Shown here piece after piece: positions 1-64,000 of a DNA stretch of 64,000 nt (its first letter is position 1; each line of letters begins with the position of its first letter). A program made the translations under genes and the position numbers. The notes beneath the pieces were generated by a model. That model searched no databases and had not been told where the DNA came from. It worked only from the letters and a program-made list of their open reading frames with translations. The stretch is taken from contig NZ_VFNC01000002.1 of the NCBI RefSeq assembly GCF_006715395.1, positions 3,827,070 through 3,891,069 of the forward strand, read 5' to 3'. Source of the DNA: Streptomyces sp. SLBN-31 (GTDB lineage Bacteria; Actinomycetota; Actinomycetes; Streptomycetales; Streptomycetaceae).

Positions 1-190
1 CGCTGTGCCGGCCGGCCACGGCACCCGCCGCGTCGTCGACGAGCTTCATGATCACACCGCCGTGCACCGTGCCCAGCAGGTTGGTGTCGTTGTGGGTCAT
101 GATGTGGCTGAGCGTGGTCCGGGACGCCGAGGTGGGCTTGCCCGGGATACCCGCGGTGTCCGATTCCGTGGCCGTGGCCTGGTCTGTCAT
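1..190 (-). CDS. acyl-CoA thioesterase, hotdog fold (N-terminal part only)
   Basis: The first 63 codons of a leftward gene whose 3' end lies outside the window. The ATG start is at 190. After a short polar N-terminus the protein reads TLSHIMTHNDTNLLGTVHGG and then IMKLVDDAAGAVAGRH. The N-x-x-GTVHGG and D-x-AA-x-x-A-x-RH pattern is that of the YciA/ACOT-type hotdog thioesterases, which hydrolyse acyl-CoA to free acid and CoA in the cytoplasm. The conserved Asp of the DDAA segment is the usual catalytic region. It is divergent from the LytR-type gene with about 120 bp between starts. Substrate chain length cannot be told from this fragment. Confidence 0.8.
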   Translation of the reverse strand, partial: MTDQATATESDTAGIPGKPTSASRTTLSHIMTHNDTNLLGTVHGGVIMKLVDDAAGAVAGRHS

Positions 191-309
191 GGCGTCCACC
201 TTATGCCGACGTGACATTCGCGGACTTTGTGTTGGGTTCGCAACAGCAGTGCCCTGATTTTTCGACGACCCTTGTAAAGGGCATGCCCACTGCCTGCACA
301 CTGGGGCCC

Positions 310-1617
310 ATGAACGAGTGGCCTCAGGGTTGGTCCGACGACAACCGCGACAACCGCGACAACCGGTACGGACGCGGCAGCGCCAGCGCACAGCCCGAGG
401 GCGCGCGGGTGATGCGGCAGGTCCGGCGACCGGCCCCGGGCGCGTACGGGGGCTCCGGCCCGTCCGCGCCGCCGTACGGCGGCGGGGTGCCCCAGCAGCC
501 GTCGTACGTGAACGGCCAGGGCCACGGCGGCTACGCCGACGATCCGGCGGCCGGCGACTACGACGGCTACAACACCGGGCAGGTGTACGGCGGGGGCGGC
601 CACGGCGGTCCCGGCGGACCGGGTGAGGGCCGGCCGCGGCCGAACTGGCGGCGCCGTATCAAGTGGACGGCGATCACCGTCGTGACCGTGCTCGTGGTGA
701 CGTCCGTCGCCACGTACTTCTGGGCCGACTCCAAGCTGCACCGGGACGTCGACCTGTCCAAGGTCATCGACAGACCGGCGACGGGCGACGGCACGAACTA
801 CCTGATCGTCGGCTCCGACAGCCGCGCCGGGATGTCCGCCGAGGACAAGAAGAAGCTCCACACCGGCTCGGCCGAGGGCAAGCGCACGGACTCGATGATG
901 ATCCTGCACGTCGGCTCCAACGGCGACACGCTGATCTCCCTGCCGCGCGACTCGAACGTGGCGATCCCCTCGTACAAGGGATCGACCTCCGGCAAGACCT
1001 ACCCGAACACGGGCCGGCAGACCAAGCTGAACGCCGCCTACGCGGAGGACGGGCCGACGCTGCTGGTCCGCACCATCGAGTACAACATGGGCCTGCACAT
1101 CGACCACTACGTGGAGATCGGCTTCGCCGGCTTCGCGAAGATCGTGGACGCGGTGGGCGGCGTGACGATCGACATCGACAAGGGCTTCAAGGACAAGTAC
1201 TCGGGCGCCGACTTCAAGGCGGGCAAGCAGACACTCAACGGCGAGCAGGCCCTCGCCTTCGTCCGCACACGGCACGCCTTCGCCGCCTCCGACCTGCAGC
1301 GCACCAAGAACCAGCAGAAGTTCCTGTCGGCCCTGGCCCACCAGGTGGCGACCCCGTCGACGGTCCTCAACCCCTTCAAGTTCTATCCGACGATGGGCGC
1401 GGGCCTGGACTCCCTCACCGTCGACAAGGACATGAGCCTGTGGGACCTGGCGTCCATGTTCTGGGCGATGAAGGGTGTCAGCGGCGGTGACGGCACGTCG
1501 ATGAACATGCCGATCTCCGGCTCCACCGGCGGCAACCTGGTCTGGGACAAGGCGAAGGTGAAGACGCTGGTGAACGAGTTGAACAACGACCAGAAGGTCA
1601 CGGTGTCGGGTGACTGA
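310..1617 (+). CDS. LytR-CpsA-Psr (LCP) family cell-wall glycopolymer transferase
   Basis: A 435 aa membrane-anchored protein. Residues 1-112 are a disordered Gly/Pro/Tyr/Asn-rich cytoplasmic part, residues about 117-137 are one transmembrane helix, and the rest is an extracellular LCP domain. Hallmarks are the early Asp/Arg-rich segment VGSDSRAGMS, the Arg-Asp pair in GKRTDSMM, the SLPRDS motif and the late DLQRTKNQQKFL helix that binds the polyprenyl-pyrophosphate head. LCP proteins move teichoic-acid-like polymers or glycans from lipid carriers onto peptidoglycan; the older label 'LytR transcriptional regulator' is misleading. I chose the ATG at 310, because in-frame ATGs further upstream precede a region unlike the Streptomyces N-termini of this family. 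Its end overlaps the next gene by 8 bp, suggesting translational coupling. Confidence 0.88.
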   Translation: MNEWPQGWSDDNRDNRDNRYGRGSASAQPEGARVMRQVRRPAPGAYGGSGPSAPPYGGGVPQQPSYVNGQGHGGYADDPAAGDYDGYNTGQVYGGGGHGGPGGPGEGRPRPNWRRRIKWTAITVVTVLVVTSVATYFWADSKLHRDVDLSKVIDRPATGDGTNYLIVGSDSRAGMSAEDKKKLHTGSAEGKRTDSMMILHVGSNGDTLISLPRDSNVAIPSYKGSTSGKTYPNTGRQTKLNAAYAEDGPTLLVRTIEYNMGLHIDHYVEIGFAGFAKIVDAVGGVTIDIDKGFKDKYSGADFKAGKQTLNGEQALAFVRTRHAFAASDLQRTKNQQKFLSALAHQVATPSTVLNPFKFYPTMGAGLDSLTVDKDMSLWDLASMFWAMKGVSGGDGTSMNMPISGSTGGNLVWDKAKVKTLVNELNNDQKVTVSGD

Positions 1618-2247
1618 CGGCAGCAACGGCAGACCGCCCCTCGGGGCGGTTCTGTGCGATGTGGACAATGTGGTCCGCTCCTTCGACTCCTCGCGCCTGC
1701 AGGCCCTGGAGCGGGCCGCGGGGATCGCCGAGGGGTCCACCAAGAAGGTGGCGTTCGCGCCGGAGACGGTCGCGCCGCTGGTGCTGGGCGAGATCACCTC
1801 GCAGGAGTGGGCGGAGTCGATCGCGGCGGGCCTCGCCGGACTGGTGCCCGACTCCGATCCGCAGACGGCGTACGAACTGGCCCTGGCGCTGCTGGAGTCG
1901 CCCTTCCACGCCGACGACGAGGTGGTGGCCCTGCTGCGCCGCGCCCGTATCCGGGTGCCGGTCGTCCTCGTCTCCAACGCGGCCCTGGAGCTGGAGGCCG
2001 ACCTCGACTCCCTCGGCCTGGGCGACCTCGCCGACCACGTCGTCAACAGCGCCCGGGTGGGCCTGGCCAAGCCGGACCCCCGCATCTACCGCCTGGCTGC
2101 GGACCTGGCGGGCGTCCACCCGAGCGCTGCCTGTTCGTCGACGACAGCGAGGAGAACGTCGGCGCGGCGGCCGCCCTGGGCATGAACGCGGTGCACTACC
2201 GCGACCCGGCGGACCTGGAGCGGGCGCTGGAGCCCCTGTTCGCCTGA
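1610..2247 (+). pseudogene. HAD-superfamily hydrolase, frameshifted as sequenced
   Basis: A GTG start at 1610 overlaps the preceding LCP stop. HAD motif I (CDVDNVV, residues 17-23), motif II (VVLVSNAA) and the motif III lysine (GLAKPDPRIY) are in one frame. Motif IV (LFVDDSEENVG) and the C-terminus are in the next frame, ending at 2247. The switch falls at the CCC at 2119-2121: adding one C restores GVHPERCLFVDD and an unbroken protein of about 212 aa, the usual length for this family. As given, translation would run out of frame to 2185 and lose motif IV. Enolase in the same window carries similar one-base deletions, so I infer a sequencing error rather than a decayed gene. Cytoplasmic phosphatase or dehalogenase-like; substrate unknown. 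Confidence 0.8.
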
Positions 2248-2253
2248 CGCGGC

Positions 2254-2278
2254 GGGGGCACCCGTGGCGGGTGCCCCC
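2254..2278. terminator. hairpin between convergent genes
   Basis: A perfect 10-bp stem (GGGGGCACCC / GGGTGCCCCC) with a 5-base loop. It lies between the end of the HAD hydrolase and the end of the convergent copper-binding protein, so it can terminate both. There is no long T run, as is usual in Streptomyces. Confidence 0.75.
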
Positions 2279-2297
2279 TGTCACGCTCCGGTGAGGG

Positions 2298-2660
2298 TCA
2301 CATCGTGGCGCCCGCCATGGTCCGGCACATCTGCGCGCAGCGGCGACACGCCTCGGCGCAGCGCATCATCTGGGGATCGTCCGGCATGGACATACACGCC
2401 TCGGCGCACATGTCGCAGGCCTTGGCGCACATCGCGCACATCTCGGCCGACATGGGCGAGCGGCGCATCATCATGTCCGCGCACATGCGGGTCATCTCGG
2501 AGCAGTCGATGAGCGCGCGCATGATCTGCATCTGGGCCTGACCGCCCATCTGCATGCAGGAGCTCATGGTCTCCTCGCACATGCTGTGGCACGACATGCA
2601 CGCCTCGACGCAGTCCTGCATCTCCTTGGACATGGCGGCCGCGGGTCCGGTCTGGGTCAT
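2298..2660 (-). CDS. four-helix-bundle copper-binding protein (DUF326/Csp-like)
   Basis: A 120 aa cytoplasmic protein extremely rich in Cys, Met and His (16 cysteines). The cysteines sit in repeated C-x3-C, C-x2-C and C-x3-C spacing along what should be four helices (for example CVEACMSCHSMC and CAMCAKACDMCAEAC). Established copper storage proteins of this fold hold many Cu(I) ions inside the bundle through such cysteines; cytosolic members lack a Tat signal, as here. It therefore probably buffers copper in the cytoplasm. The ATG at 2660 is preceded by a strong AGGAGG Shine-Dalgarno. A longer upstream reading frame exists, but it lacks a ribosome site and looks non-coding. It is a single-gene unit, with the acyl-CoA dehydrogenase upstream on the same strand and a terminator in between. 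Confidence 0.85.
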   Translation of the reverse strand: MTQTGPAAAMSKEMQDCVEACMSCHSMCEETMSSCMQMGGQAQMQIMRALIDCSEMTRMCADMMMRRSPMSAEMCAMCAKACDMCAEACMSMPDDPQMMRCAEACRRCAQMCRTMAGATM

Positions 2661-2787
2661 GGCTCCTCCTGGGAGGGAGAGGGGCCCGGGGCGGGCCCCG
2701 TGTGGTACCCGTCCTACGCCCGCCGGGCGCGACGCGCCATCGGGCGGACACGAACAATCCGCTACGAATCGCCCCACGGGGATGACA

Positions 2788-2816
2788 GAAGCCCCCGGAT
2801 TCCCTCCGGGGGCTTC
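2788..2816 (-). terminator. terminator of the acyl-CoA dehydrogenase gene
   Basis: An 11-bp perfect stem (GAAGCCCCCGG / CCGGGGGCTTC) with a 7-base loop, 36 bp past the stop codon of the leftward acyl-CoA dehydrogenase gene. Read on the minus strand the arm is followed by TCTGTCATCC. Confidence 0.8.
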
Positions 2817-2851
2817 GTGCCGCTACGCCGATCGGCGCGAGCCGCCGGGCG

Positions 2852-4009
2852 TCACGGCAGGTTGCGCGCCATGACGATGCGCTGGACCTGGTTGGTGCCC
2901 TCGTAGATCTGGGTGATCTTGGCGTCGCGCATCATGCGCTCGACCGGGTAGTCGCGGGTGTAGCCGTAGCCGCCGAGGAGCTGTACCGCGTCCGTGGTGA
3001 CCTCCATGGCGACGTCCGAGGCGAAGCACTTGGCCGCCGCGCCCTGGAAGGTCAGGTCGGCATCGCCGCGCTCGGAGGCGGCCGCTGCCTGGTAGGTCAG
3101 GGCGCGGGCCGCGGCGATCTTCATGGCCATGTCGGCGAGCATGAACTGGATGCCCTGGAAGTCGGCGATCGGCTTGCCGAACTGCTTGCGCTCCTGGACG
3201 TAGCCCTTGGCGTAGTCGAGGGCGCCCTGGGCGACACCGAGGGCCTGGGCGGCGATGGTGATGCGGGTGTGGTCGAGGGTCTTCATCGCCGTGGCGAAGC
3301 CGGTGCCCTCCTCGCCGATCATGCGGTCGGCGGGGATGCGGACGTTGTCGAAGTAGACCTCGCGGGTCGGGGAGCCCTTGATGCCGAGCTTCTTCTCCGG
3401 GGCGCCGAAGGAGACGCCCTCGTCGGAGCGCTCGACGACGAAGGCGGAGATGCCCTTGGAGCGCTTGGCGGGGTCGGTGACCGCCATGACCGTGTAGTAC
3501 TCGGAGACGCCAGCGTTGGTGATCCAGCGCTTGACGCCGTTGAGCACCCAGTGGTCGCCGTCGCGGACGGCCTTGGTCTTCATGCCGGCCGCGTCCGAGC
3601 CCGCCTCCGGCTCGGAGAGGCAGTACGAGAACATCGCGTCGCCCTTGGCGAGCGGGCCCAGGTATTTCTTCTTCAGCTCCTCGGAGCCGGAGAGGATGAC
3701 CGGCAGGGAGCCGAGCTTGTTCACGGCCGGGATGAGGGAGGAGGAGACGCAGACACGGGCGACCTCCTCGATCACGATGACCGTGGCGAGGGCGTCGGCG
3801 CCGGCGCCGCCGTACTCCTCGGGCACGTGGACGGCGGCCAGCTCGTTGGCGACGAGCGCATCGAGGGCCTCCTGCGGGAAGCGGGCCTCCTCGTCCACCG
3901 CCGCGGCGTACGGTGCGATCTTCGCCTCGGCCAGGGAGCGGACGGCGTCACGGAGCATGTCGTGCTCCTCGGACGGGCGGTACAGGTCGAAGTCAGCCGA
4001 TCCGGCCAA
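2852..4009 (-). CDS. acyl-CoA dehydrogenase (short/branched-chain type)
   Basis: A 385 aa FAD flavoprotein of normal family length. It oxidises acyl-CoA to trans-2-enoyl-CoA in fatty-acid or branched-chain amino-acid breakdown and passes electrons to ETF. Visible signatures are the FAD/substrate segment YCLSEPEAGSDAAGM, the WITNAG flavin-binding stretch, the C-terminal signature QLLGGYGYTRDYPVERMMRDAKI, and the catalytic base Glu370 in IYEGTNQ, the short-chain position. The start is TTG at 4009, supported by the typical N-terminus (DLYRPSEEHDMLRD). A GGAG sequence lies upstream at loose spacing. The gene stands alone, divergent from the UDP-glucose dehydrogenase across an AT-richer gap (4010-4188) that should hold both promoters. 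The exact acyl substrate cannot be read. Confidence 0.9.
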   Translation of the reverse strand: MAGSADFDLYRPSEEHDMLRDAVRSLAEAKIAPYAAAVDEEARFPQEALDALVANELAAVHVPEEYGGAGADALATVIVIEEVARVCVSSSLIPAVNKLGSLPVILSGSEELKKKYLGPLAKGDAMFSYCLSEPEAGSDAAGMKTKAVRDGDHWVLNGVKRWITNAGVSEYYTVMAVTDPAKRSKGISAFVVERSDEGVSFGAPEKKLGIKGSPTREVYFDNVRIPADRMIGEEGTGFATAMKTLDHTRITIAAQALGVAQGALDYAKGYVQERKQFGKPIADFQGIQFMLADMAMKIAAARALTYQAAAASERGDADLTFQGAAAKCFASDVAMEVTTDAVQLLGGYGYTRDYPVERMMRDAKITQIYEGTNQVQRIVMARNLP

Positions 4010-4188
4010 GGTCTCTCACGCTCCAAAACGCTGCGATTGCCGACGCTAATTACCGTTAAGTAACTCAAATTTTAGAGGGCGGCTCACCGGACTGATACGT
4101 GAGCTTGGCGACAGCGGGAAAACTGCCCGGCGATCAGCCCGACTATGCTCGGCTCCGCATCGCCCACGTCCCCACTCTGGAGCATCCC

Positions 4189-5532
4189 ATGGCCCTCAGG
4201 ATCACCGTGATCGGCACCGGCTATCTCGGCGCGACGCATGCCGCCGCCATGGCGGAGCTGGGTTTCGAGGTGCTGGGGCTGGACGTGGTGCCGGAGAAGA
4301 TCGCGAAGCTGGAGCGGGGCGAGGCGCCCATGTTCGAGCCCGGCCTCGAAGAACTGCTGCGCAAGCACGTCGCCGGGATCGAGGGCTCCACCGGGCGACT
4401 GCGCTTCACCATGGACTGGGCCGAGGTCGGCGCCTTCGGCGACGTGCACTTCCTGTGCATCAACACCCCGCAGAAGCACGGCGAGTACGCCTGCGACATG
4501 TCGTACGTGGAGTCCGCGTTCGCCTCTCTCGCCCCGCATCTGGCCGGTCCCGCGCTGGTCGTCGGCAAGTCGACCGTGCCGGTGGGGTCCGCCGACCGGC
4601 TGGCCCGCTACCTCGCCGAGCACGCCCCCGCCGGACAGGACGCCGAGCTGGCCTGGAACCCCGAGTTCCTGCGCGAGGGCTTCGCCGTCGAGGACACCCT
4701 GCGTCCGGACCGGATCGTGGCCGGCGTGCGCAGCGATCGGGCCGAGAAGCTGCTGCGCGAGGTGTACGCGACGCCCATCGCCGAGGGGACGCCGTTCGTC
4801 GTGACGGACTTCCCGACGGCCGAGCTGGTGAAGACCTCCGCGAACTCCTTCCTGGCCACCAAGATCTCCTTCATCAACGCGATGGCCGAGATGTGCGAGG
4901 CCTCCGGCGGCGACGTGGCCAAGCTGGCCGAGGCCATCGGGTACGACGACCGGATCGGCAAGAAGTTCCTGCGGGCGGGGATCGGGTTCGGCGGCGGCTG
5001 TCTGCCCAAGGACATCCGGGCGTTCATGGCGCGCGCCGGTGAGCTGGGCGCCGACCAGGCGCTGACGTTCCTGCGGGAGATCGACTCCATCAACATGCGC
5101 CAGCGCGGGCAGATGGTGGAGCTGGCCCGGCAGGCGCTGGGCGGCGGCCCGTTCCTGGGCAAGCGGGTCGCGGTGCTCGGCGCGACGTTCAAGCCGGACT
5201 CGGACGACGTACGCGACTCCCCCGCGCTGAACGTGGCGGGGCAGATCCACCTCCAGGGCGGCCAGGTGACCGTCTACGACCCGAAGGGCATGGACAACGC
5301 CCGCAAGGTCTTCCCCACCCTCGGTTACGCGGATTCTGCGACCGAGGCGGTGCGGGGCGCGGACGTCGTCCTGCACCTGACGGAGTGGCGGGAGTTCCGC
5401 GAGCTGGACCCGGCGGCGCTGGGCGAGGTGGCGACGGCCCGGGTGATCCTGGACGGGCGCAACGCCCTCGATCCGGCGCTGTGGCGCAAGGCGGGGTGGA
5501 CGTACCGGGCGATGGGCCGGCCCACCGCGTAA
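4189..5532 (+). CDS. UDP-glucose 6-dehydrogenase
   Basis: A 447 aa cytoplasmic enzyme. It oxidises UDP-glucose twice with NAD+ to UDP-glucuronate, a precursor for cell-surface polymers. The N-terminal Rossmann fold has VIGTGYLGATHA (residues 6-17). The central helical domain contains ANSFLATKISFINA, and the catalytic nucleophile is Cys271 in GFGGGCLPKD. The C-terminal UDP-binding domain includes GATFKPDSDDVRDSPAL. I chose the ATG at 4189 because the dinucleotide-binding strand begins immediately after it; the in-frame extension back to 4099 has no homologous look. It could also accept GDP-mannose, but UDP-glucose is the usual substrate in Streptomyces relatives. It is followed by a strong terminator, so it is transcribed alone. 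Confidence 0.92.
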   Translation: MALRITVIGTGYLGATHAAAMAELGFEVLGLDVVPEKIAKLERGEAPMFEPGLEELLRKHVAGIEGSTGRLRFTMDWAEVGAFGDVHFLCINTPQKHGEYACDMSYVESAFASLAPHLAGPALVVGKSTVPVGSADRLARYLAEHAPAGQDAELAWNPEFLREGFAVEDTLRPDRIVAGVRSDRAEKLLREVYATPIAEGTPFVVTDFPTAELVKTSANSFLATKISFINAMAEMCEASGGDVAKLAEAIGYDDRIGKKFLRAGIGFGGGCLPKDIRAFMARAGELGADQALTFLREIDSINMRQRGQMVELARQALGGGPFLGKRVAVLGATFKPDSDDVRDSPALNVAGQIHLQGGQVTVYDPKGMDNARKVFPTLGYADSATEAVRGADVVLHLTEWREFRELDPAALGEVATARVILDGRNALDPALWRKAGWTYRAMGRPTA

Positions 5533-5542
5533 CCGCGCGGAC

Positions 5543-5583
5543 GACGCCGGTTCGGCCGAGGCTCAGTCGGCCGAACCGGCGTC
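5543..5583. terminator. strong bidirectional terminator hairpin
   Basis: A 17-bp perfect stem (5543-5559 with 5567-5583) and a 7-base loop, followed by TTGTTGCATT on the plus strand. It separates the UDP-glucose dehydrogenase from the convergent CGNR regulator. Confidence 0.85.
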
Positions 5584-5625
5584 TTGTTGCATTCTGCCCC
5601 ACCGGTGCGGGTGGTGGCCGGGGAA

Positions 5626-6126
5626 CTACCTGGCCCGGTAGCGGCGCATCTTGGCGCGGGCCCCGCAGACCTGCATCGAGCACCAGCGGCCGCGTCCGGC
5701 GGGGCTGCGGTCGTAGTACGCCCAGTGGCAGGTGTCGGCCTCGCAGGCCTTCAGGCGCAGCCAGGTGCCCGCGATGAGGGATTCGGCCACGGCGGCGGCG
5801 ACACGGGAGAGCAGCGGGCGTCCGTCGGCGGGGGTGAGGGCGGCGGAGCCGTCGGTGGCGTCGACGGTGACCCGCAGCGGGGCGGCCGCCAGCAGCTCGT
5901 CCAGGGGGACGACGCGGGTGTGCGGCGGGTGGCCGGCGTGGGCGAGCAGTGCCGCGCGCAGGGACTCGCGCAGCTCGCGGGCGGCCGGCACCTGGTCCTG
6001 GGTGAGTCCGAAGCGCGCCCGGCCGTCCTCGGTGTCGAGGGCGTCGGCTCCCGACGCGATGTCCAGCGTGTTGACCAGGGACTCGACCAGTGCGAGGCCC
6101 CCGGGCGCGGCCGATCTCTCCGTCAT
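5626..6126 (-). CDS. CGNR zinc-finger (ABATE-domain) regulator, motif variant CGAR
   Basis: A 166 aa protein with an N-terminal ABATE-type helical domain (LALVESLVNTLDI, then ELRESLRAAL). Its C-terminal small zinc finger reads CEADTCHWAYYDRSPAGR, then RWCSMQVCGARAKM. Proteins of this family are thought to be stress-related DNA-binding regulators. The four zinc cysteines are present. The eponymous C-G-N-R turn reads C-G-A-R, replacing Asn by Ala; this is unusual and may alter DNA contacts. The gene is divergent from two VOC-family genes, 108 bp apart, so it may regulate them; that is inference. ATG start at 6126. Confidence 0.82.
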   Translation of the reverse strand: MTERSAAPGGLALVESLVNTLDIASGADALDTEDGRARFGLTQDQVPAARELRESLRAALLAHAGHPPHTRVVPLDELLAAAPLRVTVDATDGSAALTPADGRPLLSRVAAAVAESLIAGTWLRLKACEADTCHWAYYDRSPAGRGRWCSMQVCGARAKMRRYRAR

Positions 6127-6234
6127 GACTGCACGCTACCTCCGGGAATTCCTCTTGCGACGTTACCGCCAATGGGGGAGCATGCGGTAACGGTTACTCC
6201 TTGACCGCATCTACAGGTAACACAGGAGGAAGTC

Positions 6235-6594
6235 ATGGCCATCGCCAAGCTGGGCGCCGTCGTCCTGGACTGTCCCGACCCGAGCGCGCTCGCCGGTTTC
6301 TACGCCGAGGTGCTGGGCGGCACGGTCGAGGGGGAGGGCGACTGGGTGGACCTCACGACCCCCGACGGCCGGGCACTGGCCTTCCAGGCCTCCCCCGGCT
6401 TCGTCGCCCCCGAGTGGCCCTCGCCGGACCGCTCGCAGCAGTTCCATCTCGACCTGACCGTCGAGGACCTGGACACGGCCGAGGCCGGCGTCCTGGCGCT
6501 CGGCGCGAAGCCGCTGGACGCGGACGACCGTTCGCGCACCTTCCGTGTGTACGCCGACCCGGCAGGGCACCCGTTCTGCCTCTGTGCCTGCTGA
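6235..6594 (+). CDS. VOC-superfamily (glyoxalase/bleomycin-resistance-like) protein, first copy
   Basis: A 119 aa single VOC domain. It has the beta-alpha-beta start VVLDCPDPSALAGFYAEVLGG, the substrate-contact part APEWPSPDRSQQFHLDLTV and the closing DPAGHPFCL. Members bind a divalent metal through His/Glu residues and act on small electrophiles or sequester drugs; His in QQFHLD and Glu/His positions near the end are the candidate ligands. The specific reaction is unknown. A very good AGGAGGA ribosome site precedes the ATG. It is the first gene of a two-gene tandem pair: the next gene is a paralogue sharing QQFHLD, VLALGA and the YADPAGHPFCLC ending. Divergent from the CGNR regulator. Confidence 0.85.
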   Translation: MAIAKLGAVVLDCPDPSALAGFYAEVLGGTVEGEGDWVDLTTPDGRALAFQASPGFVAPEWPSPDRSQQFHLDLTVEDLDTAEAGVLALGAKPLDADDRSRTFRVYADPAGHPFCLCAC

Positions 6595-6607
6595 TCAGGA
6601 GGACACC

Positions 6608-6997
6608 ATGGCCGTGGCCCGTTTCCGTTCCGTCGTGGTCGACTGCCCCGACCCGCACGCGCTGGCCGACTTCTACGCACAGGTCGTCGGCGGCACCCCG
6701 CGGGCCGAGGACGACGACTGGGTCGTCCTGCGCGTCCCGGACGGGCCGCGGCTCGCCTTCCAGCGGGCGGAGGGTTTCACTCCGCCCGAGTGGCCGCGCG
6801 CGGACCGCAACTCGCAGCAGTTCCACCTCGACTTCGACGCCGGTTCGACGTGGGAGGAGATGGACGCGGCGCACGAGCGGGTGCTGGCGCTGGGGGCGAC
6901 GCCGCTGGACCTGGAGGACCGCAAGGAGAAGGACTTCCAGGTGTACGCCGACCCGGCGGGGCATCCCTTCTGCCTGTGCCGGATCGACGAGCCTTAG
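6608..6997 (+). CDS. VOC-superfamily protein, second tandem copy
   Basis: A 129 aa single VOC domain and close paralogue of the preceding gene. It begins 13 bp after it with its own AGGAGGA ribosome site. It keeps VVVDCPDPHALADFYAQVVGG, PPEWPRADRNSQQFHLD, VLALGATPLDLEDR and YADPAGHPFCLC, and differs mainly by a short insertion before the alanine-rich helix (GSTWEEMDAAHER). Presumed to arise by tandem duplication and to work with or as a heterodimer of the first copy; function otherwise unknown. The alternative longer start at 6545 overlaps the first gene and has no ribosome site. Confidence 0.85.
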   Translation: MAVARFRSVVVDCPDPHALADFYAQVVGGTPRAEDDDWVVLRVPDGPRLAFQRAEGFTPPEWPRADRNSQQFHLDFDAGSTWEEMDAAHERVLALGATPLDLEDRKEKDFQVYADPAGHPFCLCRIDEP

Positions 6998-7045
6998 GCC
7001 CTGTCGGCGCCTCCGGGCAGGCGGGAATTTGACGCCAGGGCCTAA
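6994..7045. terminator. inverted repeat between convergent genes
   Basis: TTAGGCCCTG (6994-7003), containing the stop codon of the second VOC gene, is perfectly complementary to CAGGGCCTAA (7036-7045). The 32-base interior can form a smaller GC hairpin. Probable bidirectional terminator. Confidence 0.6.
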
Positions 7046-7072
7046 GACCCGACCTTCGCAGGACCCCCTCCG

Positions 7073-8191
7073 TCACCCGTCCAGGTCGGCGATCTTCGCC
7101 GTCGACGGCTCGCGGCGCTGCTGGGCGGCGCGGGCCGTGAAGTCGGCGTTGCGCAGCACGCGCTGGACGTTGCCCCAGGTCAGCAGCGCCACGTCGGGTT
7201 CGGCCCAGCCGCGGTGCAGGAGCTCGGCGATCAGCAGCGGGTAGCAGGAGGCGTCGGCGAGGTCCTGGGGGTGGGCGGTGCCGGCGTCGTAGGTGCCGGA
7301 CAGGCCGACGCACTCGGGCCCGGCGATCTCGCGGACGTGATCGAGGTGGTCGGCGACGTCCCGGATCGACGGACCGGCCTGCTCCGCCGTCAGCGGCACC
7401 ATGCACAGGCCCCTGGCGCCGCCGAGCTCGGCCAGCAGGTCGTCGGGGAGGTTGGCCGGGTGGGGGCGCAGGGCGCGGGCCGCGGAGCGGGTGAACAGCA
7501 CCGGCGCCTTGGAGACGGCGAAGGCGCGGCGGATGGTGTCGGCGGAGGCGCCGGAGAGGTCGGCGAGCACGCCGAGCCGGTTCATCTCCCGCACGACCTC
7601 CTCGCCGAACCGCGTCAGCCCGGCCTCGCTGGCCCAGGACGCGCCCGTCAGGGTGAGGACGCGCAGCCCGAGGGAGCGCAGGGAGCGCAGGATGCCGAGG
7701 GAGTCGCCGAGGGCGGCGGCGCCCGCGGGGCCGAGCAGGACGGCGACGCGGCCGCAGTTGCGGGCGTCGGTGACCTGTCCGGCCGCGCCGGCCAGCCGCA
7801 GGCCCTCGGGGTGGGCGTGGACGACCGTCTTCACCAGGTCCAGCTGCTCCATGGTGGCTCCGACGGCCCGGTCGCCGGCCAGCCCCTCCGGCAGGTGCAG
7901 CGACCAGAACAGCGCGCCGACGTGGCCTTCCCGCAGCCGCGGCACGTCGGTGTCCACGGCGCTCTCGCCGAGCTCCAGGTCGTACCAGGGCAGATGCCTG
8001 AGCGCCCAGGGCAGACCGCTGTAGCCGTCCGCGACGGGATGCGCGGCGAGGATGGCGTGGGCCCGCTCCAGCGGAGCGCCGTCCGGGTCGGAGACGGGGG
8101 TGTACGGCTCCGCGGTCTCGAAGGGGTCCGGCAGGCCGTCGAGCTCGCCGACCTCGGTCGTCGTGTCCAGTTCGTCCTGGAGATCTGCCAT
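7073..8191 (-). CDS. M19 (renal dipeptidase) homologue that has lost its metal-ligand residues
   Basis: A 372 aa paralogue of the neighbouring M19 dipeptidase, clearly alignable along its whole length ([50 protein letters not shown]). The catalytic positions are replaced. HxD of DGHNDLPW is DGYSGLPW. The bridging Glu of GAEGGHS is in GPAGAA. The two metal histidines in DLSHV and [13 protein letters not shown] become DLSGAS and FTRSAARALRPHP. GGDYDG becomes SGTYDA. It should therefore not bind the di-zinc centre, and is inferred to be a non-catalytic relative that may bind peptides or modulate the active copy. It lies 137 bp downstream of the active copy, same strand. Length is normal, so this is not a truncated pseudogene. 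Confidence 0.82.
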   Translation of the reverse strand: MADLQDELDTTTEVGELDGLPDPFETAEPYTPVSDPDGAPLERAHAILAAHPVADGYSGLPWALRHLPWYDLELGESAVDTDVPRLREGHVGALFWSLHLPEGLAGDRAVGATMEQLDLVKTVVHAHPEGLRLAGAAGQVTDARNCGRVAVLLGPAGAAALGDSLGILRSLRSLGLRVLTLTGASWASEAGLTRFGEEVVREMNRLGVLADLSGASADTIRRAFAVSKAPVLFTRSAARALRPHPANLPDDLLAELGGARGLCMVPLTAEQAGPSIRDVADHLDHVREIAGPECVGLSGTYDAGTAHPQDLADASCYPLLIAELLHRGWAEPDVALLTWGNVQRVLRNADFTARAAQQRREPSTAKIADLDG

Positions 8192-8328
8192 GGCGGGCTC
8201 CGTACGTCATGATCGTCCCGAAGGATCCCGAAGATGTACGGTCACCGTCGCACGGAGCCGGTGGGGCTTCCTGGTGGGTGGGGCGTTCGGGGGTCGGCCG
8301 GTCCAGCGACCCCCGCCGCCGCGCCGCT

Positions 8329-9516
8329 TCAGCCGTCCAGTTCCCCGATCGTGGCGTTCGACGGCCCCCGCGTCCCCTGGAGCTCCCGCGCCGCGTCCTC
8401 CGCGGCGCCCAGCACCCGTACCGCGTTCTGCCAGGTCAGCTTGGCCAGGTCGGACCTGGACCAGCCGCGGTCGAGGAGCTCGGCGATCAGGTTCGGGTAG
8501 CCGGAGACGTCGTGCAACCCGTCCGGGGTGAAGGCCGTGCCGTCGTAGTCGCCGCCGATGCCGAGGTGGTCGACGCCCGCGACCTCGCGCATGTGGTCCA
8601 GGTGGTCGGCGACCGTGGAGACCGTCGCGACCGGGCGCGGGGTGCGTTCCTCGAAGGCCCGGTGGATCTTCATCGCCTCCGGGCTGGTGTCGAGGTGGTG
8701 CAGGCCGTGGGCGCGCATGTTCTCGTCGGCCGCGGCCGTCCAGTCGACGGCGGCCTGGAGGACGAACTTCGGCACGAAGGTCACCATGGCCATGCCGCCG
8801 TTGCCGGGCAGGCGTTCCAGGACGTCGTCCGGGATGTTGCGCGGATGGTCGCACACGGCCCGCGACGAGGAGTGGGAGAAGATCACCGGCGCGCTCGTGG
8901 TGTCGAGCGCGTCCCGCATCGTCGTCGCCGCCACGTGCGAGAGGTCGACGAGCATGCCGAGCCGGTTCATCTCCCGCACGACCTCACGGCCGAAGGCCGA
9001 CAGCCCGCCGACGTTCGGCTCGTCGGTCGCCGAGTCCGCCCAGTCGTTGTTGTCGTTGTGGGTGAGCGTCATGTAGCGCACGCCCAGCGCGTACAACCCC
9101 CTCAGCGTGCCGAGGGAGTTGGCGATGGAGTGGCCGCCCTCGGCGCCCATCAGGGAGGCGATACGGCCCTCCCGCCGGGCCGCCTCCATGTCCGCGGCGG
9201 TCAGCGCTGGCGCCAGGTCCGCCGGGTGCCGCGCCAGCAACTGCCGTACGCAGTCGATCTGTTCCAGCGTCGCCGGCACCGCGTCCGGCAGGTCCGAGCG
9301 CACGTACACCGACCAGTACTGCGCGCCGACCCCGCCCTCGCGCAGCCGCGGGATGTCGGTGTGCAGATGCGCGTTCTGGTGTACGGCGATGTCGCGGGCG
9401 GCGAGGTCGTAGCGGACCTGCTCGCGCAGGGCCCAGGGCAGGTCGTTGTGGCCGTCGACGACCGGGAACTCGGCGAGGAGCTCCCGGGCCTGCTCCAGTG
9501 AGCTCACGGGCGTCAC
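8329..9516 (-). CDS. membrane-type dipeptidase, peptidase family M19
   Basis: A 395 aa zinc dipeptidase with every expected metal ligand: His23 and Asp25 in DGHNDLPW, the bridging Glu in MGAEGGHSI, the His of [12 protein letters not shown], the His of [18 protein letters not shown], and GGDYDGT near the end. It cleaves dipeptides, including those with D-residues at the C-terminus. There is no signal peptide, so it is cytoplasmic despite the 'membrane dipeptidase' family name. The GTG start at 9516 overlaps the purE stop (GTGA), so it is translationally coupled to purKE; the role of that link is unclear but the arrangement is common in Streptomyces. Confidence 0.9.
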
Positions 9517-10037
9517 TTCCCGAAGCCGAAGCCGCCACCGTTGCCGTCGACCTTGGCGCGCAGGCGCTTGCCCTTCTCGGCGGCCTGGTCGTTCAGGTCC
9601 TGCTGGAAGTCGCGCATCTTCTGCAGCAGGTCCTCGTCGTGGGCGGCGAGGATGCGGGCCGCGAGCAGGCCGGCGTTGCGGGCGCCGGCGACGGAGACGG
9701 TCGCGACGGGGACACCGGCCGGCATCTGCACGATCGACAGCAGCGAGTCCATGCCGTCGAGGTACTTCAGCGGCACGGGGACGCCGATGACCGGCAGCGG
9801 GGTGACGGAGGCGAGCATGCCGGGGAGGTGGGCCGCGCCCCCGGCGCCCGCGATGATCACCTTCAGGCCCCGCTCGGCCGCCTGCTCGCCGTACGTGATC
9901 ATCTCGCGCGGCATGCGGTGCGCGGAGACGACGTCGACCTCGTATGCGATCTCGAACTCGTCCAGGGCCTTGGCGGCGGCCTCCATGACGGGCCAGTCGC
10001 TGTCCGAACCCATGACGATGCCTACAACGGGGCTCAT
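9513..10037 (-). CDS. purE: N5-carboxyaminoimidazole ribonucleotide mutase
   Basis: A 174 aa class I PurE. It moves the carboxylate of N5-CAIR to C4, giving CAIR in de novo purine synthesis. Signatures are [14 protein letters not shown] (substrate phosphate binding), [11 protein letters not shown] with the catalytic His, and [14 protein letters not shown] followed by PVIGVPVP. The ATG start at 10037 overlaps the purK stop (ATGA), so PurK and PurE are made together, as expected for consecutive enzymes handling an unstable intermediate. A Gly-rich tail ([12 protein letters not shown]) extends slightly beyond the usual end. Confidence 0.95.
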
Positions 10038-11173
10038 TCGGTGATCGTGCCTCTCAGGTAGCCGGCTGCGTGACGCGCGCGCTCGAGAACGTCGTCCAGG
10101 TCGTCGCCGTAGGTGTTGACGTGGCCGACCTTGCGGCCGGGCTTCACGTCCTTGCCGTACATGTGGATCTTCAGCTGGGGGTCGCGGGCCATGCAATGCA
10201 GGTACGCGGAGTACATGTCCGGGTAGTCGCCGCCGAGGACGTTGACCATGACCGTCCACTTCGCGCGCGGGCGCGGGTCGCCGAGCGGGAGGTCGAGGAC
10301 GGCGCGGACGTGGTTGGCGAACTGGGAGGTGATCGCGCCGTCCTGGGTCCAGTGGCCCGAGTTGTGCGGGCGCATCGCCAGTTCGTTGACGAGGACGCGG
10401 CCGTCGCGGGTCTGGAACAGCTCCACGGCGAGATGGCCGACGACACCGAGCTCCTTGGCGATGGTCAGGGCCATCTCCTCGGCCCTGAGCGCGAGGGCCT
10501 CGTCGAGGTCGGGGGCGGGTGCGATGACCGTGTCGCAGACGCCGGCCACCTGATGGGACTCGACCACCGGGTAGGCGACGGCCTGGCCGTGCGGGGACCG
10601 GACGACGTTGGCGGCGAGCTCGCGGACGTAGTCCACCTTCTCCTCGGCCAGCACGGGGACGCCGGCGCGGAAGGGGTCCTCGGCCTCCTCCGCGCTGTCC
10701 ACGACCCACACGCCCTTGCCGTCGTAACCGCCGCGGACGGTCTTGAGGACGACGGGGAAGCCGTCGCCCTCCGCCGCGAACGCGGCCACGTCGGCCGGGT
10801 CGCTGACGATCCTGTGCCGCGGGCACGGGATGCCGAGCGCGTCGAGCCTCGCGCGCATCACCCCCTTGTCCTGGGCGTGCACGAGCGCGTCGGGGCCGGG
10901 GCGCACGGGGATGCCGTCCGCCTCCAGGGCCCGCAGGTGCTCGGTGGGCACGTGCTCGTGATCGAAGGTGATCACGTCACAGCCCTGCGCAAAGGCACGC
11001 AGCGTGTCCAGGTCGCGGTAGTCGCCGACGACGACGTCGCCGACGACCTGGGCCGCGGAGTCCTGGGGAGTGTCACTGAGGAGCTTGAACCTGATGCCGA
11101 GCGGGATGCCTGACTCGTGTGTCATACGAGCGAGCTGGCCTCCGCCGACCATGCCGACTACCGGGAACGTCAC
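10034..11173 (-). CDS. purK: 5-(carboxyamino)imidazole ribonucleotide synthase
   Basis: A 379 aa ATP-grasp enzyme. It carboxylates AIR with bicarbonate and ATP to N5-CAIR. The N-terminal fold carries [12 protein letters not shown], followed by FDHEHVP. The ATP-grasp core has [18 protein letters not shown] and [20 protein letters not shown], and the metal-binding part is [16 protein letters not shown] start at 11173. It is the first gene of purK-purE-dipeptidase and divergent from the GtrA gene; no purine riboswitch was seen in the 240-bp gap. Confidence 0.95.
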
Positions 11174-11411
11174 GCCCCTAGGGTATCGGCCGCGCCGCGG
11201 GGACCGATTTCCGGCCGTTTCCGGAGGCTCTTACCGGGCTCTTCCCGGACTTTTCCCTCGTCTCCCCCGCTCTTGGCGACCTCTTTCCGACCTGTTTCCG
11301 ACCTGTGAGCTCATGCACGGGCTATCGCCACGGGCGGTGGTTAGCATGGCTGGGTTGGCGAAAACGACGAAATACGACGGCGAGACCTACCGGATGGGAG
11401 CCTTAAGGACC

Positions 11412-11936
11412 ATGGAACAGGGTTCCTCCGGGCTGCGAAGGCTCACTCAGGAGATCGCCAAGTTCGGGGCGGTGGGTGCGCTCGGCACCGTCGTGAACTT
11501 CGGCGTCTCCAACCTGCTGTGGCATGTGACCAGCCTGCAGGCGGTGCGCGCCAACGTGATCGCGACCGTCGTCGCCATCGGGGTCAACTATCTGGGCTTC
11601 CGCTATTTCACCTACCGCGACCGCGACAAGAGCGCCAGGGCCAGGGAACTGACGCTTTTCCTCGCGTTCAGCCTGGTGGGTCTGGTGATCGAGAACGGCG
11701 TCCTGTACGCCGCCATCTACGGTTTCGGCTGGGACAGCTCGTTGCAGCGGAACATCTTCAAGGTCGTCGGTATCGGGCTCGGGACGCTGTTCCGGTTCTG
11801 GTCGTACCGCACATGGGTGTTCAAGGCGCTGCCGGCCCGGGAGGCCGTCGCGGACGCGGAGGCCTTTCTGGAGGCCGAGGCGCAGGCGGCCTCGGCCCAG
11901 CTGGGGCGACGCAAGGCGCGACAGCGGGTCGGCTGA
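11412..11936 (+). CDS. GtrA-family membrane protein
   Basis: A 174 aa integral membrane protein with four predicted hydrophobic helices (about residues 18-38, 45-62, 84-104 and 114-134). It has the family pattern KFGAVGALGTVVNFGVSN and ending FRFWSYRTWVFK. GtrA proteins are thought to flip or present polyprenyl-linked sugars for cell-surface glycosylation. The C-terminal tail is a charged Ala/Glu/Arg helix. I prefer the ATG at 11412 (AAGGACC upstream); ATGs at 11394 and 11346 are in frame and possible. Divergent from purK and convergent with the histidine kinase. Confidence 0.8.
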   Translation: MEQGSSGLRRLTQEIAKFGAVGALGTVVNFGVSNLLWHVTSLQAVRANVIATVVAIGVNYLGFRYFTYRDRDKSARARELTLFLAFSLVGLVIENGVLYAAIYGFGWDSSLQRNIFKVVGIGLGTLFRFWSYRTWVFKALPAREAVADAEAFLEAEAQAASAQLGRRKARQRVG

Positions 11937-11979
11937 CCCCGACTGACGGCCGCCGGGGAGCCGCACGGCACCCCAGGAC

Positions 11980-13254
11980 TCAGCGGACCGTCGGCTCGTC
12001 GTCCGTCTGGTGCCGCTTCAGGTGCGGAGTCCGGGACAGGAACAGACCGAAGACCGGCGGCTTCGTCTGGAGCATCTCCAGGCGACCGCCGTCCGCCTCC
12101 GCGAGGTCGCGGGCCACGGCCAGGCCGATGCCGGTCGAGTTGCGGCCGCTGATGGTCCGCTCGAAGATGCGCGCGCCGAGGTCGGCGGGGACGCCCGGGC
12201 CCTCGTCCGTCACCTCCACCACCGCCTGGTTGCCGGTGACCCGCGTGCGCAGGGCCACCGTGCCCCCGCCGTGCATCAGCGAGTTCTCGATCAGGGCCGC
12301 CAGGACCTGGGCCACGGCGCCGGGGGTGCCCACGGCCTGCAGGTGCCGCTTGCCGGAGCTGACGATCGCCCGCCCGGCGCTGCGGTAGGCGGGCCGCCAC
12401 TCCGCCAGCTGCTGCTGGATGACCTCGTCGAGGTCGAAGGAGACGGCGTTGGCGGTGCGGGGGTCGCGGGAGTTGGTGAGCAGACGTTCCACCACGTCCG
12501 TCAGGCGCTCGACCTGGGTCAGGGCGACGTTGGCCTCCTCCTTCACCGTGTCCGGGTCGTCGGTGAGGGTGATCTCCTCCAGCCGCATCGACAACGCGGT
12601 CAGCGGTGTACGGAGCTGGTGGGAGGCGTCGGCGGCCAGGCGCCGTTCGGCGGTGAGCATCCGGGCGATGCGCTCGGCGGAGGAGTCCAGGACGTCCGCG
12701 ACGCGGTCCAGCTCGGGGACCCCGTACCGCTTGTGGCGGGGGCGCGGGTCACCCGACCCCAGCCGCTCGGCGGTCTCCGCGAGGTCGGTGAGCGGGGAGG
12801 CGAGGCGGTTGGCCTGTCGGATCGCGAGGAGTACGGCGGCCACGACCGCGAGCAGCGCGACCAGGCCGATGATCAGCAGCGTCCGGCCGACCTCCCGGCT
12901 GACGGTCGAGCGGGGCTCCTCCACGACGACCGTCTCGCCCTCCTCGCCGGCGGCATGGCCCCGGATGACCTCGCCGTCGGGCTTGGTGCCGAGAGTGAAA
13001 GAGGACTGCCCGGGGATCGTGACCACGGCGTAGCGGTCACCGGTGACCTGACCGTGCAGCACGTCCGGGTTGACCGCGCCGGCCCCGATCAGCCGGCTGT
13101 CCACGATGCTGGCCAGCCGCTGCGCCTCGGAACTCACCCTTTCCTGGGCGCTGTTGCTGATGGTCCGCGTCTCGACGATGACGAGGGAGACGCCGAAGAC
13201 GGCGATGACCACCAGCACGACGGCGAGGGTGGACTGAATGAGACGACGACGCAC
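11980..13254 (-). CDS. sensor histidine kinase of an OmpR-type two-component system
   Basis: A 424 aa membrane sensor. TM helix 1 is at about 7-27, an extracellular domain of about 95 aa follows, and TM helix 2 is at about 124-147. Next come a HAMP linker (148-200), HisKA with phospho-acceptor His212 in ASHQLRTPL, and HATPase_c with IENSLMHGGG (N box), DEGPGVP (G1) and STGIGLAVARDL (G2). It autophosphorylates and passes phosphate to the response regulator encoded just upstream. GTG start at 13254. A dispersed Streptomyces repeat sits in the 124-bp gap to the regulator. The signal sensed is not evident. Confidence 0.9.
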   Translation of the reverse strand: MRRRLIQSTLAVVLVVIAVFGVSLVIVETRTISNSAQERVSSEAQRLASIVDSRLIGAGAVNPDVLHGQVTGDRYAVVTIPGQSSFTLGTKPDGEVIRGHAAGEEGETVVVEEPRSTVSREVGRTLLIIGLVALLAVVAAVLLAIRQANRLASPLTDLAETAERLGSGDPRPRHKRYGVPELDRVADVLDSSAERIARMLTAERRLAADASHQLRTPLTALSMRLEEITLTDDPDTVKEEANVALTQVERLTDVVERLLTNSRDPRTANAVSFDLDEVIQQQLAEWRPAYRSAGRAIVSSGKRHLQAVGTPGAVAQVLAALIENSLMHGGGTVALRTRVTGNQAVVEVTDEGPGVPADLGARIFERTISGRNSTGIGLAVARDLAEADGGRLEMLQTKPPVFGLFLSRTPHLKRHQTDDEPTVR

Positions 13255-13283
13255 GGGGCCCTCCGAGCCAACGGTTCTACAAC

Positions 13284-13336
13284 GCCCTCAGGGGCACGGG
13301 GAACTGCGCGACCGGCCCCCGCACGCCCGCGGCCGC
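13284..13336. repeat. copy of the common Streptomyces GGGGAACTGCGCGAC intergenic repeat
   Basis: The stretch GCCCTCAGGGGCACGGGG followed by AACTGCGCGACC matches a palindromic family that I recall as dispersed in many Streptomyces intergenic regions. Here it sits inside the response regulator-kinase operon gap. Function unknown. Confidence 0.55.
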
Positions 13337-13378
13337 ACTACTCGGCGACACCGCCCCTGCGCAACGCGCGTAGCCGGG

Positions 13379-14056
13379 CTAGCTCTTCTCGAAGCGGAAG
13401 CCGACACCCCGCACCGTCGCGATGTACCGGGGGTTCGCCGCGTCGTCGCCCAGCTTCTTGCGCAGCCAGGAGATGTGCATGTCGAGCGTCTTCGTGGACG
13501 ACCACCAGGTGGTGTCCCACACCTCGCGCATCAGCTGGTCGCGGGTGACGACCCGTCCCGCGTCCCGCACCAGCACCCGCAGCAGGTCGAACTCCTTGGC
13601 GGTCAACTGGAGTTCCTCGTCGCCCATCCACGCCCGGTGCGACTCCACGTCGATCCGCACGCCGTGCGTGGCGGGCGGCTGCGCCGGCTCGGCGGCGCCG
13701 CGCCGCAGCAGGGCCCGCACCCGGGCGAGCAGTTCGGCGAGCCGGAAGGGCTTGGTGACGTAGTCGTCGGCGCCCGCGTCGAGTCCGACGACGGTGTCCA
13801 CCTCGTCGGCCCGCGCGGTCAGGATGAGGATCGGCACGGTGTGGCCTTCGGCACGCAGTCGGCGGGCCACCTCGAGGCCGTCCATGCCGGGCAGACCGAG
13901 GTCCAGCACGACCAGGTCGACGCCGCCCTGCATTCCGGCGTCGAGCGCGGTGGGTCCGTCCTCGCGCACCTCGACCTCGTAACCTTCCCGGCGCAGTGCG
14001 CGGGCCAGCGGCTCCGAGATGGACGCGTCGTCCTCGGCGAGCAGTACACGGGTCAT
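13379..14056 (-). CDS. OmpR/PhoB-family response regulator
   Basis: A 225 aa two-domain regulator. Its receiver domain has the acidic pair EDD (8-10), phospho-acceptor Asp52 in VVLDLGLPGMDG, a Thr switch in ILTARA and Lys in DYVTKPF. The C-terminal winged helix (about 128-222) has LTAKEFDLLRVLVRDAGRVV and TLDMHISWLRKKLGDD. It is first in the regulator-kinase unit; the kinase start is 124 bp after its stop. ATG start at 14056. Targets unknown. The upstream gap to the peptide transporter is AT-richer and should hold divergent promoters. Confidence 0.92.
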   Translation of the reverse strand: MTRVLLAEDDASISEPLARALRREGYEVEVREDGPTALDAGMQGGVDLVVLDLGLPGMDGLEVARRLRAEGHTVPILILTARADEVDTVVGLDAGADDYVTKPFRLAELLARVRALLRRGAAEPAQPPATHGVRIDVESHRAWMGDEELQLTAKEFDLLRVLVRDAGRVVTRDQLMREVWDTTWWSSTKTLDMHISWLRKKLGDDAANPRYIATVRGVGFRFEKS

Positions 14057-14240
14057 GAGGTGATGGTAGTCCGCTCCCGACAGGTGCTGGGGTGTGATCG
14101 ACGCGCATGATTCTTACCTTCGTACGCACCGAAACGAACCTGTGTATCAATGGGGCGATCTTGTAAAGGACCTTGGAAAGCGGGTGTACGGTTCCTTGGT
14201 CACCTGTGATTCGCGTCTCAAGTCCCTCCATTTCCGGCAC

Positions 14241-14320
14241 TACTCTGCCGTATGGTGAAAAAACAACGCCTGTAGCACTGCGGGGACCTTTGGCGGCACC
14301 GACGCCGAAGGTCTCTTTTG
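14241..14320 (+). promoter_or_regulatory. leader of the peptide transporter: mini-ORF plus terminator-like hairpin (attenuator candidate)
   Basis: TACTCT (14241-14246) could be a -10 box. An 8-codon mini-ORF (MVKKQRL, 14252-14275) follows at leaderless distance. Ten bases later is an 11-bp stem GACCTTTGGCG / CGCCGAAGGTC (14285-14313, one G-T pair), followed directly by TCTTTTG. The whole lies 33 bp before the transporter start. It has the parts of a transcription attenuator, but no competing antiterminator pairing was worked out. Confidence 0.4.
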
Positions 14321-14352
14321 TGTGCGGTAACCCCCACCAGCAAGGAACGACC

Positions 14353-15849
14353 ATGGCGTCCAGCCTGACGAAGGACTCGGTCCGCCCGGAGACCCCCGGC
14401 ACCGGGAAGACCTTCTTCGGCCACCCCCGCGGACTGGCCACTCTGTTCATGACCGAGATGTGGGAGCGCTTCTCCTACTACGGCATGAAGGCCCTGCTCC
14501 CGCTGTACCTGGTGGCCCCGGGCGGCCTGCACCTGAGCGCGGCGACCGCGACCGCGATCTACTCGGTGTACCTGTCGCTCGTGTACCTGCTCGCCCTCCC
14601 CGGCGGCTGGTTCGCGGACCGGGTCCTCGGCCCCCGCAAGACCGTCGCCGTCGCCGGCGCGGTCATCATGCTCGGCCACCTCACCCTGGCCCTGCCGAGC
14701 GCCGGCACCTTCTACGCGGGCCTCGGCCTGGTGGCCATCGGTTCCGGCCTGCTCAAGGCCAACATCTCCACGATGGTCGGCCACCTCTACGACGGCCCCG
14801 AGGACCCGCGCCGGGACGGCGGCTTCACCGTCTTCTACATCGGCATCAACCTCGGCGCGTTCGCCGCGCCGCTGGTCATCGGCACCGTCGGTGAGAACGT
14901 CAACTGGCACCTTGGCTTCGCGCTCGCCGCGGTCGGCATGGCGCTGGGCCTGGCCCAGTTTCTGCTCGGCAGCCGTCATCTGGACGCCCGCTCGAACGTC
15001 GTCCCGACCCCGCTGTCGGCCGAAGAGAAGGCCAGGACGCTGCGCAAGTCGGCCTTCTGGGCCGCCGTGGCCGTCGTCTTCTACGCGATCGTCGGCTTCT
15101 CCGGCCACTACACCCTGAACTGGCTGCTGGTCCCGATCACGATCGCCGGCCTGCTCATCCCGGTGATGGTCATCGCCCGCATCAAGCGCGACCGGGAGCT
15201 GAACCGGGTCGAGCAGTCGAAGATGTCCGCGTACATCTGGTTCTTCGTCGCCGCCGCCGTGTTCTGGATGATCTACGACCAGGGCGGTTCGACGGTGTCG
15301 CTGTTCGCCGAGTCCTCGGCGAAGAACACGGTCTTCGGCTGGGACTTCCCGGTCTCCTGGTACCAGTCGGTCAACCCGGTCATGATCATGGCGTTCGCGC
15401 CGGTCTTCGCCTGGATGTGGCTGGCCCTGGCCCGGCGCGGCAAGGAGCCGAGCACGGCCGTGAAGTTCGCAATGGGCCTGGTGCTGATCGGCGCCTCGTT
15501 CTTCCTGTTCCTCGCGCCGCTGGGCATCGCGGACGGCGGGCACAAGGCCGCGGCGATGTGGCTGGTCGGCATCTACTTCGTGCAGACCGTGGGTGAGCTG
15601 ACGCTCTCGCCGGTCGGCCTGTCGGTCACCACGAAGATGGCCCCGGCGAAGTACGCCTCGCAGATGATGGGCGTCTGGTTCCTGGCCGTCACCGCCGGTG
15701 ACGCCACGACCGGCCTGCTCTCCATCGCCGGTGTCGACCTCAACAAGACGGGCATCGTCGGCCTCCAGGCGGTCCTCGCCGTCCTCGCGGGCGCCGCGGT
15801 GTGGATGTACCGCAGGAAGGTCAAGGAGCTCATGGGCGACGTCCACTGA
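14353..15849 (+). CDS. proton-dependent oligopeptide transporter (POT/PTR2 family)
   Basis: A 498 aa, roughly 14-helix MFS-type symporter that imports di/tripeptides with protons. Family motifs are visible: the N-terminal EMWERFSYYGMKALLPLYLV (ExxER proton-coupling motif), the loop GGWFADRVLGPRKTV, and FYIGINLGAFAAP corresponding to the PTR signature. The ATG at 14353 has an AAGGAA site upstream. It is transcribed alone, with a terminator right after the stop. Expression may be controlled by the terminator-like hairpin in its leader. Confidence 0.93.
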   Translation: MASSLTKDSVRPETPGTGKTFFGHPRGLATLFMTEMWERFSYYGMKALLPLYLVAPGGLHLSAATATAIYSVYLSLVYLLALPGGWFADRVLGPRKTVAVAGAVIMLGHLTLALPSAGTFYAGLGLVAIGSGLLKANISTMVGHLYDGPEDPRRDGGFTVFYIGINLGAFAAPLVIGTVGENVNWHLGFALAAVGMALGLAQFLLGSRHLDARSNVVPTPLSAEEKARTLRKSAFWAAVAVVFYAIVGFSGHYTLNWLLVPITIAGLLIPVMVIARIKRDRELNRVEQSKMSAYIWFFVAAAVFWMIYDQGGSTVSLFAESSAKNTVFGWDFPVSWYQSVNPVMIMAFAPVFAWMWLALARRGKEPSTAVKFAMGLVLIGASFFLFLAPLGIADGGHKAAAMWLVGIYFVQTVGELTLSPVGLSVTTKMAPAKYASQMMGVWFLAVTAGDATTGLLSIAGVDLNKTGIVGLQAVLAVLAGAAVWMYRRKVKELMGDVH

Positions 15850-15861
15850 CGCCCGGACACA

Positions 15862-15908
15862 CGAGAGAAGAGCCACCTCGTCCTGCGGGGCGAGGTGGCT
15901 CTTTCTCG
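15862..15908. terminator. terminator downstream of the peptide transporter
   Basis: A 13-bp perfect stem (AAGAGCCACCTCG / CGAGGTGGCTCTT), extended by an imperfect ACGAGA/TCTCGT base and followed by T-rich sequence. It also serves the convergent cell-wall protein gene, whose stop is at 15919. Confidence 0.85.
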
Positions 15909-15918
15909 TTCCCGCGTG

Positions 15919-17217
15919 TCACCGGGTGCGTCGGCCCGGCATGAACGTGAAGACCGCCGCGCCCAGGAGGACCGAGGTGCCCGCCACCAGGCCGAGGGCC
16001 TTCAGGGCGCCGTGGTCGCTCGAGCCCGTTTCCGCCAGGCCGCCGCCGGACGACGAGGACGTGCCGCCGGACGACGAGGTGCCGCCCGAGGCGCCGCTCG
16101 CCTGCTGGGTGGTGTCCAGGGTCAGGGAGACCGCCGTCCTGTCCGGCTTGCAGGTGGTGGTCGTGCCCAGGGCGTTGATCGTCAGGACGCCCGGGGAGAG
16201 GGTCGAACTGCCGCTGGCGCCGGGCTTGTAGGTGCCCGTCAGGTCCGGGATCTCGATCGGGTCGCCCGACTTGATGGCCTTGGAGTTGGTCGGCCCCTCC
16301 ACATGCACCGTGCCCTTGTCGGCGCCGCCGAGGACGACCTCCATGGAGGGCTTGACCGATCCCGCCGGGATGTCGGCGGGGCTCTCCATCACCGACTTCT
16401 TGAACTGCACGGTGAGGCCGAAACTGCCGCCGTCCTTCTTAGCGTTGATCTGGATGGGCGAGGTGGCCTTCTTCTCGCCGATCGGGGACTGGCAGGTGTA
16501 GGGGATGTCGACCTCCTTGCCGGTGAAGTCGGTCTGGCCGTCACCGGTGCCGTCGCTCGGGGACGCGGAGGCGGAGGCCGAGTCGGTCGCGGACGGCGTG
16601 TCCGTGGGAGTCGCCGAGGAGGTGTCCGTCGGCGTCGCGGACGTCGTACCCCCGTCGCCCGGCGCCACCTCGATCGTGGCCGCCTTCTGCACCGTCTCCT
16701 TCGGCGTGCACTTGGTGTCCGTCGACATGGCGTTGACCGTGTACGCGTCCGGCGTCAGCGTCACCTCGCCGGTCGTCGTCAGCTTCAGGGTGCCCTTCAT
16801 GTCGGACAGCACCATGTTGCCGCCCTTGGGGATCGCCGGGTTCTCCCGCGGCCCCTGCATCGCGATGTCCGCGGTCTGCGCACCGGCCGCCTTCAGGGTG
16901 CCGGACGGCTGCACGGAGTTGGCGGGCAGGTCGATGATGTCCGGGTTCTTGGAGGCGGCCTGGACGAACTTCCACACGACGTTCACGGTGTCGCCGACCT
17001 TCGCGGTGGCCGGCGCGGTGATCTCGACCTTGGTGGTGCCGTCGACGGGATCGATGCCGGCGGGCGGCACGCAGTGCGTCGCGAACGACACCTCCGCGGC
17101 CTGCGCGGACCCGGCGGCCAGCCCCAGCAGGGCCCCGGCGCCGCCGACCACCAGCGCGACACCCGCCGCGAGCGGCCTCCCTCTGCCGGCCGGTGTGACT
17201 CTCCTTCGCTTGCTCAC
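15919..17217 (-). CDS. secreted two-domain protein with LAETG sortase-anchoring tail
   Basis: A 432 aa protein. A signal peptide (to about residue 40, ending AAGSAQAA) leads to a first beta-rich domain (residues 42-195), then a Thr/Ser/Pro linker (TDTSSATPTDTPSAT). A second related domain (about 230-370) follows, then a Gly/Ser linker, LAETG, a hydrophobic helix and a basic tail (RRTR). LAxTG is the motif of class E sortases in Streptomyces, so it is probably attached to peptidoglycan. Both domains share the pattern ending in LTPDAYTVNAM/LSPGVLTINAL with paired cysteines, and resemble the single domain of the gene at 19249. The GTG at 17217 overlaps the upstream stop (GTGA) and follows GGAAGGGA. 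Ligand unknown. Confidence 0.8.
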   Translation of the reverse strand: MSKRRRVTPAGRGRPLAAGVALVVGGAGALLGLAAGSAQAAEVSFATHCVPPAGIDPVDGTTKVEITAPATAKVGDTVNVVWKFVQAASKNPDIIDLPANSVQPSGTLKAAGAQTADIAMQGPRENPAIPKGGNMVLSDMKGTLKLTTTGEVTLTPDAYTVNAMSTDTKCTPKETVQKAATIEVAPGDGGTTSATPTDTSSATPTDTPSATDSASASASPSDGTGDGQTDFTGKEVDIPYTCQSPIGEKKATSPIQINAKKDGGSFGLTVQFKKSVMESPADIPAGSVKPSMEVVLGGADKGTVHVEGPTNSKAIKSGDPIEIPDLTGTYKPGASGSSTLSPGVLTINALGTTTTCKPDRTAVSLTLDTTQQASGASGGTSSSGGTSSSSGGGLAETGSSDHGALKALGLVAGTSVLLGAAVFTFMPGRRTR

Positions 17218-18302
17218 GTCGTTCCCTTCCTGGTGGGAGTCGTGGGACTCGTCGGACTGTCGTCGTGCGGTGCGGAGAGCCGACCGGCCGTGTTCGGATC
17301 GGAGTCCGGGGTGAACCACGGCAGGGTCGAAGGGGTCGGGGGCGCCGCGTGGGCGCCCGGCTTCTGGTTGCCCAGACCCGGCAGGCGCAGGGCCAGTTCG
17401 GGCAGGCGCAGCCCGCGGTGCCGCAGGCCCCCGGCACGGCGGGGCCGCACCCGGTCCACGATCGCCATCCCGGCGCGGAAGAGCGCCGCCGGCACCACCA
17501 GGCAGACCAGGACCCAGAACAGGGTCACGCCCCAGGGCCGGCCCACGCCCCAGGGCTTCTCGGCGAGGACCTTCCCGCCGTACCTCAGGGAGACCGTGTA
17601 GTCGCCGTGCGCGCCCGCCGCGAGTTCGACGGGCAGCTTGATCTGCGCCTTCTTCCCGGAGCCGAGGGTGCCGCGCCACTCCTGGTCCTCCCACTGGGGC
17701 GCGAACACGCCGTGGGAGGTGCCCACCTGGAAGACCGGGTTCCTGATCGGGGAGGTGCCGACGTTGCCGACGGTGAAGACGAGGGTGCGCGAGGGCGGTG
17801 CGCCGAACCAGGTGAGCAGGCCGCTGGAACCCTCGAGCCGGGTGTCGGTCAGGATCGACAGGCGCCCGCCGGAGGGCTGGGCCGGCAAGGGCTCCACGGC
17901 GTGCCCGGCCACCTTCAGGACGGCGTCCGCCTGCGCCTTCGCGCCCTCCACGGTCGCCACGTGCACCACGCACGGGCAGGGCACCGGCGGCTCGGCGACG
18001 GGCAGTTTCCTGGTGAAGCCGCCCTTGGCGTCGGTGGTGACGGCCCGCCCGTCGCCGTTGGCACAGGAGTTGGTGCCGCCGATCACACCGCGCGAGGGCG
18101 TGGACTGTCCGCAGACCAGCATCATCAGCAGCGCGTGCGGCCGCCAGCCGCTGCCGCCGACGGTGACCGAACCCCCGGTCCCGGCCTGGGACTTGGAGAG
18201 CTTCACGCTCGGTCCGTCCGCCGCCGCCGTCCCCGCCGTCAGCGGCAGCAGGAGCAGCGCGAACACCGCCAGCAGCGCGACCGTCCTCACCTTGCCGTTC
18301 AC
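17214..18302 (-). CDS. secreted membrane-anchored protein with neocarzinostatin-like beta domain
   Basis: A 362 aa protein. The N-terminal signal peptide ends TAGTAAADG. A Cys-containing beta domain (SLKLSKS-like start, VTVGGSGWRPHALLMMLVCGQ, later CPCVVHV) resembles the neocarzinostatin/immunoglobulin-like fold. A second beta domain holds LVFTVGNVGTSPIRNPVFQVG. One transmembrane helix (about 275-295, WGVTLFWVLVCLVVPAALF) and a basic/Pro-rich cytoplasmic tail follow. The GTG start at 18302 overlaps the previous stop, and its own stop overlaps the LAETG-protein start, so the three genes form a tightly coupled operon. No enzymatic motif seen. Possibly part of a surface complex with its neighbours (inference). 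Confidence 0.7.
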   Translation of the reverse strand: MNGKVRTVALLAVFALLLLPLTAGTAAADGPSVKLSKSQAGTGGSVTVGGSGWRPHALLMMLVCGQSTPSRGVIGGTNSCANGDGRAVTTDAKGGFTRKLPVAEPPVPCPCVVHVATVEGAKAQADAVLKVAGHAVEPLPAQPSGGRLSILTDTRLEGSSGLLTWFGAPPSRTLVFTVGNVGTSPIRNPVFQVGTSHGVFAPQWEDQEWRGTLGSGKKAQIKLPVELAAGAHGDYTVSLRYGGKVLAEKPWGVGRPWGVTLFWVLVCLVVPAALFRAGMAIVDRVRPRRAGGLRHRGLRLPELALRLPGLGNQKPGAHAAPPTPSTLPWFTPDSDPNTAGRLSAPHDDSPTSPTTPTRKGTT

Positions 18303-19138
18303 GTCACCGCTCCCGTCAACTCGACATGCGCGTGCGGGCGTTCGGGGGCTTCCTCGGCCGGACGACGCCTGCGCCGCAGCAGTCGTACGAGGAGCAGCGC
18401 GCCGCCCGCCGTCACGCCGCCCGCGGCCCCCGCCACCCCGCTCCAGGGCACGAACCGGGCCGACGCGGCGGCCGAGCCCTTCGCGCCGCCGGGTGCCGTC
18501 GCCGTCACCCGGACGTCGACCGCGTCCAGGGCGGGGTGGTCGCGCCAGGGCTCGGTCAGGCGCAGCCGGCGGCCGGGCGCGAGGCGGACCGGCAGGGTGC
18601 GCGGAGCACGGTCGAGGACCGGGCCGAGCAGGCCGTCCGCGTGCACGGCGAGGGTCGGTACCAGGGTGGTCGTACCCCGGTTGACCAGGTCGTACGTGAT
18701 GCGGTCGGCGTGCACGGCGACATGCTCGACGGTCACCGCGGACAGCCGCGGTCCGCCCGCCCGCAGGCGGAGCGCGGCCGTGACCGTGCGGCCGTCCTGG
18801 TCGCGGGCGACGATCTCGCCGCTGCGGTCGCCGCGCGCGCTGACGGTGAAGGGGATGTCGGCGCGGGTGCGGGCGGGCACGCGGACGCGGCTCCACGCGA
18901 ACACGGCCCGGACACCCCGGCCGCTGAGCCGCACGGTGACCGGCCGCCCGCTGCGGTTGGTCACCGACACCGTGTCCTGCAGGACCGCGCCGGGCGCGCC
19001 CTCGGCGTAGAAGGAGGGCCGCGAGCCCCCGCCGGGCGCGAGCGACCACCCGTCCGCCGCGCTCGCGACGGGAGCGGCCGTCAGCAGGACCAGCAACGGC
19101 AGGCCCAGGACGGCCGGAACACGGACGGGTGAGGGCAT
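18299..19138 (-). CDS. secreted DUF916/WxL-peptidoglycan-domain-like protein with C-terminal TM helix
   Basis: A 279 aa protein. A signal peptide (PAVLGLPLLVLLTAAPVASAADG) precedes an N-terminal domain (W-S-L-APGGGSRPSFYAEGAPG, then LQDTVSVTNRSGRPVTVRL) resembling the DUF916 'WxL peptidoglycan domain', including the late GEIVARD turn. A second beta domain, a C-terminal helix (about 242-262) and an Arg-rich tail follow. In Firmicutes such proteins sit beside WxL or sortase-anchored proteins and tether surface complexes. Here it is first of a three-gene overlapping operon ending in a LAETG protein, a parallel arrangement. Family assignment is by pattern only. Confidence 0.65.
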   Translation of the reverse strand: MPSPVRVPAVLGLPLLVLLTAAPVASAADGWSLAPGGGSRPSFYAEGAPGAVLQDTVSVTNRSGRPVTVRLSGRGVRAVFAWSRVRVPARTRADIPFTVSARGDRSGEIVARDQDGRTVTAALRLRAGGPRLSAVTVEHVAVHADRITYDLVNRGTTTLVPTLAVHADGLLGPVLDRAPRTLPVRLAPGRRLRLTEPWRDHPALDAVDVRVTATAPGGAKGSAAASARFVPWSGVAGAAGGVTAGGALLLVRLLRRRRRPAEEAPERPHAHVELTGAVT

Positions 19139-19248
19139 CGGGCGGCTCCAACGACGGTCCGGATGCGAAAGGCGAGGCGCTCGGCGGTTCGGGGTCGGCG
19201 CCGGTGCCGTGGCCGTCGGCGAGCGCCGTACCGCCGGCCGCGGCCCGC

Positions 19249-19953
19249 TCAGCGGCGTGCGCGGGCCGTCTGGTTCCTGCGGGTGATCCACAGCGCGCCC
19301 GCCGCTCCGGCGAGGAGCACCGTGCCGCCGAGGGTCCCCAGGGCGATCGCGGAGTCGTCGGGTCCGGTCTGCGGGAGGGAGCCGCCGGAGTCGGAGCCGG
19401 TCGTGCCGGAGGAGCCGGTCCCGCCGGAGGAGCCGCCTCCGCCCGCCGCCGTGACGTCGAGGGTCAGCGCCGGTCCGGGACTGTTGGAGGGCGTGCACGT
19501 GGTCGTCGTACCGAGCGCCTTGATGGTGAGGACGCCGGGTGTGAAGGTCACGCTGCCCGTCTTCTTCGGCGTGTACGTGCCCGTCAGGTCACTGATCTTG
19601 ATGGGGGTGTTGGCGGGGATCGCTTCCTGGTTGGCGGGCCCGCTGACGTTCATCGTGCCGCTGTCGGCGCCGCCCAGCTTGATGGTGGCGCTGGGGTTCA
19701 TCGCGCCCTTGCCCAGCTCCACCGGGCTGGACGAGACGCCCTTCTGCCAGGACATGGTGATCTTGTAGCCGCTGCCGCTCTTGACGCCGGTGATGTCGAT
19801 GGGCGAGACGGCGCTCTTGTCGCCGATGGGCGTCTTGCACTGGTAGTTGACGTCGACGACCTTGGCCTGGGCTGCGGGGGCGGCCATCAGCACCGCCGAG
19901 CCCGCCAGGGCCGCGACGGACGCGAGCACGGCGGTTCGATTCCGGTACGACAC
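19249..19953 (-). CDS. secreted single-domain protein with LPQTG sortase-anchoring tail
   Basis: A 234 aa protein. A signal peptide (to MAAPAAQA) leads to one beta-rich domain with two cysteines (YQCKTPIGDK and TTTTCTP). It is clearly related to the second domain of the LAETG protein at 15919 (TPIGDKSAVSPIDI versus SPIGEKKATSPIQI; both continue to LGGADSGT/LGGADKGT and GTYTP/GTYKP). A Gly/Ser linker, LPQTG, a hydrophobic helix and RRNQTARARR form a classic sortase tail. I use the GTG at 19953 (GGGAG upstream), because the longer ATG start adds a charged stretch before the signal peptide. It lies 110 bp upstream of the DUF916-like gene, same strand. Confidence 0.8.
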   Translation of the reverse strand: MSYRNRTAVLASVAALAGSAVLMAAPAAQAKVVDVNYQCKTPIGDKSAVSPIDITGVKSGSGYKITMSWQKGVSSSPVELGKGAMNPSATIKLGGADSGTMNVSGPANQEAIPANTPIKISDLTGTYTPKKTGSVTFTPGVLTIKALGTTTTCTPSNSPGPALTLDVTAAGGGGSSGGTGSSGTTGSDSGGSLPQTGPDDSAIALGTLGGTVLLAGAAGALWITRRNQTARARR

Positions 19954-20118
19954 GATTTCCGCTCCCTCTCGGTTTCCTGACGGCACATCAGATGGGCCGT
20001 CAAGGTACGCCCGGGCCCTTGAGGAGGGAAGAGAAGGTGCGCGCCGGAGTTGTGCGGATCCGGCGCGCGCGAAAGGGGGGCCGAGTGGAGGGAGTGACCC
20101 TCGGTAACCCCAGCCGGG

Positions 20119-20655
20119 CTAGGCGGGAGCGCCCAGTTCCGCCCAGACCGTCTTGCCCGCCACACCCGGGGTCCGTACGACACCCCAGTCCAGGCACAGG
20201 CGCTGCACGATGAACATGCCGTGGCCGCCGGGGCGGCCCGCGCGGTGCGGGGTGCGGGGTGCCGGCTCGCCGGTGCCGCGGTCGGACACCTCCAGGCGGA
20301 TCACCTTGTTGTCGAGGGCTATCCACAGTTCGCTGGGACCCTCGGCGTGCAGGCAGGCGTTGGTGACCAGCTCGGAGACGACGAGCAGCACGTCCTCGGC
20401 GGCGGCCCGCTGGTCGGCGCCGGCGGCCGGCAGCCAGCCCCACGCGTACAACGCCTGGCGGGTGAAGTCGCGGGCGAGCGGGACGACACCGCTGGCCCCG
20501 TCGAAGCTCAGTCTGCGGACCTGGCGCCCCTGAGACGACGCGGCATCCCCCTCGGCGGACGCCCCGGTCGCGGGCGCGCCCCCCTCGGACGCCCCGGAAG
20601 CGCCGCTTGGCTCCGGGCCGCGGTCGCCCGGCGGGTAAGGCCGGGTGGTGCTCAT
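20119..20655 (-). CDS. prsI: anti-sigma factor / serine-protein kinase (GHKL ATPase, RsbW-like)
   Basis: A 178 aa protein with a disordered N-terminus (1-48) and a HATPase_c domain. The N box is SELVTNACLHAEG, the G1 box VSDRGTG and the G2 box GGHGMFIVQRL. Such proteins bind SigB-type sigma factors and phosphorylate the cognate STAS antagonist. The locus arrangement (STAS gene and sigma gene next door) matches the S. coelicolor sigI locus as I recall it, hence the symbol, which is not verified by alignment. ATG start at 20655. It is separated from arsI by 280 bp with a hairpin, so it may have its own promoter. Confidence 0.8.
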   Translation of the reverse strand: MSTTRPYPPGDRGPEPSGASGASEGGAPATGASAEGDAASSQGRQVRRLSFDGASGVVPLARDFTRQALYAWGWLPAAGADQRAAAEDVLLVVSELVTNACLHAEGPSELWIALDNKVIRLEVSDRGTGEPAPRTPHRAGRPGGHGMFIVQRLCLDWGVVRTPGVAGKTVWAELGAPA

Positions 20656-20900
20656 CAGCGCTTCACCTCACCGATTCACCAGTTCACGTTTCAAGAGTCT
20701 GTACGTGGCTCGACGGCTCTCTCTGTCGGCTTGCCGTCTTTTTCTTTCGTGTTCCATCGTTCGCTCACCGTCCCCCGTGCTCGCCGTGCCGCCGACAGGC
20801 TCAGGATGTCTCCTGCCCGACCGAACCGGCAGAACACCCCCTGTTTCGGCACGGAAAGCGTGACATCCGGAAAGTGCCGGTCACACGGGGGCGGGCGGGA
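20656..20900. other. gap between arsI and prsI
   Basis: Relatively AT-rich for this genome around 20690-20760 (CTCTCTGTCGGC, TTTTTCTTTCGTG). No coding sequence is convincing. It probably carries the prsI promoter; no box could be fixed. Confidence 0.3.
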
Positions 20901-20923
20901 CGGCCCGGCGCCATGCCGGGCCG
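20901..20923 (-). terminator. hairpin after arsI
   Basis: A 9-bp perfect stem CGGCCCGGC / GCCGGGCCG with loop GCCAT, 12 bp past the arsI stop on the minus strand. It may terminate or attenuate transcription into prsI. Confidence 0.6.
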
Positions 20924-20934
20924 CCCTGCCGGGG

Positions 20935-21312
20935 TCAGCCGGTCTGGTCGGCCAGGGCCGCCTCGAGCGTGTCGTGGACGGTGAAGACCGCCTCCGCTCC
21001 CGTGATCTCGAAGACCCGGGCCACCACCGGAAGCATCCCGGCGAGGTGGACACCGCCGCCAGCGGCCTCCGCCTTCAGCCGGGCGCCCAGCAGCACGTTG
21101 AGGCCCGTGGAGTCGCAGAACTCCAGTCGTGAGCAGTCCACGACCAGCCGCTTGAATCCCTTGGCGAGGCAGTCCTCGAGGGGCTCGCGCAACAGATCGG
21201 CCGTGTGGTGATCCAACTCACCTGCTGGCGTCACGACTGCGCTCGAGCCCTCTTCCCTGACCTCCACCAGAAGCCGGCCAGACTGTGCGCTGCCGACCGT
21301 CCCGCGGTCCAT
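20935..21312 (-). CDS. arsI: anti-anti-sigma factor (STAS domain)
   Basis: A 125 aa single STAS domain. Its phosphorylatable serine is in the loop FCDSTGLNVLL (DSTG motif), preceded by the usual VVDCSRLEF strand. The unphosphorylated form should bind PrsI and free the sigma factor; PrsI phosphorylation reverses this. ATG start at 21312. It is divergent from the sigma gene, with 251 bp between starts. The symbol follows the S. coelicolor sigI-arsI-prsI locus from memory. Confidence 0.82.
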   Translation of the reverse strand: MDRGTVGSAQSGRLLVEVREEGSSAVVTPAGELDHHTADLLREPLEDCLAKGFKRLVVDCSRLEFCDSTGLNVLLGARLKAEAAGGGVHLAGMLPVVARVFEITGAEAVFTVHDTLEAALADQTG

Positions 21313-21563
21313 GCCGTCTCTCTCTCCCGACGTCGTGACTGCTGACGTACGCCCTCGAACACTACGCCTTCCTCACACTTCCCGACACCCGAACAACCCC
21401 CCGCAAACGGACATAACCGCACGTTACGCACTTGCGGCGGGTGTGGAAAAGCGGGTAGGGCTAGTAGGGATACGCAACCGACACGGCCGGCTTTGGAGGC
21501 GCCGCACACCGCAGTGCACGCACTGGCTTCGGCAGCCATATGCCGAGAACGATGGAGGACATC

Positions 21564-22490
21564 ATGTCACCCCGGCTCGACGCACCGCATACCCGGCAGG
21601 CGACGTCGACACCCCCTCCGGAACATCTTGCTCCCATCGAGAGCATCGAGAGCACCGAGAACGACGACACCGTCGGCACGGACGCACTCGCCGGACTCCC
21701 GGAGATCCCGCCCTACGACGAGGTGGGTCCGGTCGACGCGAGAGCGCTGTCCAAGACCCTCTTCGAGCGACTGGAGTCACTCGAGGAAGGCACCCACCAG
21801 TACTCGTACGTCCGCAACACCCTCGTCGAACTCAACCTCGCACTGGTCAAGTTCGCCGCCTCCCGATTCCGTTCACGCAGTGAGCCGATGGAGGACATCA
21901 TCCAGGTCGGCACCATCGGCCTGATCAAGGCGATCGACCGCTTCGAGCTCTCTCGGGGGGTGGAGTTCCCCACGTTCGCGATGCCAACCATCGTGGGTGA
22001 GATCAAGCGCTTCTTCCGCGACACCTCGTGGTCCGTGCGCGTCCCGCGCCGGCTGCAGGAGCTGCGGCTCGACCTGGCCAAGGCCGGGGACGAGCTGGCC
22101 CAGCAGCTGGACCGGGCACCGACCGTCGCCGAGCTCGCGGAGCGCCTGGGCCTCACCAGGGACGAGGTCGTCGAGGGCATGGCGGCGTCGAACGCCTACA
22201 CCGCCTCCTCGCTGGACGCCCAGCCGGAGGAGGATGACGCGGAGGGCGCCCTCGCGGACCGGATCGGCTACGAGGACCACGGCATCGAGGGCATCGAGTA
22301 CGTCGAGTCCCTCAAGCCGCTGATCGCCGAGCTCCCCGCCAGGGACCGGAAGATCCTTTCGCTGCGCTTCGTGGCGGGCATGACCCAGTCGGAGATCGGC
22401 GACGAACTCGGCATCTCCCAGATGCACGTCTCCCGGCTGCTGTCGCGGACGCTGGTGCGGCTGCGCAAGGGGCTGACGCTGGAGGAGTAG
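21564..22490 (+). CDS. sigI: SigB/F/G-type RNA polymerase sigma factor
   Basis: A 308 aa alternative sigma factor. After an acidic/Pro N-terminus it has region 2 (EDIIQVGTIGLIKAIDRFEL, then FPTFAMPTIVGEIKRFFRDT, typical of SigB/SigF), region 3 (residues about 165-215) and region 4 with the helix-turn-helix SEIGDELGISQMHVSRLLSR. It directs RNA polymerase to stress promoters, held by the PrsI-type anti-sigma factor encoded divergently. I chose the ATG at 21564, placed 4 bases after GGAGGA; in-frame ATGs at 21552 and 21540 are possible. Symbol by locus resemblance; osmotic or other stress inducers are known for the family, not shown here. Confidence 0.85.
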   Translation: MSPRLDAPHTRQATSTPPPEHLAPIESIESTENDDTVGTDALAGLPEIPPYDEVGPVDARALSKTLFERLESLEEGTHQYSYVRNTLVELNLALVKFAASRFRSRSEPMEDIIQVGTIGLIKAIDRFELSRGVEFPTFAMPTIVGEIKRFFRDTSWSVRVPRRLQELRLDLAKAGDELAQQLDRAPTVAELAERLGLTRDEVVEGMAASNAYTASSLDAQPEEDDAEGALADRIGYEDHGIEGIEYVESLKPLIAELPARDRKILSLRFVAGMTQSEIGDELGISQMHVSRLLSRTLVRLRKGLTLEE

Positions 22491-22637
22491 CACCCTTCGA
22501 GTACCGTTCGCCGCCCCGCCATGGGTTACCCACAGAAACCCTTTCCCCAGAGCTTCACTTCCACCACTATGGGCCCCCTACCTGCCGGTAGCCGGATATC
22601 GACGGTCCGCGGCGGGGTTGTGGAAGGGGGCCTGGAG

Positions 22638-24482
22638 ATGGCCGGGGCCTACGGGACCGACAACGGCGTCGCGACCGAGGGCGGTGTGTACGCGGACGTG
22701 CCCGACGCGCGGCTGACCGAGCTGCTGCGGGCCCGTACCGCAACCGTCTACCCGGCTCTGCGGGAGCTCCGCGCCCGTCACCAGCCGGCCGTGCTCGCCT
22801 ACGCGCGCCTGTGCACGGCGAGCGAGTCCGCGGCCCGCCAGCTGGCCTCGCAGGCGTTCACGCTGGCGGCCCGGCAGACGGCGCGCGGCACCGAGCCGTC
22901 GGTCCCGCTGCGGCATGAGCTGCTGCTCCTGACCGGCAGGCTGGCCGCCTCCTGGGCCGGCGACGAACGGGCCGCGGGCCTCGACCCCGGCCTGCTGTTC
23001 GCCCTGAGCACGCCGGGCCCGGACACGGTCGCCGACCCGCCGATGCTCGCCGCGTTCCGGTGTCTGCCGTCCCGAGCGCAGGGGCTGGTCTGGTACGGCG
23101 TGGTGGAACGCGAGGCGGAGCGACGCACTGCCCTTCTGCTCGGCCTGACCCGCGAGGACGTCGCCCACGAGACGCCGGCGGCCCTCCAGGCCATGGCCCA
23201 GGCCTGCCTCCGCTCCCGGCTCGCCGCCTCCGGCGACCCGCGCTGCGGCAACTTCGGCCGGCTGATCGAGGAGTCGGTACGCCCGGACAGCCCGCGCGAG
23301 AGCGCCGACCTGCGGGCCCACATGGTCCACTGCGCCCACTGCACGGCGGCGTACACGGACCTCTCCGCCCTGCGCGACTCCCCCCGCACCGCCCTGGCGG
23401 AGGGCCTGCTGCCGTGGTCCGGCACGGCCTACGCCACCCGCGAGGACCTCGCTCACCGGCCACCCGGCGCCCCCACCACCCGCCCCGGCACCGGCCGACG
23501 GCGGTCGAAGGGCGGGGGACGGTCCTGGTTCGGGGGGCGGGCAGGGGCCGGGGGACGGTCCTGGTTCGCAGGACGGTCGGCGTCCGGAGGACAGCCGGAG
23601 TCCGGGACACGGTCGGCGTCCGGAGGACAGCCGGAGTTCGGGGCACGGTCGGCGTCCGGAGGGCGGGCAGGGGCCGGGAGACGTTCGAGGTCCGGAGGGC
23701 GGGCGGATGTCCACCGTCGGTCCGGGTCTGTCGGACGGCCCGGGGTGCTCGCACAGGTCGGGGTTCCGGTCCGGGCGCGGTTCCTGCTCGGGCCGGTCGC
23801 CTGGCCCGTGTCACGGCGGTTGCTGTTGACCTCCGTCGCTCTCGGCGTGGCGCTGACGCCGTTGCTGGTGTTGGTGCTCTCGCGAGGCGACGGGTCGCCG
23901 TCCTCGGCGCCGGGAGGGCAGCCGGGCTCCGTGGACACGCCGACGGCTCCCCCGGAGGTGACGGTGACGGCGACGGTCTCCGCCACGCCGTCCCCCTCCC
24001 CCAGCGCCAAGTCACCCTCCCCGACGAAGAGTTCCACCCCGTCCAGGTCGGCGAAGCCCAGCGCTGCCCCGACCCACGCCCCCAACGGCACCTACGCCCA
24101 GATCGTCAACGTATCGACGGGCCGCTGCCTGGACATCGACGGCGGCCTGAGCAACGGCACGGCCGTCGTCACGGCGCCCTGCTCCGGCGCCTCGACCCAG
24201 CGCTGGCGGGTCGACGCGGCGCGCGGGATCGTGCAGTCGTACGCCGACTCGGACTTCTGCCTCGACAGCCGGGGCTCGGTGGACCGGGGCGTCGGCATCT
24301 GGGACTGCGGTTCGGTGGACGGCGACCACGGACAGAACCTGCGGTTCACGGTGGACTCCGACGGCGTGATCCGCCCCGCCATCGCCATCGAGACGGCCGT
24401 CACGCCGGGTGGCGGCGACGGAGTGTCGCTGCGGCCCCTGAGCGGGGGCCGGGATCAGCGCTGGCGGGCGGGCGCTTCCTGA
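22638..24482 (+). CDS. membrane protein: zinc-finger-like cytoplasmic part, repeat linker, TM helix and ricin-type lectin domain
   Basis: A 614 aa protein. Residues 1-210 are helical and vaguely sigma-region-2-like. An H-x3-C-x2-C motif (HMVHCAHC, around 222-229) resembles the anti-sigma zinc finger. A basic Gly/Arg/Ser repeat region follows (about 290-375, 12-residue repeats), then a TM helix (LLLTSVALGVALTPLLVLVL), a Thr/Ser/Pro stalk and a C-terminal ricin B-type beta-trefoil with QRW, QNLRF and QRW motifs. It therefore links a cytoplasmic regulatory-looking part to an external carbohydrate-binding domain. It is 147 bp downstream of the sigma gene, same strand. I chose the ATG at 22638 (GAAGGGGG upstream); earlier in-frame starts exist. 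Confidence 0.72.
   Translation: MAGAYGTDNGVATEGGVYADVPDARLTELLRARTATVYPALRELRARHQPAVLAYARLCTASESAARQLASQAFTLAARQTARGTEPSVPLRHELLLLTGRLAASWAGDERAAGLDPGLLFALSTPGPDTVADPPMLAAFRCLPSRAQGLVWYGVVEREAERRTALLLGLTREDVAHETPAALQAMAQACLRSRLAASGDPRCGNFGRLIEESVRPDSPRESADLRAHMVHCAHCTAAYTDLSALRDSPRTALAEGLLPWSGTAYATREDLAHRPPGAPTTRPGTGRRRSKGGGRSWFGGRAGAGGRSWFAGRSASGGQPESGTRSASGGQPEFGARSASGGRAGAGRRSRSGGRADVHRRSGSVGRPGVLAQVGVPVRARFLLGPVAWPVSRRLLLTSVALGVALTPLLVLVLSRGDGSPSSAPGGQPGSVDTPTAPPEVTVTATVSATPSPSPSAKSPSPTKSSTPSRSAKPSAAPTHAPNGTYAQIVNVSTGRCLDIDGGLSNGTAVVTAPCSGASTQRWRVDAARGIVQSYADSDFCLDSRGSVDRGVGIWDCGSVDGDHGQNLRFTVDSDGVIRPAIAIETAVTPGGGDGVSLRPLSGGRDQRWRAGAS
23519..23665 (+). repeat. 36-bp (18-bp sub-unit) tandem repeat inside the lectin membrane protein gene
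   Basis: ACGGTCGGCGTCCGGAGG recurs at 23573, 23609 and 23645, exactly 36 bp apart. A related ACGGTCCTGGTTCG unit recurs at 23519 and 23555, also 36 bp apart. The repeats keep the frame and encode RSASGGQPESGT-like units in the cytoplasmic linker. Confidence 0.8.
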
Positions 24483-24492
24483 CCTGGCCGCG

Positions 24493-25668
24493 TCAGCCTT
24501 GGCGGACGCCCCGCCGCCACACGTCGGTGACCAGCGGCACGCCCGGGCGGTAGGCCAGGTGGACGTGGCTCGGGGCGTCGAGGACGATCAGGTCGGCGTA
24601 GGCGCCCGGGGTGAGCCGGCCGATGTCCGTGCGGCGGAGCGCCGCCGCGCCGCCCGCCGTGGCCGACCAGACCGCCTCGTCCGGGGTCATGCCCATGTCC
24701 CGTACGGCGAGGGCGATGCAGAAGGGCACGGAGGACGTGAAGGACGAGCCCGGGTTGCAGTCGGTGGAGAGGGCGACGGTGACGCCCGCGTCCAGCAGGC
24801 GGCGGGCGTCCGGCCACTCGGCGCGGGTGGAGAACTCGGCGCCGGGCAGCAGCGTGGCGACCGTGTCGCCGTTCGCCAGGGCGTCGACGTCCGCGTCGGT
24901 GAGGTGGGTGCAGTGGTCGGCGCTGGCCGCGTCGAGTTCGACGGCCAACTGGACGCCGGGGCCGTGGGAGAGCTGGTTGGCGTGGATGCGCGGGTGCAGG
25001 CCCCGGGCCCTGCCCGCGGTGAGGATGGCCCGGGCCTGGTCGCCGTCGAAGGCGCCCTTCTCGCAGAAGACGTCGATCCAACGGGCGTGCGGCGCGCAGG
25101 CGTCGAGCATCTCGCCGGTGACGAGGGAGACGTAGGCGGCCGGGTCGTCGGCGTAGTCGGGCGACACGATGTGGGCGCCGAGGTAGGTGACCTCCTCGGT
25201 GTGCGCGCCGGCGATCCGCAGGGCGCGGGCCTCGTCGGCGACGGTGAGGCCGTAACCGGACTTGGTCTCGAAGGTGGTGGTGCCCTGCCGAAGGGCCTCG
25301 GCGAGGTAGCGGGTGAGGTTCGCCTCCAGCTCCTCGTCGGTGGCCGCGCGGGTGGCGGCGACGGTGGTGCGGATGCCGCCCGCGGTGTAGGAGCGCCCGG
25401 ACATGCGGGCGTTGAACTCCTGGGTCCGGTCGCCCGCGAAGACCAGATGGGAGTGGGAGTCGACGAAGCCCGGCAGGACCGCGCGGCCACCGGCGTCGAC
25501 CCGGTTGTCAGTGGCGGGTGCTTTGCTTGATTCACCGGTCCACACGACGCGGTCGCCCTCGATGACGACGGCCGCGTCCTGGATGAGACCGAGAGGAGAA
25601 CCGTCACCCAGGGAGGGGGAGTTGGTGACCAGCGTGGCGATGTTGGTGATGGCGGTGCTGCTGCTCAT
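24493..25668 (-). CDS. hutI: imidazolonepropionase
   Basis: A 391 aa amidohydrolase. It opens 4-imidazolone-5-propionate to N-formimino-L-glutamate, the third step of histidine breakdown. The metal site HxH is in [15 protein letters not shown]; further ligands are in [10 protein letters not shown] and the Asp of [10 protein letters not shown], and the family motif [12 protein letters not shown] is present. The ATG start at 25668 has a GAGGA site. It is the last gene of the leftward hutU-M20-hutF-hutI operon, 20 bp after hutF. The longer open frame reaching back to 27501 runs through hutF in another phase and is not coding. Confidence 0.94.
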
Positions 25669-25688
25669 GGCGTCCTCGTGGGTGGTCG

Positions 25689-27026
25689 TCAGGCGCGGAG
25701 GGCTTCGATCGCCCGCGCGAGGTCTTGCGGCACGTCCGGTACGAGGGTGTGCGCCCCGTCGCGTACGACGTGCCGCCCGCCCACGATCGTGTGCCGTACG
25801 TCCGCTGCTGTCGCGGCGAATACGGCCGTCTCGGCGCCGAGCCTCGGCAGCGGCCCGGCCGTCCTGACCGAGTCGAGCGCGATCGTCGTCAGGTCGGCGA
25901 GGGCCCCCGCCTCGATGGTGCCCGCCTCCTCCCAGCCGAGGGCCGCGTGGCCGTCGGCACAGGCCGCGCGCAGCAGTGCCGCCGCGGTCCAGTGGCCCCG
26001 GCTGCGGGTGCGCAGCCGCTCGTTCAGCTCCATCGCGCGGGCCTCTTCGAACAGGTCGATGACGGCGTGGCTGTCGGAGCCGAGGCAGAGCGGGGAGCCT
26101 GCCGCCTGCAGGGCGGGGGCGGGGCCGATGCCGTCGGCGAGGTCGCGTTCGGTGGTCGGGCACATGCAGGTGCCGGTTCCGGTGCCGCCGAGGAGGGCGA
26201 TGTCCTCGTCGGTGAGGTGCGTGTTGTGGACGCCGGTGGTGCGGCGGCCGAGGACGCCGTGGTCGGCGAGCAGACGGGTCGGGGTGCACCCGTGGGCGGC
26301 CTGGCAGGCGTCGTTCTCGGCGGTCTGCTCGGACAGGTGCACATGGAGCGGGGCCCGCCGCTCCTCGGCCCACCGCGCGACCGTCGCCAACTGGGCGGCT
26401 GGCACGGCTCGTACGGAGTGGACGGCCGCCCCGATCCGCGCGTGGTCCCGTTCCTTGAGAACTGAACAGCGTTCGGCCCAGGCCTCGGCGGTGCCGTCGG
26501 AGAAGCGCAGCTGGTGGGTGTCGGGCGCCTCGCCGAAGCCGGAGGAGAGGTAGGCGGTGTCGAGGAGGGTGATGCGGATGCCGGCCTCCGCGGCGGCCGC
26601 GATGAGCGCCTCGCCCATGGCGTTGGGGTCGGCGTAGGGGGTGCCGCCGGGGGCGTGGTGCAGGTAGTGGAACTCGCCGACGGAGGTGATGCCGGCGAGG
26701 GCCATCTCGGCGTACACGGCGCGGGCGAGGGCGTGGTAGCTGTCCGGGGTCAGCTTGTCGGCCGTGGCGTACATGATCTCGCGCCAGGTCCAGAAGGTGC
26801 CGGAGCCGACCTGGACGGTGGAGCGCAGGGCGCGGTGGAAGGCGTGCGAGTGGGCGTCGGCGAGGCCGGGGAGGGTCAGTCCGCGCAGGATCTCGGCGCC
26901 GGGCGGCGGGCCGTCGGCGCCCGTGCGGACGGCGGTGATGCGGCCGTCCTCGATGCTCAGGGCGACGCCCGGCTCGACGTGGGTGCCGAGCCAGGCGTGC
27001 TCCAGCCAATAGGTCCGCGTGGTCAC
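25689..27026 (-). CDS. hutF: formimidoylglutamate deiminase
   Basis: A 445 aa amidohydrolase-superfamily enzyme. It converts N-formimino-L-glutamate to N-formyl-L-glutamate plus ammonia, marking the five-step route of histidine catabolism. Metal ligands are in [22 protein letters not shown], and the terminal Asp of CLGSDSHAV. The GTG start at 27026 overlaps the stop of the upstream M20 gene (GTGA). Presence of HutF means a separate deformylase must follow; the M20 hydrolase encoded just upstream is the candidate. Confidence 0.9.
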
Positions 27027-28290
27027 CTGCAGGCCAGTCCTTCCAGTACGTCGGCGAGGGCGAGCACCCCGGCCACGCAGTCGTCCTCGGCGGCGTGCTC
27101 GGCCGGGGAGTGCGAGACGCCCGTGGGGTTGCGCACGAACAGCATGGCGGTCGGGATGCGCCCGGAGAGGATTCCGGCGTCGTGTCCGGCGCCGGTACCC
27201 AGCACCGGGACGCTGATGTCGGTGTCCTTGCCGAGGATGCGGGCCAGTTCGTCGCGCAGGGCGTGGTCGAACTCGACGACGGGCGTGAAGGACTCCCGGA
27301 CGACGTCGAGGTCGACGCCGTGGGCGGCGGCGTACTCGCGGGCGGCCTTCTCGACGCCGGTGACCACGACGTCGAGGGTCCGCTGGTCGGCGGCGCGGGA
27401 GTCGAGCCAGCCGCGCACCAGGGACGGGATGGCGTTGACGCCGTTCGGCTCGACGGCGATCTTGCCGAAGGTGGCGACCGCACCGGCGAGTTCGGCCTCA
27501 CGGCGGGCGGCGAGCACGGTCTCCGCGTACGACAGCATCGGGTCGCGCCGGTCCACCAGGCGGGTGGTGCCGGCGTGGTTGGCCTCGCCCCGGAAGTCGA
27601 ACCGCCAGCGCCCGTGCGGCCAGATGGCGCTCGCGATGCCGACCCGGTCGCCGGACAGGTCCAGCGCCCGGCCCTGTTCGACGTGCAGTTCGACGAAGGC
27701 CCCGATCCGGGCGAGCCGCTCGGGGTCGGCGCCGATGGCGTCGGGGTCGTACCCCGCGGCCTCCATGGCCCGCGGGAGGCTGACGCCGTCCCCGTCGGTC
27801 AGCCGGTGCGCCTGCTCGACGGTGAGCTCCCCCGCGGTCAGCCGGGAGCCGACGCAGGCGAGACCGAAGCGGGCGCCCTCCTCGTCGCCGAAGTTGACGA
27901 TGGCAAGCGGCTTGGTGAACTGCGCTCCCCTGAAGCGGAGTTCGTCGAGGGCGGCGAAGGAGGACACAACGCCGAGGGGCCCGTCGAAGGCACCGCCGTC
28001 GGGCACGGAGTCGAGGTGGGACCCCGTGACGACGGCGTCCCCGGCGGTGGGGTCGCCGAGCCAGGCCCACTGGTTGCCGTTCCCGTCGACCTCGTGGGCG
28101 AGCCCCCGCGCCTCGGCCTGCTCCCTGAACCAGGCCCGGCACTCGGCGTCGGCACCGGTCCAGGCGAACCGGCGGTAGCCCCGGGAGCCGGCATACCGCC
28201 CGACGGGCAGCAGCTCACGCCACATCTCGTGGAAGGAACCACCGGCCCGCCCAGGCTGCGGGAGGTCGTTGCGCACGGCGGAAGTGTCCG

Positions 28291-28294
<4 letters not shown>
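27023..28294 (-). CDS. M20-family amidohydrolase (allantoate/N-carbamoyl-amino-acid hydrolase type), hut operon member
   Basis: A 423 aa two-domain binuclear metallohydrolase. Metal-ligand motifs are [35 protein letters not shown] and TGAGHDAG. The dimerisation domain has [13 protein letters not shown]. Generic annotation would be allantoate amidohydrolase. It sits between hutU and hutF with GTGA overlaps on both sides, in an operon that lacks a recognisable HutG. I therefore infer that it removes the formyl group from N-formyl-L-glutamate. Activity on ureido compounds remains the alternative. GTG start at 28294. Confidence 0.85.
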
Positions 28295-29955
<1,661 letters not shown>

Positions 29956-30000
29956 GGTCTGCCTCCTGAGTGGATTGCTCGCAGCGAACCGTTACTACGA

Positions 30001-30027
30001 CTATTCACATCCTCGCGCTCTGAATAG
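30001..30027. promoter_or_regulatory. inverted repeat CTATTCA-N13-TGAATAG in the hutU upstream region
   Basis: Perfect 7-bp arms (30001-30007 and 30021-30027) in an AT-rich 130-bp gap between hutU and the divergent decarboxylase gene. Placement suits an operator for the hut operon, the decarboxylase, or both. The binding protein is unknown. Confidence 0.5.
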
Positions 30028-30085
30028 GACTAGTCAATAGAACCGGCGGGCAGCGAGGATTCGTCCCAGATGTTTGGCTGGACGC

Positions 30086-31489
30086 ATGGGCGAGGGCGAC
30101 GACACGACGGGGGACGGTGTGGGCTACGACAACGGCGGGCGTACGGACGGCGCTGCGCGGCGCGACGACGCGGTGCGGGCGGCCGTGGAGCAGGGGCTCC
30201 TCGGACCGGACACCCCCATCCTCGGCCTTCTGGACGTCACGGGCATCCGCGAGTCGGCGGCCGAGCTGCGTGCGGCCTTCGACGCGGTGACGGCTCCCGG
30301 CACGCCCGTGCTGCACGCCTTCGCCGTGAAGGCGACCCCGCTGGTGCCCGTGGTGCGGCTGCTGCGCGAGGAGGGGCTCGGCGCCGAGGTCGCGAGCCCG
30401 GGCGAGCTGGCGCTGGCGCGGGCGGCGGGAGTGCCGCCGCGGCTGACCGTCCTGGACTCGCCCGCCAAGACGCCGGCCGAACTGCGCGAGGCACTGGCGC
30501 TGGGCATCGCCGTCAACGCCGACAACGCCCAGGAGCTGGCGCGGATCGACGCCCTGATGCGCTCGGCACACAGCGGCTCCCCCATCGGGATCCGGGTGAA
30601 CCCGCAGGTCGGCGGGGGTTCCATCGGGGCGACCTCGACGGCCACGGCGACCTCGAAGTTCGGGGTGGCGCTGCGCGACGAGGGTGCGCGGGAGTGGGTC
30701 GTGCGGGCGTACCGGGAGCGGCCGTGGCTGACTCGGCTGCACGCGCACACCGGGTCGCAGGGCATCCCTCTGTCGCTGATGGCGCAGGGCGTGGCGGAGG
30801 TGTTCGCGCTCGCCGAGGAGATCAACCGGCGCCTCGGCCGGCCGCAGATCGACACGCTCGACATCGGCGGCGGCCTGCCGGTGAACTTCGGCTCGGACGA
30901 GTCGACGCCGACGTACGCGCAGTACGCACGCCTGCTGAGCGAGGCGGTGCCGGGACTGTTCGACGGGCGGTACGGCCTGGTGACCGAGTTCGGCCGGTCG
31001 CTGCTCGCCAAGCACGGGACCGTGGTGGCCCGGGTGGAGTACGCCAAGAGCGCCGGCGGGCGGCCGGTCGCCGTCACGCACGCCGGCGTGCAGGTGGCGG
31101 CGCGGACGGTGTACGTGCCGGGTTCGTGGCCGCTCAGGATCGCCGCCTACGACGCCAAGGGGCGCCCGAAGGAGGGCCCGCCGGTGGTGCAGGACGTCGC
31201 CGGACCGGCCTGTTTCGCGGGCGACCTGCTGGCCGAGGGACGCGCGCTGCCGCTGCTGGAGCAGGGGGACTACGCGGCGGCGCTGGACACGGGCGCGTAC
31301 TACTTCGCGCACCACTACGCCTACAACTCGCTCGCCCGGCCCGGGATCTACGGCTTCGCGCCGGACGGGTCGGGAGAGGTGGCCTTCGCGACCGTGCGCG
31401 AGGCGCAGCAGCTCGACGAGATCGTGGCCGAGGCCGGAGGAGCGCACGCGGGCGCGCTCACCACCTTGCGCGCCCCCGACCGCCGTTGA
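30086..31489 (+). CDS. PLP-dependent decarboxylase, diaminopimelate/ornithine (fold III) family
   Basis: A 467 aa fold-type III PLP enzyme. The PLP lysine is in HAFAVKATPLVP. HAHTGSQG, the Gly-rich phosphate site DIGGGLPVNFG and EFGRSLLAKHG follow. The C-terminal catalytic motif of diaminopimelate decarboxylase (CESxD) is replaced by GPACFAGD, and the aromatic-rich HHYAYNSLARPGIYGF ends the domain. It may therefore act on another amino acid, or be a racemase-like member. It is divergent from hutU. I take the ATG at 30086; TTG at 30074 is possible, and neither has a clear ribosome site. Confidence 0.78.
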   Translation: MGEGDDTTGDGVGYDNGGRTDGAARRDDAVRAAVEQGLLGPDTPILGLLDVTGIRESAAELRAAFDAVTAPGTPVLHAFAVKATPLVPVVRLLREEGLGAEVASPGELALARAAGVPPRLTVLDSPAKTPAELREALALGIAVNADNAQELARIDALMRSAHSGSPIGIRVNPQVGGGSIGATSTATATSKFGVALRDEGAREWVVRAYRERPWLTRLHAHTGSQGIPLSLMAQGVAEVFALAEEINRRLGRPQIDTLDIGGGLPVNFGSDESTPTYAQYARLLSEAVPGLFDGRYGLVTEFGRSLLAKHGTVVARVEYAKSAGGRPVAVTHAGVQVAARTVYVPGSWPLRIAAYDAKGRPKEGPPVVQDVAGPACFAGDLLAEGRALPLLEQGDYAAALDTGAYYFAHHYAYNSLARPGIYGFAPDGSGEVAFATVREAQQLDEIVAEAGGAHAGALTTLRAPDRR

Positions 31490-31658
31490 CGCGTGCCGGG
31501 GCATCTGCGGTTCAACTGCCCTGAATTCGAGGCGAGCCGACCCACCTTAGCCGTCCGGAGCATGTTCCACCGGAAAATGCCATATCCCTCACCCGTCGCG
31601 CACACGTTGCGTAGTTTCGGCGTCACTCAGCCGAACCCCAGGCGGGAGGGGAGCCACG

Positions 31659-32066
31659 GTGCCCGGAATCGACGAGTGTCTGCTGGAAGCCATGCGACTG
31701 CCCGGTGCCCGGGGCGCCGCGCTGATCGACTGGACCAGCGGGCTGGCCCTGGGCAGCGTCGGAGAGGCCCCTGGCGGGGACCAGGAGACCGCTGCGGCGG
31801 AGGCCGCCGAGATCGCCCGGCTGGCCGCAGAGCAGCACGCGTTCGCGCCGGACGACGATGCCGGGGCCGGACCGGCGGCGGACGCCGACCCGCCGGTCGA
31901 GGACCTCATCGTCAGCAACCGGGACAGCTACCACGTGCTGCGGTTCGTGGGGGCGACGTTCGACGGCAGCGTGTTCCTGCACCTGTGGCTGGCCCGCGCC
32001 GAGGGCAACCTGGCGATGGCCCGCATCCGGCTGGGCGAGATGGCCGAACGGCTGGTGCTCGCATGA
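31659..32066 (+). CDS. Roadblock/LC7-like small protein 1
   Basis: A 135 aa protein starting GTG after a GGGAGGGGAG site. The pattern GARGAALIDWTSGLALGSVG followed by DSYHVLRFV and VFLHLWLARAEGNLAMARIRL parallels the Roadblock protein at 33619 (GATGVALVDYTSGMALGTMG, QYHLIRLI, ANLAMARHQL). A longer Ala/Asp insertion separates the two halves. Roadblock proteins regulate small Ras-like GTPases. First of four genes in one direction; its stop overlaps the next start (ATGA). Confidence 0.75.
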   Translation: MPGIDECLLEAMRLPGARGAALIDWTSGLALGSVGEAPGGDQETAAAEAAEIARLAAEQHAFAPDDDAGAGPAADADPPVEDLIVSNRDSYHVLRFVGATFDGSVFLHLWLARAEGNLAMARIRLGEMAERLVLA

Positions 32067-33064
32067 CCGCCGTCCACACCACCGAGCCCCCGCGGCTGCC
32101 GGTCCGCCAGAAGGTCGCCGCCGCCGAGCGCGGCTGGGGCGGCGTCTCGCCGATGCTGACCCGGCTGGCCGCCGAGCGGGCCACCGGCATCCTCTTCCGC
32201 GAGCACGGCACGCTCCACCTCGCCGACGGCCTGGTGGTGCACGCCGAGAGCCCTTGCGCGCCCGGCCTGGAGACGCTCCTGACGGCCCACGGCACGCTCG
32301 CCGTGGAGGCCTGGCGGCAGGCGCTCGGCGAGACGGACGACGACCACCAGGCCGGCCACCTCGCCGGTCTGCGCCTGGTCGACGCCGGCCTGCTCACCCT
32401 CGGGGCCTTCGAGCTGTGCCGGCTGACGGCGCTGTACGACGCCGCGTACTTCGTCCTCGCCCCCAGCTCCACCCCGGGCCGCTTCCGCTACGGCACCGCC
32501 CACGCCCCCGGGCACCGGGCCGCCGTGCGCCGGGTCCCCGTGGCCGCCCTGGAACGCGAGACGCTGCGCCGTCGCGACCTGCTGCACCGCATCTGGCCGG
32601 ACCCGGTCACCGACGAGGCACCGCTGGCCCGCACGGAGCGTCCCGCGGCGCCCGCGCTCACCCGCCGCCAGCGAGCCGTGCTGGCCCACGCGGACGGCGT
32701 CCGTACGGCGCCGGACATCGCCCGGGCCCTGGGCCACCTGGCGTTCCACACGCTGGTCGACGTCCGCCGGCTGGCGGCGGCGGGAGTGCTCGCCCCGCTG
32801 CGCCCGGCCGTCCCCGAGCCGCCGGGCCCGGCGGACCCGGCGGGCGAGGGGTGGGCGGCCCCGGAACCGGCACCGCCGCCGGACCCCGGGCAACCGCCGC
32901 CCCTGCCGAGCCGCGGACGGCCGCCGTACGGCGCGGCGGGCCCGGGACCCGGACCGGCCCGGCCCGCAGCCGGTCACGGGATACCCGCCTTCACCGAACC
33001 GCTGCCGCCCGATCCCCACATCACCTTGCTGAAGAGGCTCAGAGATGCGCTGGAGGCCCTTTGA
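32063..33064 (+). CDS. DUF4388-like protein in the Roadblock cluster
   Basis: A 333 aa cytoplasmic protein. Residues 1-115 (RLAAERATGILFREHGTLHLADGLVVHAESP) look like the DUF4388/PatA-N fold of bacterial signalling proteins. The middle section (about 195-255) resembles a winged helix (RRQRAVLAHADGVRTAPDIARALG, then DVRRLAAAGVL). The C-terminus is Pro-rich, followed by a short helix. The ATG overlaps the preceding stop. Possibly an adaptor or DNA-binding partner of the Roadblock proteins; function not established. Confidence 0.65.
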   Translation: MTAVHTTEPPRLPVRQKVAAAERGWGGVSPMLTRLAAERATGILFREHGTLHLADGLVVHAESPCAPGLETLLTAHGTLAVEAWRQALGETDDDHQAGHLAGLRLVDAGLLTLGAFELCRLTALYDAAYFVLAPSSTPGRFRYGTAHAPGHRAAVRRVPVAALERETLRRRDLLHRIWPDPVTDEAPLARTERPAAPALTRRQRAVLAHADGVRTAPDIARALGHLAFHTLVDVRRLAAAGVLAPLRPAVPEPPGPADPAGEGWAAPEPAPPPDPGQPPPLPSRGRPPYGAAGPGPGPARPAAGHGIPAFTEPLPPDPHITLLKRLRDALEAL

Positions 33065-33086
33065 CCGGTTCGAGAGGAGGCCCCGG

Positions 33087-33596
33087 ATGGCCGTCGACCC
33101 CCATGTCCTCGACGAGTTGCGCCGGCTGAGGGCCCGTGTCCCGCAGCTCACCGGCGCGCTCGCCACGGGGGCGGACGGCGACGTCCTCGCCCAGGACACC
33201 CCCGGCGTCGACCCGCAGGACATGGCGGCGCTCAGCGCGACCGCGCACGCCGCCGCCGTGCGGCTGGCGGACGCGACGGGCCAGGGCGAGGTCCGCGAGC
33301 TGCTGGTGCACGGGGTCTACGGCTACGTCGCGACGTTCACCGCGGGCACCGCCTCCGCGACGGCCGTACTGACCCTGCTCGCCCAGGAGCGGGTGAACGT
33401 CGGCCGGCTCCTGCTGGAGGGCCGCCGGGCGGCCGCCCGGATCGCCGAACTCGTCGACGAGCACGCCCCGGCCGCCCAGCGCGCCAAGCAGACCAAGCCC
33501 GCCAGACCGCCGGCCAAGACGGCCGCCGTACGGACCAGAACCCCGCGCGCGCCACGTACCACGACCACCAACGCGCGCACCACCACGGAAAGTTGA
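33087..33596 (+). CDS. Roadblock/LC7-like small protein 2
   Basis: A 169 aa protein with a Roadblock-type core (LRRLRARVPQLTGALATGADGDVLAQDT, then LLVHGVYGYVATF, then VLTLLAQERVNVGRLLLEGRRAAARI) and a basic Lys/Arg/Thr-rich C-terminal tail (140-169) that could bind nucleic acid or membrane. I prefer ATG 33087, which follows GAGGAGG by 6 bases and leaves 22 bp to the previous stop; the ATG at 33045 overlaps the previous gene. Confidence 0.7.
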   Translation: MAVDPHVLDELRRLRARVPQLTGALATGADGDVLAQDTPGVDPQDMAALSATAHAAAVRLADATGQGEVRELLVHGVYGYVATFTAGTASATAVLTLLAQERVNVGRLLLEGRRAAARIAELVDEHAPAAQRAKQTKPARPPAKTAAVRTRTPRAPRTTTTNARTTTES

Positions 33597-33618
33597 AAGG
33601 GAACCGAGGAACACACTC

Positions 33619-33993
33619 ATGGCCAACACCGAAACCTGTCTGAAGGAAGCCCTCGCCTCCATCGAGGGCGCGACCGGCGTCGCGCTCGTCGACTACACCA
33701 GCGGCATGGCGCTCGGCACGATGGGGGGCAGCAAGGGCTTCGACCTCAATGTCGCCGCCGCGGGCAACACCGACGTCGTCCGCGCCAAGATGCGCACCAT
33801 GGAGCACCTCGGGCTCAAGGCCCAGATCGAGGACATCCTGATCACCCTGTCCGACCAGTACCACCTGATCCGCCTGATCAGCGGAAGGGGCGGCAACGGC
33901 CTGTTCCTCTACCTGGTGCTGGACGGCAAGCGGGCCAACCTGGCGATGGCCCGCCACCAGCTCAAGAGGATCGAGGAGGACCTGGAGGTCTAG
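33619..33993 (+). CDS. Roadblock/LC7 domain protein
   Basis: A 124 aa single Roadblock/LC7 domain of the kind seen in Streptomyces conservons (KEALASIEGATGVALVDYTSGMALG, EDILITLSDQYHLIRLI, LFLYLVLDGKRANLAMARHQLKRIEEDL). Such proteins act on MglA-like GTPases. No GTPase gene is found in this window, so the partner must be elsewhere, or the cluster works without one. GAGGA lies upstream of the ATG. Last gene of the cluster; it ends 13 bp from a convergent gene. Confidence 0.85.
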   Translation: MANTETCLKEALASIEGATGVALVDYTSGMALGTMGGSKGFDLNVAAAGNTDVVRAKMRTMEHLGLKAQIEDILITLSDQYHLIRLISGRGGNGLFLYLVLDGKRANLAMARHQLKRIEEDLEV

Positions 33994-34006
33994 CGGGCGC
34001 GTCAGC

Positions 34007-34600
34007 TCACACGAGTGCCGCGGTGCGGCGCCGCGCCCCGCCCGGGGCCGCGTCGCCCGCCGCGATACCCGTGCTGCGGTAGGCCCTGACCGCCTTGCCG
34101 GCCGGGCGGCCTCCGTTCGCGGAGAGCCAGTCGACCCGGACCCACAGCAGGGCGTCCTCGGTCCGTTCGCGCCGCCCCAGCCAGGCGGCCTTGAGCCGCA
34201 GCCCCGTGCCGGCACCGGCGAGGAGCATCCCGCCCGCGGCCGGCACGGCGAAGGAGGCGCCCAGCGCGGCCAGGAACGCGAGCAGCAGCCACCACCGGTG
34301 CCCGCGCCGCCAGTTGCGCACGCTCACGGCACGGTCCTGGAGCACGTCGTGCCGGCTCGCGCGGACGGCCGAGCGGGCCAGGGCCGTATAGCGACCGCGG
34401 CGGCCGTACGACACCACGGCCGCGGCGACGAGGAACAGCGCGGCCCCCGCCATCACCCCGATCCGGCGCCCGGTCACCCCCGGCACCAGCACCCCGACAC
34501 CCGCCGCGAACACGCCGGCCCACCACAGTGGCGCGGCCCCGGCGCGTACGACGACGGCCACCCGGGCCAGACCCTGAGCCCTGCGATCTGCGCGTGCCAC
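34007..34600 (-). CDS. membrane protein of unknown function
   Basis: A 197 aa protein with four hydrophobic segments (roughly residues 26-42, 46-64, 100-116 and 119-135) in a basic, Arg-rich background, with a hydrophilic C-terminus. No family recognised. The start is GTG at 34600, because GAGGAGG lies 6 bases upstream; the open frame extends to 34681 without a ribosome site. It is convergent with the Roadblock cluster. Confidence 0.6.
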   Translation of the reverse strand: MARADRRAQGLARVAVVVRAGAAPLWWAGVFAAGVGVLVPGVTGRRIGVMAGAALFLVAAAVVSYGRRGRYTALARSAVRASRHDVLQDRAVSVRNWRRGHRWWLLLAFLAALGASFAVPAAGGMLLAGAGTGLRLKAAWLGRRERTEDALLWVRVDWLSANGGRPAGKAVRAYRSTGIAAGDAAPGGARRRTAALV

Positions 34601-34715
34601 GTTCCGCCTCCTCGTCGTCCTGGCACAGTCCTGTGGGCCGGGAGGGTAGCGAGCGAAGGTGAGACGAGTCTGAAAAAACACGCGCCCCGCTGCCGGGCTC
34701 GAACAGCGCGCCCGC

Positions 34716-35576
34716 CTATTCGACGAACAGCCCCCGTGCCGCCGCCCGCGCGTCGAACTCCTCCAGCCGGGCCTGCGCGTCCGGCAGGTCGTCGCACATC
34801 GCCTCCAGCAGCACCCGGCCCAGCAGCATGGGCGCGCAGGCGGTGTCGAAGGCGAGGCCGGTGCCCACGGCGGCGGGCAGCAGCAGGTCCGACACCCTGG
34901 CGACGGGCGCGAACGCGGAGTCGGCGACGGTGACGACGGTCAGCCCGGCCTCCTTCGCGAAGGCCAGCGTGTCCACGACCTCGCGGGGGTGGCGGGGCAG
35001 CGCGAAGCACAGCAGGGCGCTCGCCCCGGCGCGTACGGCGCCCTCGATGCGGTCCTGGATCATCGTGCCGCCCTCGTGCAGCAGCCGTACGTCCGGATGG
35101 ACCTTGGCGGCGAAGTAGGCGAAGCCGTAGGCCTGGGAGGCGGCGGCGCGCAGCCCGAGGACGGGCAGCGGGCGGGAGGCGGCGAGCAGCCGTCCGGCCC
35201 TGCGCACGGGGCGCGGGTCGGCGAGCAGTTCGGCCAGGTGGCGCAGGTTCTCGATCTCGGCCTCGACGGCCTGCTGGTAGGCGTTGTGCGAGGCGGCCTC
35301 GGCGGCCTGTTCCGCCGGCGCGACCTCGCGCAGGTGCCGGCGCAGCGCCGGGTAGCCGTCGAAGCCGAGGGCCACGGCGAAGCGGGTCACCGAGGGCTGG
35401 CTGACCCCGGCCAGTTCGGCCAGCTCCACGCTGGACAGGAAGGGCACGTCGGCGGCCCGGCGCACCATGCTGTGCGCGATGCGCCGCTGGGTCGGCGTCA
35501 GCCGGTGCCCCTCGAAGAGCGCCTGAAGGCGCCCCGCAGGACTGTCCATCACGCTCATGTCCCCTTCCAGGCTCAT
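34716..35576 (-). CDS. MurR/RpiR-family transcriptional regulator
   Basis: A 286 aa protein. An N-terminal helix-turn-helix (HRLTPTQRRIAHSMVRR, then SSVELAELAGVSQPSVTRFAVALGFDGYPALRRHLRE) is followed by a SIS phosphosugar-binding domain (about 125-265: PLPVLGLRAAASQAYGFAYF, ALLCFALPRHPREVVDTLAFAKEAG). These regulators sense sugar phosphates or related ligands. The ATG at 35576 overlaps the stop of the ammonia-lyase-like gene (ATGA). An ATG at 35558 behind GGAAGGGG is also likely. It presumably controls its own operon through the inverted repeats near 37094-37129. Confidence 0.85.
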   Translation of the reverse strand: MSLEGDMSVMDSPAGRLQALFEGHRLTPTQRRIAHSMVRRAADVPFLSSVELAELAGVSQPSVTRFAVALGFDGYPALRRHLREVAPAEQAAEAASHNAYQQAVEAEIENLRHLAELLADPRPVRRAGRLLAASRPLPVLGLRAAASQAYGFAYFAAKVHPDVRLLHEGGTMIQDRIEGAVRAGASALLCFALPRHPREVVDTLAFAKEAGLTVVTVADSAFAPVARVSDLLLPAAVGTGLAFDTACAPMLLGRVLLEAMCDDLPDAQARLEEFDARAAARGLFVE

Positions 35577-37063
35577 GACTCGGTCCCCCTCCAGATACCG
35601 GGGAACCGGTCCAGAGTTGCGGCCGCCGCCGTCACGTCGTCCGTGAGCGGCCGGTCGGCCTGGTCCTGTGCCAGTACGGATTCGGCGAGCCGAAGTGCAC
35701 GGCCCACCGGAAGTTCCGGGTCGGGCCTGAAGTCGCGCTGACGCAACGCCCGTACGGCGGCGACGAGTTCGCAGCCGACGACGAGACGGTACGCGCGACA
35801 GGCGCGCAGTGTCTGGCGTGCGGCGAGCGAGGCGAAACTGGCCTGTTCCTCGACGCCCCGGGAGAGTACAGCGTGGCCGAGGGAGGCGGGGGCGGAGAAG
35901 GCGCGCAGGTCGCCGAGGGCGGCGCCGGCGGCGTACTCCAGGATCATCACGCCGGAGGCGGCCGGCTCGTGGTCGGCGAGGAAGGGGCGCAGGCGGGTGA
36001 AGGCGAGTTCGTTGAGGGTGGACAGGCGGGAGGTCGACAGCCGTGCCACCTGCATCAGCGAGAGCCTGAAGTGGTCCAGGGCGAGGGCGAGCTGGGCCTG
36101 GTAGAAGCCGCCGTGATGGTAGGCGGCCATGTCCTCGGGCGAGATCAGCGGGTTCTCGGCGGCCGCGTTGATCTCCACGTCCAGCACCTTCTCCAGCGCG
36201 TCGGCGGCGTCGTGCGCCGGGCCGTGGATCTGGGGCAGGCAGCGGAAGCCGTACGGGTCCTGGATACGGCCCAGGGGCGGGGTGGGCCGGTCCGCGGCGC
36301 CGATCAGCAGCCGCATGCGGCGGGCCACTTCGGCGCTGCCGCGGTGCGGGCGGGCGGCGTGCACGGGGGCGGCGTAGGCCTCGTGCGAGCCGTCCACGGC
36401 CAGCAGCGACAGCGCGGCGACCACCTGGGTCGCCTCCACCAGGGCGCGCAGTTCGTGCAGGGCGAGCGCGGACTGGCCGAGGGTGAGGGCGTTGCTGCTG
36501 ATGAAGGCCAGGGCGTCGTTGTTGTCGAGGGGCTGGGCCGCGGGGGCGCCGGAGCCGTCACCGGCCGGCCGCCACGGATGCTCCCCCGCCAGCGCCAGCC
36601 CCACCTGGGCCAGTGCGGCGATGTCCCCGGTGCCGACCGACCCGAACTCGTTGACGACCGGATGCGCCCCCTTCGCCAGCGCCTCGCACAGGGCCGTCAC
36701 CACCGTCGGCCGCAGTCCCGCACCGCCGGCCAGCAGCTGGTTGGCGCGTACGGCGAGCATGGCCCGGACCTGCCGGGCGGGCAGCTCGTCCCCTATGGCG
36801 CCCGCGTGGCTGCGCAGCAGCCGCAGCCCGTGCCCGGTGGCTGCCTCGGTGGGCACGGGCTCGTTGCGGTTGGCGCCGACGCCGGTGGAGCGGCCGTAGA
36901 CGCGTCCCGTCGCGGCGATCCGGCGGGCCGCGTCCCAGGACTCGGTGACCCGCTTCATGGCGTCGGTCCCGGGCACCGGACGCGCGGAGCCGTCGGCGAG
37001 GCGGACGACGTCCTCGACGCCGAGCCCGATGCCGTCGAGGACGACCAGGCCGGTGTGCGTCAC
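35573..37063 (-). CDS. aromatic amino-acid ammonia-lyase (HAL/PAL-like) homologue without MIO motif
   Basis: A 496 aa member of the histidine/phenylalanine ammonia-lyase superfamily. It keeps the active-site Tyr56 loop (VYGRSTGVGANR), the later QDPYGFRCLPQIHG (Tyr and Arg) and EEQASFASLAARQTLRA. Where active enzymes have G-(A/C)-S-G-D, whose Ala-Ser-Gly cyclises to the electrophilic MIO group, this protein reads G144-T145-G146-D147 (FGSVGTGDIAAL): the serine is absent and the segment is one residue short. It cannot form MIO by the known route. It is coupled to a RpiR regulator and so unlikely to be the hut histidase. GTG at 37063 (GGGGAGTGGGGGC upstream) is preferred to the ATG at 37093. Confidence 0.82.
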   Translation of the reverse strand: MTHTGLVVLDGIGLGVEDVVRLADGSARPVPGTDAMKRVTESWDAARRIAATGRVYGRSTGVGANRNEPVPTEAATGHGLRLLRSHAGAIGDELPARQVRAMLAVRANQLLAGGAGLRPTVVTALCEALAKGAHPVVNEFGSVGTGDIAALAQVGLALAGEHPWRPAGDGSGAPAAQPLDNNDALAFISSNALTLGQSALALHELRALVEATQVVAALSLLAVDGSHEAYAAPVHAARPHRGSAEVARRMRLLIGAADRPTPPLGRIQDPYGFRCLPQIHGPAHDAADALEKVLDVEINAAAENPLISPEDMAAYHHGGFYQAQLALALDHFRLSLMQVARLSTSRLSTLNELAFTRLRPFLADHEPAASGVMILEYAAGAALGDLRAFSAPASLGHAVLSRGVEEQASFASLAARQTLRACRAYRLVVGCELVAAVRALRQRDFRPDPELPVGRALRLAESVLAQDQADRPLTDDVTAAAATLDRFPGIWRGTES

Positions 37064-37093
37064 GCCCCCACTCCCCTCACCCGGACACGCCAT

Positions 37094-37129
37094 ATTCAGA
37101 TTCTAGGAATGCTGCATGGCCCTATGCAG
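37094..37129. promoter_or_regulatory. inverted repeats upstream of the ammonia-lyase-like/RpiR operon
   Basis: ATTC-TAG-GAAT (37100-37110) and CTGCAT-GGCCCT-ATGCAG (37112-37129) are perfect short palindromes side by side, just upstream of the leftward operon. They are candidate operator sites for the RpiR-type regulator. Confidence 0.45.
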
Positions 37130-37256
37130 GCACAGCGTTCCCGATCGGGCGTGCCCCTCGCAAGATCGAGGCACCGTCCCGCCCGGCGAACCCCAGTCCG
37201 GACAGGGGGGCTATCCCCAGTGCGACGGGCGCCGCGGCTGCCTACCGTGGGATTCC

Positions 37257-37712
37257 ATGACAGGCATGGGGACGGAGACGGCGATGGACGCGCGGGACGC
37301 GGAGCTCAAGAAGGAACTCAACGCCACGCTGCAGGCGCGCAGGGAGCTGGGCGAGGAGTACGAGTCCGCACTGGTCGACTCCTTCCTGGAGAAGGTCGAC
37401 CAGCGCATCGACGGGGCGGTCGATCGGCGGGTGCGCCGGCAGATGGCCGAGCAGCAGATGGTGGTGGCCCGCGGCGCCCGCGGGCCGAAGCCGACGGACT
37501 CCTGGGGTGAGCGCTTCGGCTTCGGCATGGTCTCGATGGTCCTGGCGATCCCGCTGTCCGCGATCGGCGGCGGCATCGCCCACCTGCCCGGCCTCTTCGT
37601 CACCTGGGCCGGAATCGTCGGCGTCAACGCCTTCCAGGCGGCGCGCGCCAACCCCAGCCTGTTCGGCGCGCGGCGCCGGCGGGACAAGGACGGCGACCGC
37701 TGGGAGGACTGA
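37257..37712 (+). CDS. small integral membrane protein with N-terminal charged helix
   Basis: A 151 aa protein. Residues 8-75 form a highly charged helix or coiled coil (DARDAELKKELNATLQARRELGEEYESALVDSFLEKVDQRI). A hydrophobic hairpin of two segments follows (about 96-137, MVSMVLAIPLSAIGGGIAHLPGLFVTWAGIVGVNAF), then a basic tail. No family recognised. The ATG at 37257 comes 10 bases after TACCGT, which suggests a leaderless transcript; in-frame ATGs at 37266 and 37284 are alternatives. Convergent with the SDR gene. Confidence 0.65.
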   Translation: MTGMGTETAMDARDAELKKELNATLQARRELGEEYESALVDSFLEKVDQRIDGAVDRRVRRQMAEQQMVVARGARGPKPTDSWGERFGFGMVSMVLAIPLSAIGGGIAHLPGLFVTWAGIVGVNAFQAARANPSLFGARRRRDKDGDRWED

Positions 37713-37715
37713 CCC

Positions 37716-38477
37716 TCACGCCTGCCGGGTCGGCAGCACCATGATCTGCCGCAGGTTGACGTGCCGGGGACGGCTGCTGACGTACGCCACGACGTCGGCG
37801 ACCTCCTCCGAGGACAGGGCGCCCATCGTGTCCACCATCGCGTCGACGAACTCCCGCATCGTGTCGCTCTCGATGTGCGAGGCGAGCTCGGTCGCCGTCA
37901 GTCCCGGCTCGATGTTGGTGACCCGGACGTCGCGCGGCCCGAACTCGGTGCGCAGGGTGGCGGAGAGGTGGGTCAGCGCGGCCTTGGTCGCCCCGTACAC
38001 CGCGTAGGAGGGGAAGGTGAGGTGGGCGCCGACCGACGAGATGTTCACCAGGTCCGCGGCCCGCCCCGCCGCGGCGGCGGCGAGCAGGTCCCCGGTGAAG
38101 GCGCGGATCATCCGCAGCACCCCGGTGACGTTCGTGTCGATCATCCGCTGCCACTCGTCGATGCGCCCGTCGTCCACGGGGTGGGGCAGCATCACACCCG
38201 CCGAGTTCACGACCAGGTCGACGGCTCCGTACTCCGCGTGGATCCGCTCGACGGCCGCGTCCACCGAGCCGTCGTCGGTCACGTCGGCGGCGACGGCGAC
38301 GGCCTGCCCGCCGTCGGCCCTGATCTTCTCCACGACGGCGTCCAGCCGCTCCCGGCGCCGGGCCAGCAGCGCGACCCTCGCACCCTGCGCGGCCAGCAGC
38401 ACGGCGACGGCCTCGCCGATCCCGCTCGCGGCCCCGGTGACGACGGCGGTACGGCCGTCCAGGTTCTCGTACGACAT
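37716..38477 (-). CDS. short-chain dehydrogenase/reductase (SDR)
   Basis: A 253 aa classical SDR. The cofactor motif TGAASGIGEAVA is at 15-26, NSAG is present, the catalytic Ser is in NISSVGAH, and Tyr-Lys are in YGATK. The basic ALLARRRERLD after the second strand suggests NADP(H). The substrate is unknown; the closest style is the YdfG/serine-dehydrogenase-like group. ATG start at 38477. Divergent from an XRE regulator of the MmyB type, an arrangement commonly seen where the regulator controls the SDR. Confidence 0.88.
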   Translation of the reverse strand: MSYENLDGRTAVVTGAASGIGEAVAVLLAAQGARVALLARRRERLDAVVEKIRADGGQAVAVAADVTDDGSVDAAVERIHAEYGAVDLVVNSAGVMLPHPVDDGRIDEWQRMIDTNVTGVLRMIRAFTGDLLAAAAAGRAADLVNISSVGAHLTFPSYAVYGATKAALTHLSATLRTEFGPRDVRVTNIEPGLTATELASHIESDTMREFVDAMVDTMGALSSEEVADVVAYVSSRPRHVNLRQIMVLPTRQA

Positions 38478-38552
38478 GGTGCACTCCCTGAGCGATCGGG
38501 CCGCCGGCGTGCCCGGCGGCGACCACCACCGTGCGCCGCCGGGCCGGTCCCA

Positions 38553-38594
38553 CCCAGGGATGCGCTTTTCCTGGGTCTGCCAGAACCAGGCTGG
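38553..38594. promoter_or_regulatory. inverted-repeat cluster between SDR and XRE genes
   Basis: CCCAGG-N11-CCTGGG (38553-38575) overlaps CTGG-N5-CCAG-AA-CCAG-G-CTGG (38571-38594). TACGAT (38611-38616), a likely -10 box, follows, 7 bases before the XRE start. Candidate operator for the divergent pair. Confidence 0.5.
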
Positions 38595-38623
38595 AATCCC
38601 GCCCCTCCCCTACGATCGAACCC

Positions 38624-39448
38624 ATGAACGGGGACCTCGGAGACTTCCTGCGCTCGCGCCGTGCCCGCATACAGCCCGAGGAGGTGGGGCTGGCCTCGTA
38701 CGGCCGGCGCCGCGTGCCGGGCCTGCGCCGCGAGGAGGTGGCACAGCTCGCCGGCGTGAGCGTGGACTACTACATCCGGCTGGAGCAGGGGCGTGGACCG
38801 AGTGTGTCGGACGCCGTGCTGGACGCCGTCTCGCGCGTGCTGCGGCTGGACGAGGGGGAGCACGCCTACCTGTACGAGGTGGCCCGGCCGCACAAGAAGC
38901 GCGAGCGGCGGGCCGCGTCCCGGGTCCGCCCCGGCATCCGGGCGCTGCTCGACGGCATGACGCACACCCCGGCGTTCGTCCTCGGGCCCGCCATGGACGT
39001 ACTGGCCTGGAACGCGCTCGCCGACGCGCTGAGCGGCTTCAGCCGTATGACGGCGGCCGGCCGCAGCGTGCCCCGGCAGGTGTTCCTTGACCCGGCGAGC
39101 CGTGAGCTGTACCCGGAGTGGTCCGCGGTGGCCGCCCAGACCGTCGCCAACCTGCGGATCTGCGCGGGCCGGTACGCCGACGACCCCGAACTGTGCGCGC
39201 TGGTCGGGGAACTGTCCGTCAAGAGCGAGGACTTCCGCCGCCTGTGGGCCGACCACCAGGTCAAGGAGTGCGCGTACGGCGTGAAGCGGATGCGGCACCC
39301 GGTGGCGGGCCTGCTGACCCTGCCGTACGAGACCCTGACGATCCCCACCGACCAGGACCAGACGCTCGTCGTCTACACGCCCGAGCCGGGCTCGGAGACG
39401 GCGGAGAGGCTGGCGCTGCTGGGCAGTTGGGCCGGCGCACGCGCGTAG
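38624..39448 (+). CDS. XRE-family regulator, MmyB-like ligand-binding domain
   Basis: A 274 aa protein. An N-terminal HTH_31/XRE domain (FLRSRRARIQPEEVGL, RRRVPGLRREEVAQLAGVSVDYYIRLEQGRG) is followed by the MmyB-like C-terminal domain (AFVLGPAMDVLAWNALADAL, RNLR-like segments, VAGLLTLPYETLTIP, LVVYTPEPGS), which binds fatty acids in structural homologues. The ATG at 38624 lies 7 bases after a TACGAT -10 box, so the transcript is probably leaderless. Likely controls the divergent SDR gene. Confidence 0.88.
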   Translation: MNGDLGDFLRSRRARIQPEEVGLASYGRRRVPGLRREEVAQLAGVSVDYYIRLEQGRGPSVSDAVLDAVSRVLRLDEGEHAYLYEVARPHKKRERRAASRVRPGIRALLDGMTHTPAFVLGPAMDVLAWNALADALSGFSRMTAAGRSVPRQVFLDPASRELYPEWSAVAAQTVANLRICAGRYADDPELCALVGELSVKSEDFRRLWADHQVKECAYGVKRMRHPVAGLLTLPYETLTIPTDQDQTLVVYTPEPGSETAERLALLGSWAGARA

Positions 39449-39459
39449 AAGGAGGATGC

Positions 39460-39512
39460 GCGGGGACCGCCGCACCCCCGTTGCCGGGGGGCGGGACGAC
39501 GGCGGTCCCCGC
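39460..39512. terminator. terminator after the XRE gene
   Basis: A 13-bp perfect stem GCGGGGACCGCCG / CGGCGGTCCCCGC, with an inner CCCCCG/CGGGGG hairpin, 12 bp past the stop. Confidence 0.8.
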
Positions 39513-39774
39513 GAAGGACGCTGACCGGGTCAGGCCGGGCCTCGCGTCCGGCGTCCATGGAGGTCCGGGAGCCGCTCCGGAGGTCCTTGGACGATCGGCG
39601 CCGGCCTGGGCGGGGAGCCGCTCCCGCCCTGCCGACACCCACTAATCTGCCGGACGCGTGTTAAGCGTGTGCTGCGTGGACGTGACACCCTCGTACCACT
39701 TCCGCGAAGTCCGCGGAGATCGTCGAACGCCGCAAGACCCGCGCCGGCACCGGCCGTTCACCGGACGTTCGCCG
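39513..39774. other. non-coding gap before the cystathionine beta-synthase end
   Basis: About 260 bp between convergent genes. Open frames here lack ribosome sites and family resemblance. I see no RNA gene or repeat. Confidence 0.3.
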
Positions 39775-41163
39775 TCACTTCCCGCCCTTGGCGAGGAAGG
39801 CCAGCAGGTCCTGCCGGCTGACCACGCCGGTCGGCTTGCCCTCGACGAGGACGATGGCCGCGTCGGCGGCGCCGAGCACGGACATCAGGTCGGCGACCGG
39901 CTCGCCGGAGCCGACCTGGGGCAGCGGGGCGGACATGTGCTTCTCCAGCGGGTCCTCCAGCGAGGCCCGCTGGGTGAACAGCGCGTCCAGCAGCTCGCGC
40001 TCGACGACCGAGCCGACGACCTCGGCTGCCATCACGTCCGGGTGGCCGGCGCCCGGCTTGACGATCGGCATCTGCGAGACGCCGTACTCGCGCAGCACCT
40101 CGATGGCCTGGCCGACGGTCTCGTCGGGGTGCATGTGGACGAGGGACGGGATGGCGCCGTGCTCCTTGTCGTTGAGGACGTCGCCGACGCGGGCGCTGGG
40201 GCCCTCGTCCTCCAGGAAGCCGTAGTCGGCCATCCACTCGTCGTTGAAGATCTTGCTGAGGTAGCCGCGGCCGCTGTCCGGCAGCAGGACGACCACGACG
40301 TCGTCCTCGGTGAGCCGCTCGGCGACCCGCAGCGCGGCCACGACCGCCATGCCGCAGGAGCCGCCGACCAGCAGGCCCTCCTCCTTGGCCAGGCGGCGGG
40401 TCATCTGGAAGGAGTCCTTGTCGGAGACGGCCACGATCTCGTCGGCCACGGTCCGGTCGTAGGCGGTGGGCCAGAAGTCCTCGCCCACGCCCTCCACCAG
40501 GTACGGCCGCCCGGACCCGCCGGAGTACACGGAACCCTCGGGGTCGGCGCCGACGACCTGCACCCGGCCGTCGCTGACGTCCTTCAGGTACCGGCCGGTG
40601 CCGGAGATGGTGCCGCCGGTGCCCACGCCCGCGACGAAGTGGGTGATCTTCCCCTCCGTCTGCTCCCACAGCTCGGGGCCGGTGGAGTGGTAGTGCGAGA
40701 GCGGGTTGTTGGGGTTGGAGTACTGGTCCGGCTTCCACGCGCCGGGCGTCTCGCGCACCAGCCGGTCGGAGACGTTGTAGTAGGAGTCCGGGTGCTCGGG
40801 GTCCACGGCGGTCGGGCAGACGACGACCTCGGCGCCGTACGCGCGCAGCACGTTGATCTTGTCAGTGCTCACCTTGTCGGGGCAGACGAAGATGCACTTG
40901 TACCCCTTCTGCTGGGCCACGATGGCCAGTCCCACGCCGGTGTTGCCGCTGGTGGGCTCCACGATCGTGCCGCCCGGCTTCAGCTCCCCGCTCTGCTCCG
41001 CCGCCTCGATCATGCGCAGCGCGATGCGGTCCTTCACCGAGCCGCCCGGGTTGAAGTACTCGACCTTGGCCAGGACGGTGGCCCTGATGCCCTTGGTAAC
41101 GCTGTTGAGCCTCACCAGCGGGGTGTTGCCGACGAGGCTGATCATCGAGTCGTGGAATCGCAC
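39775..41163 (-). CDS. cystathionine beta-synthase
   Basis: A 462 aa PLP enzyme with a C-terminal CBS-domain pair. It condenses serine (or O-acetylserine) and homocysteine to cystathionine in transsulfuration. The PLP lysine is Lys44 in NPGGSVKDR; EPTSGNTGVGLA and the phosphate loop VAGVGTGGTISGTG are present. Two CBS motifs (about 335-460; MHPDETVGQAIEVLREYGVSQMPIV and PTGVVSRQDLLAFLA) probably give regulation. I chose GTG at 41163 (RFHDSMISLVGNTPLV), because the open frame to 41235 adds an unrelated stretch. Divergent from the SGNH hydrolase. O-acetylserine sulfhydrylase activity is the alternative. Confidence 0.92.
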   Translation of the reverse strand: MRFHDSMISLVGNTPLVRLNSVTKGIRATVLAKVEYFNPGGSVKDRIALRMIEAAEQSGELKPGGTIVEPTSGNTGVGLAIVAQQKGYKCIFVCPDKVSTDKINVLRAYGAEVVVCPTAVDPEHPDSYYNVSDRLVRETPGAWKPDQYSNPNNPLSHYHSTGPELWEQTEGKITHFVAGVGTGGTISGTGRYLKDVSDGRVQVVGADPEGSVYSGGSGRPYLVEGVGEDFWPTAYDRTVADEIVAVSDKDSFQMTRRLAKEEGLLVGGSCGMAVVAALRVAERLTEDDVVVVLLPDSGRGYLSKIFNDEWMADYGFLEDEGPSARVGDVLNDKEHGAIPSLVHMHPDETVGQAIEVLREYGVSQMPIVKPGAGHPDVMAAEVVGSVVERELLDALFTQRASLEDPLEKHMSAPLPQVGSGEPVADLMSVLGAADAAIVLVEGKPTGVVSRQDLLAFLAKGGK

Positions 41164-41323
41164 CGTTGTCTCCGGTCGCTTGCAAAAAAAGTGGTCCTGG
41201 TGGTCCGGCCAGCCTATGACCTGTGGACCGTCCACGACGGTCGTTCACTCCCCGTTGAGATTGGCGCACCGTCTGTACGGGGCAAGGAGTGGGTGTACGG
41301 CTAAGAGGAGGTGGCGGCGACGC

Positions 41324-42367
41324 ATGACGAGCATGTCGAGGGCACGGGTGGCCCGGCGGATCGCGGCCGGCGCCGCGTACGGCGGCGGCGGGATCGGACT
41401 GGCCGGCGCGGCCGCCGTGGGTCTGCTGCTGGCGGAGGTGCAGCTGGCCAAGCGCCATGTGGGCAACGGCGGCAGCGGGCGGGTGCCGGTGGCGGACGGC
41501 CTGTACGGCACCGCGTACACCGTTCCCGACGAACCTCCCCTGCGCCTGACGATGCTCGGTGACTCCACGGCCGCCGGCCAGGGCGTGCACCGGGCGGGCC
41601 AGACACCGGGCGCGCTGCTGGCCTCCGGTCTGTCGGCGGTGGCGGAGCGTCCGGTGGAGCTGCACAACGTGGCCCTGCCGGGGGCCACGTCCGACGACCT
41701 GGACCGCCAGGTGGCCCTGGTGCTGGCGAACCCCGCCCGGATGCCGGACGTCTGCGTGATCATGATCGGCGCGAACGACGTCACGAACCGCATGCCGCCG
41801 ACCCGCTCCGTCCGCCATCTGGCGGCGGCGGTCCGCCGGCTGCGCACGGCCGGCGCGGAGGTGGTGGTCGGCACCTGCCCCGACCTCGGCACGATCGAGC
41901 CGGTCCAGCAGCCGCTGCGCTGGCTGGCCCGCCGGGCCTCCCGTCAGCTGGCGGCGGCCCAGACGATCGGCGTGGTGGAGCAGGGCGGCCGTACCGTCTC
42001 GCTGGGCGACCTGCTGGGCCCGGAGTTCGAGGCCAACCCGCGCGAGCTGTTCGGCCCCGACAACTACCACCCCTCGGCGGAGGGGTACGCGACGGCGGCC
42101 ATGGCCGTCCTCCCGACGGTCTGCGCCGCCCTGGCGCTGTGGCCGGCGGACGAGGACCGCCCGGACGCGGCGCGGCGCGAGGGCTTCCTGCCGGTGGCGC
42201 GGGCGGCCGCCGAGGCGGCGTCCGAGCCCGGCACGGAGGTCACGGCCGCGATGCCGACGGGCCCGCGCGGCCCCTGGGCCCTCCTCAAGCGCAGGCGCAG
42301 GCGGCGGGTGACAGAACCAACCCCCTCCGAACCCACCCCGACCCCCTCCAGCCCGTCCGGAGTCTGA
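41324..42367 (+). CDS. SGNH/GDSL-family hydrolase with N-terminal membrane segment
   Basis: A 347 aa protein. An N-terminal hydrophobic Gly/Ala stretch (residues 9-32) is a signal anchor. The SGNH hydrolase core follows: block I with nucleophile Ser in TMLGDSTAAGQG, block II Gly (NVALPGATSDD), block III IGANDV, and block V Asp/His in DNYHPSAEGY. Probably an esterase or lipase facing the envelope. The basic and Pro/Ser/Thr-rich C-terminal tail runs into a copy of the neighbouring intergenic repeat, which supplies the last residues and stop codon. The ATG at 41324 is behind AGAGGAGG. Confidence 0.85.
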   Translation: MTSMSRARVARRIAAGAAYGGGGIGLAGAAAVGLLLAEVQLAKRHVGNGGSGRVPVADGLYGTAYTVPDEPPLRLTMLGDSTAAGQGVHRAGQTPGALLASGLSAVAERPVELHNVALPGATSDDLDRQVALVLANPARMPDVCVIMIGANDVTNRMPPTRSVRHLAAAVRRLRTAGAEVVVGTCPDLGTIEPVQQPLRWLARRASRQLAAAQTIGVVEQGGRTVSLGDLLGPEFEANPRELFGPDNYHPSAEGYATAAMAVLPTVCAALALWPADEDRPDAARREGFLPVARAAAEAASEPGTEVTAAMPTGPRGPWALLKRRRRRRVTEPTPSEPTPTPSSPSGV

Positions 42368-42400
42368 GGTCCCCAGCCGATCCGGCATTCCAGGCCGGGC
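42346..42400 (+). repeat. degenerate copy of the 95-bp repeat overlapping the SGNH gene end
   Basis: CTCCAGCCCGTCCGGAGTCTGAGG is a mutated form of the start of the two intact copies downstream (CCAGCCCGTCCGGCGTTCGAGG). It contains the TGA stop of the SGNH hydrolase. Confidence 0.65.
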
Positions 42401-42422
42401 CCCGGACCACCGTCCGCCCTGT

Positions 42423-42517
42423 CCAGCCCGTCCGGCGTTCGAGGACGAGGCCCGCAGGACCGACAGGGGGTCTGGGGGCGCGGCCCCCGGGAACCCGCAC
42501 CCCCATCCACCCGCACC
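42423..42517. repeat. 95-bp Streptomyces intergenic repeat, copy 1
   Basis: Starts CCAGCCCGTCCGGCGTTCGA and includes the palindromic GGGGGCGCGGCCCCCGG. It matches the family of 'CAGCCCGTCCGGCGTTTGAGGA' elements that I recall as scattered through Streptomyces genomes. It is 94/95 identical to copy 2. Confidence 0.85.
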
Positions 42518-42539
42518 CTCCAGACCACCCTCCACCCCT

Positions 42540-42634
42540 CCAGCCCGCCCGGCGTTCGAGGACGAGGCCCGCAGGACCGACAGGGGGTCTGGGGGCGCGG
42601 CCCCCGGGAACCCGCACCCCCATCCACCCGCACC
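42540..42634. repeat. 95-bp Streptomyces intergenic repeat, copy 2
   Basis: A direct repeat of copy 1 with a period of 117 bp; a single difference (CCCG-C-CCGG for CCCG-T-CCGG). The rest of the SGNH-thiolase gap (42635-42781) holds a Pro-codon-like C-rich stretch, then a more AT-rich segment with ACGTACGTACG, presumably the thiolase promoter. Confidence 0.85.
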
Positions 42635-42781
42635 GGCACCCGCCCACCCGCCGGAGGCCCAAGCAAGCGCTTAGAAAATTGCGGTCAGGGTCACACCGTC
42701 GCACCCGTGACCCCGACCATACGTACGGGTAACTTCCCAACCAGCCCTGCCCACGCACGTACGTACGCCAATGGAGCCGTG

Positions 42782-44002
42782 ATGCCCGAAGCCGTGATCG
42801 TCTCGACCGCCCGCTCCCCCATCGGCCGCGCCTTCAAGGGCTCCCTGAAAGACCTGCGCCCCGACGACCTCGCCGCCACGATCATCCAGGCCGCCCTCGC
42901 CAAGGTCCCCGAGCTGGACCCGAAGGACATCGAGGACCTGATGCTCGGCTGTGGTCTGCCCGGCGGCGAGCAGGGCAACAACCTCGGCCGTATCGTCGCC
43001 GTGCAGATGGGCATGGACCACCTGCCGGGCTGCACCATCACCCGGTACTGCTCCTCCTCCCTGCAGACCTCCCGCATGGCCCTGCACGCCATCAAGGCCG
43101 GCGAGGGCGACGTCTTCATCTCGGCCGGCGTCGAGATGGTCTCCCGGTACGTGAAGGGGAACTCCGACAGCCTCCCCGACACGCACAACCCCCTCTTCGC
43201 CGAGGCCGAGGCCCGCACCGCCGAGGTCGCCGCGCAGGAGAACACCACCTGGCACGACCCGCGCGAGGACGGCCTGGTCCCCGACCCGTACATCGCGATG
43301 GGGCAGACCGCCGAGAACCTGGCCCGCCTCAAGGGCGTCACCCGCCAGGACATGGACGAGTTCGGCGTCCGTTCGCAGAACCTCGCGGAGGAAGCCATCA
43401 AGAACGGCTTCTGGGAGCGCGAGATCACCCCGGTGACCCTCCCCGACGGCACGGTCGTCTCCAAGGACGACGGCCCGCGCGCCGGTGTCACCCTGGACGG
43501 CGTCGCCGGCCTCAAGCCCGTCTTCCGTCCCGACGGCCTGGTCACCGCCGGCAACTGCTGCCCGCTGAACGACGGCGCCGCCGCGGTCGTCATCATGAGC
43601 GACACCAAGGCCCGCGAGCTCGGCCTCACCCCGCTCGCCCGCATCGTGTCGACCGGCGTCTCCGGTCTCTCCCCCGAGATCATGGGCCTCGGCCCGGTCG
43701 AGGCGAGCAAGCAGGCCCTGAGCCGCGCCGGCCTGACCATCGGCGACATCGACCTGGTCGAGATCAACGAGGCGTTCGCCGCCCAGGTGATCCCCTCCTA
43801 CCGCGACCTCGGCATCCCGCTGGAGAAGCTGAACGTCAACGGCGGCGCCATCGCCGTCGGCCACCCCTTCGGCATGACCGGCGCCCGCATCACAGGCACG
43901 CTCATCAACTCCCTGCAGTTCCACGACAAGCAGTTCGGCCTGGAGACCATGTGCGTCGGCGGCGGCCAGGGCATGGCGATGGTCATCGAGCGTCTGAGCT
44001 GA
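42782..44002 (+). CDS. acetyl-CoA C-acetyltransferase (thiolase)
   Basis: A 406 aa thiolase. It either condenses two acetyl-CoA or cleaves 3-ketoacyl-CoA. Nucleophile Cys90 is in [10 protein letters not shown], catalytic His361 in [12 protein letters not shown] and the second Cys391 in [28 protein letters not shown] is the signature region. ATG at 42782 behind GGAG. It is a single gene with its own terminator. Biosynthetic and degradative thiolases cannot be told apart from sequence alone. Confidence 0.93.
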
Positions 44003-44040
44003 GCCCTCCGTAACCACCGGGGCACACCTCGTGAGCCTCT

Positions 44041-44080
44041 GGCCCGGAGTCCGGGACACCCCTGGACTTCGGGCCGTTTT
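44041..44080 (+). terminator. terminator of the thiolase gene
   Basis: A 12-bp stem GGCCCGGAGTCC / GGACTTCGGGCC with one mismatch, then GTTTTG. The following gap to 44272 holds a small AAGTCG-GGGGT-CGACTT hairpin (44238-44254), just before the next ribosome site; nothing else seen. Confidence 0.75.
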
Positions 44081-44272
44081 GTGATCCAATCTCCCCCAGG
44101 ATGTGACCTATCTCCCTAACCGGAGAGATCCACGCAGGTCAGCGCCGTCACGGTGGGGGCCACGGGCCCAAAGTCCTGTCCTATTCGTGACGTTACGCAC
44201 TGACAGCTGGTTAGTCCGCCCTTCAAGCTGATGTAGGAAGTCGGGGGTCGACTTTGAACCGGGAGTACGTCA

Positions 44273-45058
44273 GTGAGCGCCATGCCGATCGCCTTGCTGC
44301 TCATCACGGCCGCCACGGGCGCCGTGGGCGTCGCCGTCCTGCGCACCCTCATGGTGCTGCGCCGTGAGGTCGCCGCCCTGCACACGCAGCTCGCCGAACA
44401 GCGCGCCCCGCACGGTCTCGTGCCGGCGGCCCGCCTCTCCACCGAGGCCGACGAGATACGCGCCGCCGTCGCCGAGGCACTCGCCGAGGAACGCGAGCGC
44501 GAACTGGCCGAGGCGCGCGCCTTCTGGGCCGCCCAGGAGGCCCGTGACGTCTCCGACGCCCCCTCCCTGCTGGGTCTGCCGGACAGCGAGCTCTTCCTGC
44601 CCCGGCAGAGCGACTTCGTGGGGCTGGAGCCGCTGGAGTCGGTGACCGAGCCGTCCACGGACGGCGACGAGTTCGCCGCCGACTCCCCCGAACTGGCCGC
44701 GGCCCGTCGCCGCCACCCGTCCCACCCGGACTTCGTCCCCGTCCAGTCGCCCGTGGTGAACGACCATGAGCGCACGGTGGCCACCCTGGAGGAACTGGCC
44801 GCGTCCCGCGTCGAACTGGCCGACGTCCGCCCCGGCCCCCTCGGCACCCTCGACGTCTACGTCTTCGCCGACGGCACCACGCTGTGCATGACCCCGGGCC
44901 ACCGCGAGACGGCCGAACGCCTGGCGGCGGCCCTGCGCGCGGGCGAGACCCCGGTCCTGCTGGGCGGCTCGGGCATCTCGGGCGCCTACACGCTGACGTT
45001 CGCGTGCGGCGAGGAGAACGTCTACATCCTCGCGGACCGGGTCATAGCGTCCCTGTAG
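44273..45058 (+). CDS. membrane-anchored protein of unknown function
   Basis: A 261 aa protein. One N-terminal TM helix (about 4-25) is followed by a charged coiled-coil-like stretch (VLRREVAALHTQLAEQR, then ADEIRAAVAEALAEERERELAEARAFWAAQEA), an acidic middle, and a globular C-terminal region (GTLDVYVFADGTTLCMTPGHRETAERLAAAL, VLLGGSGISGAYTLTFACGEENVYILADRVI) repeated in many Streptomyces genomes as I recall. No known domain recognised. GTG start at 44273 behind GGGAG; ATG at 44282 is possible. Confidence 0.7.
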   Translation: MSAMPIALLLITAATGAVGVAVLRTLMVLRREVAALHTQLAEQRAPHGLVPAARLSTEADEIRAAVAEALAEERERELAEARAFWAAQEARDVSDAPSLLGLPDSELFLPRQSDFVGLEPLESVTEPSTDGDEFAADSPELAAARRRHPSHPDFVPVQSPVVNDHERTVATLEELAASRVELADVRPGPLGTLDVYVFADGTTLCMTPGHRETAERLAAALRAGETPVLLGGSGISGAYTLTFACGEENVYILADRVIASL

Positions 45059-45061
45059 CGA

Positions 45062-45373
45062 TCAGACGCCGGCCCGTTGCTGGGCGTGCGTCACGAGCTC
45101 CACGGCCGCTTCCACCTGGTCCTCGTCCCGAAGGACGAGGGCCAAGTCGTGTGCGGCGACGGTGATTTGGTCCGCGGCCGCGAACATCCCCGCGTCCGGC
45201 ATCTCCCTGAGCGGAGTGCCCGGCTCCTCAACGGCCTGCGTCCGACGGGCCAACTCCCTGGCCAGTTCCAGCGCCTCGGCGGCGGCCCCGCGCTGGAGCC
45301 GGCTCTGCGGCGCCGCCCTCAACCGGTCGGCGAAATGATCCACGGCACGTGTCAGGGGCGTCGTATCAACCAC
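45062..45373 (-). CDS. small helical hypothetical protein
   Basis: A 103 aa soluble, almost entirely helical protein (AVDHFADRLRAAP, GAAAEALELARELARRTQAVE, AADQITVAAHDLALVLRDEDQVEAAVELVTHA). GTG start at 45373. It ends 3 bp from the end of the convergent membrane protein. No family recognised. Confidence 0.6.
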   Translation of the reverse strand: MVDTTPLTRAVDHFADRLRAAPQSRLQRGAAAEALELARELARRTQAVEEPGTPLREMPDAGMFAAADQITVAAHDLALVLRDEDQVEAAVELVTHAQQRAGV

Positions 45374-45477
45374 AGAAGGAGCGTACGCGGGACCTCCGGA
45401 CTGTTGCCAACAGGCGAACGCTCAGGCACCGTGACCTGAAGGACCGGCTTATATCCCCTTTGCGTCCGGAGGCGCCG

Positions 45478-45708
45478 ATGTCCCACGTCCTCTCCGAGGA
45501 GACCCACCGCAACATGCTCGCCCGCATCCCCCACTGCACCGGTCGTGAAGTGTCCGACTGGCTGCGCACCGTCGAAGAAGGCCCCGCCCTCTTCCGCTTC
45601 GAGGAAAAGGTCAGCTGGCTCCGCCACGAGCACAACCTCGCGTACGGCCACGCGAAGGCGATCGTCCACGAATACGACCTGAGGAGGGCAGCGCGCAAAC
45701 TGCTCTAG
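45478..45708 (+). CDS. DUF4287 domain small protein
   Basis: A 76 aa protein with the DUF4287 pattern: ETHRNMLARIPHCTGREVSDWLRTVEE at the start, and LRHEHNLAYGHAKAIVHEYDLRRA at the end. Function of the family is unknown; it often appears fused to or near DUF5655 proteins. The ATG at 45478 follows GGAGGCGCCG. Confidence 0.8.
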   Translation: MSHVLSEETHRNMLARIPHCTGREVSDWLRTVEEGPALFRFEEKVSWLRHEHNLAYGHAKAIVHEYDLRRAARKLL

Positions 45709-45728
45709 GCGCGCACCACGACATGACG

Positions 45729-45760
45729 AAGGGCCCCGGTCAGGCGACCCGGGGCCCTTT
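45729..45760. terminator. bidirectional terminator
   Basis: An 11-bp stem AAGGGCCCCGG / CCGGGGCCCTT ending in CTTTG, between the DUF4287 gene and the convergent Bax1-type gene. Confidence 0.8.
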
Positions 45761-45779
45761 GCCGTACGACCGGCGCAGG

Positions 45780-46673
45780 CTAGTCGTTGCTGTTGAGGAT
45801 CGCGATGATCCGCAGGAACTCCATGTAGATCCACACCAGCGTCAGCGTGAGCCCGAAGGCCGCCAGCCACGCCTCGTTCTTCGGCGCGCCGTAGGCGATG
45901 CCGTCCTCGACCTGCTTGAAGTCCAGGGCGAGGAAGCACGCGCCGAGGATGATGCCGACGACGCCGAAGAAGACGCCGAGCGGGCCGCTGCGGAAGCCGA
46001 GTCCGTCACCGCCGCCGAAGACCGCGAACAGCAGGTTCACCATCATCAGCAGCACGAAGCCGATCGCGGCCGCCATCACGAAGCCGTAGAAGCGGCGGTT
46101 GACGCGGATCCAGCCGGCCTTGTAGGCCACCAGCACACCGGCGAACACCGCCATCGTGCCGATCACGGCCTGCATGGCCGCGCCGCTGGCGATGCGGTTG
46201 TCCACGACGCTCGACAGGACGCCGAGGAAGACGCCCTCGAACGCGGCGTAGGACAGGATCAGCGCCGGCGAGGCCGTGCGCTTGAAGGACTGCACGAACG
46301 CCAGGACCATGCCGACGATCATCGCGACGAAGCCGATGCCGTACGAGCGGTTGAGGTTGGCGTCGTCGACCGGCAGCAGCGCCCAGGCGAGCGCGGCCGT
46401 GACGATCAGGGTGCCGAGGGTGGACGCGGTGCGCAGGACGACGTCGTCCATGGTCATCCGGCCGGTGGTGGCCGGGGCCTGGGGCGGGGCGCCGTGCTGC
46501 AGGTCCTGCTGGGCGTAAGGGTTCTGCGCGTAGGGGTTGCCGTACTGCTGTCCGTACGGGTTGGCCTGCGTGCCGACAGCGGGCCCCCCGGCCTGCGGCG
46601 CGGTGTTGAAGCCCGCGTAGCCGTTGTCGCGGCTGAACCCCCGTCGCGAGAAGACCGGGTTTCTGCTCCTCAT
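45780..46673 (-). CDS. Bax inhibitor-1/YccA family membrane protein
   Basis: A 297 aa protein. A Tyr/Gln/Asn/Pro-rich cytoplasmic N-terminus (1-80, NPYGQQYGNPYAQNPYAQQ) precedes seven predicted TM helices. FKRTASPALILSYAAFEGVFLG and the late LDFKQVEDGIAYGAPKNEAWLAAFGLTLTLVWIYMEFLRI are characteristic of the UPF0005/YccA-like group. Homologues conduct calcium or protons in a pH-dependent manner; the role in bacteria is unsettled. The ATG at 46673 is behind GGAGGAGTGAA. Confidence 0.88.
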   Translation of the reverse strand: MRSRNPVFSRRGFSRDNGYAGFNTAPQAGGPAVGTQANPYGQQYGNPYAQNPYAQQDLQHGAPPQAPATTGRMTMDDVVLRTASTLGTLIVTAALAWALLPVDDANLNRSYGIGFVAMIVGMVLAFVQSFKRTASPALILSYAAFEGVFLGVLSSVVDNRIASGAAMQAVIGTMAVFAGVLVAYKAGWIRVNRRFYGFVMAAAIGFVLLMMVNLLFAVFGGGDGLGFRSGPLGVFFGVVGIILGACFLALDFKQVEDGIAYGAPKNEAWLAAFGLTLTLVWIYMEFLRIIAILNSND

Positions 46674-46784
46674 TTCACTCCTCCATGGCCACACGTCGCG
46701 GCCTTGGCTCAAGAGTAATGGGTAGGCAAAGAAATGCCTCTAGTGCTTGGGGAGGATCTTTCCCCCGCCATGCTGCGCAACACG

Positions 46785-48005
46785 CTACGCGGGTCCCTGA
46801 TTCCCCTCACCGGAGGGGCCCACACGGCCGTCGTCCAGGGGAAAGCCGGTGTACCCCTCGGCCAGGTCGGTCTCGGCGGCCCGGGAGGTCGCGATCCGGT
46901 CCAGACGGGCGAGCTGGAGGCGGTCGTCGAAGGGCGCGGCACCGGGGGCCGGGTGCAGCATCGTCGTCATGTCGTACGAGAACCGCTCGGCCTGCCAGAC
47001 GCGGCGCAGGCAGGTCTCGGAGTAGGCGTCGAGCAGCGCGTCCGACCCGGTCTCCGTCCGGTACGACAGCGCCCGCGCGAAGGTGACGACGTCGCCGACG
47101 GCCAGGTTGAGCCCCTTGGCGCCGGTCGGCGGAACGATGTGGGCGGCGTCGCCGGCCAGGAAGAGACGGCCGTGACGCATGGGTTCGTGGACGTAGGACC
47201 GCATCGGCGTCACCGACTTCTGGGTGATCGGTCCGCGCCCCAGGCGCCACCCGTCCTCGGTCTCGAAGCGGCGCTCCAGCTCGTCCCAGATCTCCTCGTC
47301 GGTCCAGTCCCCGGCGTCCGTGCCCTCGGGGACCTGGAGGTAGAGCCGGGACACCGACGGGGAGCGCATGGACAGCAGGGCGAAGCCGCGGTCGTGGCGG
47401 GCGTAGACGAGCTCGTCGTGGGAGGGCGGCACGTCGGCGAGGACACCGAGCCAGCCAAAGGGGTACGTGCGTTCGAAGACCCGGACGAGCTCGGCGGGGA
47501 CGGCCTTCCTGGCCACTCCCCAGAACCCGTCGCAGCCGACGACGTACTCGCACTCCAGGACCTCCTCCCGGCCCTCGTGCCGGAAGCGGACGGACGGACT
47601 GTCGGTGTCCGCGCCCTCGACGGCCAGCGCCTCCGCCTCGAACAGCAGCGGGCCGCCCTCCTTGAGCTGGAGGGCGATGAGGTCCTTGCACACCTCGGTC
47701 TGGGCGTAGACCATCACCGACCGGCCGCCGGTGAGGGCGGGGAAGTCGACGCGATGGCGCTTCCTGTCGTACCGCAGCTCGATGCCGTCGTGCCGGAGCC
47801 CTTCCCGGTCCATCCGCTCCCCGGCGCCGGCCGCCCGCAGCACGTCCACCGTGCCCTGCTCGAGGATTCCGGCGCGCTGGCGCTGCTCGACGTAGGCGCG
47901 GTCGTGGCTCTCCAGGACGACCGAGTCGATCCCGGCGTTGTGAAGCAGCCGGGCGAGGAGCAGGCCGGCGGGGCCGGCTCCGATGATGCCGACGGTGGTA
48001 CGCAT
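46785..48005 (-). CDS. pobA: 4-hydroxybenzoate 3-monooxygenase
   Basis: A 406 aa class A flavoprotein monooxygenase. It hydroxylates 4-hydroxybenzoate to protocatechuate with NAD(P)H and O2, feeding the beta-ketoadipate pathway. GxGxxG is in VGIIGAGPAGLLLARLL, the DG motif in YVVGCDGFWGVARKAVP and the GD motif in LFLAGDAAHIVPPTGAKGLNLA. Length and the QRQRAGILEQGTVD segment fit PobA specifically. The ATG at 48005 follows GAAGGGAA. A palindrome in its promoter region suggests a dedicated repressor or activator, not encoded next to it. Ring-cleavage genes are not in the window. Confidence 0.92.
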   Translation of the reverse strand: MRTTVGIIGAGPAGLLLARLLHNAGIDSVVLESHDRAYVEQRQRAGILEQGTVDVLRAAGAGERMDREGLRHDGIELRYDRKRHRVDFPALTGGRSVMVYAQTEVCKDLIALQLKEGGPLLFEAEALAVEGADTDSPSVRFRHEGREEVLECEYVVGCDGFWGVARKAVPAELVRVFERTYPFGWLGVLADVPPSHDELVYARHDRGFALLSMRSPSVSRLYLQVPEGTDAGDWTDEEIWDELERRFETEDGWRLGRGPITQKSVTPMRSYVHEPMRHGRLFLAGDAAHIVPPTGAKGLNLAVGDVVTFARALSYRTETGSDALLDAYSETCLRRVWQAERFSYDMTTMLHPAPGAAPFDDRLQLARLDRIATSRAAETDLAEGYTGFPLDDGRVGPSGEGNQGPA

Positions 48006-48055
48006 CGGGCGTTCCCTTCGAGTAGCCGCGGGGTGAACATGCGTGCGTTCGTATA

Positions 48056-48071
48056 GTGAAGTTTTCTTCAC
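48056..48071. promoter_or_regulatory. palindromic operator GTGAAG-TTTT-CTTCAC upstream of pobA
   Basis: A perfect 16-bp palindrome, 50 bp upstream of the pobA start, in an AT-rich patch. On the minus strand TATACG lies immediately after it and TTTCTG just before it, so it would sit between -35 and -10. Confidence 0.55.
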
Positions 48072-48168
48072 CAGAAATCTGCACGTGAGTCTGCGCCCGC
48101 GGCCACCCGATGTCAATGGCCGACCGCCGTACCGCTGGGGGTCGGCACGGCGGTCGGAGTCCGACGGG

Positions 48169-48846
48169 TCAGGCGGCCGGCGGCCAGCCGTCCAGGTGCC
48201 GGTGGAGGGTGACGTCGGGCTGCACGTCGCCCTTCGGGGCGCCGGCCACGGCGTCCTTCAGGACCGCGTTGACCTCGGCGGCCAGCCCGTCGGCCTGCTT
48301 CTTCAGGTCGGCCGCGGAGACGGAGGACCTGGTCAGCGCGTCCAGGCGGCGGTGGATGTCGGCCAGCTTGCCCTGCGCCGCGGCGTCCAGGGTCAGGGGC
48401 CGGGGCGTGGAGACGACGAACTGGTAGGCGCCGGCCAGCGTCTGGCAGCCGGTGCACTCCTTGTTGGCGGCGTCACTGATGTTCACCGCCCGCAGGTGCG
48501 CGTGCTCTCCGGCGACGGTGACGATCTGGAAGGACAGCGCCACCGAACGGCAGGCGTCGTCTGCCGAGCAGCCGGCCGAGACGGCGTTGGCCTGGTTGCG
48601 CGCGCTGGCGGCGTTCACCGTTCCGAACTGGCGGATGGTGAACGAGTCGCGGGCCTGGGTGTGGTGCGCCCGGTCGACGTGGCTGAAGACGTGGTCCGAG
48701 ACCACGGCGGCATGCGTCACCCCGGTCGCGGCCTGCGCCGGTACGGCCGTCGCGGCACCGGCGACGCCGGCGGCGAACAGGCCTATGCCGAGGGCCCGGC
48801 GGGTCAACGGGTTGTTGACTGGTCGTGCTTTTCGATGACTGCTCAA
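48169..48846 (-). CDS. secreted protein of unknown function
   Basis: A 225 aa protein with a signal peptide (positively charged start, RRALGIGLFAAGVAGAATAVPAQA, cleavage near residue 40). The mature part has four cysteines in two pairs (GCSADDACRS and ECTGCQT), a beta-like first half and a C-terminal helical region (LADIHRRLDALTRSSVSAADLKKQADGLAAEVNAVL). The start is TTG at 48846, behind GAGGAG. It is on the same strand as, and 315 bp downstream of, the M50 protease, so it may belong to that locus. No family recognised. Confidence 0.68.
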   Translation of the reverse strand: MSSHRKARPVNNPLTRRALGIGLFAAGVAGAATAVPAQAATGVTHAAVVSDHVFSHVDRAHHTQARDSFTIRQFGTVNAASARNQANAVSAGCSADDACRSVALSFQIVTVAGEHAHLRAVNISDAANKECTGCQTLAGAYQFVVSTPRPLTLDAAAQGKLADIHRRLDALTRSSVSAADLKKQADGLAAEVNAVLKDAVAGAPKGDVQPDVTLHRHLDGWPPAA

Positions 48847-49161
48847 GGAACTGATCTCCTCGCTGGATGGATCGGGTACGGACTGTGTGAGACGGAGGCG
48901 GTGCCGATGAGGGACCTGCGGCGGGAGGGTGACGGGTCACGTCGTGGAAGCCGGTGCGGCGGCCCGTCCCCTGGCCACCGCACCGAACCGCCGTACGGGC
49001 CCCCGGCCCGACCACCCGACGCCCCGCGCGCCCCCGCCCGGACCGCCTGACGACACCTGGTCCCGGGCCGCGCGTGCCCCCGCCCGGAACCGTCGTGCCG
49101 GTGGTTTCGCCGCCGTGACCGGACAGGGACGTCCACCCCGCCGTGGCCACGGAGGCGAGCC
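48847..49161. other. gap between M50 protease and secreted protein
   Basis: A GC-rich 315-bp stretch. An imperfect direct repeat (CGCGCGCCCCCGCCCGGACCG and CGCGCGTGCCCCCGCCCGGAACCG, 49036-49092) is the only structure noticed. The promoter for the secreted protein is presumably here. Confidence 0.3.
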
Positions 49162-51072
49162 TCAGGTCGCCGCCGGTGACGCGCTGGCCGCCGGCGACGA
49201 GGGGGCCTCGGTGGGTGAGGCAGGCACGCTCTCCGAGGGGGTCGGCGACGGCTGCGGACCGGACGGGCCGCCGCCCGGGTCGGGGGGCGTCGGGGTCGGC
49301 CCGGTCACCGGGCCGTCCGTCCTGGACGACGACGAGCTCCCGCCCGGCCGGGTCGACCTGGAGGCCGAGGCCGAGGCCGAGGCCGCGGCGGACGCGCTCC
49401 CCGACACCCCCGGCGAGGGACTGCCGTGCAGTCCGGACGCACCGGGCGACGCCGACGGCGACAGTGAGGCGCCGCTTCCGGAGGAGTCCTGGGAGTCGTC
49501 CTCCCCCGGCGTCGAGGCGTCCTGGGGACCCGGAGGCTCCGTGGACACGCCCGGCTGCAGGATGGGCGCGATCGGCGGCTGCTTCGGCAGCGGCTTCGGA
49601 GTCATCCCGGACACCCAGGCGTAGCTGAGCCCGGTCAGCCCGGCCAGCGCGAGCGCGCAGACCACGATCCGCAGGCGGGGCCGGCCGGCCGTGGAGCGCT
49701 TGGCGGCACGGAAGAGCCGGCCGCCCAGCTTCACGGACAGATAGACGACACCCGCCATGGGGCACAGCAGCATGACGCAGCCGATCACCCCTACGAACCC
49801 CTCGGCGATCCGCCCGTCCCCGAACGCGGCCCCCGTACCGATGATCTGCTCGGTCAGCGACCGCGTCATCGTCGCCAGGATGCGCGGCAGGTTCCACAGC
49901 GCGTACCCCAGCTCGCCGACGATCAGCGGCACCATCGTCAGCACCCACGTGGCGACGATGTGCCGGGCCGACTTCTTCAGCCCCGCGACCTCCTGGCGGG
50001 CCGCCCGGCCCTTGGCGCCCGGCAGCAGGCTCAGCAGGATCGGCTTGATCTTGCCGTAGAGGTCCGGCACCCCGGCGAGGTCGCCCAGGATGTAGTAGCC
50101 GTCCAGCCGGACGGCCGGCATCAGCTGCTCGAGGATCTCGAAGTGCCCGAGGTACACCGCGGCCAGGAAGAACTGCATCCCGGTCGCGAAGTACGCCCCG
50201 GCCATGGCGAGCATGAAGACGACGTTGAAGTACACCCCGCCCAGGTCGGTGCGGATGCGCCCGCCCCGCCCGATCCGGTAGACGTCCGTCACGTCGGTGT
50301 ACATCGACGGCCAGATGAGGAACAGCCCGCAGCCGATGCAGCCGGGCCGGGCACCGCCGTACTTGCAGGCGGAGGCGTGGCCGAACTCGTGGAAGACGAG
50401 CGAGGCCACGGTCAGCACGAAGACGATGAGGATCAGTACCGGCTGGTCGAGGACCTGCAGGACCGGCTCGATCGCCCCGAAGAAGCCGAACAGCCACACG
50501 TCCATGGCCACCGCCGACAGCAGGACGGCCACGACGACGGCCGGCCGGTGCAGCCAGGCGAAGGCCGCGGCGATCCGCGCCGTCCGCTTCTCGTTGAAGA
50601 TGACCCGGTGGCCCTTGAGGGCGAGCAGCAGGTCGGAGCGCGGGGCGTCGACCTCGTCGTCCTCCTGGCCGGCGGGCACCGTCACGCCGAGCGGCTGGAG
50701 CTTGTTCTCCACCAGGTAGCGGACGTTGTCGCCGCTGACCTCGCGGCCGAACCGCGCGCTGACCCGGTGGGCGATCGTCTCGGCGTCGCGGACGCCGTCG
50801 ATGCTCGACGCCACCAGGTACAGCAGCCGGGACAGCTGCACGACCTGCCCGTCCCCCCGACGGGCGATGTACTTGGGGTCGGTGAAGCCCGATCCCTGGT
50901 ACTCGCCGTGCAGTTGCAGCCCCGCGCTCAGCCGCGGGGCCGGTTCCGGCGGCTGTTCGACGACGGGCAGCTTGCCCGTCGCGACCTGCTCGTAGGTCAC
51001 CGGCCAGCCGCCGGGTCCGGGCACCGGCCCGGTGTCGTACAGCGCCGTCGGACCATTGCCGAGCACTGTCAT
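49162..51072 (-). CDS. membrane M50-type zinc metalloprotease with N-terminal winged-helix-like domain and low-complexity tail
   Basis: A 636 aa protein. Residues about 60-135 (KYIARRGDGQVVQLSRLLYLVASSIDG ... GDNVRYLVENKLQPLGV) form a small helical domain, reminiscent of the PqqD/RRE-like N-termini of peptide-processing proteins. Six or more TM helices follow, with H228-E-F-G-H232 in a membrane helix and a third-ligand motif RLDGYYILGD (Asp324), the site-2-protease/YydH pattern. Residues about 500-636 are a Ser/Pro/Ala-rich extracytoplasmic tail. It probably cleaves a membrane or exported peptide. The twin small peptides encoded immediately upstream on the same strand are the natural candidates for substrate. 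ATG start at 51072. Confidence 0.82.
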   Translation of the reverse strand: MTVLGNGPTALYDTGPVPGPGGWPVTYEQVATGKLPVVEQPPEPAPRLSAGLQLHGEYQGSGFTDPKYIARRGDGQVVQLSRLLYLVASSIDGVRDAETIAHRVSARFGREVSGDNVRYLVENKLQPLGVTVPAGQEDDEVDAPRSDLLLALKGHRVIFNEKRTARIAAAFAWLHRPAVVVAVLLSAVAMDVWLFGFFGAIEPVLQVLDQPVLILIVFVLTVASLVFHEFGHASACKYGGARPGCIGCGLFLIWPSMYTDVTDVYRIGRGGRIRTDLGGVYFNVVFMLAMAGAYFATGMQFFLAAVYLGHFEILEQLMPAVRLDGYYILGDLAGVPDLYGKIKPILLSLLPGAKGRAARQEVAGLKKSARHIVATWVLTMVPLIVGELGYALWNLPRILATMTRSLTEQIIGTGAAFGDGRIAEGFVGVIGCVMLLCPMAGVVYLSVKLGGRLFRAAKRSTAGRPRLRIVVCALALAGLTGLSYAWVSGMTPKPLPKQPPIAPILQPGVSTEPPGPQDASTPGEDDSQDSSGSGASLSPSASPGASGLHGSPSPGVSGSASAAASASASASRSTRPGGSSSSSRTDGPVTGPTPTPPDPGGGPSGPQPSPTPSESVPASPTEAPSSPAASASPAAT

Positions 51073-51161
51073 GCGTGGTCTCCCCCCAGAGTCCTCGGCG
51101 CCTTCCCCGGACCCGCCGCTTCCCCCCGGAAGCGCGGCGGGTTCCCCCCGGAACGCGCCGT

Positions 51162-51201
51162 GGGGGCGGACCGGGCCGTCAGGTGCTCACGGTCCGCCCC
51201 C
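51162..51201 (-). terminator. hairpin between peptide 1 and the M50 protease
   Basis: A 12-bp perfect stem (GGGGGCGGACCG / CGGTCCGCCCCC) with a 16-base loop. A second short perfect stem, GTAGCGG/CCGCTAC (51213-51229), overlaps the peptide 1 stop codon. Partial termination here would give more peptide than protease. Confidence 0.65.
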
Positions 51202-51225
51202 TGGCCGCCTCGGTAGCGGGTGCCG

Positions 51226-51444
51226 CTACTGCTGGACGGTGATGTTCTGCGTCGCCTGCGACTGGGCGTCCGACCACGAGGAGTGGTCGTTCAGGGCCGC
51301 GGACTCGTTGTGCGCCGAGATGTGGGCGACGTGCTTGGTGACGTTGACCGTCTTGCCGAAGCTGAACTTCAGCCGACCCAGGGCCTCACGGCCCGGCAGC
51401 AGCTCGGCGCTCTCGGTGTCCAGCTCGCGCATGTCCATGCTCAT
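51226..51444 (-). CDS. small peptide 1, RiPP-precursor-like
   Basis: A 72 aa peptide. Its acidic N-terminal half (MRELDTESAELLPGREALG) looks like a leader; the C-terminal half is rich in Asn, His, Ser and Thr (KHVAHISAHNESAALNDHSS, ending ITVQQ) and has no cysteine. It is almost identical to peptide 2 from Glu11 to Ser58. ATG at 51444 with GAAAGGA upstream. Upstream of the M50 protease on the same strand. No known peptide class recognised; a modified, exported or signalling peptide is inferred. Confidence 0.75.
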   Translation of the reverse strand: MSMDMRELDTESAELLPGREALGRLKFSFGKTVNVTKHVAHISAHNESAALNDHSSWSDAQSQATQNITVQQ

Positions 51445-51496
51445 GACGGATGTCCTTTCGGTGTTCTCGGGTTGGTGGTGAGGTGGAGCGCGAGCG

Positions 51497-51712
51497 TTAC
51501 TGCTGGACGATGATGTTCTGGGCGGCACCGGAGTCGGCCACGGACCACGAGGAGTGGTCGTTGAGGGCCGCGGACTCGTTGTGCGCCGAGATGTGGGCGA
51601 CGTGCTTGGTGACGTTGACCGTCTTGCCGAAGCTGAACTTCAGCCGACCCAGGGCCTCGCGACCCGGCAGCAGCTCCGCGGACTCGGCCTCAAGCTCGTG
51701 GGCGTCCATCAT
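51497..51712 (-). CDS. small peptide 2, RiPP-precursor-like
   Basis: A 71 aa peptide and tandem duplicate of peptide 1, sharing a 48-residue identical stretch from ESAELLPGREALG through KTVNVTKHVAHISAHNESAA to DHSSWS. It differs only in the first ten residues and in the tail (VADSGAAQNIIVQQ for DAQSQATQNITVQQ). The first of two adjacent ATGs (51712) follows GAGGGGGA by 7 bases. First gene of the leftward unit; two palindromes 64-102 bp upstream are likely operators. Confidence 0.75.
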   Translation of the reverse strand: MMDAHELEAESAELLPGREALGRLKFSFGKTVNVTKHVAHISAHNESAALNDHSSWSVADSGAAQNIIVQQ

Positions 51713-51775
51713 GATCAATTCCCCCTCAGGGATGGGCACTTCCGATCAGACAGCGTCAGGTTCCCCCCGGACTCT

Positions 51776-51814
51776 GTCCAATCTGGTCGGACGGGCTGTC
51801 CAACGAGATTGGAC
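51776..51814. promoter_or_regulatory. paired palindromes GTCCRA-N5-TYGGAC between peptide genes and XRE gene
   Basis: GTCCAA-TCTGG-TCGGAC (51776-51792) and GTCCAA-CGAGA-TTGGAC (51798-51814) are 17-bp elements, 22 bp centre to centre, that is two helical turns. They lie between the leftward peptide genes and the rightward XRE regulator and are the best candidate binding sites for it. Confidence 0.7.
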
Positions 51815-51862
51815 ACTAGGGCCTCGCGGGGCCGATGCGCAACCCGTTCGGGGAATCACCCT

Positions 51863-51938
51863 TTCGGCGACCCCGGGACACGACCGTAGAATCGGCCCCG
51901 ACATGGACGGTCCAGCCGACACAGCCAGCAGGAAGTGA
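51863..51938 (+). promoter_or_regulatory. promoter and 11-aa leader ORF ahead of the XRE regulator
   Basis: TTCGGC (51863-51868), an 18-bp spacer and TAGAAT (51887-51892) form a plausible housekeeping promoter. An ATG at 51903, at leaderless distance, opens a mini-ORF MDGPADTASRK ending at 51938, 7 bases before the regulator's GTG. The mini-ORF also contains the regulator's AGGAAG ribosome site. Confidence 0.5.
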
Positions 51939-51945
51939 CCCACCC

Positions 51946-52344
51946 GTGGCCAACGCACTGCAGCAGTTGATCCGTGACCGCCTCGACCGCAAGGGCTGGT
52001 CCTACGGCGATGTCGCACGCCGCGGCGGCATCCCGCGCTCCACCGTCCACCACCTCGCCACCGCCGACCGCGTCGTCCGCATGCCCCAGTCGGCCACCCT
52101 GGAGGGACTGTCCAAGGGACTGGAACTCCCGTTGGACACCGTGCGCCGCGCCGCCGCCGAGGCCTGCGGCATCCACGTCTACGGCAGCCCCGGCGACGGC
52201 GACCCGGAGACCGCCGCCACCGATCCCGAGGTCGACCTGCTCATCGCCAGCCTCCAGAAGCTGTCGGCCGACGACCGCCGGCACGTGACCGCCCTCGTGG
52301 AGTCACTGCTCGACCGCTCGGCCCCTCGCGCACCGGAGAAGTGA
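51946..52344 (+). CDS. XRE-family DNA-binding regulator
   Basis: A 132 aa protein with an N-terminal Cro/C1-type helix-turn-helix (LIRDRLDRKGWSYGDVARRGGIPRSTVHHLAT, then ATLEGLSKGLELPLDTVRRAAAEA). A short linker and a C-terminal helix (DLLIASLQKLSADDRRHVTALVESLLDR) follow, the latter probably for dimerisation. GTG start at 51946 with AGGAAG upstream. It is divergent from the twin-peptide/M50 genes with tandem palindromes in between, so it likely regulates that locus and itself. Confidence 0.82.
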   Translation: MANALQQLIRDRLDRKGWSYGDVARRGGIPRSTVHHLATADRVVRMPQSATLEGLSKGLELPLDTVRRAAAEACGIHVYGSPGDGDPETAATDPEVDLLIASLQKLSADDRRHVTALVESLLDRSAPRAPEK

Positions 52345-52536
52345 CCGCCGCCCGGGCCGACTTGTGCCACCCGGCGAGCACGGACCGGCCCCGTCCGGCC
52401 CCCGTACGCACCGAGTTCCGTCAACTCGGAAAAAGAATTCAACTCGCCCGAAAGCACAGAGATCCCCCGCTAGTCTCTCGTCCTGCCCGAGAAGCGTGAG
52501 CCGCCCCACGACCACGCCGGGCCCCTGGGGGGAAGT

Positions 52537-52794
52537 GTGTTGTTCGTGCATGGCGGACCGGCCACGGCCGTGGTCCGCGGACCCGCCGGCCAATCGGTCG
52601 TCCTGCTCTCGGGCGAACTGCCCGAGGTGCTCACGGAGGGAGCGGTGGCCGAACTCGTCGACCTGGCCGCCGCGATCCTGGACGCCGAGGAACTGGAACT
52701 GTTCCACAGCTGTCTGGAGAAGCTGCGCGGCGGACTGCGCCCCGGCCGCCGCATAGAGGTCGACGGCGCCGTCCTCACCGTGTACGAAGGCTGA
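52537..52794 (+). CDS. small hypothetical protein
   Basis: An 85 aa protein: two beta strands (LFVHGGPATAVVRGPAGQSVVLL) and a helical region (GAVAELVDLAAAILDAEELELFHSCLEKLRGGL), then RIEVDGAVLTVYEG. No family recognised. GTG start at 52537, behind GGGGGGAAGT. It lies between the XRE gene and bldA; the 190-bp gap upstream contains the AT-richer AAAAAGAATTCAACTCG, probably its promoter. Confidence 0.6.
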   Translation: MLFVHGGPATAVVRGPAGQSVVLLSGELPEVLTEGAVAELVDLAAAILDAEELELFHSCLEKLRGGLRPGRRIEVDGAVLTVYEG

Positions 52795-52869
52795 GCCCTG
52801 CGCAAGGGCTGAGCCGTGCACGAAGGGTGACGGCCGGCCACGGAACGCTTCGTCCCGTGGGCGCGGTAG

Positions 52870-52953
52870 TGCCCGGAGCCGGACTTGAACCGGCACGCCC
52901 GCGAAGGGGCAGCGAGGTTTAAGCTCGCCGTGTCTGCATTCCACCATCCGGGC
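52870..52953 (-). tRNA. bldA: tRNA-Leu(UAA), the bldA tRNA
   Basis: An 84-nt type II tRNA. The acceptor stem is GCCCGGA/TCCGGGC with discriminator A. The anticodon arm GCGAG-CTTAAAC-CTCGC gives anticodon UAA. It has a long variable arm (TGCCCC-TTCG-CGGGCG region) and T loop GTTCAAG. CCA is not encoded. In Streptomyces this is the only tRNA reading UUA efficiently, and it controls translation of TTA-containing developmental and antibiotic regulatory genes. I noticed no in-frame TTA codon in the genes of this window. Confidence 0.97.
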
Positions 52954-52982
52954 AGGCCATGGGCACCGCGTCGAGGGTCCCG

Positions 52983-53012
52983 AGCCTATCGGGATGCCTC
53001 CCCCGAACAGCG
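52983..53012 (-). promoter_or_regulatory. possible bldA promoter
   Basis: On the minus strand, CTGTTC and TAGGCT are separated by 16 bp, placing transcription about 24 nt before the mature tRNA 5' end. The rest of the gap to 53370 (53013-53370) contains an AT-rich TCTTATTTTATTGACG patch and the GGTGC-ATCA-GCACC hairpin. A start at 53323 is not supported by a ribosome site. Confidence 0.35.
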
Positions 53013-53370
53013 GACCCATGGACCGATGTTGTCTTATTTTATTGACGTCTGAGGGTGCATCAGCACCTGGTACACGCCATCCGCACTTGCCAATAGCCTT
53101 TCGTGCGGCGCTCGCCCGCGCATGCGGAATGACGGAATTTCACCGCCCGAACGAGGGTGCTCCACCGGTTCTCGACGCCGGCCCGCGCAAGCGCTTGCCC
53201 GCTTCTCGGTCGTCAGGGATCCCCGTCATCCCCAGGTATGACACCGCGGCACCGGGTCAGACCCGAGTCGCCCCCCGGAACCGGAACTGCGACTGACTAC
53301 ACGGGCCTGTACGGCGACGACGATGGAACACGTCCCTTCCTTCAAATCGTCCCGCGAGGAGCCCCTTCCC

Positions 53371-54144
53371 GTGACCACCACACCCGTCGCCGACCGGTCC
53401 ACCGCGACCGTGGCCGCACGCGCCACGGATCTTTCGAAGATCTACGGACAGGGCGAGACCCAGGTGGTCGCCCTGGACCGCGTCTCCGTGGACTTCCGGC
53501 AGGCCGAGTTCACCGCGATCATGGGCCCCTCCGGGTCGGGCAAGTCCACGCTGATGCACTGCGTGGCCGGCCTCGACACCTTCTCCTCGGGATCCGTGCG
53601 CATCGGCGAGACCGAGTTGGGCTCGCTCAAGGACAAGCAGCTCACCAAGTTGCGCCGGGACAAGATCGGCTTCATCTTCCAGGCGTTCAACCTGCTGCCG
53701 ACGCTCACGGCCCTGGAGAACATCACCCTTCCGATGGACATCGCGGGCCGCAAGCCGGACAAGCAGTGGCTGGAGCGGGTCATCGAGATGGTGGGCCTGC
53801 GCGACCGGCTCGGCCACCGCCCCTCCCAGCTCTCCGGCGGCCAGCAGCAGCGCGTGGCCGTCGCCCGGGCCCTCGCCTCCAGGCCGGACATCATCTTCGG
53901 CGACGAGCCGACCGGAAACCTCGACTCCCGCTCCGGCGCCGAGGTCCTGGGCTTCCTGCGCAACTCCGTTCGGGAGCTGGGGCAGACGGTCGTGATGGTG
54001 ACCCACGACCCGGTGGCGGCGGCGTACGCGGACCGGGTGGTCTTCCTCGCGGACGGACGGATCGTCGACCACATGTACGGCCCCACCGCGGAGTCCGTCC
54101 TGGACTTCATGAAGCAGTTCGACGCGAAGGGCCGTACCAGCTGA
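53371..54144 (+). CDS. ABC transporter ATP-binding protein (MacB/LolD type)
   Basis: A 257 aa ATPase. Walker A is GPSGSGKST (52-60), then the Q-loop FQAFNLLPTLTALENI, signature LSGGQQQRVAVARAL, Walker B DIIFGDEPTGNLDSRSG and H-loop VTHDP. The LDSRSG and ALENI features place it with the MacB/LolD/FtsE group that powers FtsX-type permeases. GTG at 53371 with GAGGAG upstream is preferred over an ATG at 53323. Its stop overlaps the permease start (TGATG). Confidence 0.92.
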   Translation: MTTTPVADRSTATVAARATDLSKIYGQGETQVVALDRVSVDFRQAEFTAIMGPSGSGKSTLMHCVAGLDTFSSGSVRIGETELGSLKDKQLTKLRRDKIGFIFQAFNLLPTLTALENITLPMDIAGRKPDKQWLERVIEMVGLRDRLGHRPSQLSGGQQQRVAVARALASRPDIIFGDEPTGNLDSRSGAEVLGFLRNSVRELGQTVVMVTHDPVAAAYADRVVFLADGRIVDHMYGPTAESVLDFMKQFDAKGRTS

Positions 54145-56672
54145 TGTTCCGCACCGCCCTGCGCGACGTGCTTGCGCACAAGGCCAGGCTGTTGATGACC
54201 GTGCTCGCCGTCATGCTCGGCGTCGCGTTCGTCTCCGGGACCCTGGTCTTCACCAACACCATCTCCGACGCCTACCAGAACAGTTCGGCCAAGGGCTTCG
54301 ACCGGGTCGACGTCGCCGTGTCCGCCAAGTACCAGGAGGACAAGGGCAACACGATCAGCAAGACGCCCGAGCTGACCCAGGCCATGCTCGACCGGAGCGC
54401 GAAGGTGCCGGGCGCGGCCTCCGCGGTCGGCGTCGTGAACGGCTTCACCGCCATCGCCGACAAGCACGGCAAGCTCATCGGCGGCGGCTTCCAGTCGCAG
54501 GGCGGCAACTACTGGGGCGACAAGGACGCCCGGTACCCGCTCAAGTCCGGCAGCGCTCCGCACGGCGCGAACCAGGTCGCCATCGACGCGAAGACGGCCG
54601 AACGCGCCGGGTACAAGGTCGGCGACACGGTCCGCCTCTCCGTCGACGGCCCGGTCCTCACCCCGACGATCAGCGGCGTCTTCACCACCGACGACGGCAA
54701 CGTCGCCGCCGGCGGCAGCCTCGCCCTGTTCGACACGGCCACCGCCCAGAAGCTGTTCGGCAAGCCCGGCACGTACGACGAGATCGACGTGAAGGCCGCC
54801 GCCGGCACCTCCCAGGCCGCGCTGAAGGCCGGGCTGGACAAGGCGCTGGGCACGGAGCGGGTGGAGACCACCACCGGCCAGAAGCTCGCCGACGACCAGG
54901 CCGAGCAGATCTCGTCCTCGATGAGCGGGCTGAAGCAGGGCCTGCTGGTCTTCGCGGGCATCGCGCTCTTCGTCGGCACGTTCATCATCGCCAACACCTT
55001 CACCATGCTGGTCGCCCAGCGCACCCGGGAACTCGCGCTGATGCGCGCGGTCGGCGCCTCGCGCCGCCAGGTCACCCGGTCGGTGCTGATCGAGGCGTTC
55101 GTGGTCGGCACGGTCGCGGGCGTCACGGGCCTGGTCGCGGGCATCGGCATCGGCGCCGGTCTGCGCTCGCTGATGGGCACCCTCGGCGCCACCGTCCCGG
55201 ACGGGCCGCTGGTCATCACGCCGGGCACGGTCGCGAGCGCCCTCGTGGTCGGCATCGTCATCACCATGCTGGCGGCCTGGCTGCCCGGCCGCCGGGCCGC
55301 GAAGATCCCGCCGGTCGCCGCGATGAGCAGCATCCACGCCCAGGCGACGACCAAGTCACTGGTGCTGCGCAACACCCTGGGTGCGCTGTTCAGCGCCGCG
55401 GGCGTCGCGGTGGTGCTGGCCGCCACGACGATGGACGGCTCGGACGGTCAGGCCCCGATGGGTCTCGGCGCGGTCCTGCTGATCATCGGCGTCTTCATCC
55501 TCACGCCGCTGCTGTCGCGCCCGCTGATCGCGGCCGCCGCGCCGGCCTTGCGGATCTTCGGTGTCGCGGGCAAGCTGGCCCGCCAGAACTCGGTGCGCAA
55601 CCCGCGCCGCACCGCGGCCACCGCGTCCGCGCTGATGATCGGACTCACCCTCATCACCGGCATGACGGTGATGGCGGGCAGCCTGCAGAAGTCGATCGAC
55701 AAGATGGCCTCCGCCGCGATCAGGGCCGACTACGTGGTCTCCATGGCCAACGGCAACTACCTCTCGCCGGACGTCGACCGGAAACTGAACGCGACCGGTG
55801 GGGTGACCGCCACCAGCCCGCTGCGCAACGTCTACTCGCGCATCGACGGCACGGGCGAGTCCCTGACCGGGGTGAACGGCGCCGCGATCGGCGAGCTGAC
55901 CGACCTCAAGGTCGACCAGGGCACCTTCAAGGTGGGCGGCACGCAGGTCGTCGTCGACGAGGACACCGCCAAGTCGCACGGCTGGAAGGCCGGTTCGGCC
56001 TTCACCGCGCACTACGAGGACGGCAGGTCCTCCCGCCTGACGGTCTCCGGGGTCTACGAGGGCAACGAGCTGATCAGGGGCATCCTGCTGGACAAGGCCG
56101 TGGTCACCCCGCACATGACCGACCCGGGCGACATGCAGGTCCTGGTCCGGACGGCCGACGGGGCGTCGAGCGCCACGAAGGACAAGCTGGAGAAGGCCCT
56201 CGGAACCAACCCGGCCATCAAGGTCCAGAGCAAGCAGGACCTGTCCAACGACATCGCGCAGATGTTCACGCTGATGCTGAACATGCTCTACGGCCTGCTG
56301 GCCATGGCGGTGATCGTGGCCGTCCTCGGCGTCATCAACACCCTGGCCATGTCGGTCTTCGAACGCTCGCAGGAGATCGGCATGCTCCGCGCGATCGGTC
56401 TCGACCGCAAGGGCATCAAGCGCATGGTGCGCCTGGAGTCCCTGGTCATCTCCCTGTTCGGCGGGGTGCTCGGCATCGGCCTGGGCGTCTTCTTCGGCTG
56501 GGCGGCCGGCGAGCTGCTCGGCACGAAGATGGCGACGTACGAACTGGTCCTGCCCTGGGCGAGGATGGCCGTCTTCCTCCTCCTCGCGGCGACGGTCGGC
56601 ATCCTGGCGGCCCTGTGGCCGGCCCGGCGCGCCGCCCGCCTGAACATGCTGACGGCGATCAAGTCGGAGTAG
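54144..56672 (+). CDS. FtsX-like ABC transporter permease
   Basis: An 842 aa permease with two FtsX repeats. TM1 is near residues 17-37, followed by a large extracellular MacB-like domain. The first FtsX core (about 265-395) has FIIANTFTMLVAQRTRELALMRAVGASR. A central TM pair and a second extracellular domain follow. The last FtsX core has LGVINTLAMSVFERSQEIGMLRAIGLDRKGI and ends in AALWPARRAARLNML. The coupled ATPase drives it. Such pairs in Actinobacteria export or extract lipophilic or peptide substrates at the envelope; the substrate here is unknown. ATG at 54144. Confidence 0.92.
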   Translation: MFRTALRDVLAHKARLLMTVLAVMLGVAFVSGTLVFTNTISDAYQNSSAKGFDRVDVAVSAKYQEDKGNTISKTPELTQAMLDRSAKVPGAASAVGVVNGFTAIADKHGKLIGGGFQSQGGNYWGDKDARYPLKSGSAPHGANQVAIDAKTAERAGYKVGDTVRLSVDGPVLTPTISGVFTTDDGNVAAGGSLALFDTATAQKLFGKPGTYDEIDVKAAAGTSQAALKAGLDKALGTERVETTTGQKLADDQAEQISSSMSGLKQGLLVFAGIALFVGTFIIANTFTMLVAQRTRELALMRAVGASRRQVTRSVLIEAFVVGTVAGVTGLVAGIGIGAGLRSLMGTLGATVPDGPLVITPGTVASALVVGIVITMLAAWLPGRRAAKIPPVAAMSSIHAQATTKSLVLRNTLGALFSAAGVAVVLAATTMDGSDGQAPMGLGAVLLIIGVFILTPLLSRPLIAAAAPALRIFGVAGKLARQNSVRNPRRTAATASALMIGLTLITGMTVMAGSLQKSIDKMASAAIRADYVVSMANGNYLSPDVDRKLNATGGVTATSPLRNVYSRIDGTGESLTGVNGAAIGELTDLKVDQGTFKVGGTQVVVDEDTAKSHGWKAGSAFTAHYEDGRSSRLTVSGVYEGNELIRGILLDKAVVTPHMTDPGDMQVLVRTADGASSATKDKLEKALGTNPAIKVQSKQDLSNDIAQMFTLMLNMLYGLLAMAVIVAVLGVINTLAMSVFERSQEIGMLRAIGLDRKGIKRMVRLESLVISLFGGVLGIGLGVFFGWAAGELLGTKMATYELVLPWARMAVFLLLAATVGILAALWPARRAARLNMLTAIKSE

Positions 56673-56682
56673 CGGTACGCCA

Positions 56683-56720
56683 CGAGGGGGCCCCGTCCGA
56701 CGCTCGGACGGGCCCCCTCG
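56683..56720. terminator. bidirectional terminator after the FtsX gene
   Basis: A 17-18 bp stem (CGAGGGGGCCCCGTCCGA against TCGGACGGGCCCCCTCG) with a 3-base loop and one unpaired G, between convergent genes. Confidence 0.8.
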
Positions 56721-56739
56721 TACGTACTCCCGGGCGCTT

Positions 56740-58041
56740 CTACGCGGGATCCGCACCCCACGTCCGGGCTCGCAGCGGCATCCCGGACCCGCCGTCCTCC
56801 GGCGTCCGTACGGCCAGCACCTGGTTGACGCCGATGCGGTTGTGCTCGAAGGCGAGGGCGCAGGCGGCCATGTACAGCCGCCACACTCTGGCCCGCCCGG
56901 GCCCGGCAAGCCGCATCGCGCGCGGCCACTGGGCCTCCAGATTGGTCACCCACCGGCGCAGGGTGAGCCCGTAGTGCTCGCGGATGGACTCGACGTCGCG
57001 CACCTCGAACCCGGCGCGTTCGAGCTGGGTGACGGTCGTGCCGAGGGGCGCGAGTTCGCCGTCGGGGAAGACGTACGCGTCGATGAACTCGTCGACGTCG
57101 TAGGCCGACTCGTCGCCCTGTGGCCGGCGGGCGATCTGGTGGTTGAGCAGCCGTCCGCCCGGCCGCAGCAGCCGGTGCAGGTTCTCGGCGTACTCCAGGT
57201 ATCGGTCCGCGCCCACGTGTTCGGCCATCCCGATCGACGAGACGGCGTCGTACGGGCCGTCGGCGACGTCCCGGTAGTCCTGCACCCGGATCTCCACCCG
57301 GTCGGTCAGCCCCGCGTCGGCGACGCGCTTGCGGGCGTAGGCGGCCTGTTCGTGGGAGAGGGTGATGCCGACGACGTTCACCCCGTGCTCGCGCGACGCG
57401 TGGACGGCCATGGAGCCCCAGCCGCAGCCGACGTCGAGGAGCCGCTGTCCCTCCGTCAGACCGAGCTTGCGGCAGACGAGTTCGAGCTTGTCGTGCTGGG
57501 CCCGCTCCAGGGTGGCGTCCGGGGAGGGCCAGTAGGCGCACGAGTAGACCATCGAGGGGCCGAGGACGATCTCGTAGAAGTCGTTGCCGACGTCGTAGTG
57601 GTGGCTGATGGCCCGTTTGTCGGTGCGCCTTGTGTGCAGGTGCCGGACCTTGCGGACCTCCTCGCGGGGCGGCGCGGGCGGCAGCGGCAGCCCGGCGATC
57701 TTCACGAGGCCGCGTACGGCGGCCCGCACCTCGGGGTCCCGCAGCATCTGCGGCAGGCTCCGGGCGTCCTCCCCGCGCTCCCACACCAGCTCCGCCATGA
57801 GGTCGAGGGTGGCGTACAGGTCCCCCTCGATGTCGAGGTCCCCGGCGACCCAGGCCCGCGCGAGCCCCAGTTCTCCCGGCTTCCACAGCAGGCGGCGCAC
57901 GGCGCGGCGGTTGCGCACGACCAGGGCCGGCGCGTCCGGCGGCCCCGCCTGCGAACCGTCCCAGGCGCGGATGCGCACCGGCAACGGCGCTCCCAGCAAC
58001 TGTTCGACGAGGCTCTTCAGCCGCGACGCGGCGTCGGCCAT
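56740..58041 (-). CDS. cfa: cyclopropane-fatty-acyl-phospholipid synthase family methyltransferase
   Basis: A 433 aa SAM-dependent enzyme. It adds a methylene group across double bonds of membrane fatty acids. An N-terminal lipid-binding domain (to about 150) is followed by SHHYDVGNDFYEIVLGPSMVYSCAYW, SAM motif I LLDVGCGWGSMAVHA, GITLSHEQAAYA and a conserved EHVGADRYLEYAENLHRLLRPGG. ATG at 58041 behind GGAGG. Other acceptors, such as methyl-branched fatty-acid formation, are possible in this family. Confidence 0.88.
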   Translation of the reverse strand: MADAASRLKSLVEQLLGAPLPVRIRAWDGSQAGPPDAPALVVRNRRAVRRLLWKPGELGLARAWVAGDLDIEGDLYATLDLMAELVWERGEDARSLPQMLRDPEVRAAVRGLVKIAGLPLPPAPPREEVRKVRHLHTRRTDKRAISHHYDVGNDFYEIVLGPSMVYSCAYWPSPDATLERAQHDKLELVCRKLGLTEGQRLLDVGCGWGSMAVHASREHGVNVVGITLSHEQAAYARKRVADAGLTDRVEIRVQDYRDVADGPYDAVSSIGMAEHVGADRYLEYAENLHRLLRPGGRLLNHQIARRPQGDESAYDVDEFIDAYVFPDGELAPLGTTVTQLERAGFEVRDVESIREHYGLTLRRWVTNLEAQWPRAMRLAGPGRARVWRLYMAACALAFEHNRIGVNQVLAVRTPEDGGSGMPLRARTWGADPA

Positions 58042-58214
58042 GGCGCACACCTCCGTGACAGGCGATCCCGGAATGCCCAGCACCACGAAAACAAAACCCG
58101 GGCGACTGTGCAGTCCCCCGGCGGCGTCACGAATATGCAAAAAGGTGCAGAGACCATCTACTCGGGTCGCCCATTCGGAGTCCGGACCCGGAGCCCGGAC
58201 CCGGAGCCCGAACG

Positions 58215-58256
58215 CCGAAGGACCTCCCGCACCACGGATGGCGGGAGGTCCTTCGG
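58215..58256. terminator. terminator downstream of ndh
   Basis: A 16-bp perfect stem CCGAAGGACCTCCCGC / GCGGGAGGTCCTTCGG with a 10-base loop, 24 bp past the ndh stop. A 13-bp tandem CGGACCCGGAGCC pair lies beside it (58183-58208). Confidence 0.85.
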
Positions 58257-58279
58257 TTCGTTCGGCGACCGGGGTCCGG

Positions 58280-59659
58280 TCAGGAGGCCTTGGCCTCGGT
58301 CTTCTCCTGCTTCGCGGCCGCCGGGACGGGCTTGGCGGCCTCGTAGAACTCCTCGCGCGGGTTCTCCATGGCGCCCAGGGAGACGACCTCGCGCTTGAGG
58401 AACATGCCGAGGGTCCAGTCGGCGAAGACGCGGATCTTGCGGTTGAAGGTCGGCATCGCCATGCCGTGGTAACCGCGGTGCATGTACCAAGCGAGACGGC
58501 CCTTGAGCTTGATCTTCATCTTGCCCATGACGATCATCGCGACGCCCTTGTGGAGGCCGAGACCGGCCACCGCACCCTTGTTGGCGTGGCTGTAGTCCTT
58601 CTGCGGGAAGCCCCGCAGACCGGAGATCACGTTGTCGCCGAGGACCTTGGCCTGACGCAGGGCGTGCTGGGCGTTCGGCGGGCACCAGGCGTTCTCGTTG
58701 CCCGCCTTGCGGCCGGCGAGGTCCGGAACCTGGGCGTTGTCGCCGGCGGCCCAGATGTAGTCGGTGCCCTTGACCTGGAGGGTCGGCTCGCAGTCCACGT
58801 GGCCGCGGGGGCCGAGCGGCAGGCCGTAGCGGGCCAGCGCCGGGTTGGGCTTCACACCGGCGGTCCACACGACGGTGTTGGAGTCGACCTCGAGGCCGTT
58901 CTTCAGCACCACGTGGCCGTCGACGCAGGAGTCCATCGAGGTGGAGAGGTAGATCTCCACGCCGCGGCTCTCCAGGTGCTCCTTGCCGTAGGCGCCCAGC
59001 TTGGGGCCGACCTCGGGCAGGATCTTGTCGGCGGCGTCGACGAGGATGAAGCGCATGTCCTCGCGGGACACGTTCTTGTAGTACTTGGCCGCGTCGCGGG
59101 CCATGTCCTCGACCTCACCGATGGTCTCCGCACCGGCGAAGCCGCCGCCGACGAAGACGAAGGTGAGGGCCTTGCGCCGGATCTCCTCGTCCGTGGTGGA
59201 GTCGGCCTTGTCGAGCTGCTCCAGCACGTGGTTGCGCAGGCCGATGGCCTCCTCGATGCCCTTCATACCGATGCCCTGTTCGGCGAGGCCGGGGATCGGG
59301 AAGGTGCGGGAGACCGCGCCGAGCGCGATCACCAGGTAGTCGAAGGGCAGCTCGTACGCCTCACCGACCAGCGGGGAGATCGTGGCCACCTTGCGGTCCT
59401 GGTCGATGGTGGTGACGCGGCCGGTGAGGACCTCCGCCTTCGGCAGCACGCGTCGCAACGGGACGACGACGTGGCGCGGGGAGATGTTGCCGGCTGCGGT
59501 TTCGGGGAGGAAGGGCTGGTAGGTCATGTACGACCGGGGGTCGACGACCGTGACGGTCGCCTCGCCGTAGCGCATCTTCTTGAGGATGCGCCGAGCTGCG
59601 TACAGGCCTACGTACCCACCGCCTACTACGAGGATCCTGGGACGCTCCGTGGTGCTCAT
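58280..59659 (-). CDS. ndh: type II NADH dehydrogenase
   Basis: A 459 aa non-proton-pumping NADH:menaquinone oxidoreductase. The FAD-binding fold is RILVVGGGYVGLYAARRI (8-25). The NADH-binding fold is TFVFVGGGFAGAETIGEV (about 168-185), then TVVWTAGVKPN and WAAGDNAQVPD. Near the end, LHKGVAMIVMGK and an amphipathic GRLAWYMHRGYHG segment mediate membrane attachment. ATG start at 59659. The long 444-bp upstream region holds a Rex-like redox site, in line with control by the NADH/NAD+ ratio. Confidence 0.93.
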   Translation of the reverse strand: MSTTERPRILVVGGGYVGLYAARRILKKMRYGEATVTVVDPRSYMTYQPFLPETAAGNISPRHVVVPLRRVLPKAEVLTGRVTTIDQDRKVATISPLVGEAYELPFDYLVIALGAVSRTFPIPGLAEQGIGMKGIEEAIGLRNHVLEQLDKADSTTDEEIRRKALTFVFVGGGFAGAETIGEVEDMARDAAKYYKNVSREDMRFILVDAADKILPEVGPKLGAYGKEHLESRGVEIYLSTSMDSCVDGHVVLKNGLEVDSNTVVWTAGVKPNPALARYGLPLGPRGHVDCEPTLQVKGTDYIWAAGDNAQVPDLAGRKAGNENAWCPPNAQHALRQAKVLGDNVISGLRGFPQKDYSHANKGAVAGLGLHKGVAMIVMGKMKIKLKGRLAWYMHRGYHGMAMPTFNRKIRVFADWTLGMFLKREVVSLGAMENPREEFYEAAKPVPAAAKQEKTEAKAS

Positions 59660-59726
59660 GGCATCGAGTATCCACCCGTCTCAGGGGGGTAGCTCGTGCG
59701 CCCCTTCACAAGCTCCGACAAGGTGT

Positions 59727-59755
59727 GTGTTATCCTCCGCGACCCGCGTGACCAA
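59727..59755 (-). promoter_or_regulatory. candidate proximal promoter of ndh
   Basis: On the minus strand TTGGTC (59755-59750), a 17-bp spacer and TAACAC (59732-59727) would start transcription near 59719, about 60 nt before the ndh ATG. Confidence 0.4.
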
Positions 59756-59978
59756 GGTCCTGGCGCGGACCCTCGGGCCAGGTCCGTTACGACCCGTTGT
59801 CAATGCCGCGTGAGCTGCCTCTCTGGGCCTCCGGAGGTGCGGTGAGTCCTCCGAAACACCTCTCCTCGAGGGCCTCCGGGACCCCCTTCATACCATGATT
59901 CTGAACATGTTCAAGGGGCCGTTGGACCCTCGAAAGGCCCAACCGGGACCGTTTCACGGATCTCGGGGGCGGAATTCC
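59756..59978. other. hairpin-rich leader region upstream of ndh
   Basis: No gene is apparent. GGGCCTCCGGAGG-type segments (59835-59880) can form alternative hairpins. A perfect 12-bp palindrome TGAACATGTTCA is at 59902-59913. If transcription starts near the Rex-like site, this is a structured 5' leader of about 300 nt. Confidence 0.35.
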
Positions 59979-59997
59979 TTGTGAAGAACTTCACGAA
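59979..59997. promoter_or_regulatory. Rex-operator-like site upstream of ndh
   Basis: TTGTGAAGAACTTCACGAA matches the Rex operator pattern TTGTGAA-N4-TTCACAA with one mismatch. Rex represses respiratory genes when NADH/NAD+ is low. It lies about 320 bp before the ndh start, in a gap serving only ndh. Confidence 0.65.
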
Positions 59998-60016
59998 CTT
60001 TCCCGACGACACATAA

Positions 60017-60042
60017 CGGAGGGGCCCGCGAAGGCCCCTCCG
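60017..60042 (-). terminator. terminator of the ppx transcription unit
   Basis: A 10-bp stem CGGAGGGGCC / GGCCCCTCCG with a 6-base loop, 61 bp after the ppx stop. Confidence 0.75.
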
Positions 60043-60103
60043 GTGCGCTCATACGCTATCCGACCTGCTCGTCAGAGAGCTACCTATCGGTAACAAACGA
60101 GAC

Positions 60104-61663
60104 CTACGCCACCGACCACGCGATGCCGTCGAGGATGTCGTGCTCGCTGACGACGACCTCCTCGGCGCCCGTCCGCTCCATGATCGACAGCAGGACGAGG
60201 GCCCCGGCGGCGATGACGTCCACGCGTCCCGGGTGCATGGACGGCACGGCCGCCCGCTCGGCGTGGGTGGAGCGCAGCAGCCGGTCGGTGATCTCGCGGA
60301 CGCGCTCGCGCGAGACGCGGGAGTGGTGGATGCGCGCGGAGTCGTACTCGGGCAGCTCCTGGGCGATGGCCGACACGGTGGTCACCGATCCGGCGAGCCC
60401 GACCAGCGTCCGCGCCTCGCCGAGCGGCACCGTCTCCTCCGCGAGGTCCAGGGCCCGCTCGATGTCGGCCCGCATGGCCGCGATCTGCTCCTCGGAGGGC
60501 GGGTCGGTGACCGCGCCGTCGACCACGAGGTGCCGCTCGGTCATCCGCACACAGCCGACGTCCACCGAGCGGGCCGCCCGCACGTGGTCGTCCCCCACGA
60601 CGAACTCGGTCGACCCGCCTCCGATGTCCACGACCAGGTAGGGCCGGGCGAGGTCGTCGCGGCCCTTGAGTTCCTTGGTCGCCCCCGTGAAGGAGAACTC
60701 CGCCTCCTGCTCACCGGAGATCACCTCGGGCTCGACGCCGAGGATGTCGACGACGCCCTGCACGAAGTCGTCCCGGTTGGAGGCGTCCCGGGAGGCCGAG
60801 GTGGCCACGAAACGGACCTTCTCGGCGCCCAGGTCGCGGATCACCTCCGCGTACTCCCGGCAGGCCGCGAAGGTGCGCTCCAGCGCCTCCGGGGCCAGCC
60901 GGCCGGTGCGGTCCACGTCCTGGCCGAGCCGAACGATCGTCATGCGCCGGTCCAGCTCCAGCAGTTCGCCGGTGCCGGGGTTGACGTCGGCGACCAGCAG
61001 CCGGATGGAGTTGGTGCCGCAGTCGACCGCGGCGACCCGGCTGAAGCCCCTGGGCGTCATCGGCCGGGCCGAGAAGAAGCCGCTGCGGACCACGGTCGGG
61101 TCCTCCTCGGCCTCCTCGCCGGGGAACTCGTCCGCCGGGTCCGGTGCCGCCAGCGGCTGCACGCACGGGCCCTTGAGCCACCACTCGGGGAGCATCGCGA
61201 TGGCCTCGTCGCCCAGGGGGTTGACGCCCGGGCCCGCGGCCAGGGAGTGGCCCACGAGCACGTGCAGGCACTTCACCCGGTCCGGCATGCCGCCCGCGCT
61301 CGGGAAGCCCTCCAGCACCTCGATCTCGTCGCGCCGCCGGATGTAGTCCTCGTGCGCGGCACGGTACGCGGCGGCCAGCTCCGGGTCGGTCCGCAGCCGC
61401 TCCGTCATCTCCTTCATGACGCCGTTCGCCTCCAGCGTGCCGATCGCCGAGGCGGCGCGCGGGCACGTCAGGTAGTACGTCGTCGGGAAGGGCGTGCCGT
61501 CCGGCAGCCGGGGCGCCGTCTCCACGACGTCCGGTTGTCCGCACGGGCAGCGGTGGGCGATCGCGCGCAGCCCGCGCGGCGGCCGCCCGAGCTGCTGCTT
61601 GAAGGCCTCGACGTCGGCGTCGGTGGGCTCGGTGCGCGGGGTGGGCGGCGGAGGCGTTTCCAC
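60104..61663 (-). CDS. DUF501 domain fused to Ppx/GppA exopolyphosphatase
   Basis: One open frame of 519 aa. Residues 1-201 are a DUF501 protein with Cys-rich HRCPCGQP and YYLTCPRAA. Residues 202-519 begin MTPRGFSRVAAVDCGTNSIRLLVAD and form a complete Ppx/GppA phosphatase (actin-like ATPase fold; SGEQEAEFSF, VVDIGGGSTEFV, VGLAGSVTT) that removes phosphate from polyphosphate or ppGpp-type substrates. In relatives I recall these as two adjacent genes. Here no stop separates them; the internal ATG at 61060 would give a normal 318 aa Ppx. A lost base in DUF501 could create this fusion, as TGA overlaps that ATG in the next frame. Upstream are divIC and eno. Confidence 0.8.
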   Translation of the reverse strand: METPPPPTPRTEPTDADVEAFKQQLGRPPRGLRAIAHRCPCGQPDVVETAPRLPDGTPFPTTYYLTCPRAASAIGTLEANGVMKEMTERLRTDPELAAAYRAAHEDYIRRRDEIEVLEGFPSAGGMPDRVKCLHVLVGHSLAAGPGVNPLGDEAIAMLPEWWLKGPCVQPLAAPDPADEFPGEEAEEDPTVVRSGFFSARPMTPRGFSRVAAVDCGTNSIRLLVADVNPGTGELLELDRRMTIVRLGQDVDRTGRLAPEALERTFAACREYAEVIRDLGAEKVRFVATSASRDASNRDDFVQGVVDILGVEPEVISGEQEAEFSFTGATKELKGRDDLARPYLVVDIGGGSTEFVVGDDHVRAARSVDVGCVRMTERHLVVDGAVTDPPSEEQIAAMRADIERALDLAEETVPLGEARTLVGLAGSVTTVSAIAQELPEYDSARIHHSRVSRERVREITDRLLRSTHAERAAVPSMHPGRVDVIAAGALVLLSIMERTGAEEVVVSEHDILDGIAWSVA

Positions 61664-61686
61664 TGAGAACTGTCTTTCTGGTCAGG

Positions 61687-62163
61687 TCACTGGTCGGAGG
61701 CGTCGGACTTGTCGACCCCGTCCCAGACGTTCGCGTACCACGGGCGGTCGGCGGCGTCCCGTTCGGCGCGCGACCGCTTGGCGCGGTCCGGGTCGACGAC
61801 GACGTATCCCGTCTCGCCCGGCATCACGTAGTGCAGGCGCTGCCGGATCTGCTGCTCGGCGTAGGAGTCGTCCTGCCAGCGTGCCTTGAGGTCGCGCAGC
61901 TGCTCGACCCGCTCCTTGGCCTGCTGCTCCTGGCGCTGCAGGTCGGAGATCTCGGCGCGCTGGGAGACGTACTGCCTTATCGGGTAGGCGAGGGCCACGA
62001 CGAGGGTGCACAGCACCAGGGCGAGCAGCGCGGCGCGGCCCGTCAGCCGGGAGCGGTGGGCCTGCCGTTTGGTCTGGGAGCGGTAGACCCGGGCCGCCGT
62101 CTGCTCGCCGAGCAGTCTGAGCCTGGTCGCGGTGGAGAACCGGTCCCGGTCCTTCACGGCCAT
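61687..62163 (-). CDS. divIC: septum formation initiator DivIC/FtsB-type protein
   Basis: A 158 aa bitopic membrane protein. Residues 1-43 are a basic cytoplasmic N-terminus, 44-62 the TM helix (LLALVLCTLVVALAYPI), and 66-100 an extracytoplasmic coiled coil (SQRAEISDLQRQEQQAKERVEQLRDLKARW). The conserved YAEQQIRQRLHYVMPGETGYVVV follows. It acts with FtsL/DivIB in the divisome during sporulation septation in Streptomyces. ATG start at 62163. It lies between eno and the DUF501-ppx gene, the usual actinobacterial order. Confidence 0.93.
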   Translation of the reverse strand: MAVKDRDRFSTATRLRLLGEQTAARVYRSQTKRQAHRSRLTGRAALLALVLCTLVVALAYPIRQYVSQRAEISDLQRQEQQAKERVEQLRDLKARWQDDSYAEQQIRQRLHYVMPGETGYVVVDPDRAKRSRAERDAADRPWYANVWDGVDKSDASDQ

Positions 62164-62196
62164 GTCCCCGCCTCCCGTTCATGCCGTTCACACGTG

Positions 62197-62240
62197 CGTA
62201 CGTCCCCGCACACGGTACGGGACCGGTGCGGGGACGTACG
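62197..62240 (-). terminator. terminator of eno
   Basis: A 14-bp perfect stem CGTACGTCCCCGCA / TGCGGGGACGTACG between the eno stop and divIC start, with a 16-base loop. Confidence 0.8.
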
Positions 62241-62271
62241 TACGACTGGCTCAGGATTGACCCTTTGCGGC

Positions 62272-63697
<1,426 letters not shown>

Positions 63698-63728
63698 TGT
63701 TCACCCACGGAACAAAGACGGGTGAACA
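63698..63728. promoter_or_regulatory. inverted repeat TGTTCACCC-N13-GGGTGAACA upstream of eno
   Basis: Perfect 9-bp arms 150-180 bp before the eno start, in an otherwise AT-richer patch (TTACCTATTGTTCACCC). Could be an operator or an additional hairpin behind the upstream terminator. Confidence 0.45.
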
Positions 63729-63786
63729 CAGCATGTATCCCGGGCGACGACGGACGGGCGACGGGCCTACGCCGGACAGAGAAAAG

Positions 63787-63828
63787 CCCCGCTCCGGTGC
63801 GTACGGGGGAAGACGCACCGGAGCGGGG
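63787..63828 (-). terminator. terminator of the LysM-type gene
   Basis: A 16-bp perfect stem CCCCGCTCCGGTGCGT / ACGCACCGGAGCGGGG. Read leftward it is followed by CTTTTCTCT, a good intrinsic terminator for the gene entering from the right edge. Confidence 0.9.
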
Positions 63829-63909
63829 AGCCCATGGGGACGGGGGTGGCCCTCACGTGCCCCCACTGTGGGGGACACGGATGTGCGGGGCCTGTGGTTC
63901 GGCTGTGCC

Positions 63910-64000
63910 TTACTTCAGGTGCAGCTTGCTGACGGGTAGAAGGGTTGTGCGTCCTCGACGATGCCCTTGTTCAGGTCGAACAGCTTCTTCCAGCCGCCCT
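63910..64000 (-). CDS. C-terminus of a LysM-containing secreted protein (RpfA-like position)
   Basis: Only the last ~30 codons are present: GGWKKLFDLNKGIVEDAQPF, the start of a LysM repeat. In the frame as given the end is YPSASCT with stop at 63915. Adding one G in CCGTCAG gives YPVSKLHLK with TAA at 63910, a more typical LysM end, so another one-base deletion is suspected near 63940. By position next to eno it would be the resuscitation-promoting factor rpfA of Streptomyces (from memory). Confidence 0.5.
   Translation of the reverse strand, partial: GRLEEAVRPEQGHRRGRTTLLPVSKLHLK

Follow-up and report, generated by a model that had tools for sequence, protein, structure and literature searches.

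We analysed a 64,000-nucleotide stretch of DNA (hereafter the window, to whose positions all coordinates refer) that carries a six-gene cassette consisting of the genes for a secreted protein (48169–48846, minus strand), an M50 metalloprotease (49162–51072, minus), two small peptides, pepB (51226–51444, minus) and pepA (51497–51712, minus), a divergent XRE/HTH regulator of 132 residues (51946–52344, plus; HTH_3 23.2 bits, cut-off 23) and a conserved protein of 85 residues (52537–52794, plus). A preliminary description had joined the peptides, the protease and the regulator into one unit; these are present as it had placed them, but the unit is larger, and the secreted-protein and 85-residue genes also belong to it. 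Neither of these two genes nor a 19-bp palindrome at 51797–51815 had been mentioned there. None of the six genes, that for the 85-residue protein included, was detected at the corresponding site in six of six Streptomyces that lack the peptides. Moreover, the secreted-protein gene is linked in 62 of the 64 peptide loci having at least 4 kb downstream, and homologues of the regulator and of the 85-residue gene were each found anywhere in the locus in 71 of 77 loci. The peptide cassette occurs in 14 of 150 Streptomyces, an accessory distribution. Neither the two peptides nor the secreted and 85-residue proteins matched a known Pfam or NCBIfam family above cut-off, and an Rfam scan of the whole window gave no match at gathering scores. 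Dependence on bldA was considered and rejected, as no TTA codon occurs across the six genes.

The twin peptides PepA (71 residues; leader motif 51647–51697, proposed core 51500–51646) and PepB (72 residues; leader motif 51376–51426, proposed core 51229–51375) have in common the sequence ELxxESAELLPGREALG, followed by a C-terminal half that is free of Cys, rich in Asn, His and Ser and terminated by VQQ; the two halves agree with how they had first been described. Cys is present in some of their relatives. Relatives were found at 95 places in sequenced genomes, of which 79 distinct loci were retained, and variation in the pepA leader codons is concentrated at third positions (mean entropy of 0.76 bits against 0.09 and 0.02 bits at first and second positions, 58 distinct DNA sequences), indicating that the peptides are real genes. 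On the other hand, the last 29 codons of pepA vary at all three positions (0.68, 0.60 and 0.70 bits in the same 58 sequences). Within the cores, near-invariant Ala, Asn, Ser, Gln or Ile positions alternate with variable ones (mean of 0.15 bits for the conserved face and 2.19 bits for the other positions in 145 peptides, the faces having been assigned with the alignment already in view). The twins undergo concerted evolution: identity between PepA and PepB is 0.85 within a locus and 0.68 between loci, where 2000 permutations reached a maximum of 0.73 (L017, masked, and L053, at a contig end, were taken as single-peptide loci, a second copy being partly visible).

The protease (636 residues), assigned by its matches to NF041824 (80.3 bits, cut-off 300) and NF058609 (39.6 bits, cut-off 225) and by a clade search, carries a HEFGH zinc site (residues 228–232; 50377–50391, minus) that is invariant in 38 sequences, and a DGYY motif (residues 324–327; 50092–50103, minus) of which D, G and the first Y are invariant in the same set. 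A membrane-helix HExxH together with a second conserved Asp motif places it among site-2-type M50 proteases, with the catalytic half of the structural model being of low confidence. Its Ser/Pro-rich C-terminal tail (49165–49608, minus) is probably extracytoplasmic. Both this tail and the HEFGH of the membrane zinc metalloprotease recognised earlier are present. The N-terminal domain (residues 43–134; 50671–50946, minus), previously proposed to resemble PqqD or an RRE, is modelled as a PqqD-like winged helix, and its four best rows in a fold search were leader-bound lasso B1 RREs and PqqD; a PDB sequence search with the protease gave no match at E ≤ 1. An M50 gene accompanies the peptide homologues in 73 of 75 loci, which was the neighbourhood check suggested at the outset.

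Related units, in which LPx[RK]E-leader peptides occur with a distinct RRE-M50 protease clade, were found across Actinomycetota. Among 42 distinct loci of this clade, leader ORFs were detected in 35 at i-E ≤ 1e-3 and weakly (≤ 0.05) in 3, with none in 4; the leader model had been trained on 17 peptides, among them those of L111, L114, L116, L120, L123, L124 and L129, which were later counted, as well as the window peptides and their Streptomyces relatives. As a control, other RRE-M50 loci yielded leader ORFs in 0 of 36 records (34 distinct, L157/L087 and L159/L122 being repeats), their flanks being mostly 1.5 kb and those of many clade loci wider; all of the clade loci with flanks of about 1.5 kb (L111, L136, L140, L143, L144, L148 and L149) contained leader ORFs. 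The LPx[RK]E leader and the distinct protease clade go together. Genes at distant loci were called with our own codon-composition caller, and leader and CxxC counts in the clade were made on stop-to-stop translations. In other taxa, several paralogous peptides occur within one locus, and the relatives of LPDRE-type peptides include proteins of 211–387 residues. For a single LPDRE-type peptide, at least 7,995 clusters of homologous proteins were counted, with no Pfam domain among the 120 matches listed, and the scanned long relatives and CxxC proteins showed no known Pfam or NCBIfam family above cut-off. No description of the peptide family was found in the open-access literature searched, supplements aside, and the accessible portions of PMC10036551, PMC12338566, PMC12710340 and PMC7470986 do not describe it.

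The secreted partner is a CxxC beta-repeat protein of 225 residues with a TTG start and a signal peptide assigned by eye. Its AF2 model (pLDDT 81.9) shows six long strands in succession, and its sequence scored 25.2 in register against the core profile, where 200 column shuffles reached at most 22.4. The amyloids FapC and CsgA were among its best fold rows, as weak and non-significant matches. In other taxa, at 14 of the 42 clade loci, the protease itself ends in a fused tail CxxC domain (the CxxC model was trained on eight sequences, from L111, L113, L114, L117, L119, L120, L071 and the window). In curli, strand positions alternate in a small/Asn/Gln pattern, and the cores resemble CsgA and FapC in this alternation; however, the curlin repeat model matched neither PepA, PepB, five long relatives nor one short relative at E ≤ 1, and no Csg or Fap secretion genes were recognised in the cassette.

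Chaplins are functional amyloids of Streptomyces aerial hyphae. A sibling branch with a similar leader and the shared protease clade bears chaplin-like cores, with PF03777 matched at E ≤ 1 in 30 of 34 chosen members and above cut-off in 1 of the 7 displayed individually. In P0364 and P0362 a signal peptide, judged by eye, stands in place of the leader, and P0364 scores 29.1 bits against PF03777 (cut-off 21). PepA and PepB, by contrast, gave no PF03777 (ChpA-C domain) match at E ≤ 1. Homology of the LPDRE or Streptomyces cores with chaplin-like cores was tested and found unsupported, so the chaplin link is retained only for the sibling branch.

The reading that we favour, at about even confidence, is that the cassette carries out leader-guided processing and release of unmodified peptides that self-assemble in the manner of functional amyloids. 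In the cytosol, the RRE of the protease would bind the ELxxESAELLPGREAL leader, as its predicted fold and the co-occurrence of leader and protease suggest. The M50 protease would then cut near the REALG/core boundary and the core would leave the cell. The earlier suggestion that the protease matures and exports the peptide is partly supported: RRE-guided cleavage is well supported by the fold and the clade co-occurrence and in our estimation very probable; secretion of the core is what we infer, as a good probability. Outside, each core may fold as a single beta unit of two strands, and stacking of the twins may build a fibre or a beta-solenoid; the secreted protein, read as several disulphide-pinned core-like units followed by helices, may nucleate, cap or anchor the stack, as may the protease-fused tail domain in other taxa. 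Such amyloid-like or solenoid assembly is plausible but unproven; in appearance the peptides are closer to a surface material that assembles by itself than to antibiotics bearing chemical modifications.

An unmodified two-peptide bacteriocin, whose leader the protease strips and whose twin cores jointly hit competitors, with immunity from the secreted protein, the protease or the 85-residue gene, is the strongest alternative, although we consider it unlikely. The co-evolving twins, the accessory distribution, the dedicated local palindrome, the multiple paralogues per locus in other taxa and a sub-threshold match of a long relative, L123, to the pore-forming gasdermins (E 0.0057, 16.6 bits, cut-off 25) would all suit it. 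However, the conserved face of the core is small and polar (Ala, Asn, Ser, Gln) with few hydrophobic residues, the LPDRE-type peptides have the longer relatives given above, and the six genes include no dedicated exporter, although an immunity gene may be among them unrecognised. MacB/FtsX-type ABC genes lie nearby, as do PobA and CMAS, and all of these are also present at sites without the cassette.

Less probable still is a true RiPP, in which an enzyme encoded elsewhere modifies the core and the M50 protease acts as leader peptidase as in daptides. The accessible part of PMC10036551 describes the daptide MpaP as an RRE-dependent intramembrane peptidase; like MpaP/DapP, the cassette protease has an RRE fused N-terminally to M50 and occurs alongside multiple short precursors that share a conserved leader, and its NF041824 score makes it akin to that peptidase. 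Phe26, invariant in the proposed core, and the nearly invariant Phe28 and Thr35 are compatible with modification there. Daptide membership was nevertheless rejected: the leader motif and VQQ ending differ from the ELExMEAP motif and C-terminal Thr given in that part of PMC10036551, and NF041824 stays far below its cut-off. The protease also falls in a separate clade, and no daptide enzymes or linked transporter were found. Likewise, the epipeptide protease YydH/LiaK is, by the name of NF058609, an M50 protease with a small peptide as its substrate, but the cassette protease falls well short of that cut-off and a radical-SAM gene is absent among ten scanned neighbours. No modification enzyme was found among those neighbours, as had been stated initially. 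In 130 neighbouring proteins from 30 clade loci, YcaO, radical-SAM and lanthipeptide families were all missing from the 25 most frequent of 133 Pfam families (for NCBIfam, the 25 most frequent of 1016 were considered). These Pfam families included LuxR-type regulators (6 of 130), histidine kinases (4) and ABC_tran (3), and a recurrent modification enzyme or exporter was rejected, no family in these 25 exceeding 6 of 130 proteins. The fully invariant positions within the final 29 residues, moreover, are Ala, Asn, Ser, Gln and Ile only. M50 proteases are classic signalling proteases, and the linked regulator gene would fit a circuit in which the peptides signal to or inhibit the protease, a different membrane protein being its true substrate; but the frequent company of M50 gene and peptides, the modelled leader-binding fold, peptide relatives of up to 387 residues and the lack of a recognised sensor or anti-sigma gene in the cassette make this very improbable.

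Extending the self-assembly reading beyond this locus, we tentatively propose a widespread, so far undescribed actinobacterial route that would release functional-amyloid building blocks by means of an LPx[RK]E leader and an intramembrane protease that reads it, in place of a Sec signal peptide. Its cargo might range from 70-residue twin peptides to proteins of nearly 390 residues, chaplin-like cores included, and its extracellular nucleating domain might form part of the protease or be a separate secreted protein. Since chaplin-like cores occur behind a signal peptide as well as behind the leader, this delivery idea is directly testable. If unmodified assembling peptides are indeed delivered by leader-reading M50 proteases, RRE-based genome mining has been encountering the RRE in a role outside RiPPs, and surface material can be built in one more way in Gram-positive bacteria.

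Expression of the cassette may be governed by the XRE protein through the palindrome TGTCCAA-N5-TTGGACA (51797–51815), its proposed operator ahead of the peptide genes. A wider regulon was considered and rejected, with no second site at ≤ 1 mismatch in the 9.47-Mb genome, and six compact genes with one palindrome can be cleanly moved or deleted. The exact 19-mer recurs in 57 of 65 twin-peptide loci, the window counted.

In the window, the twin ORFs, membrane protease and divergent XRE gene of the preliminary description were each found as described. Peptides A (71 aa, 51497-51712, minus strand) and B (72 aa, 51226-51444, minus) are followed by the protease (636 aa, 49162-51072, minus) and a secreted protein gene (48169-48846, minus), with the XRE gene divergent (51946-52344, plus); the genome is 9.47 Mb in size, and its closest relatives in searches of sequenced genomes are Streptomyces. 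Among 58 distinct peptide-A sequences, the leader showed entropies of 0.09, 0.02 and 0.76 bits at the three codon positions, indicating a protected protein sequence, and the last 29 codons showed 0.68, 0.60 and 0.70 bits, in agreement with free positions alternating in the core.

Together with an 85-aa gene (52537-52794, plus), these genes make up a six-gene cassette. A genome scan for peptide relatives gave 95 places, from which 79 distinct loci were kept. Co-occurrence of peptide homologues with an M50 gene, to which the preliminary description had looked for support, was borne out in 73 of the 75 loci whose downstream flank spans 1.5 kb or more; the two exceptions, L077 and L081, carry a transposase-like gene (judged by eye) in place of the protease. 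The secreted-protein gene was also present in 62 of 64 loci with at least 4 kb downstream, and homologues of the XRE gene and of the 85-aa gene were each found somewhere in the locus in 71 of the 77 loci with an upstream flank of 1.2 kb or more. For six Streptomyces genomes chosen from a tRNA-region search, tblastn (E ≤ 1e-8) on 18-kb stretches at the corresponding chromosomal site detected none of the cassette genes (0/6). Because none of the six genes was detected there, the cassette is one block of about 4.7 kb that is gained or lost as a whole. It adjoins a tRNA-Leu gene with anticodon TAA (52869-52953, minus), which going by the anticodon we take to be bldA. At four of the six sites (L218, L220, L221 and L222), pobA directly adjoins the tRNA-Leu(TAA) gene and the ABC transporter; L223 has a Bax-inhibitor gene at that position, without pobA, and the left side of the site differs in L219. 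The 3' end of the tRNA gene points toward the cassette, the orientation seen at tRNA integration sites, and no integrase was noticed within the block. Counting the window's own genome, 14 of 150 Streptomyces genomes carry the peptides.

A palindrome of 19 bp lies upstream of peptide A (51797-51815; TGTCCAATCTCGTTGGACA when read on the peptide strand). Its exact sequence is shared by 57 of the 65 twin-peptide loci, the window among them, and by 2 of the 15 counted as single-peptide. Its half-sites number 61 in 891 kb of peptide loci, equal to the copies upstream of peptides (58 plus 3), and no second site with at most one mismatch was found across the whole genome. The palindrome is most naturally taken as a dedicated operator of the linked XRE protein, whose binding we infer.

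Ten trimmed proteases were aligned, and a search of 396 genomes from the phylum with this alignment gave 28 matches of at least 320 bits in 25 genomes, the rest of the matches listed scoring at most 136 bits. A leader model, part of whose training peptides came from loci later counted, found leader-bearing ORFs at 35 of the 42 distinct loci examined from this protease clade (i-E ≤ 1e-3), weak ones (≤ 0.05) in three (L200, L203, L206) and none in four (L197, L202, L207, L209); the 28 phylum-sample proteases divided into 21 with a strong leader (window counted), 3 weak and 4 none. Neither a leader nor a CxxC match turned up at the loci of other RRE-M50 proteases (36 locus records, 34 distinct). 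The cassette-type system is widespread, and for one LPDRE peptide the homologous protein clusters number at least 7,995. By profile comparison, the peptide types are related to one another (hhalign probabilities: 98.4 for Streptomyces peptides against those of L114/L119, 93.6 against LPDRE peptides, and 98.7 for LPDRE peptides against proteins of 211-387 aa; only 11 for Streptomyces peptides directly against the latter). With leaders removed, Streptomyces and LPDRE cores still matched (score 21.8 versus 16.1 for the best of 120 shuffles).

In 145 peptides, the 14 positions of A.N.S.A.N..S..A/S.A.S.A.Q.I.V.Q varied little or not at all (mean 0.15 bits), and the 15 intervening ones were free (mean 2.19 bits). 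We read this alternation, its faces having been assigned post hoc on the viewed alignment, as probable beta strands with one packed face. Upstream of it, Phe26 shows no variation and Phe28 and Thr35 almost none. Twins of one locus had an identity of 0.85 in the central core; the values between loci and for A versus A were 0.68 and 0.67, and 2000 permutations reached at most 0.73, as expected if the twin peptides pack together.

Three clade loci (L204, L205, L208) combine a leader of the same kind with a core resembling VQVPIGVAANVCG. Against PF03777, the L205 peptide scored 15.5 bits, below the cut-off of 21, and those of L204 and L208 gave no match. For the L205 peptide, 337 relatives were found at E ≤ 1, and 30 of 34 chosen from the 120 listed among them matched PF03777 at E ≤ 1; of seven shown individually, P0364 scored 29.1 bits, above the cut-off, and six others 13.7-18.2. 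By eye, P0362 and P0364 have a signal peptide where the leader would be, so that a chaplin-like core of one kind occurs behind either a signal peptide or an LPDRE leader. Our strongest argument for secretion as the end of the leader route, and for a cargo capable of being amyloidogenic, is this swap. Direct comparison gave no demonstrable homology between chaplin-like and other cores. The source of P0357, a leader-bearing, chaplin-like peptide, gives its origin as a Thermomicrobiales MAG, and the peptide design may therefore extend outside Actinomycetota.

Most likely, the cassette processes and releases unmodified, assembling beta peptides, for which the secreted protein would serve as nucleator, cap or anchor. 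Context and predicted fold give good support to processing by the RRE-M50 protease; secretion we infer, and assembly we put forward as a reasoned hypothesis. A bacteriocin remains an alternative, as do a RiPP whose enzyme is encoded remotely and a regulatory circuit. The 25 Pfam families hit most often by 130 neighbour proteins from 30 clade loci included no recurrent RiPP-modifying enzyme or exporter. An open-access literature search found no description of the cassette.

Related loci showed several variants. Ser/Cys/Ala-rich, acidic-leader peptides adjoin other RRE-M50 proteases at L106 (2745-3626), L108 (3455-4026) and L115 (5405-6055), perhaps thiopeptide-like clusters. An ELLPER/ELLPDR-leader variant stands beside the cassette-type protease clade at L121, L124, L128 and L130; its cores are Asn/Ser/Gly/Pro-rich and by eye lack the alternating pattern, and no CxxC domain was detected at these loci. 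Near LPDRE peptides of three clade loci, a further small ORF (L134 3590-3751, L138 39-266, L142 3679-3885) shares an NA-rich pattern containing SSxQR. Of the second-type peptide loci, L063, L065, L070, L073 and L081 have, by eye, a sigma-70-factor-like gene and another HTH gene nearby, and three lie near small His/Tyr/Arg/Asp-rich proteins (L071 4693-4929, L077 4603-4821, L081 4647-4913). In one genome, second-type copies (L065, L067, L077) lie close to the two ends of a 7.8-Mb contig.
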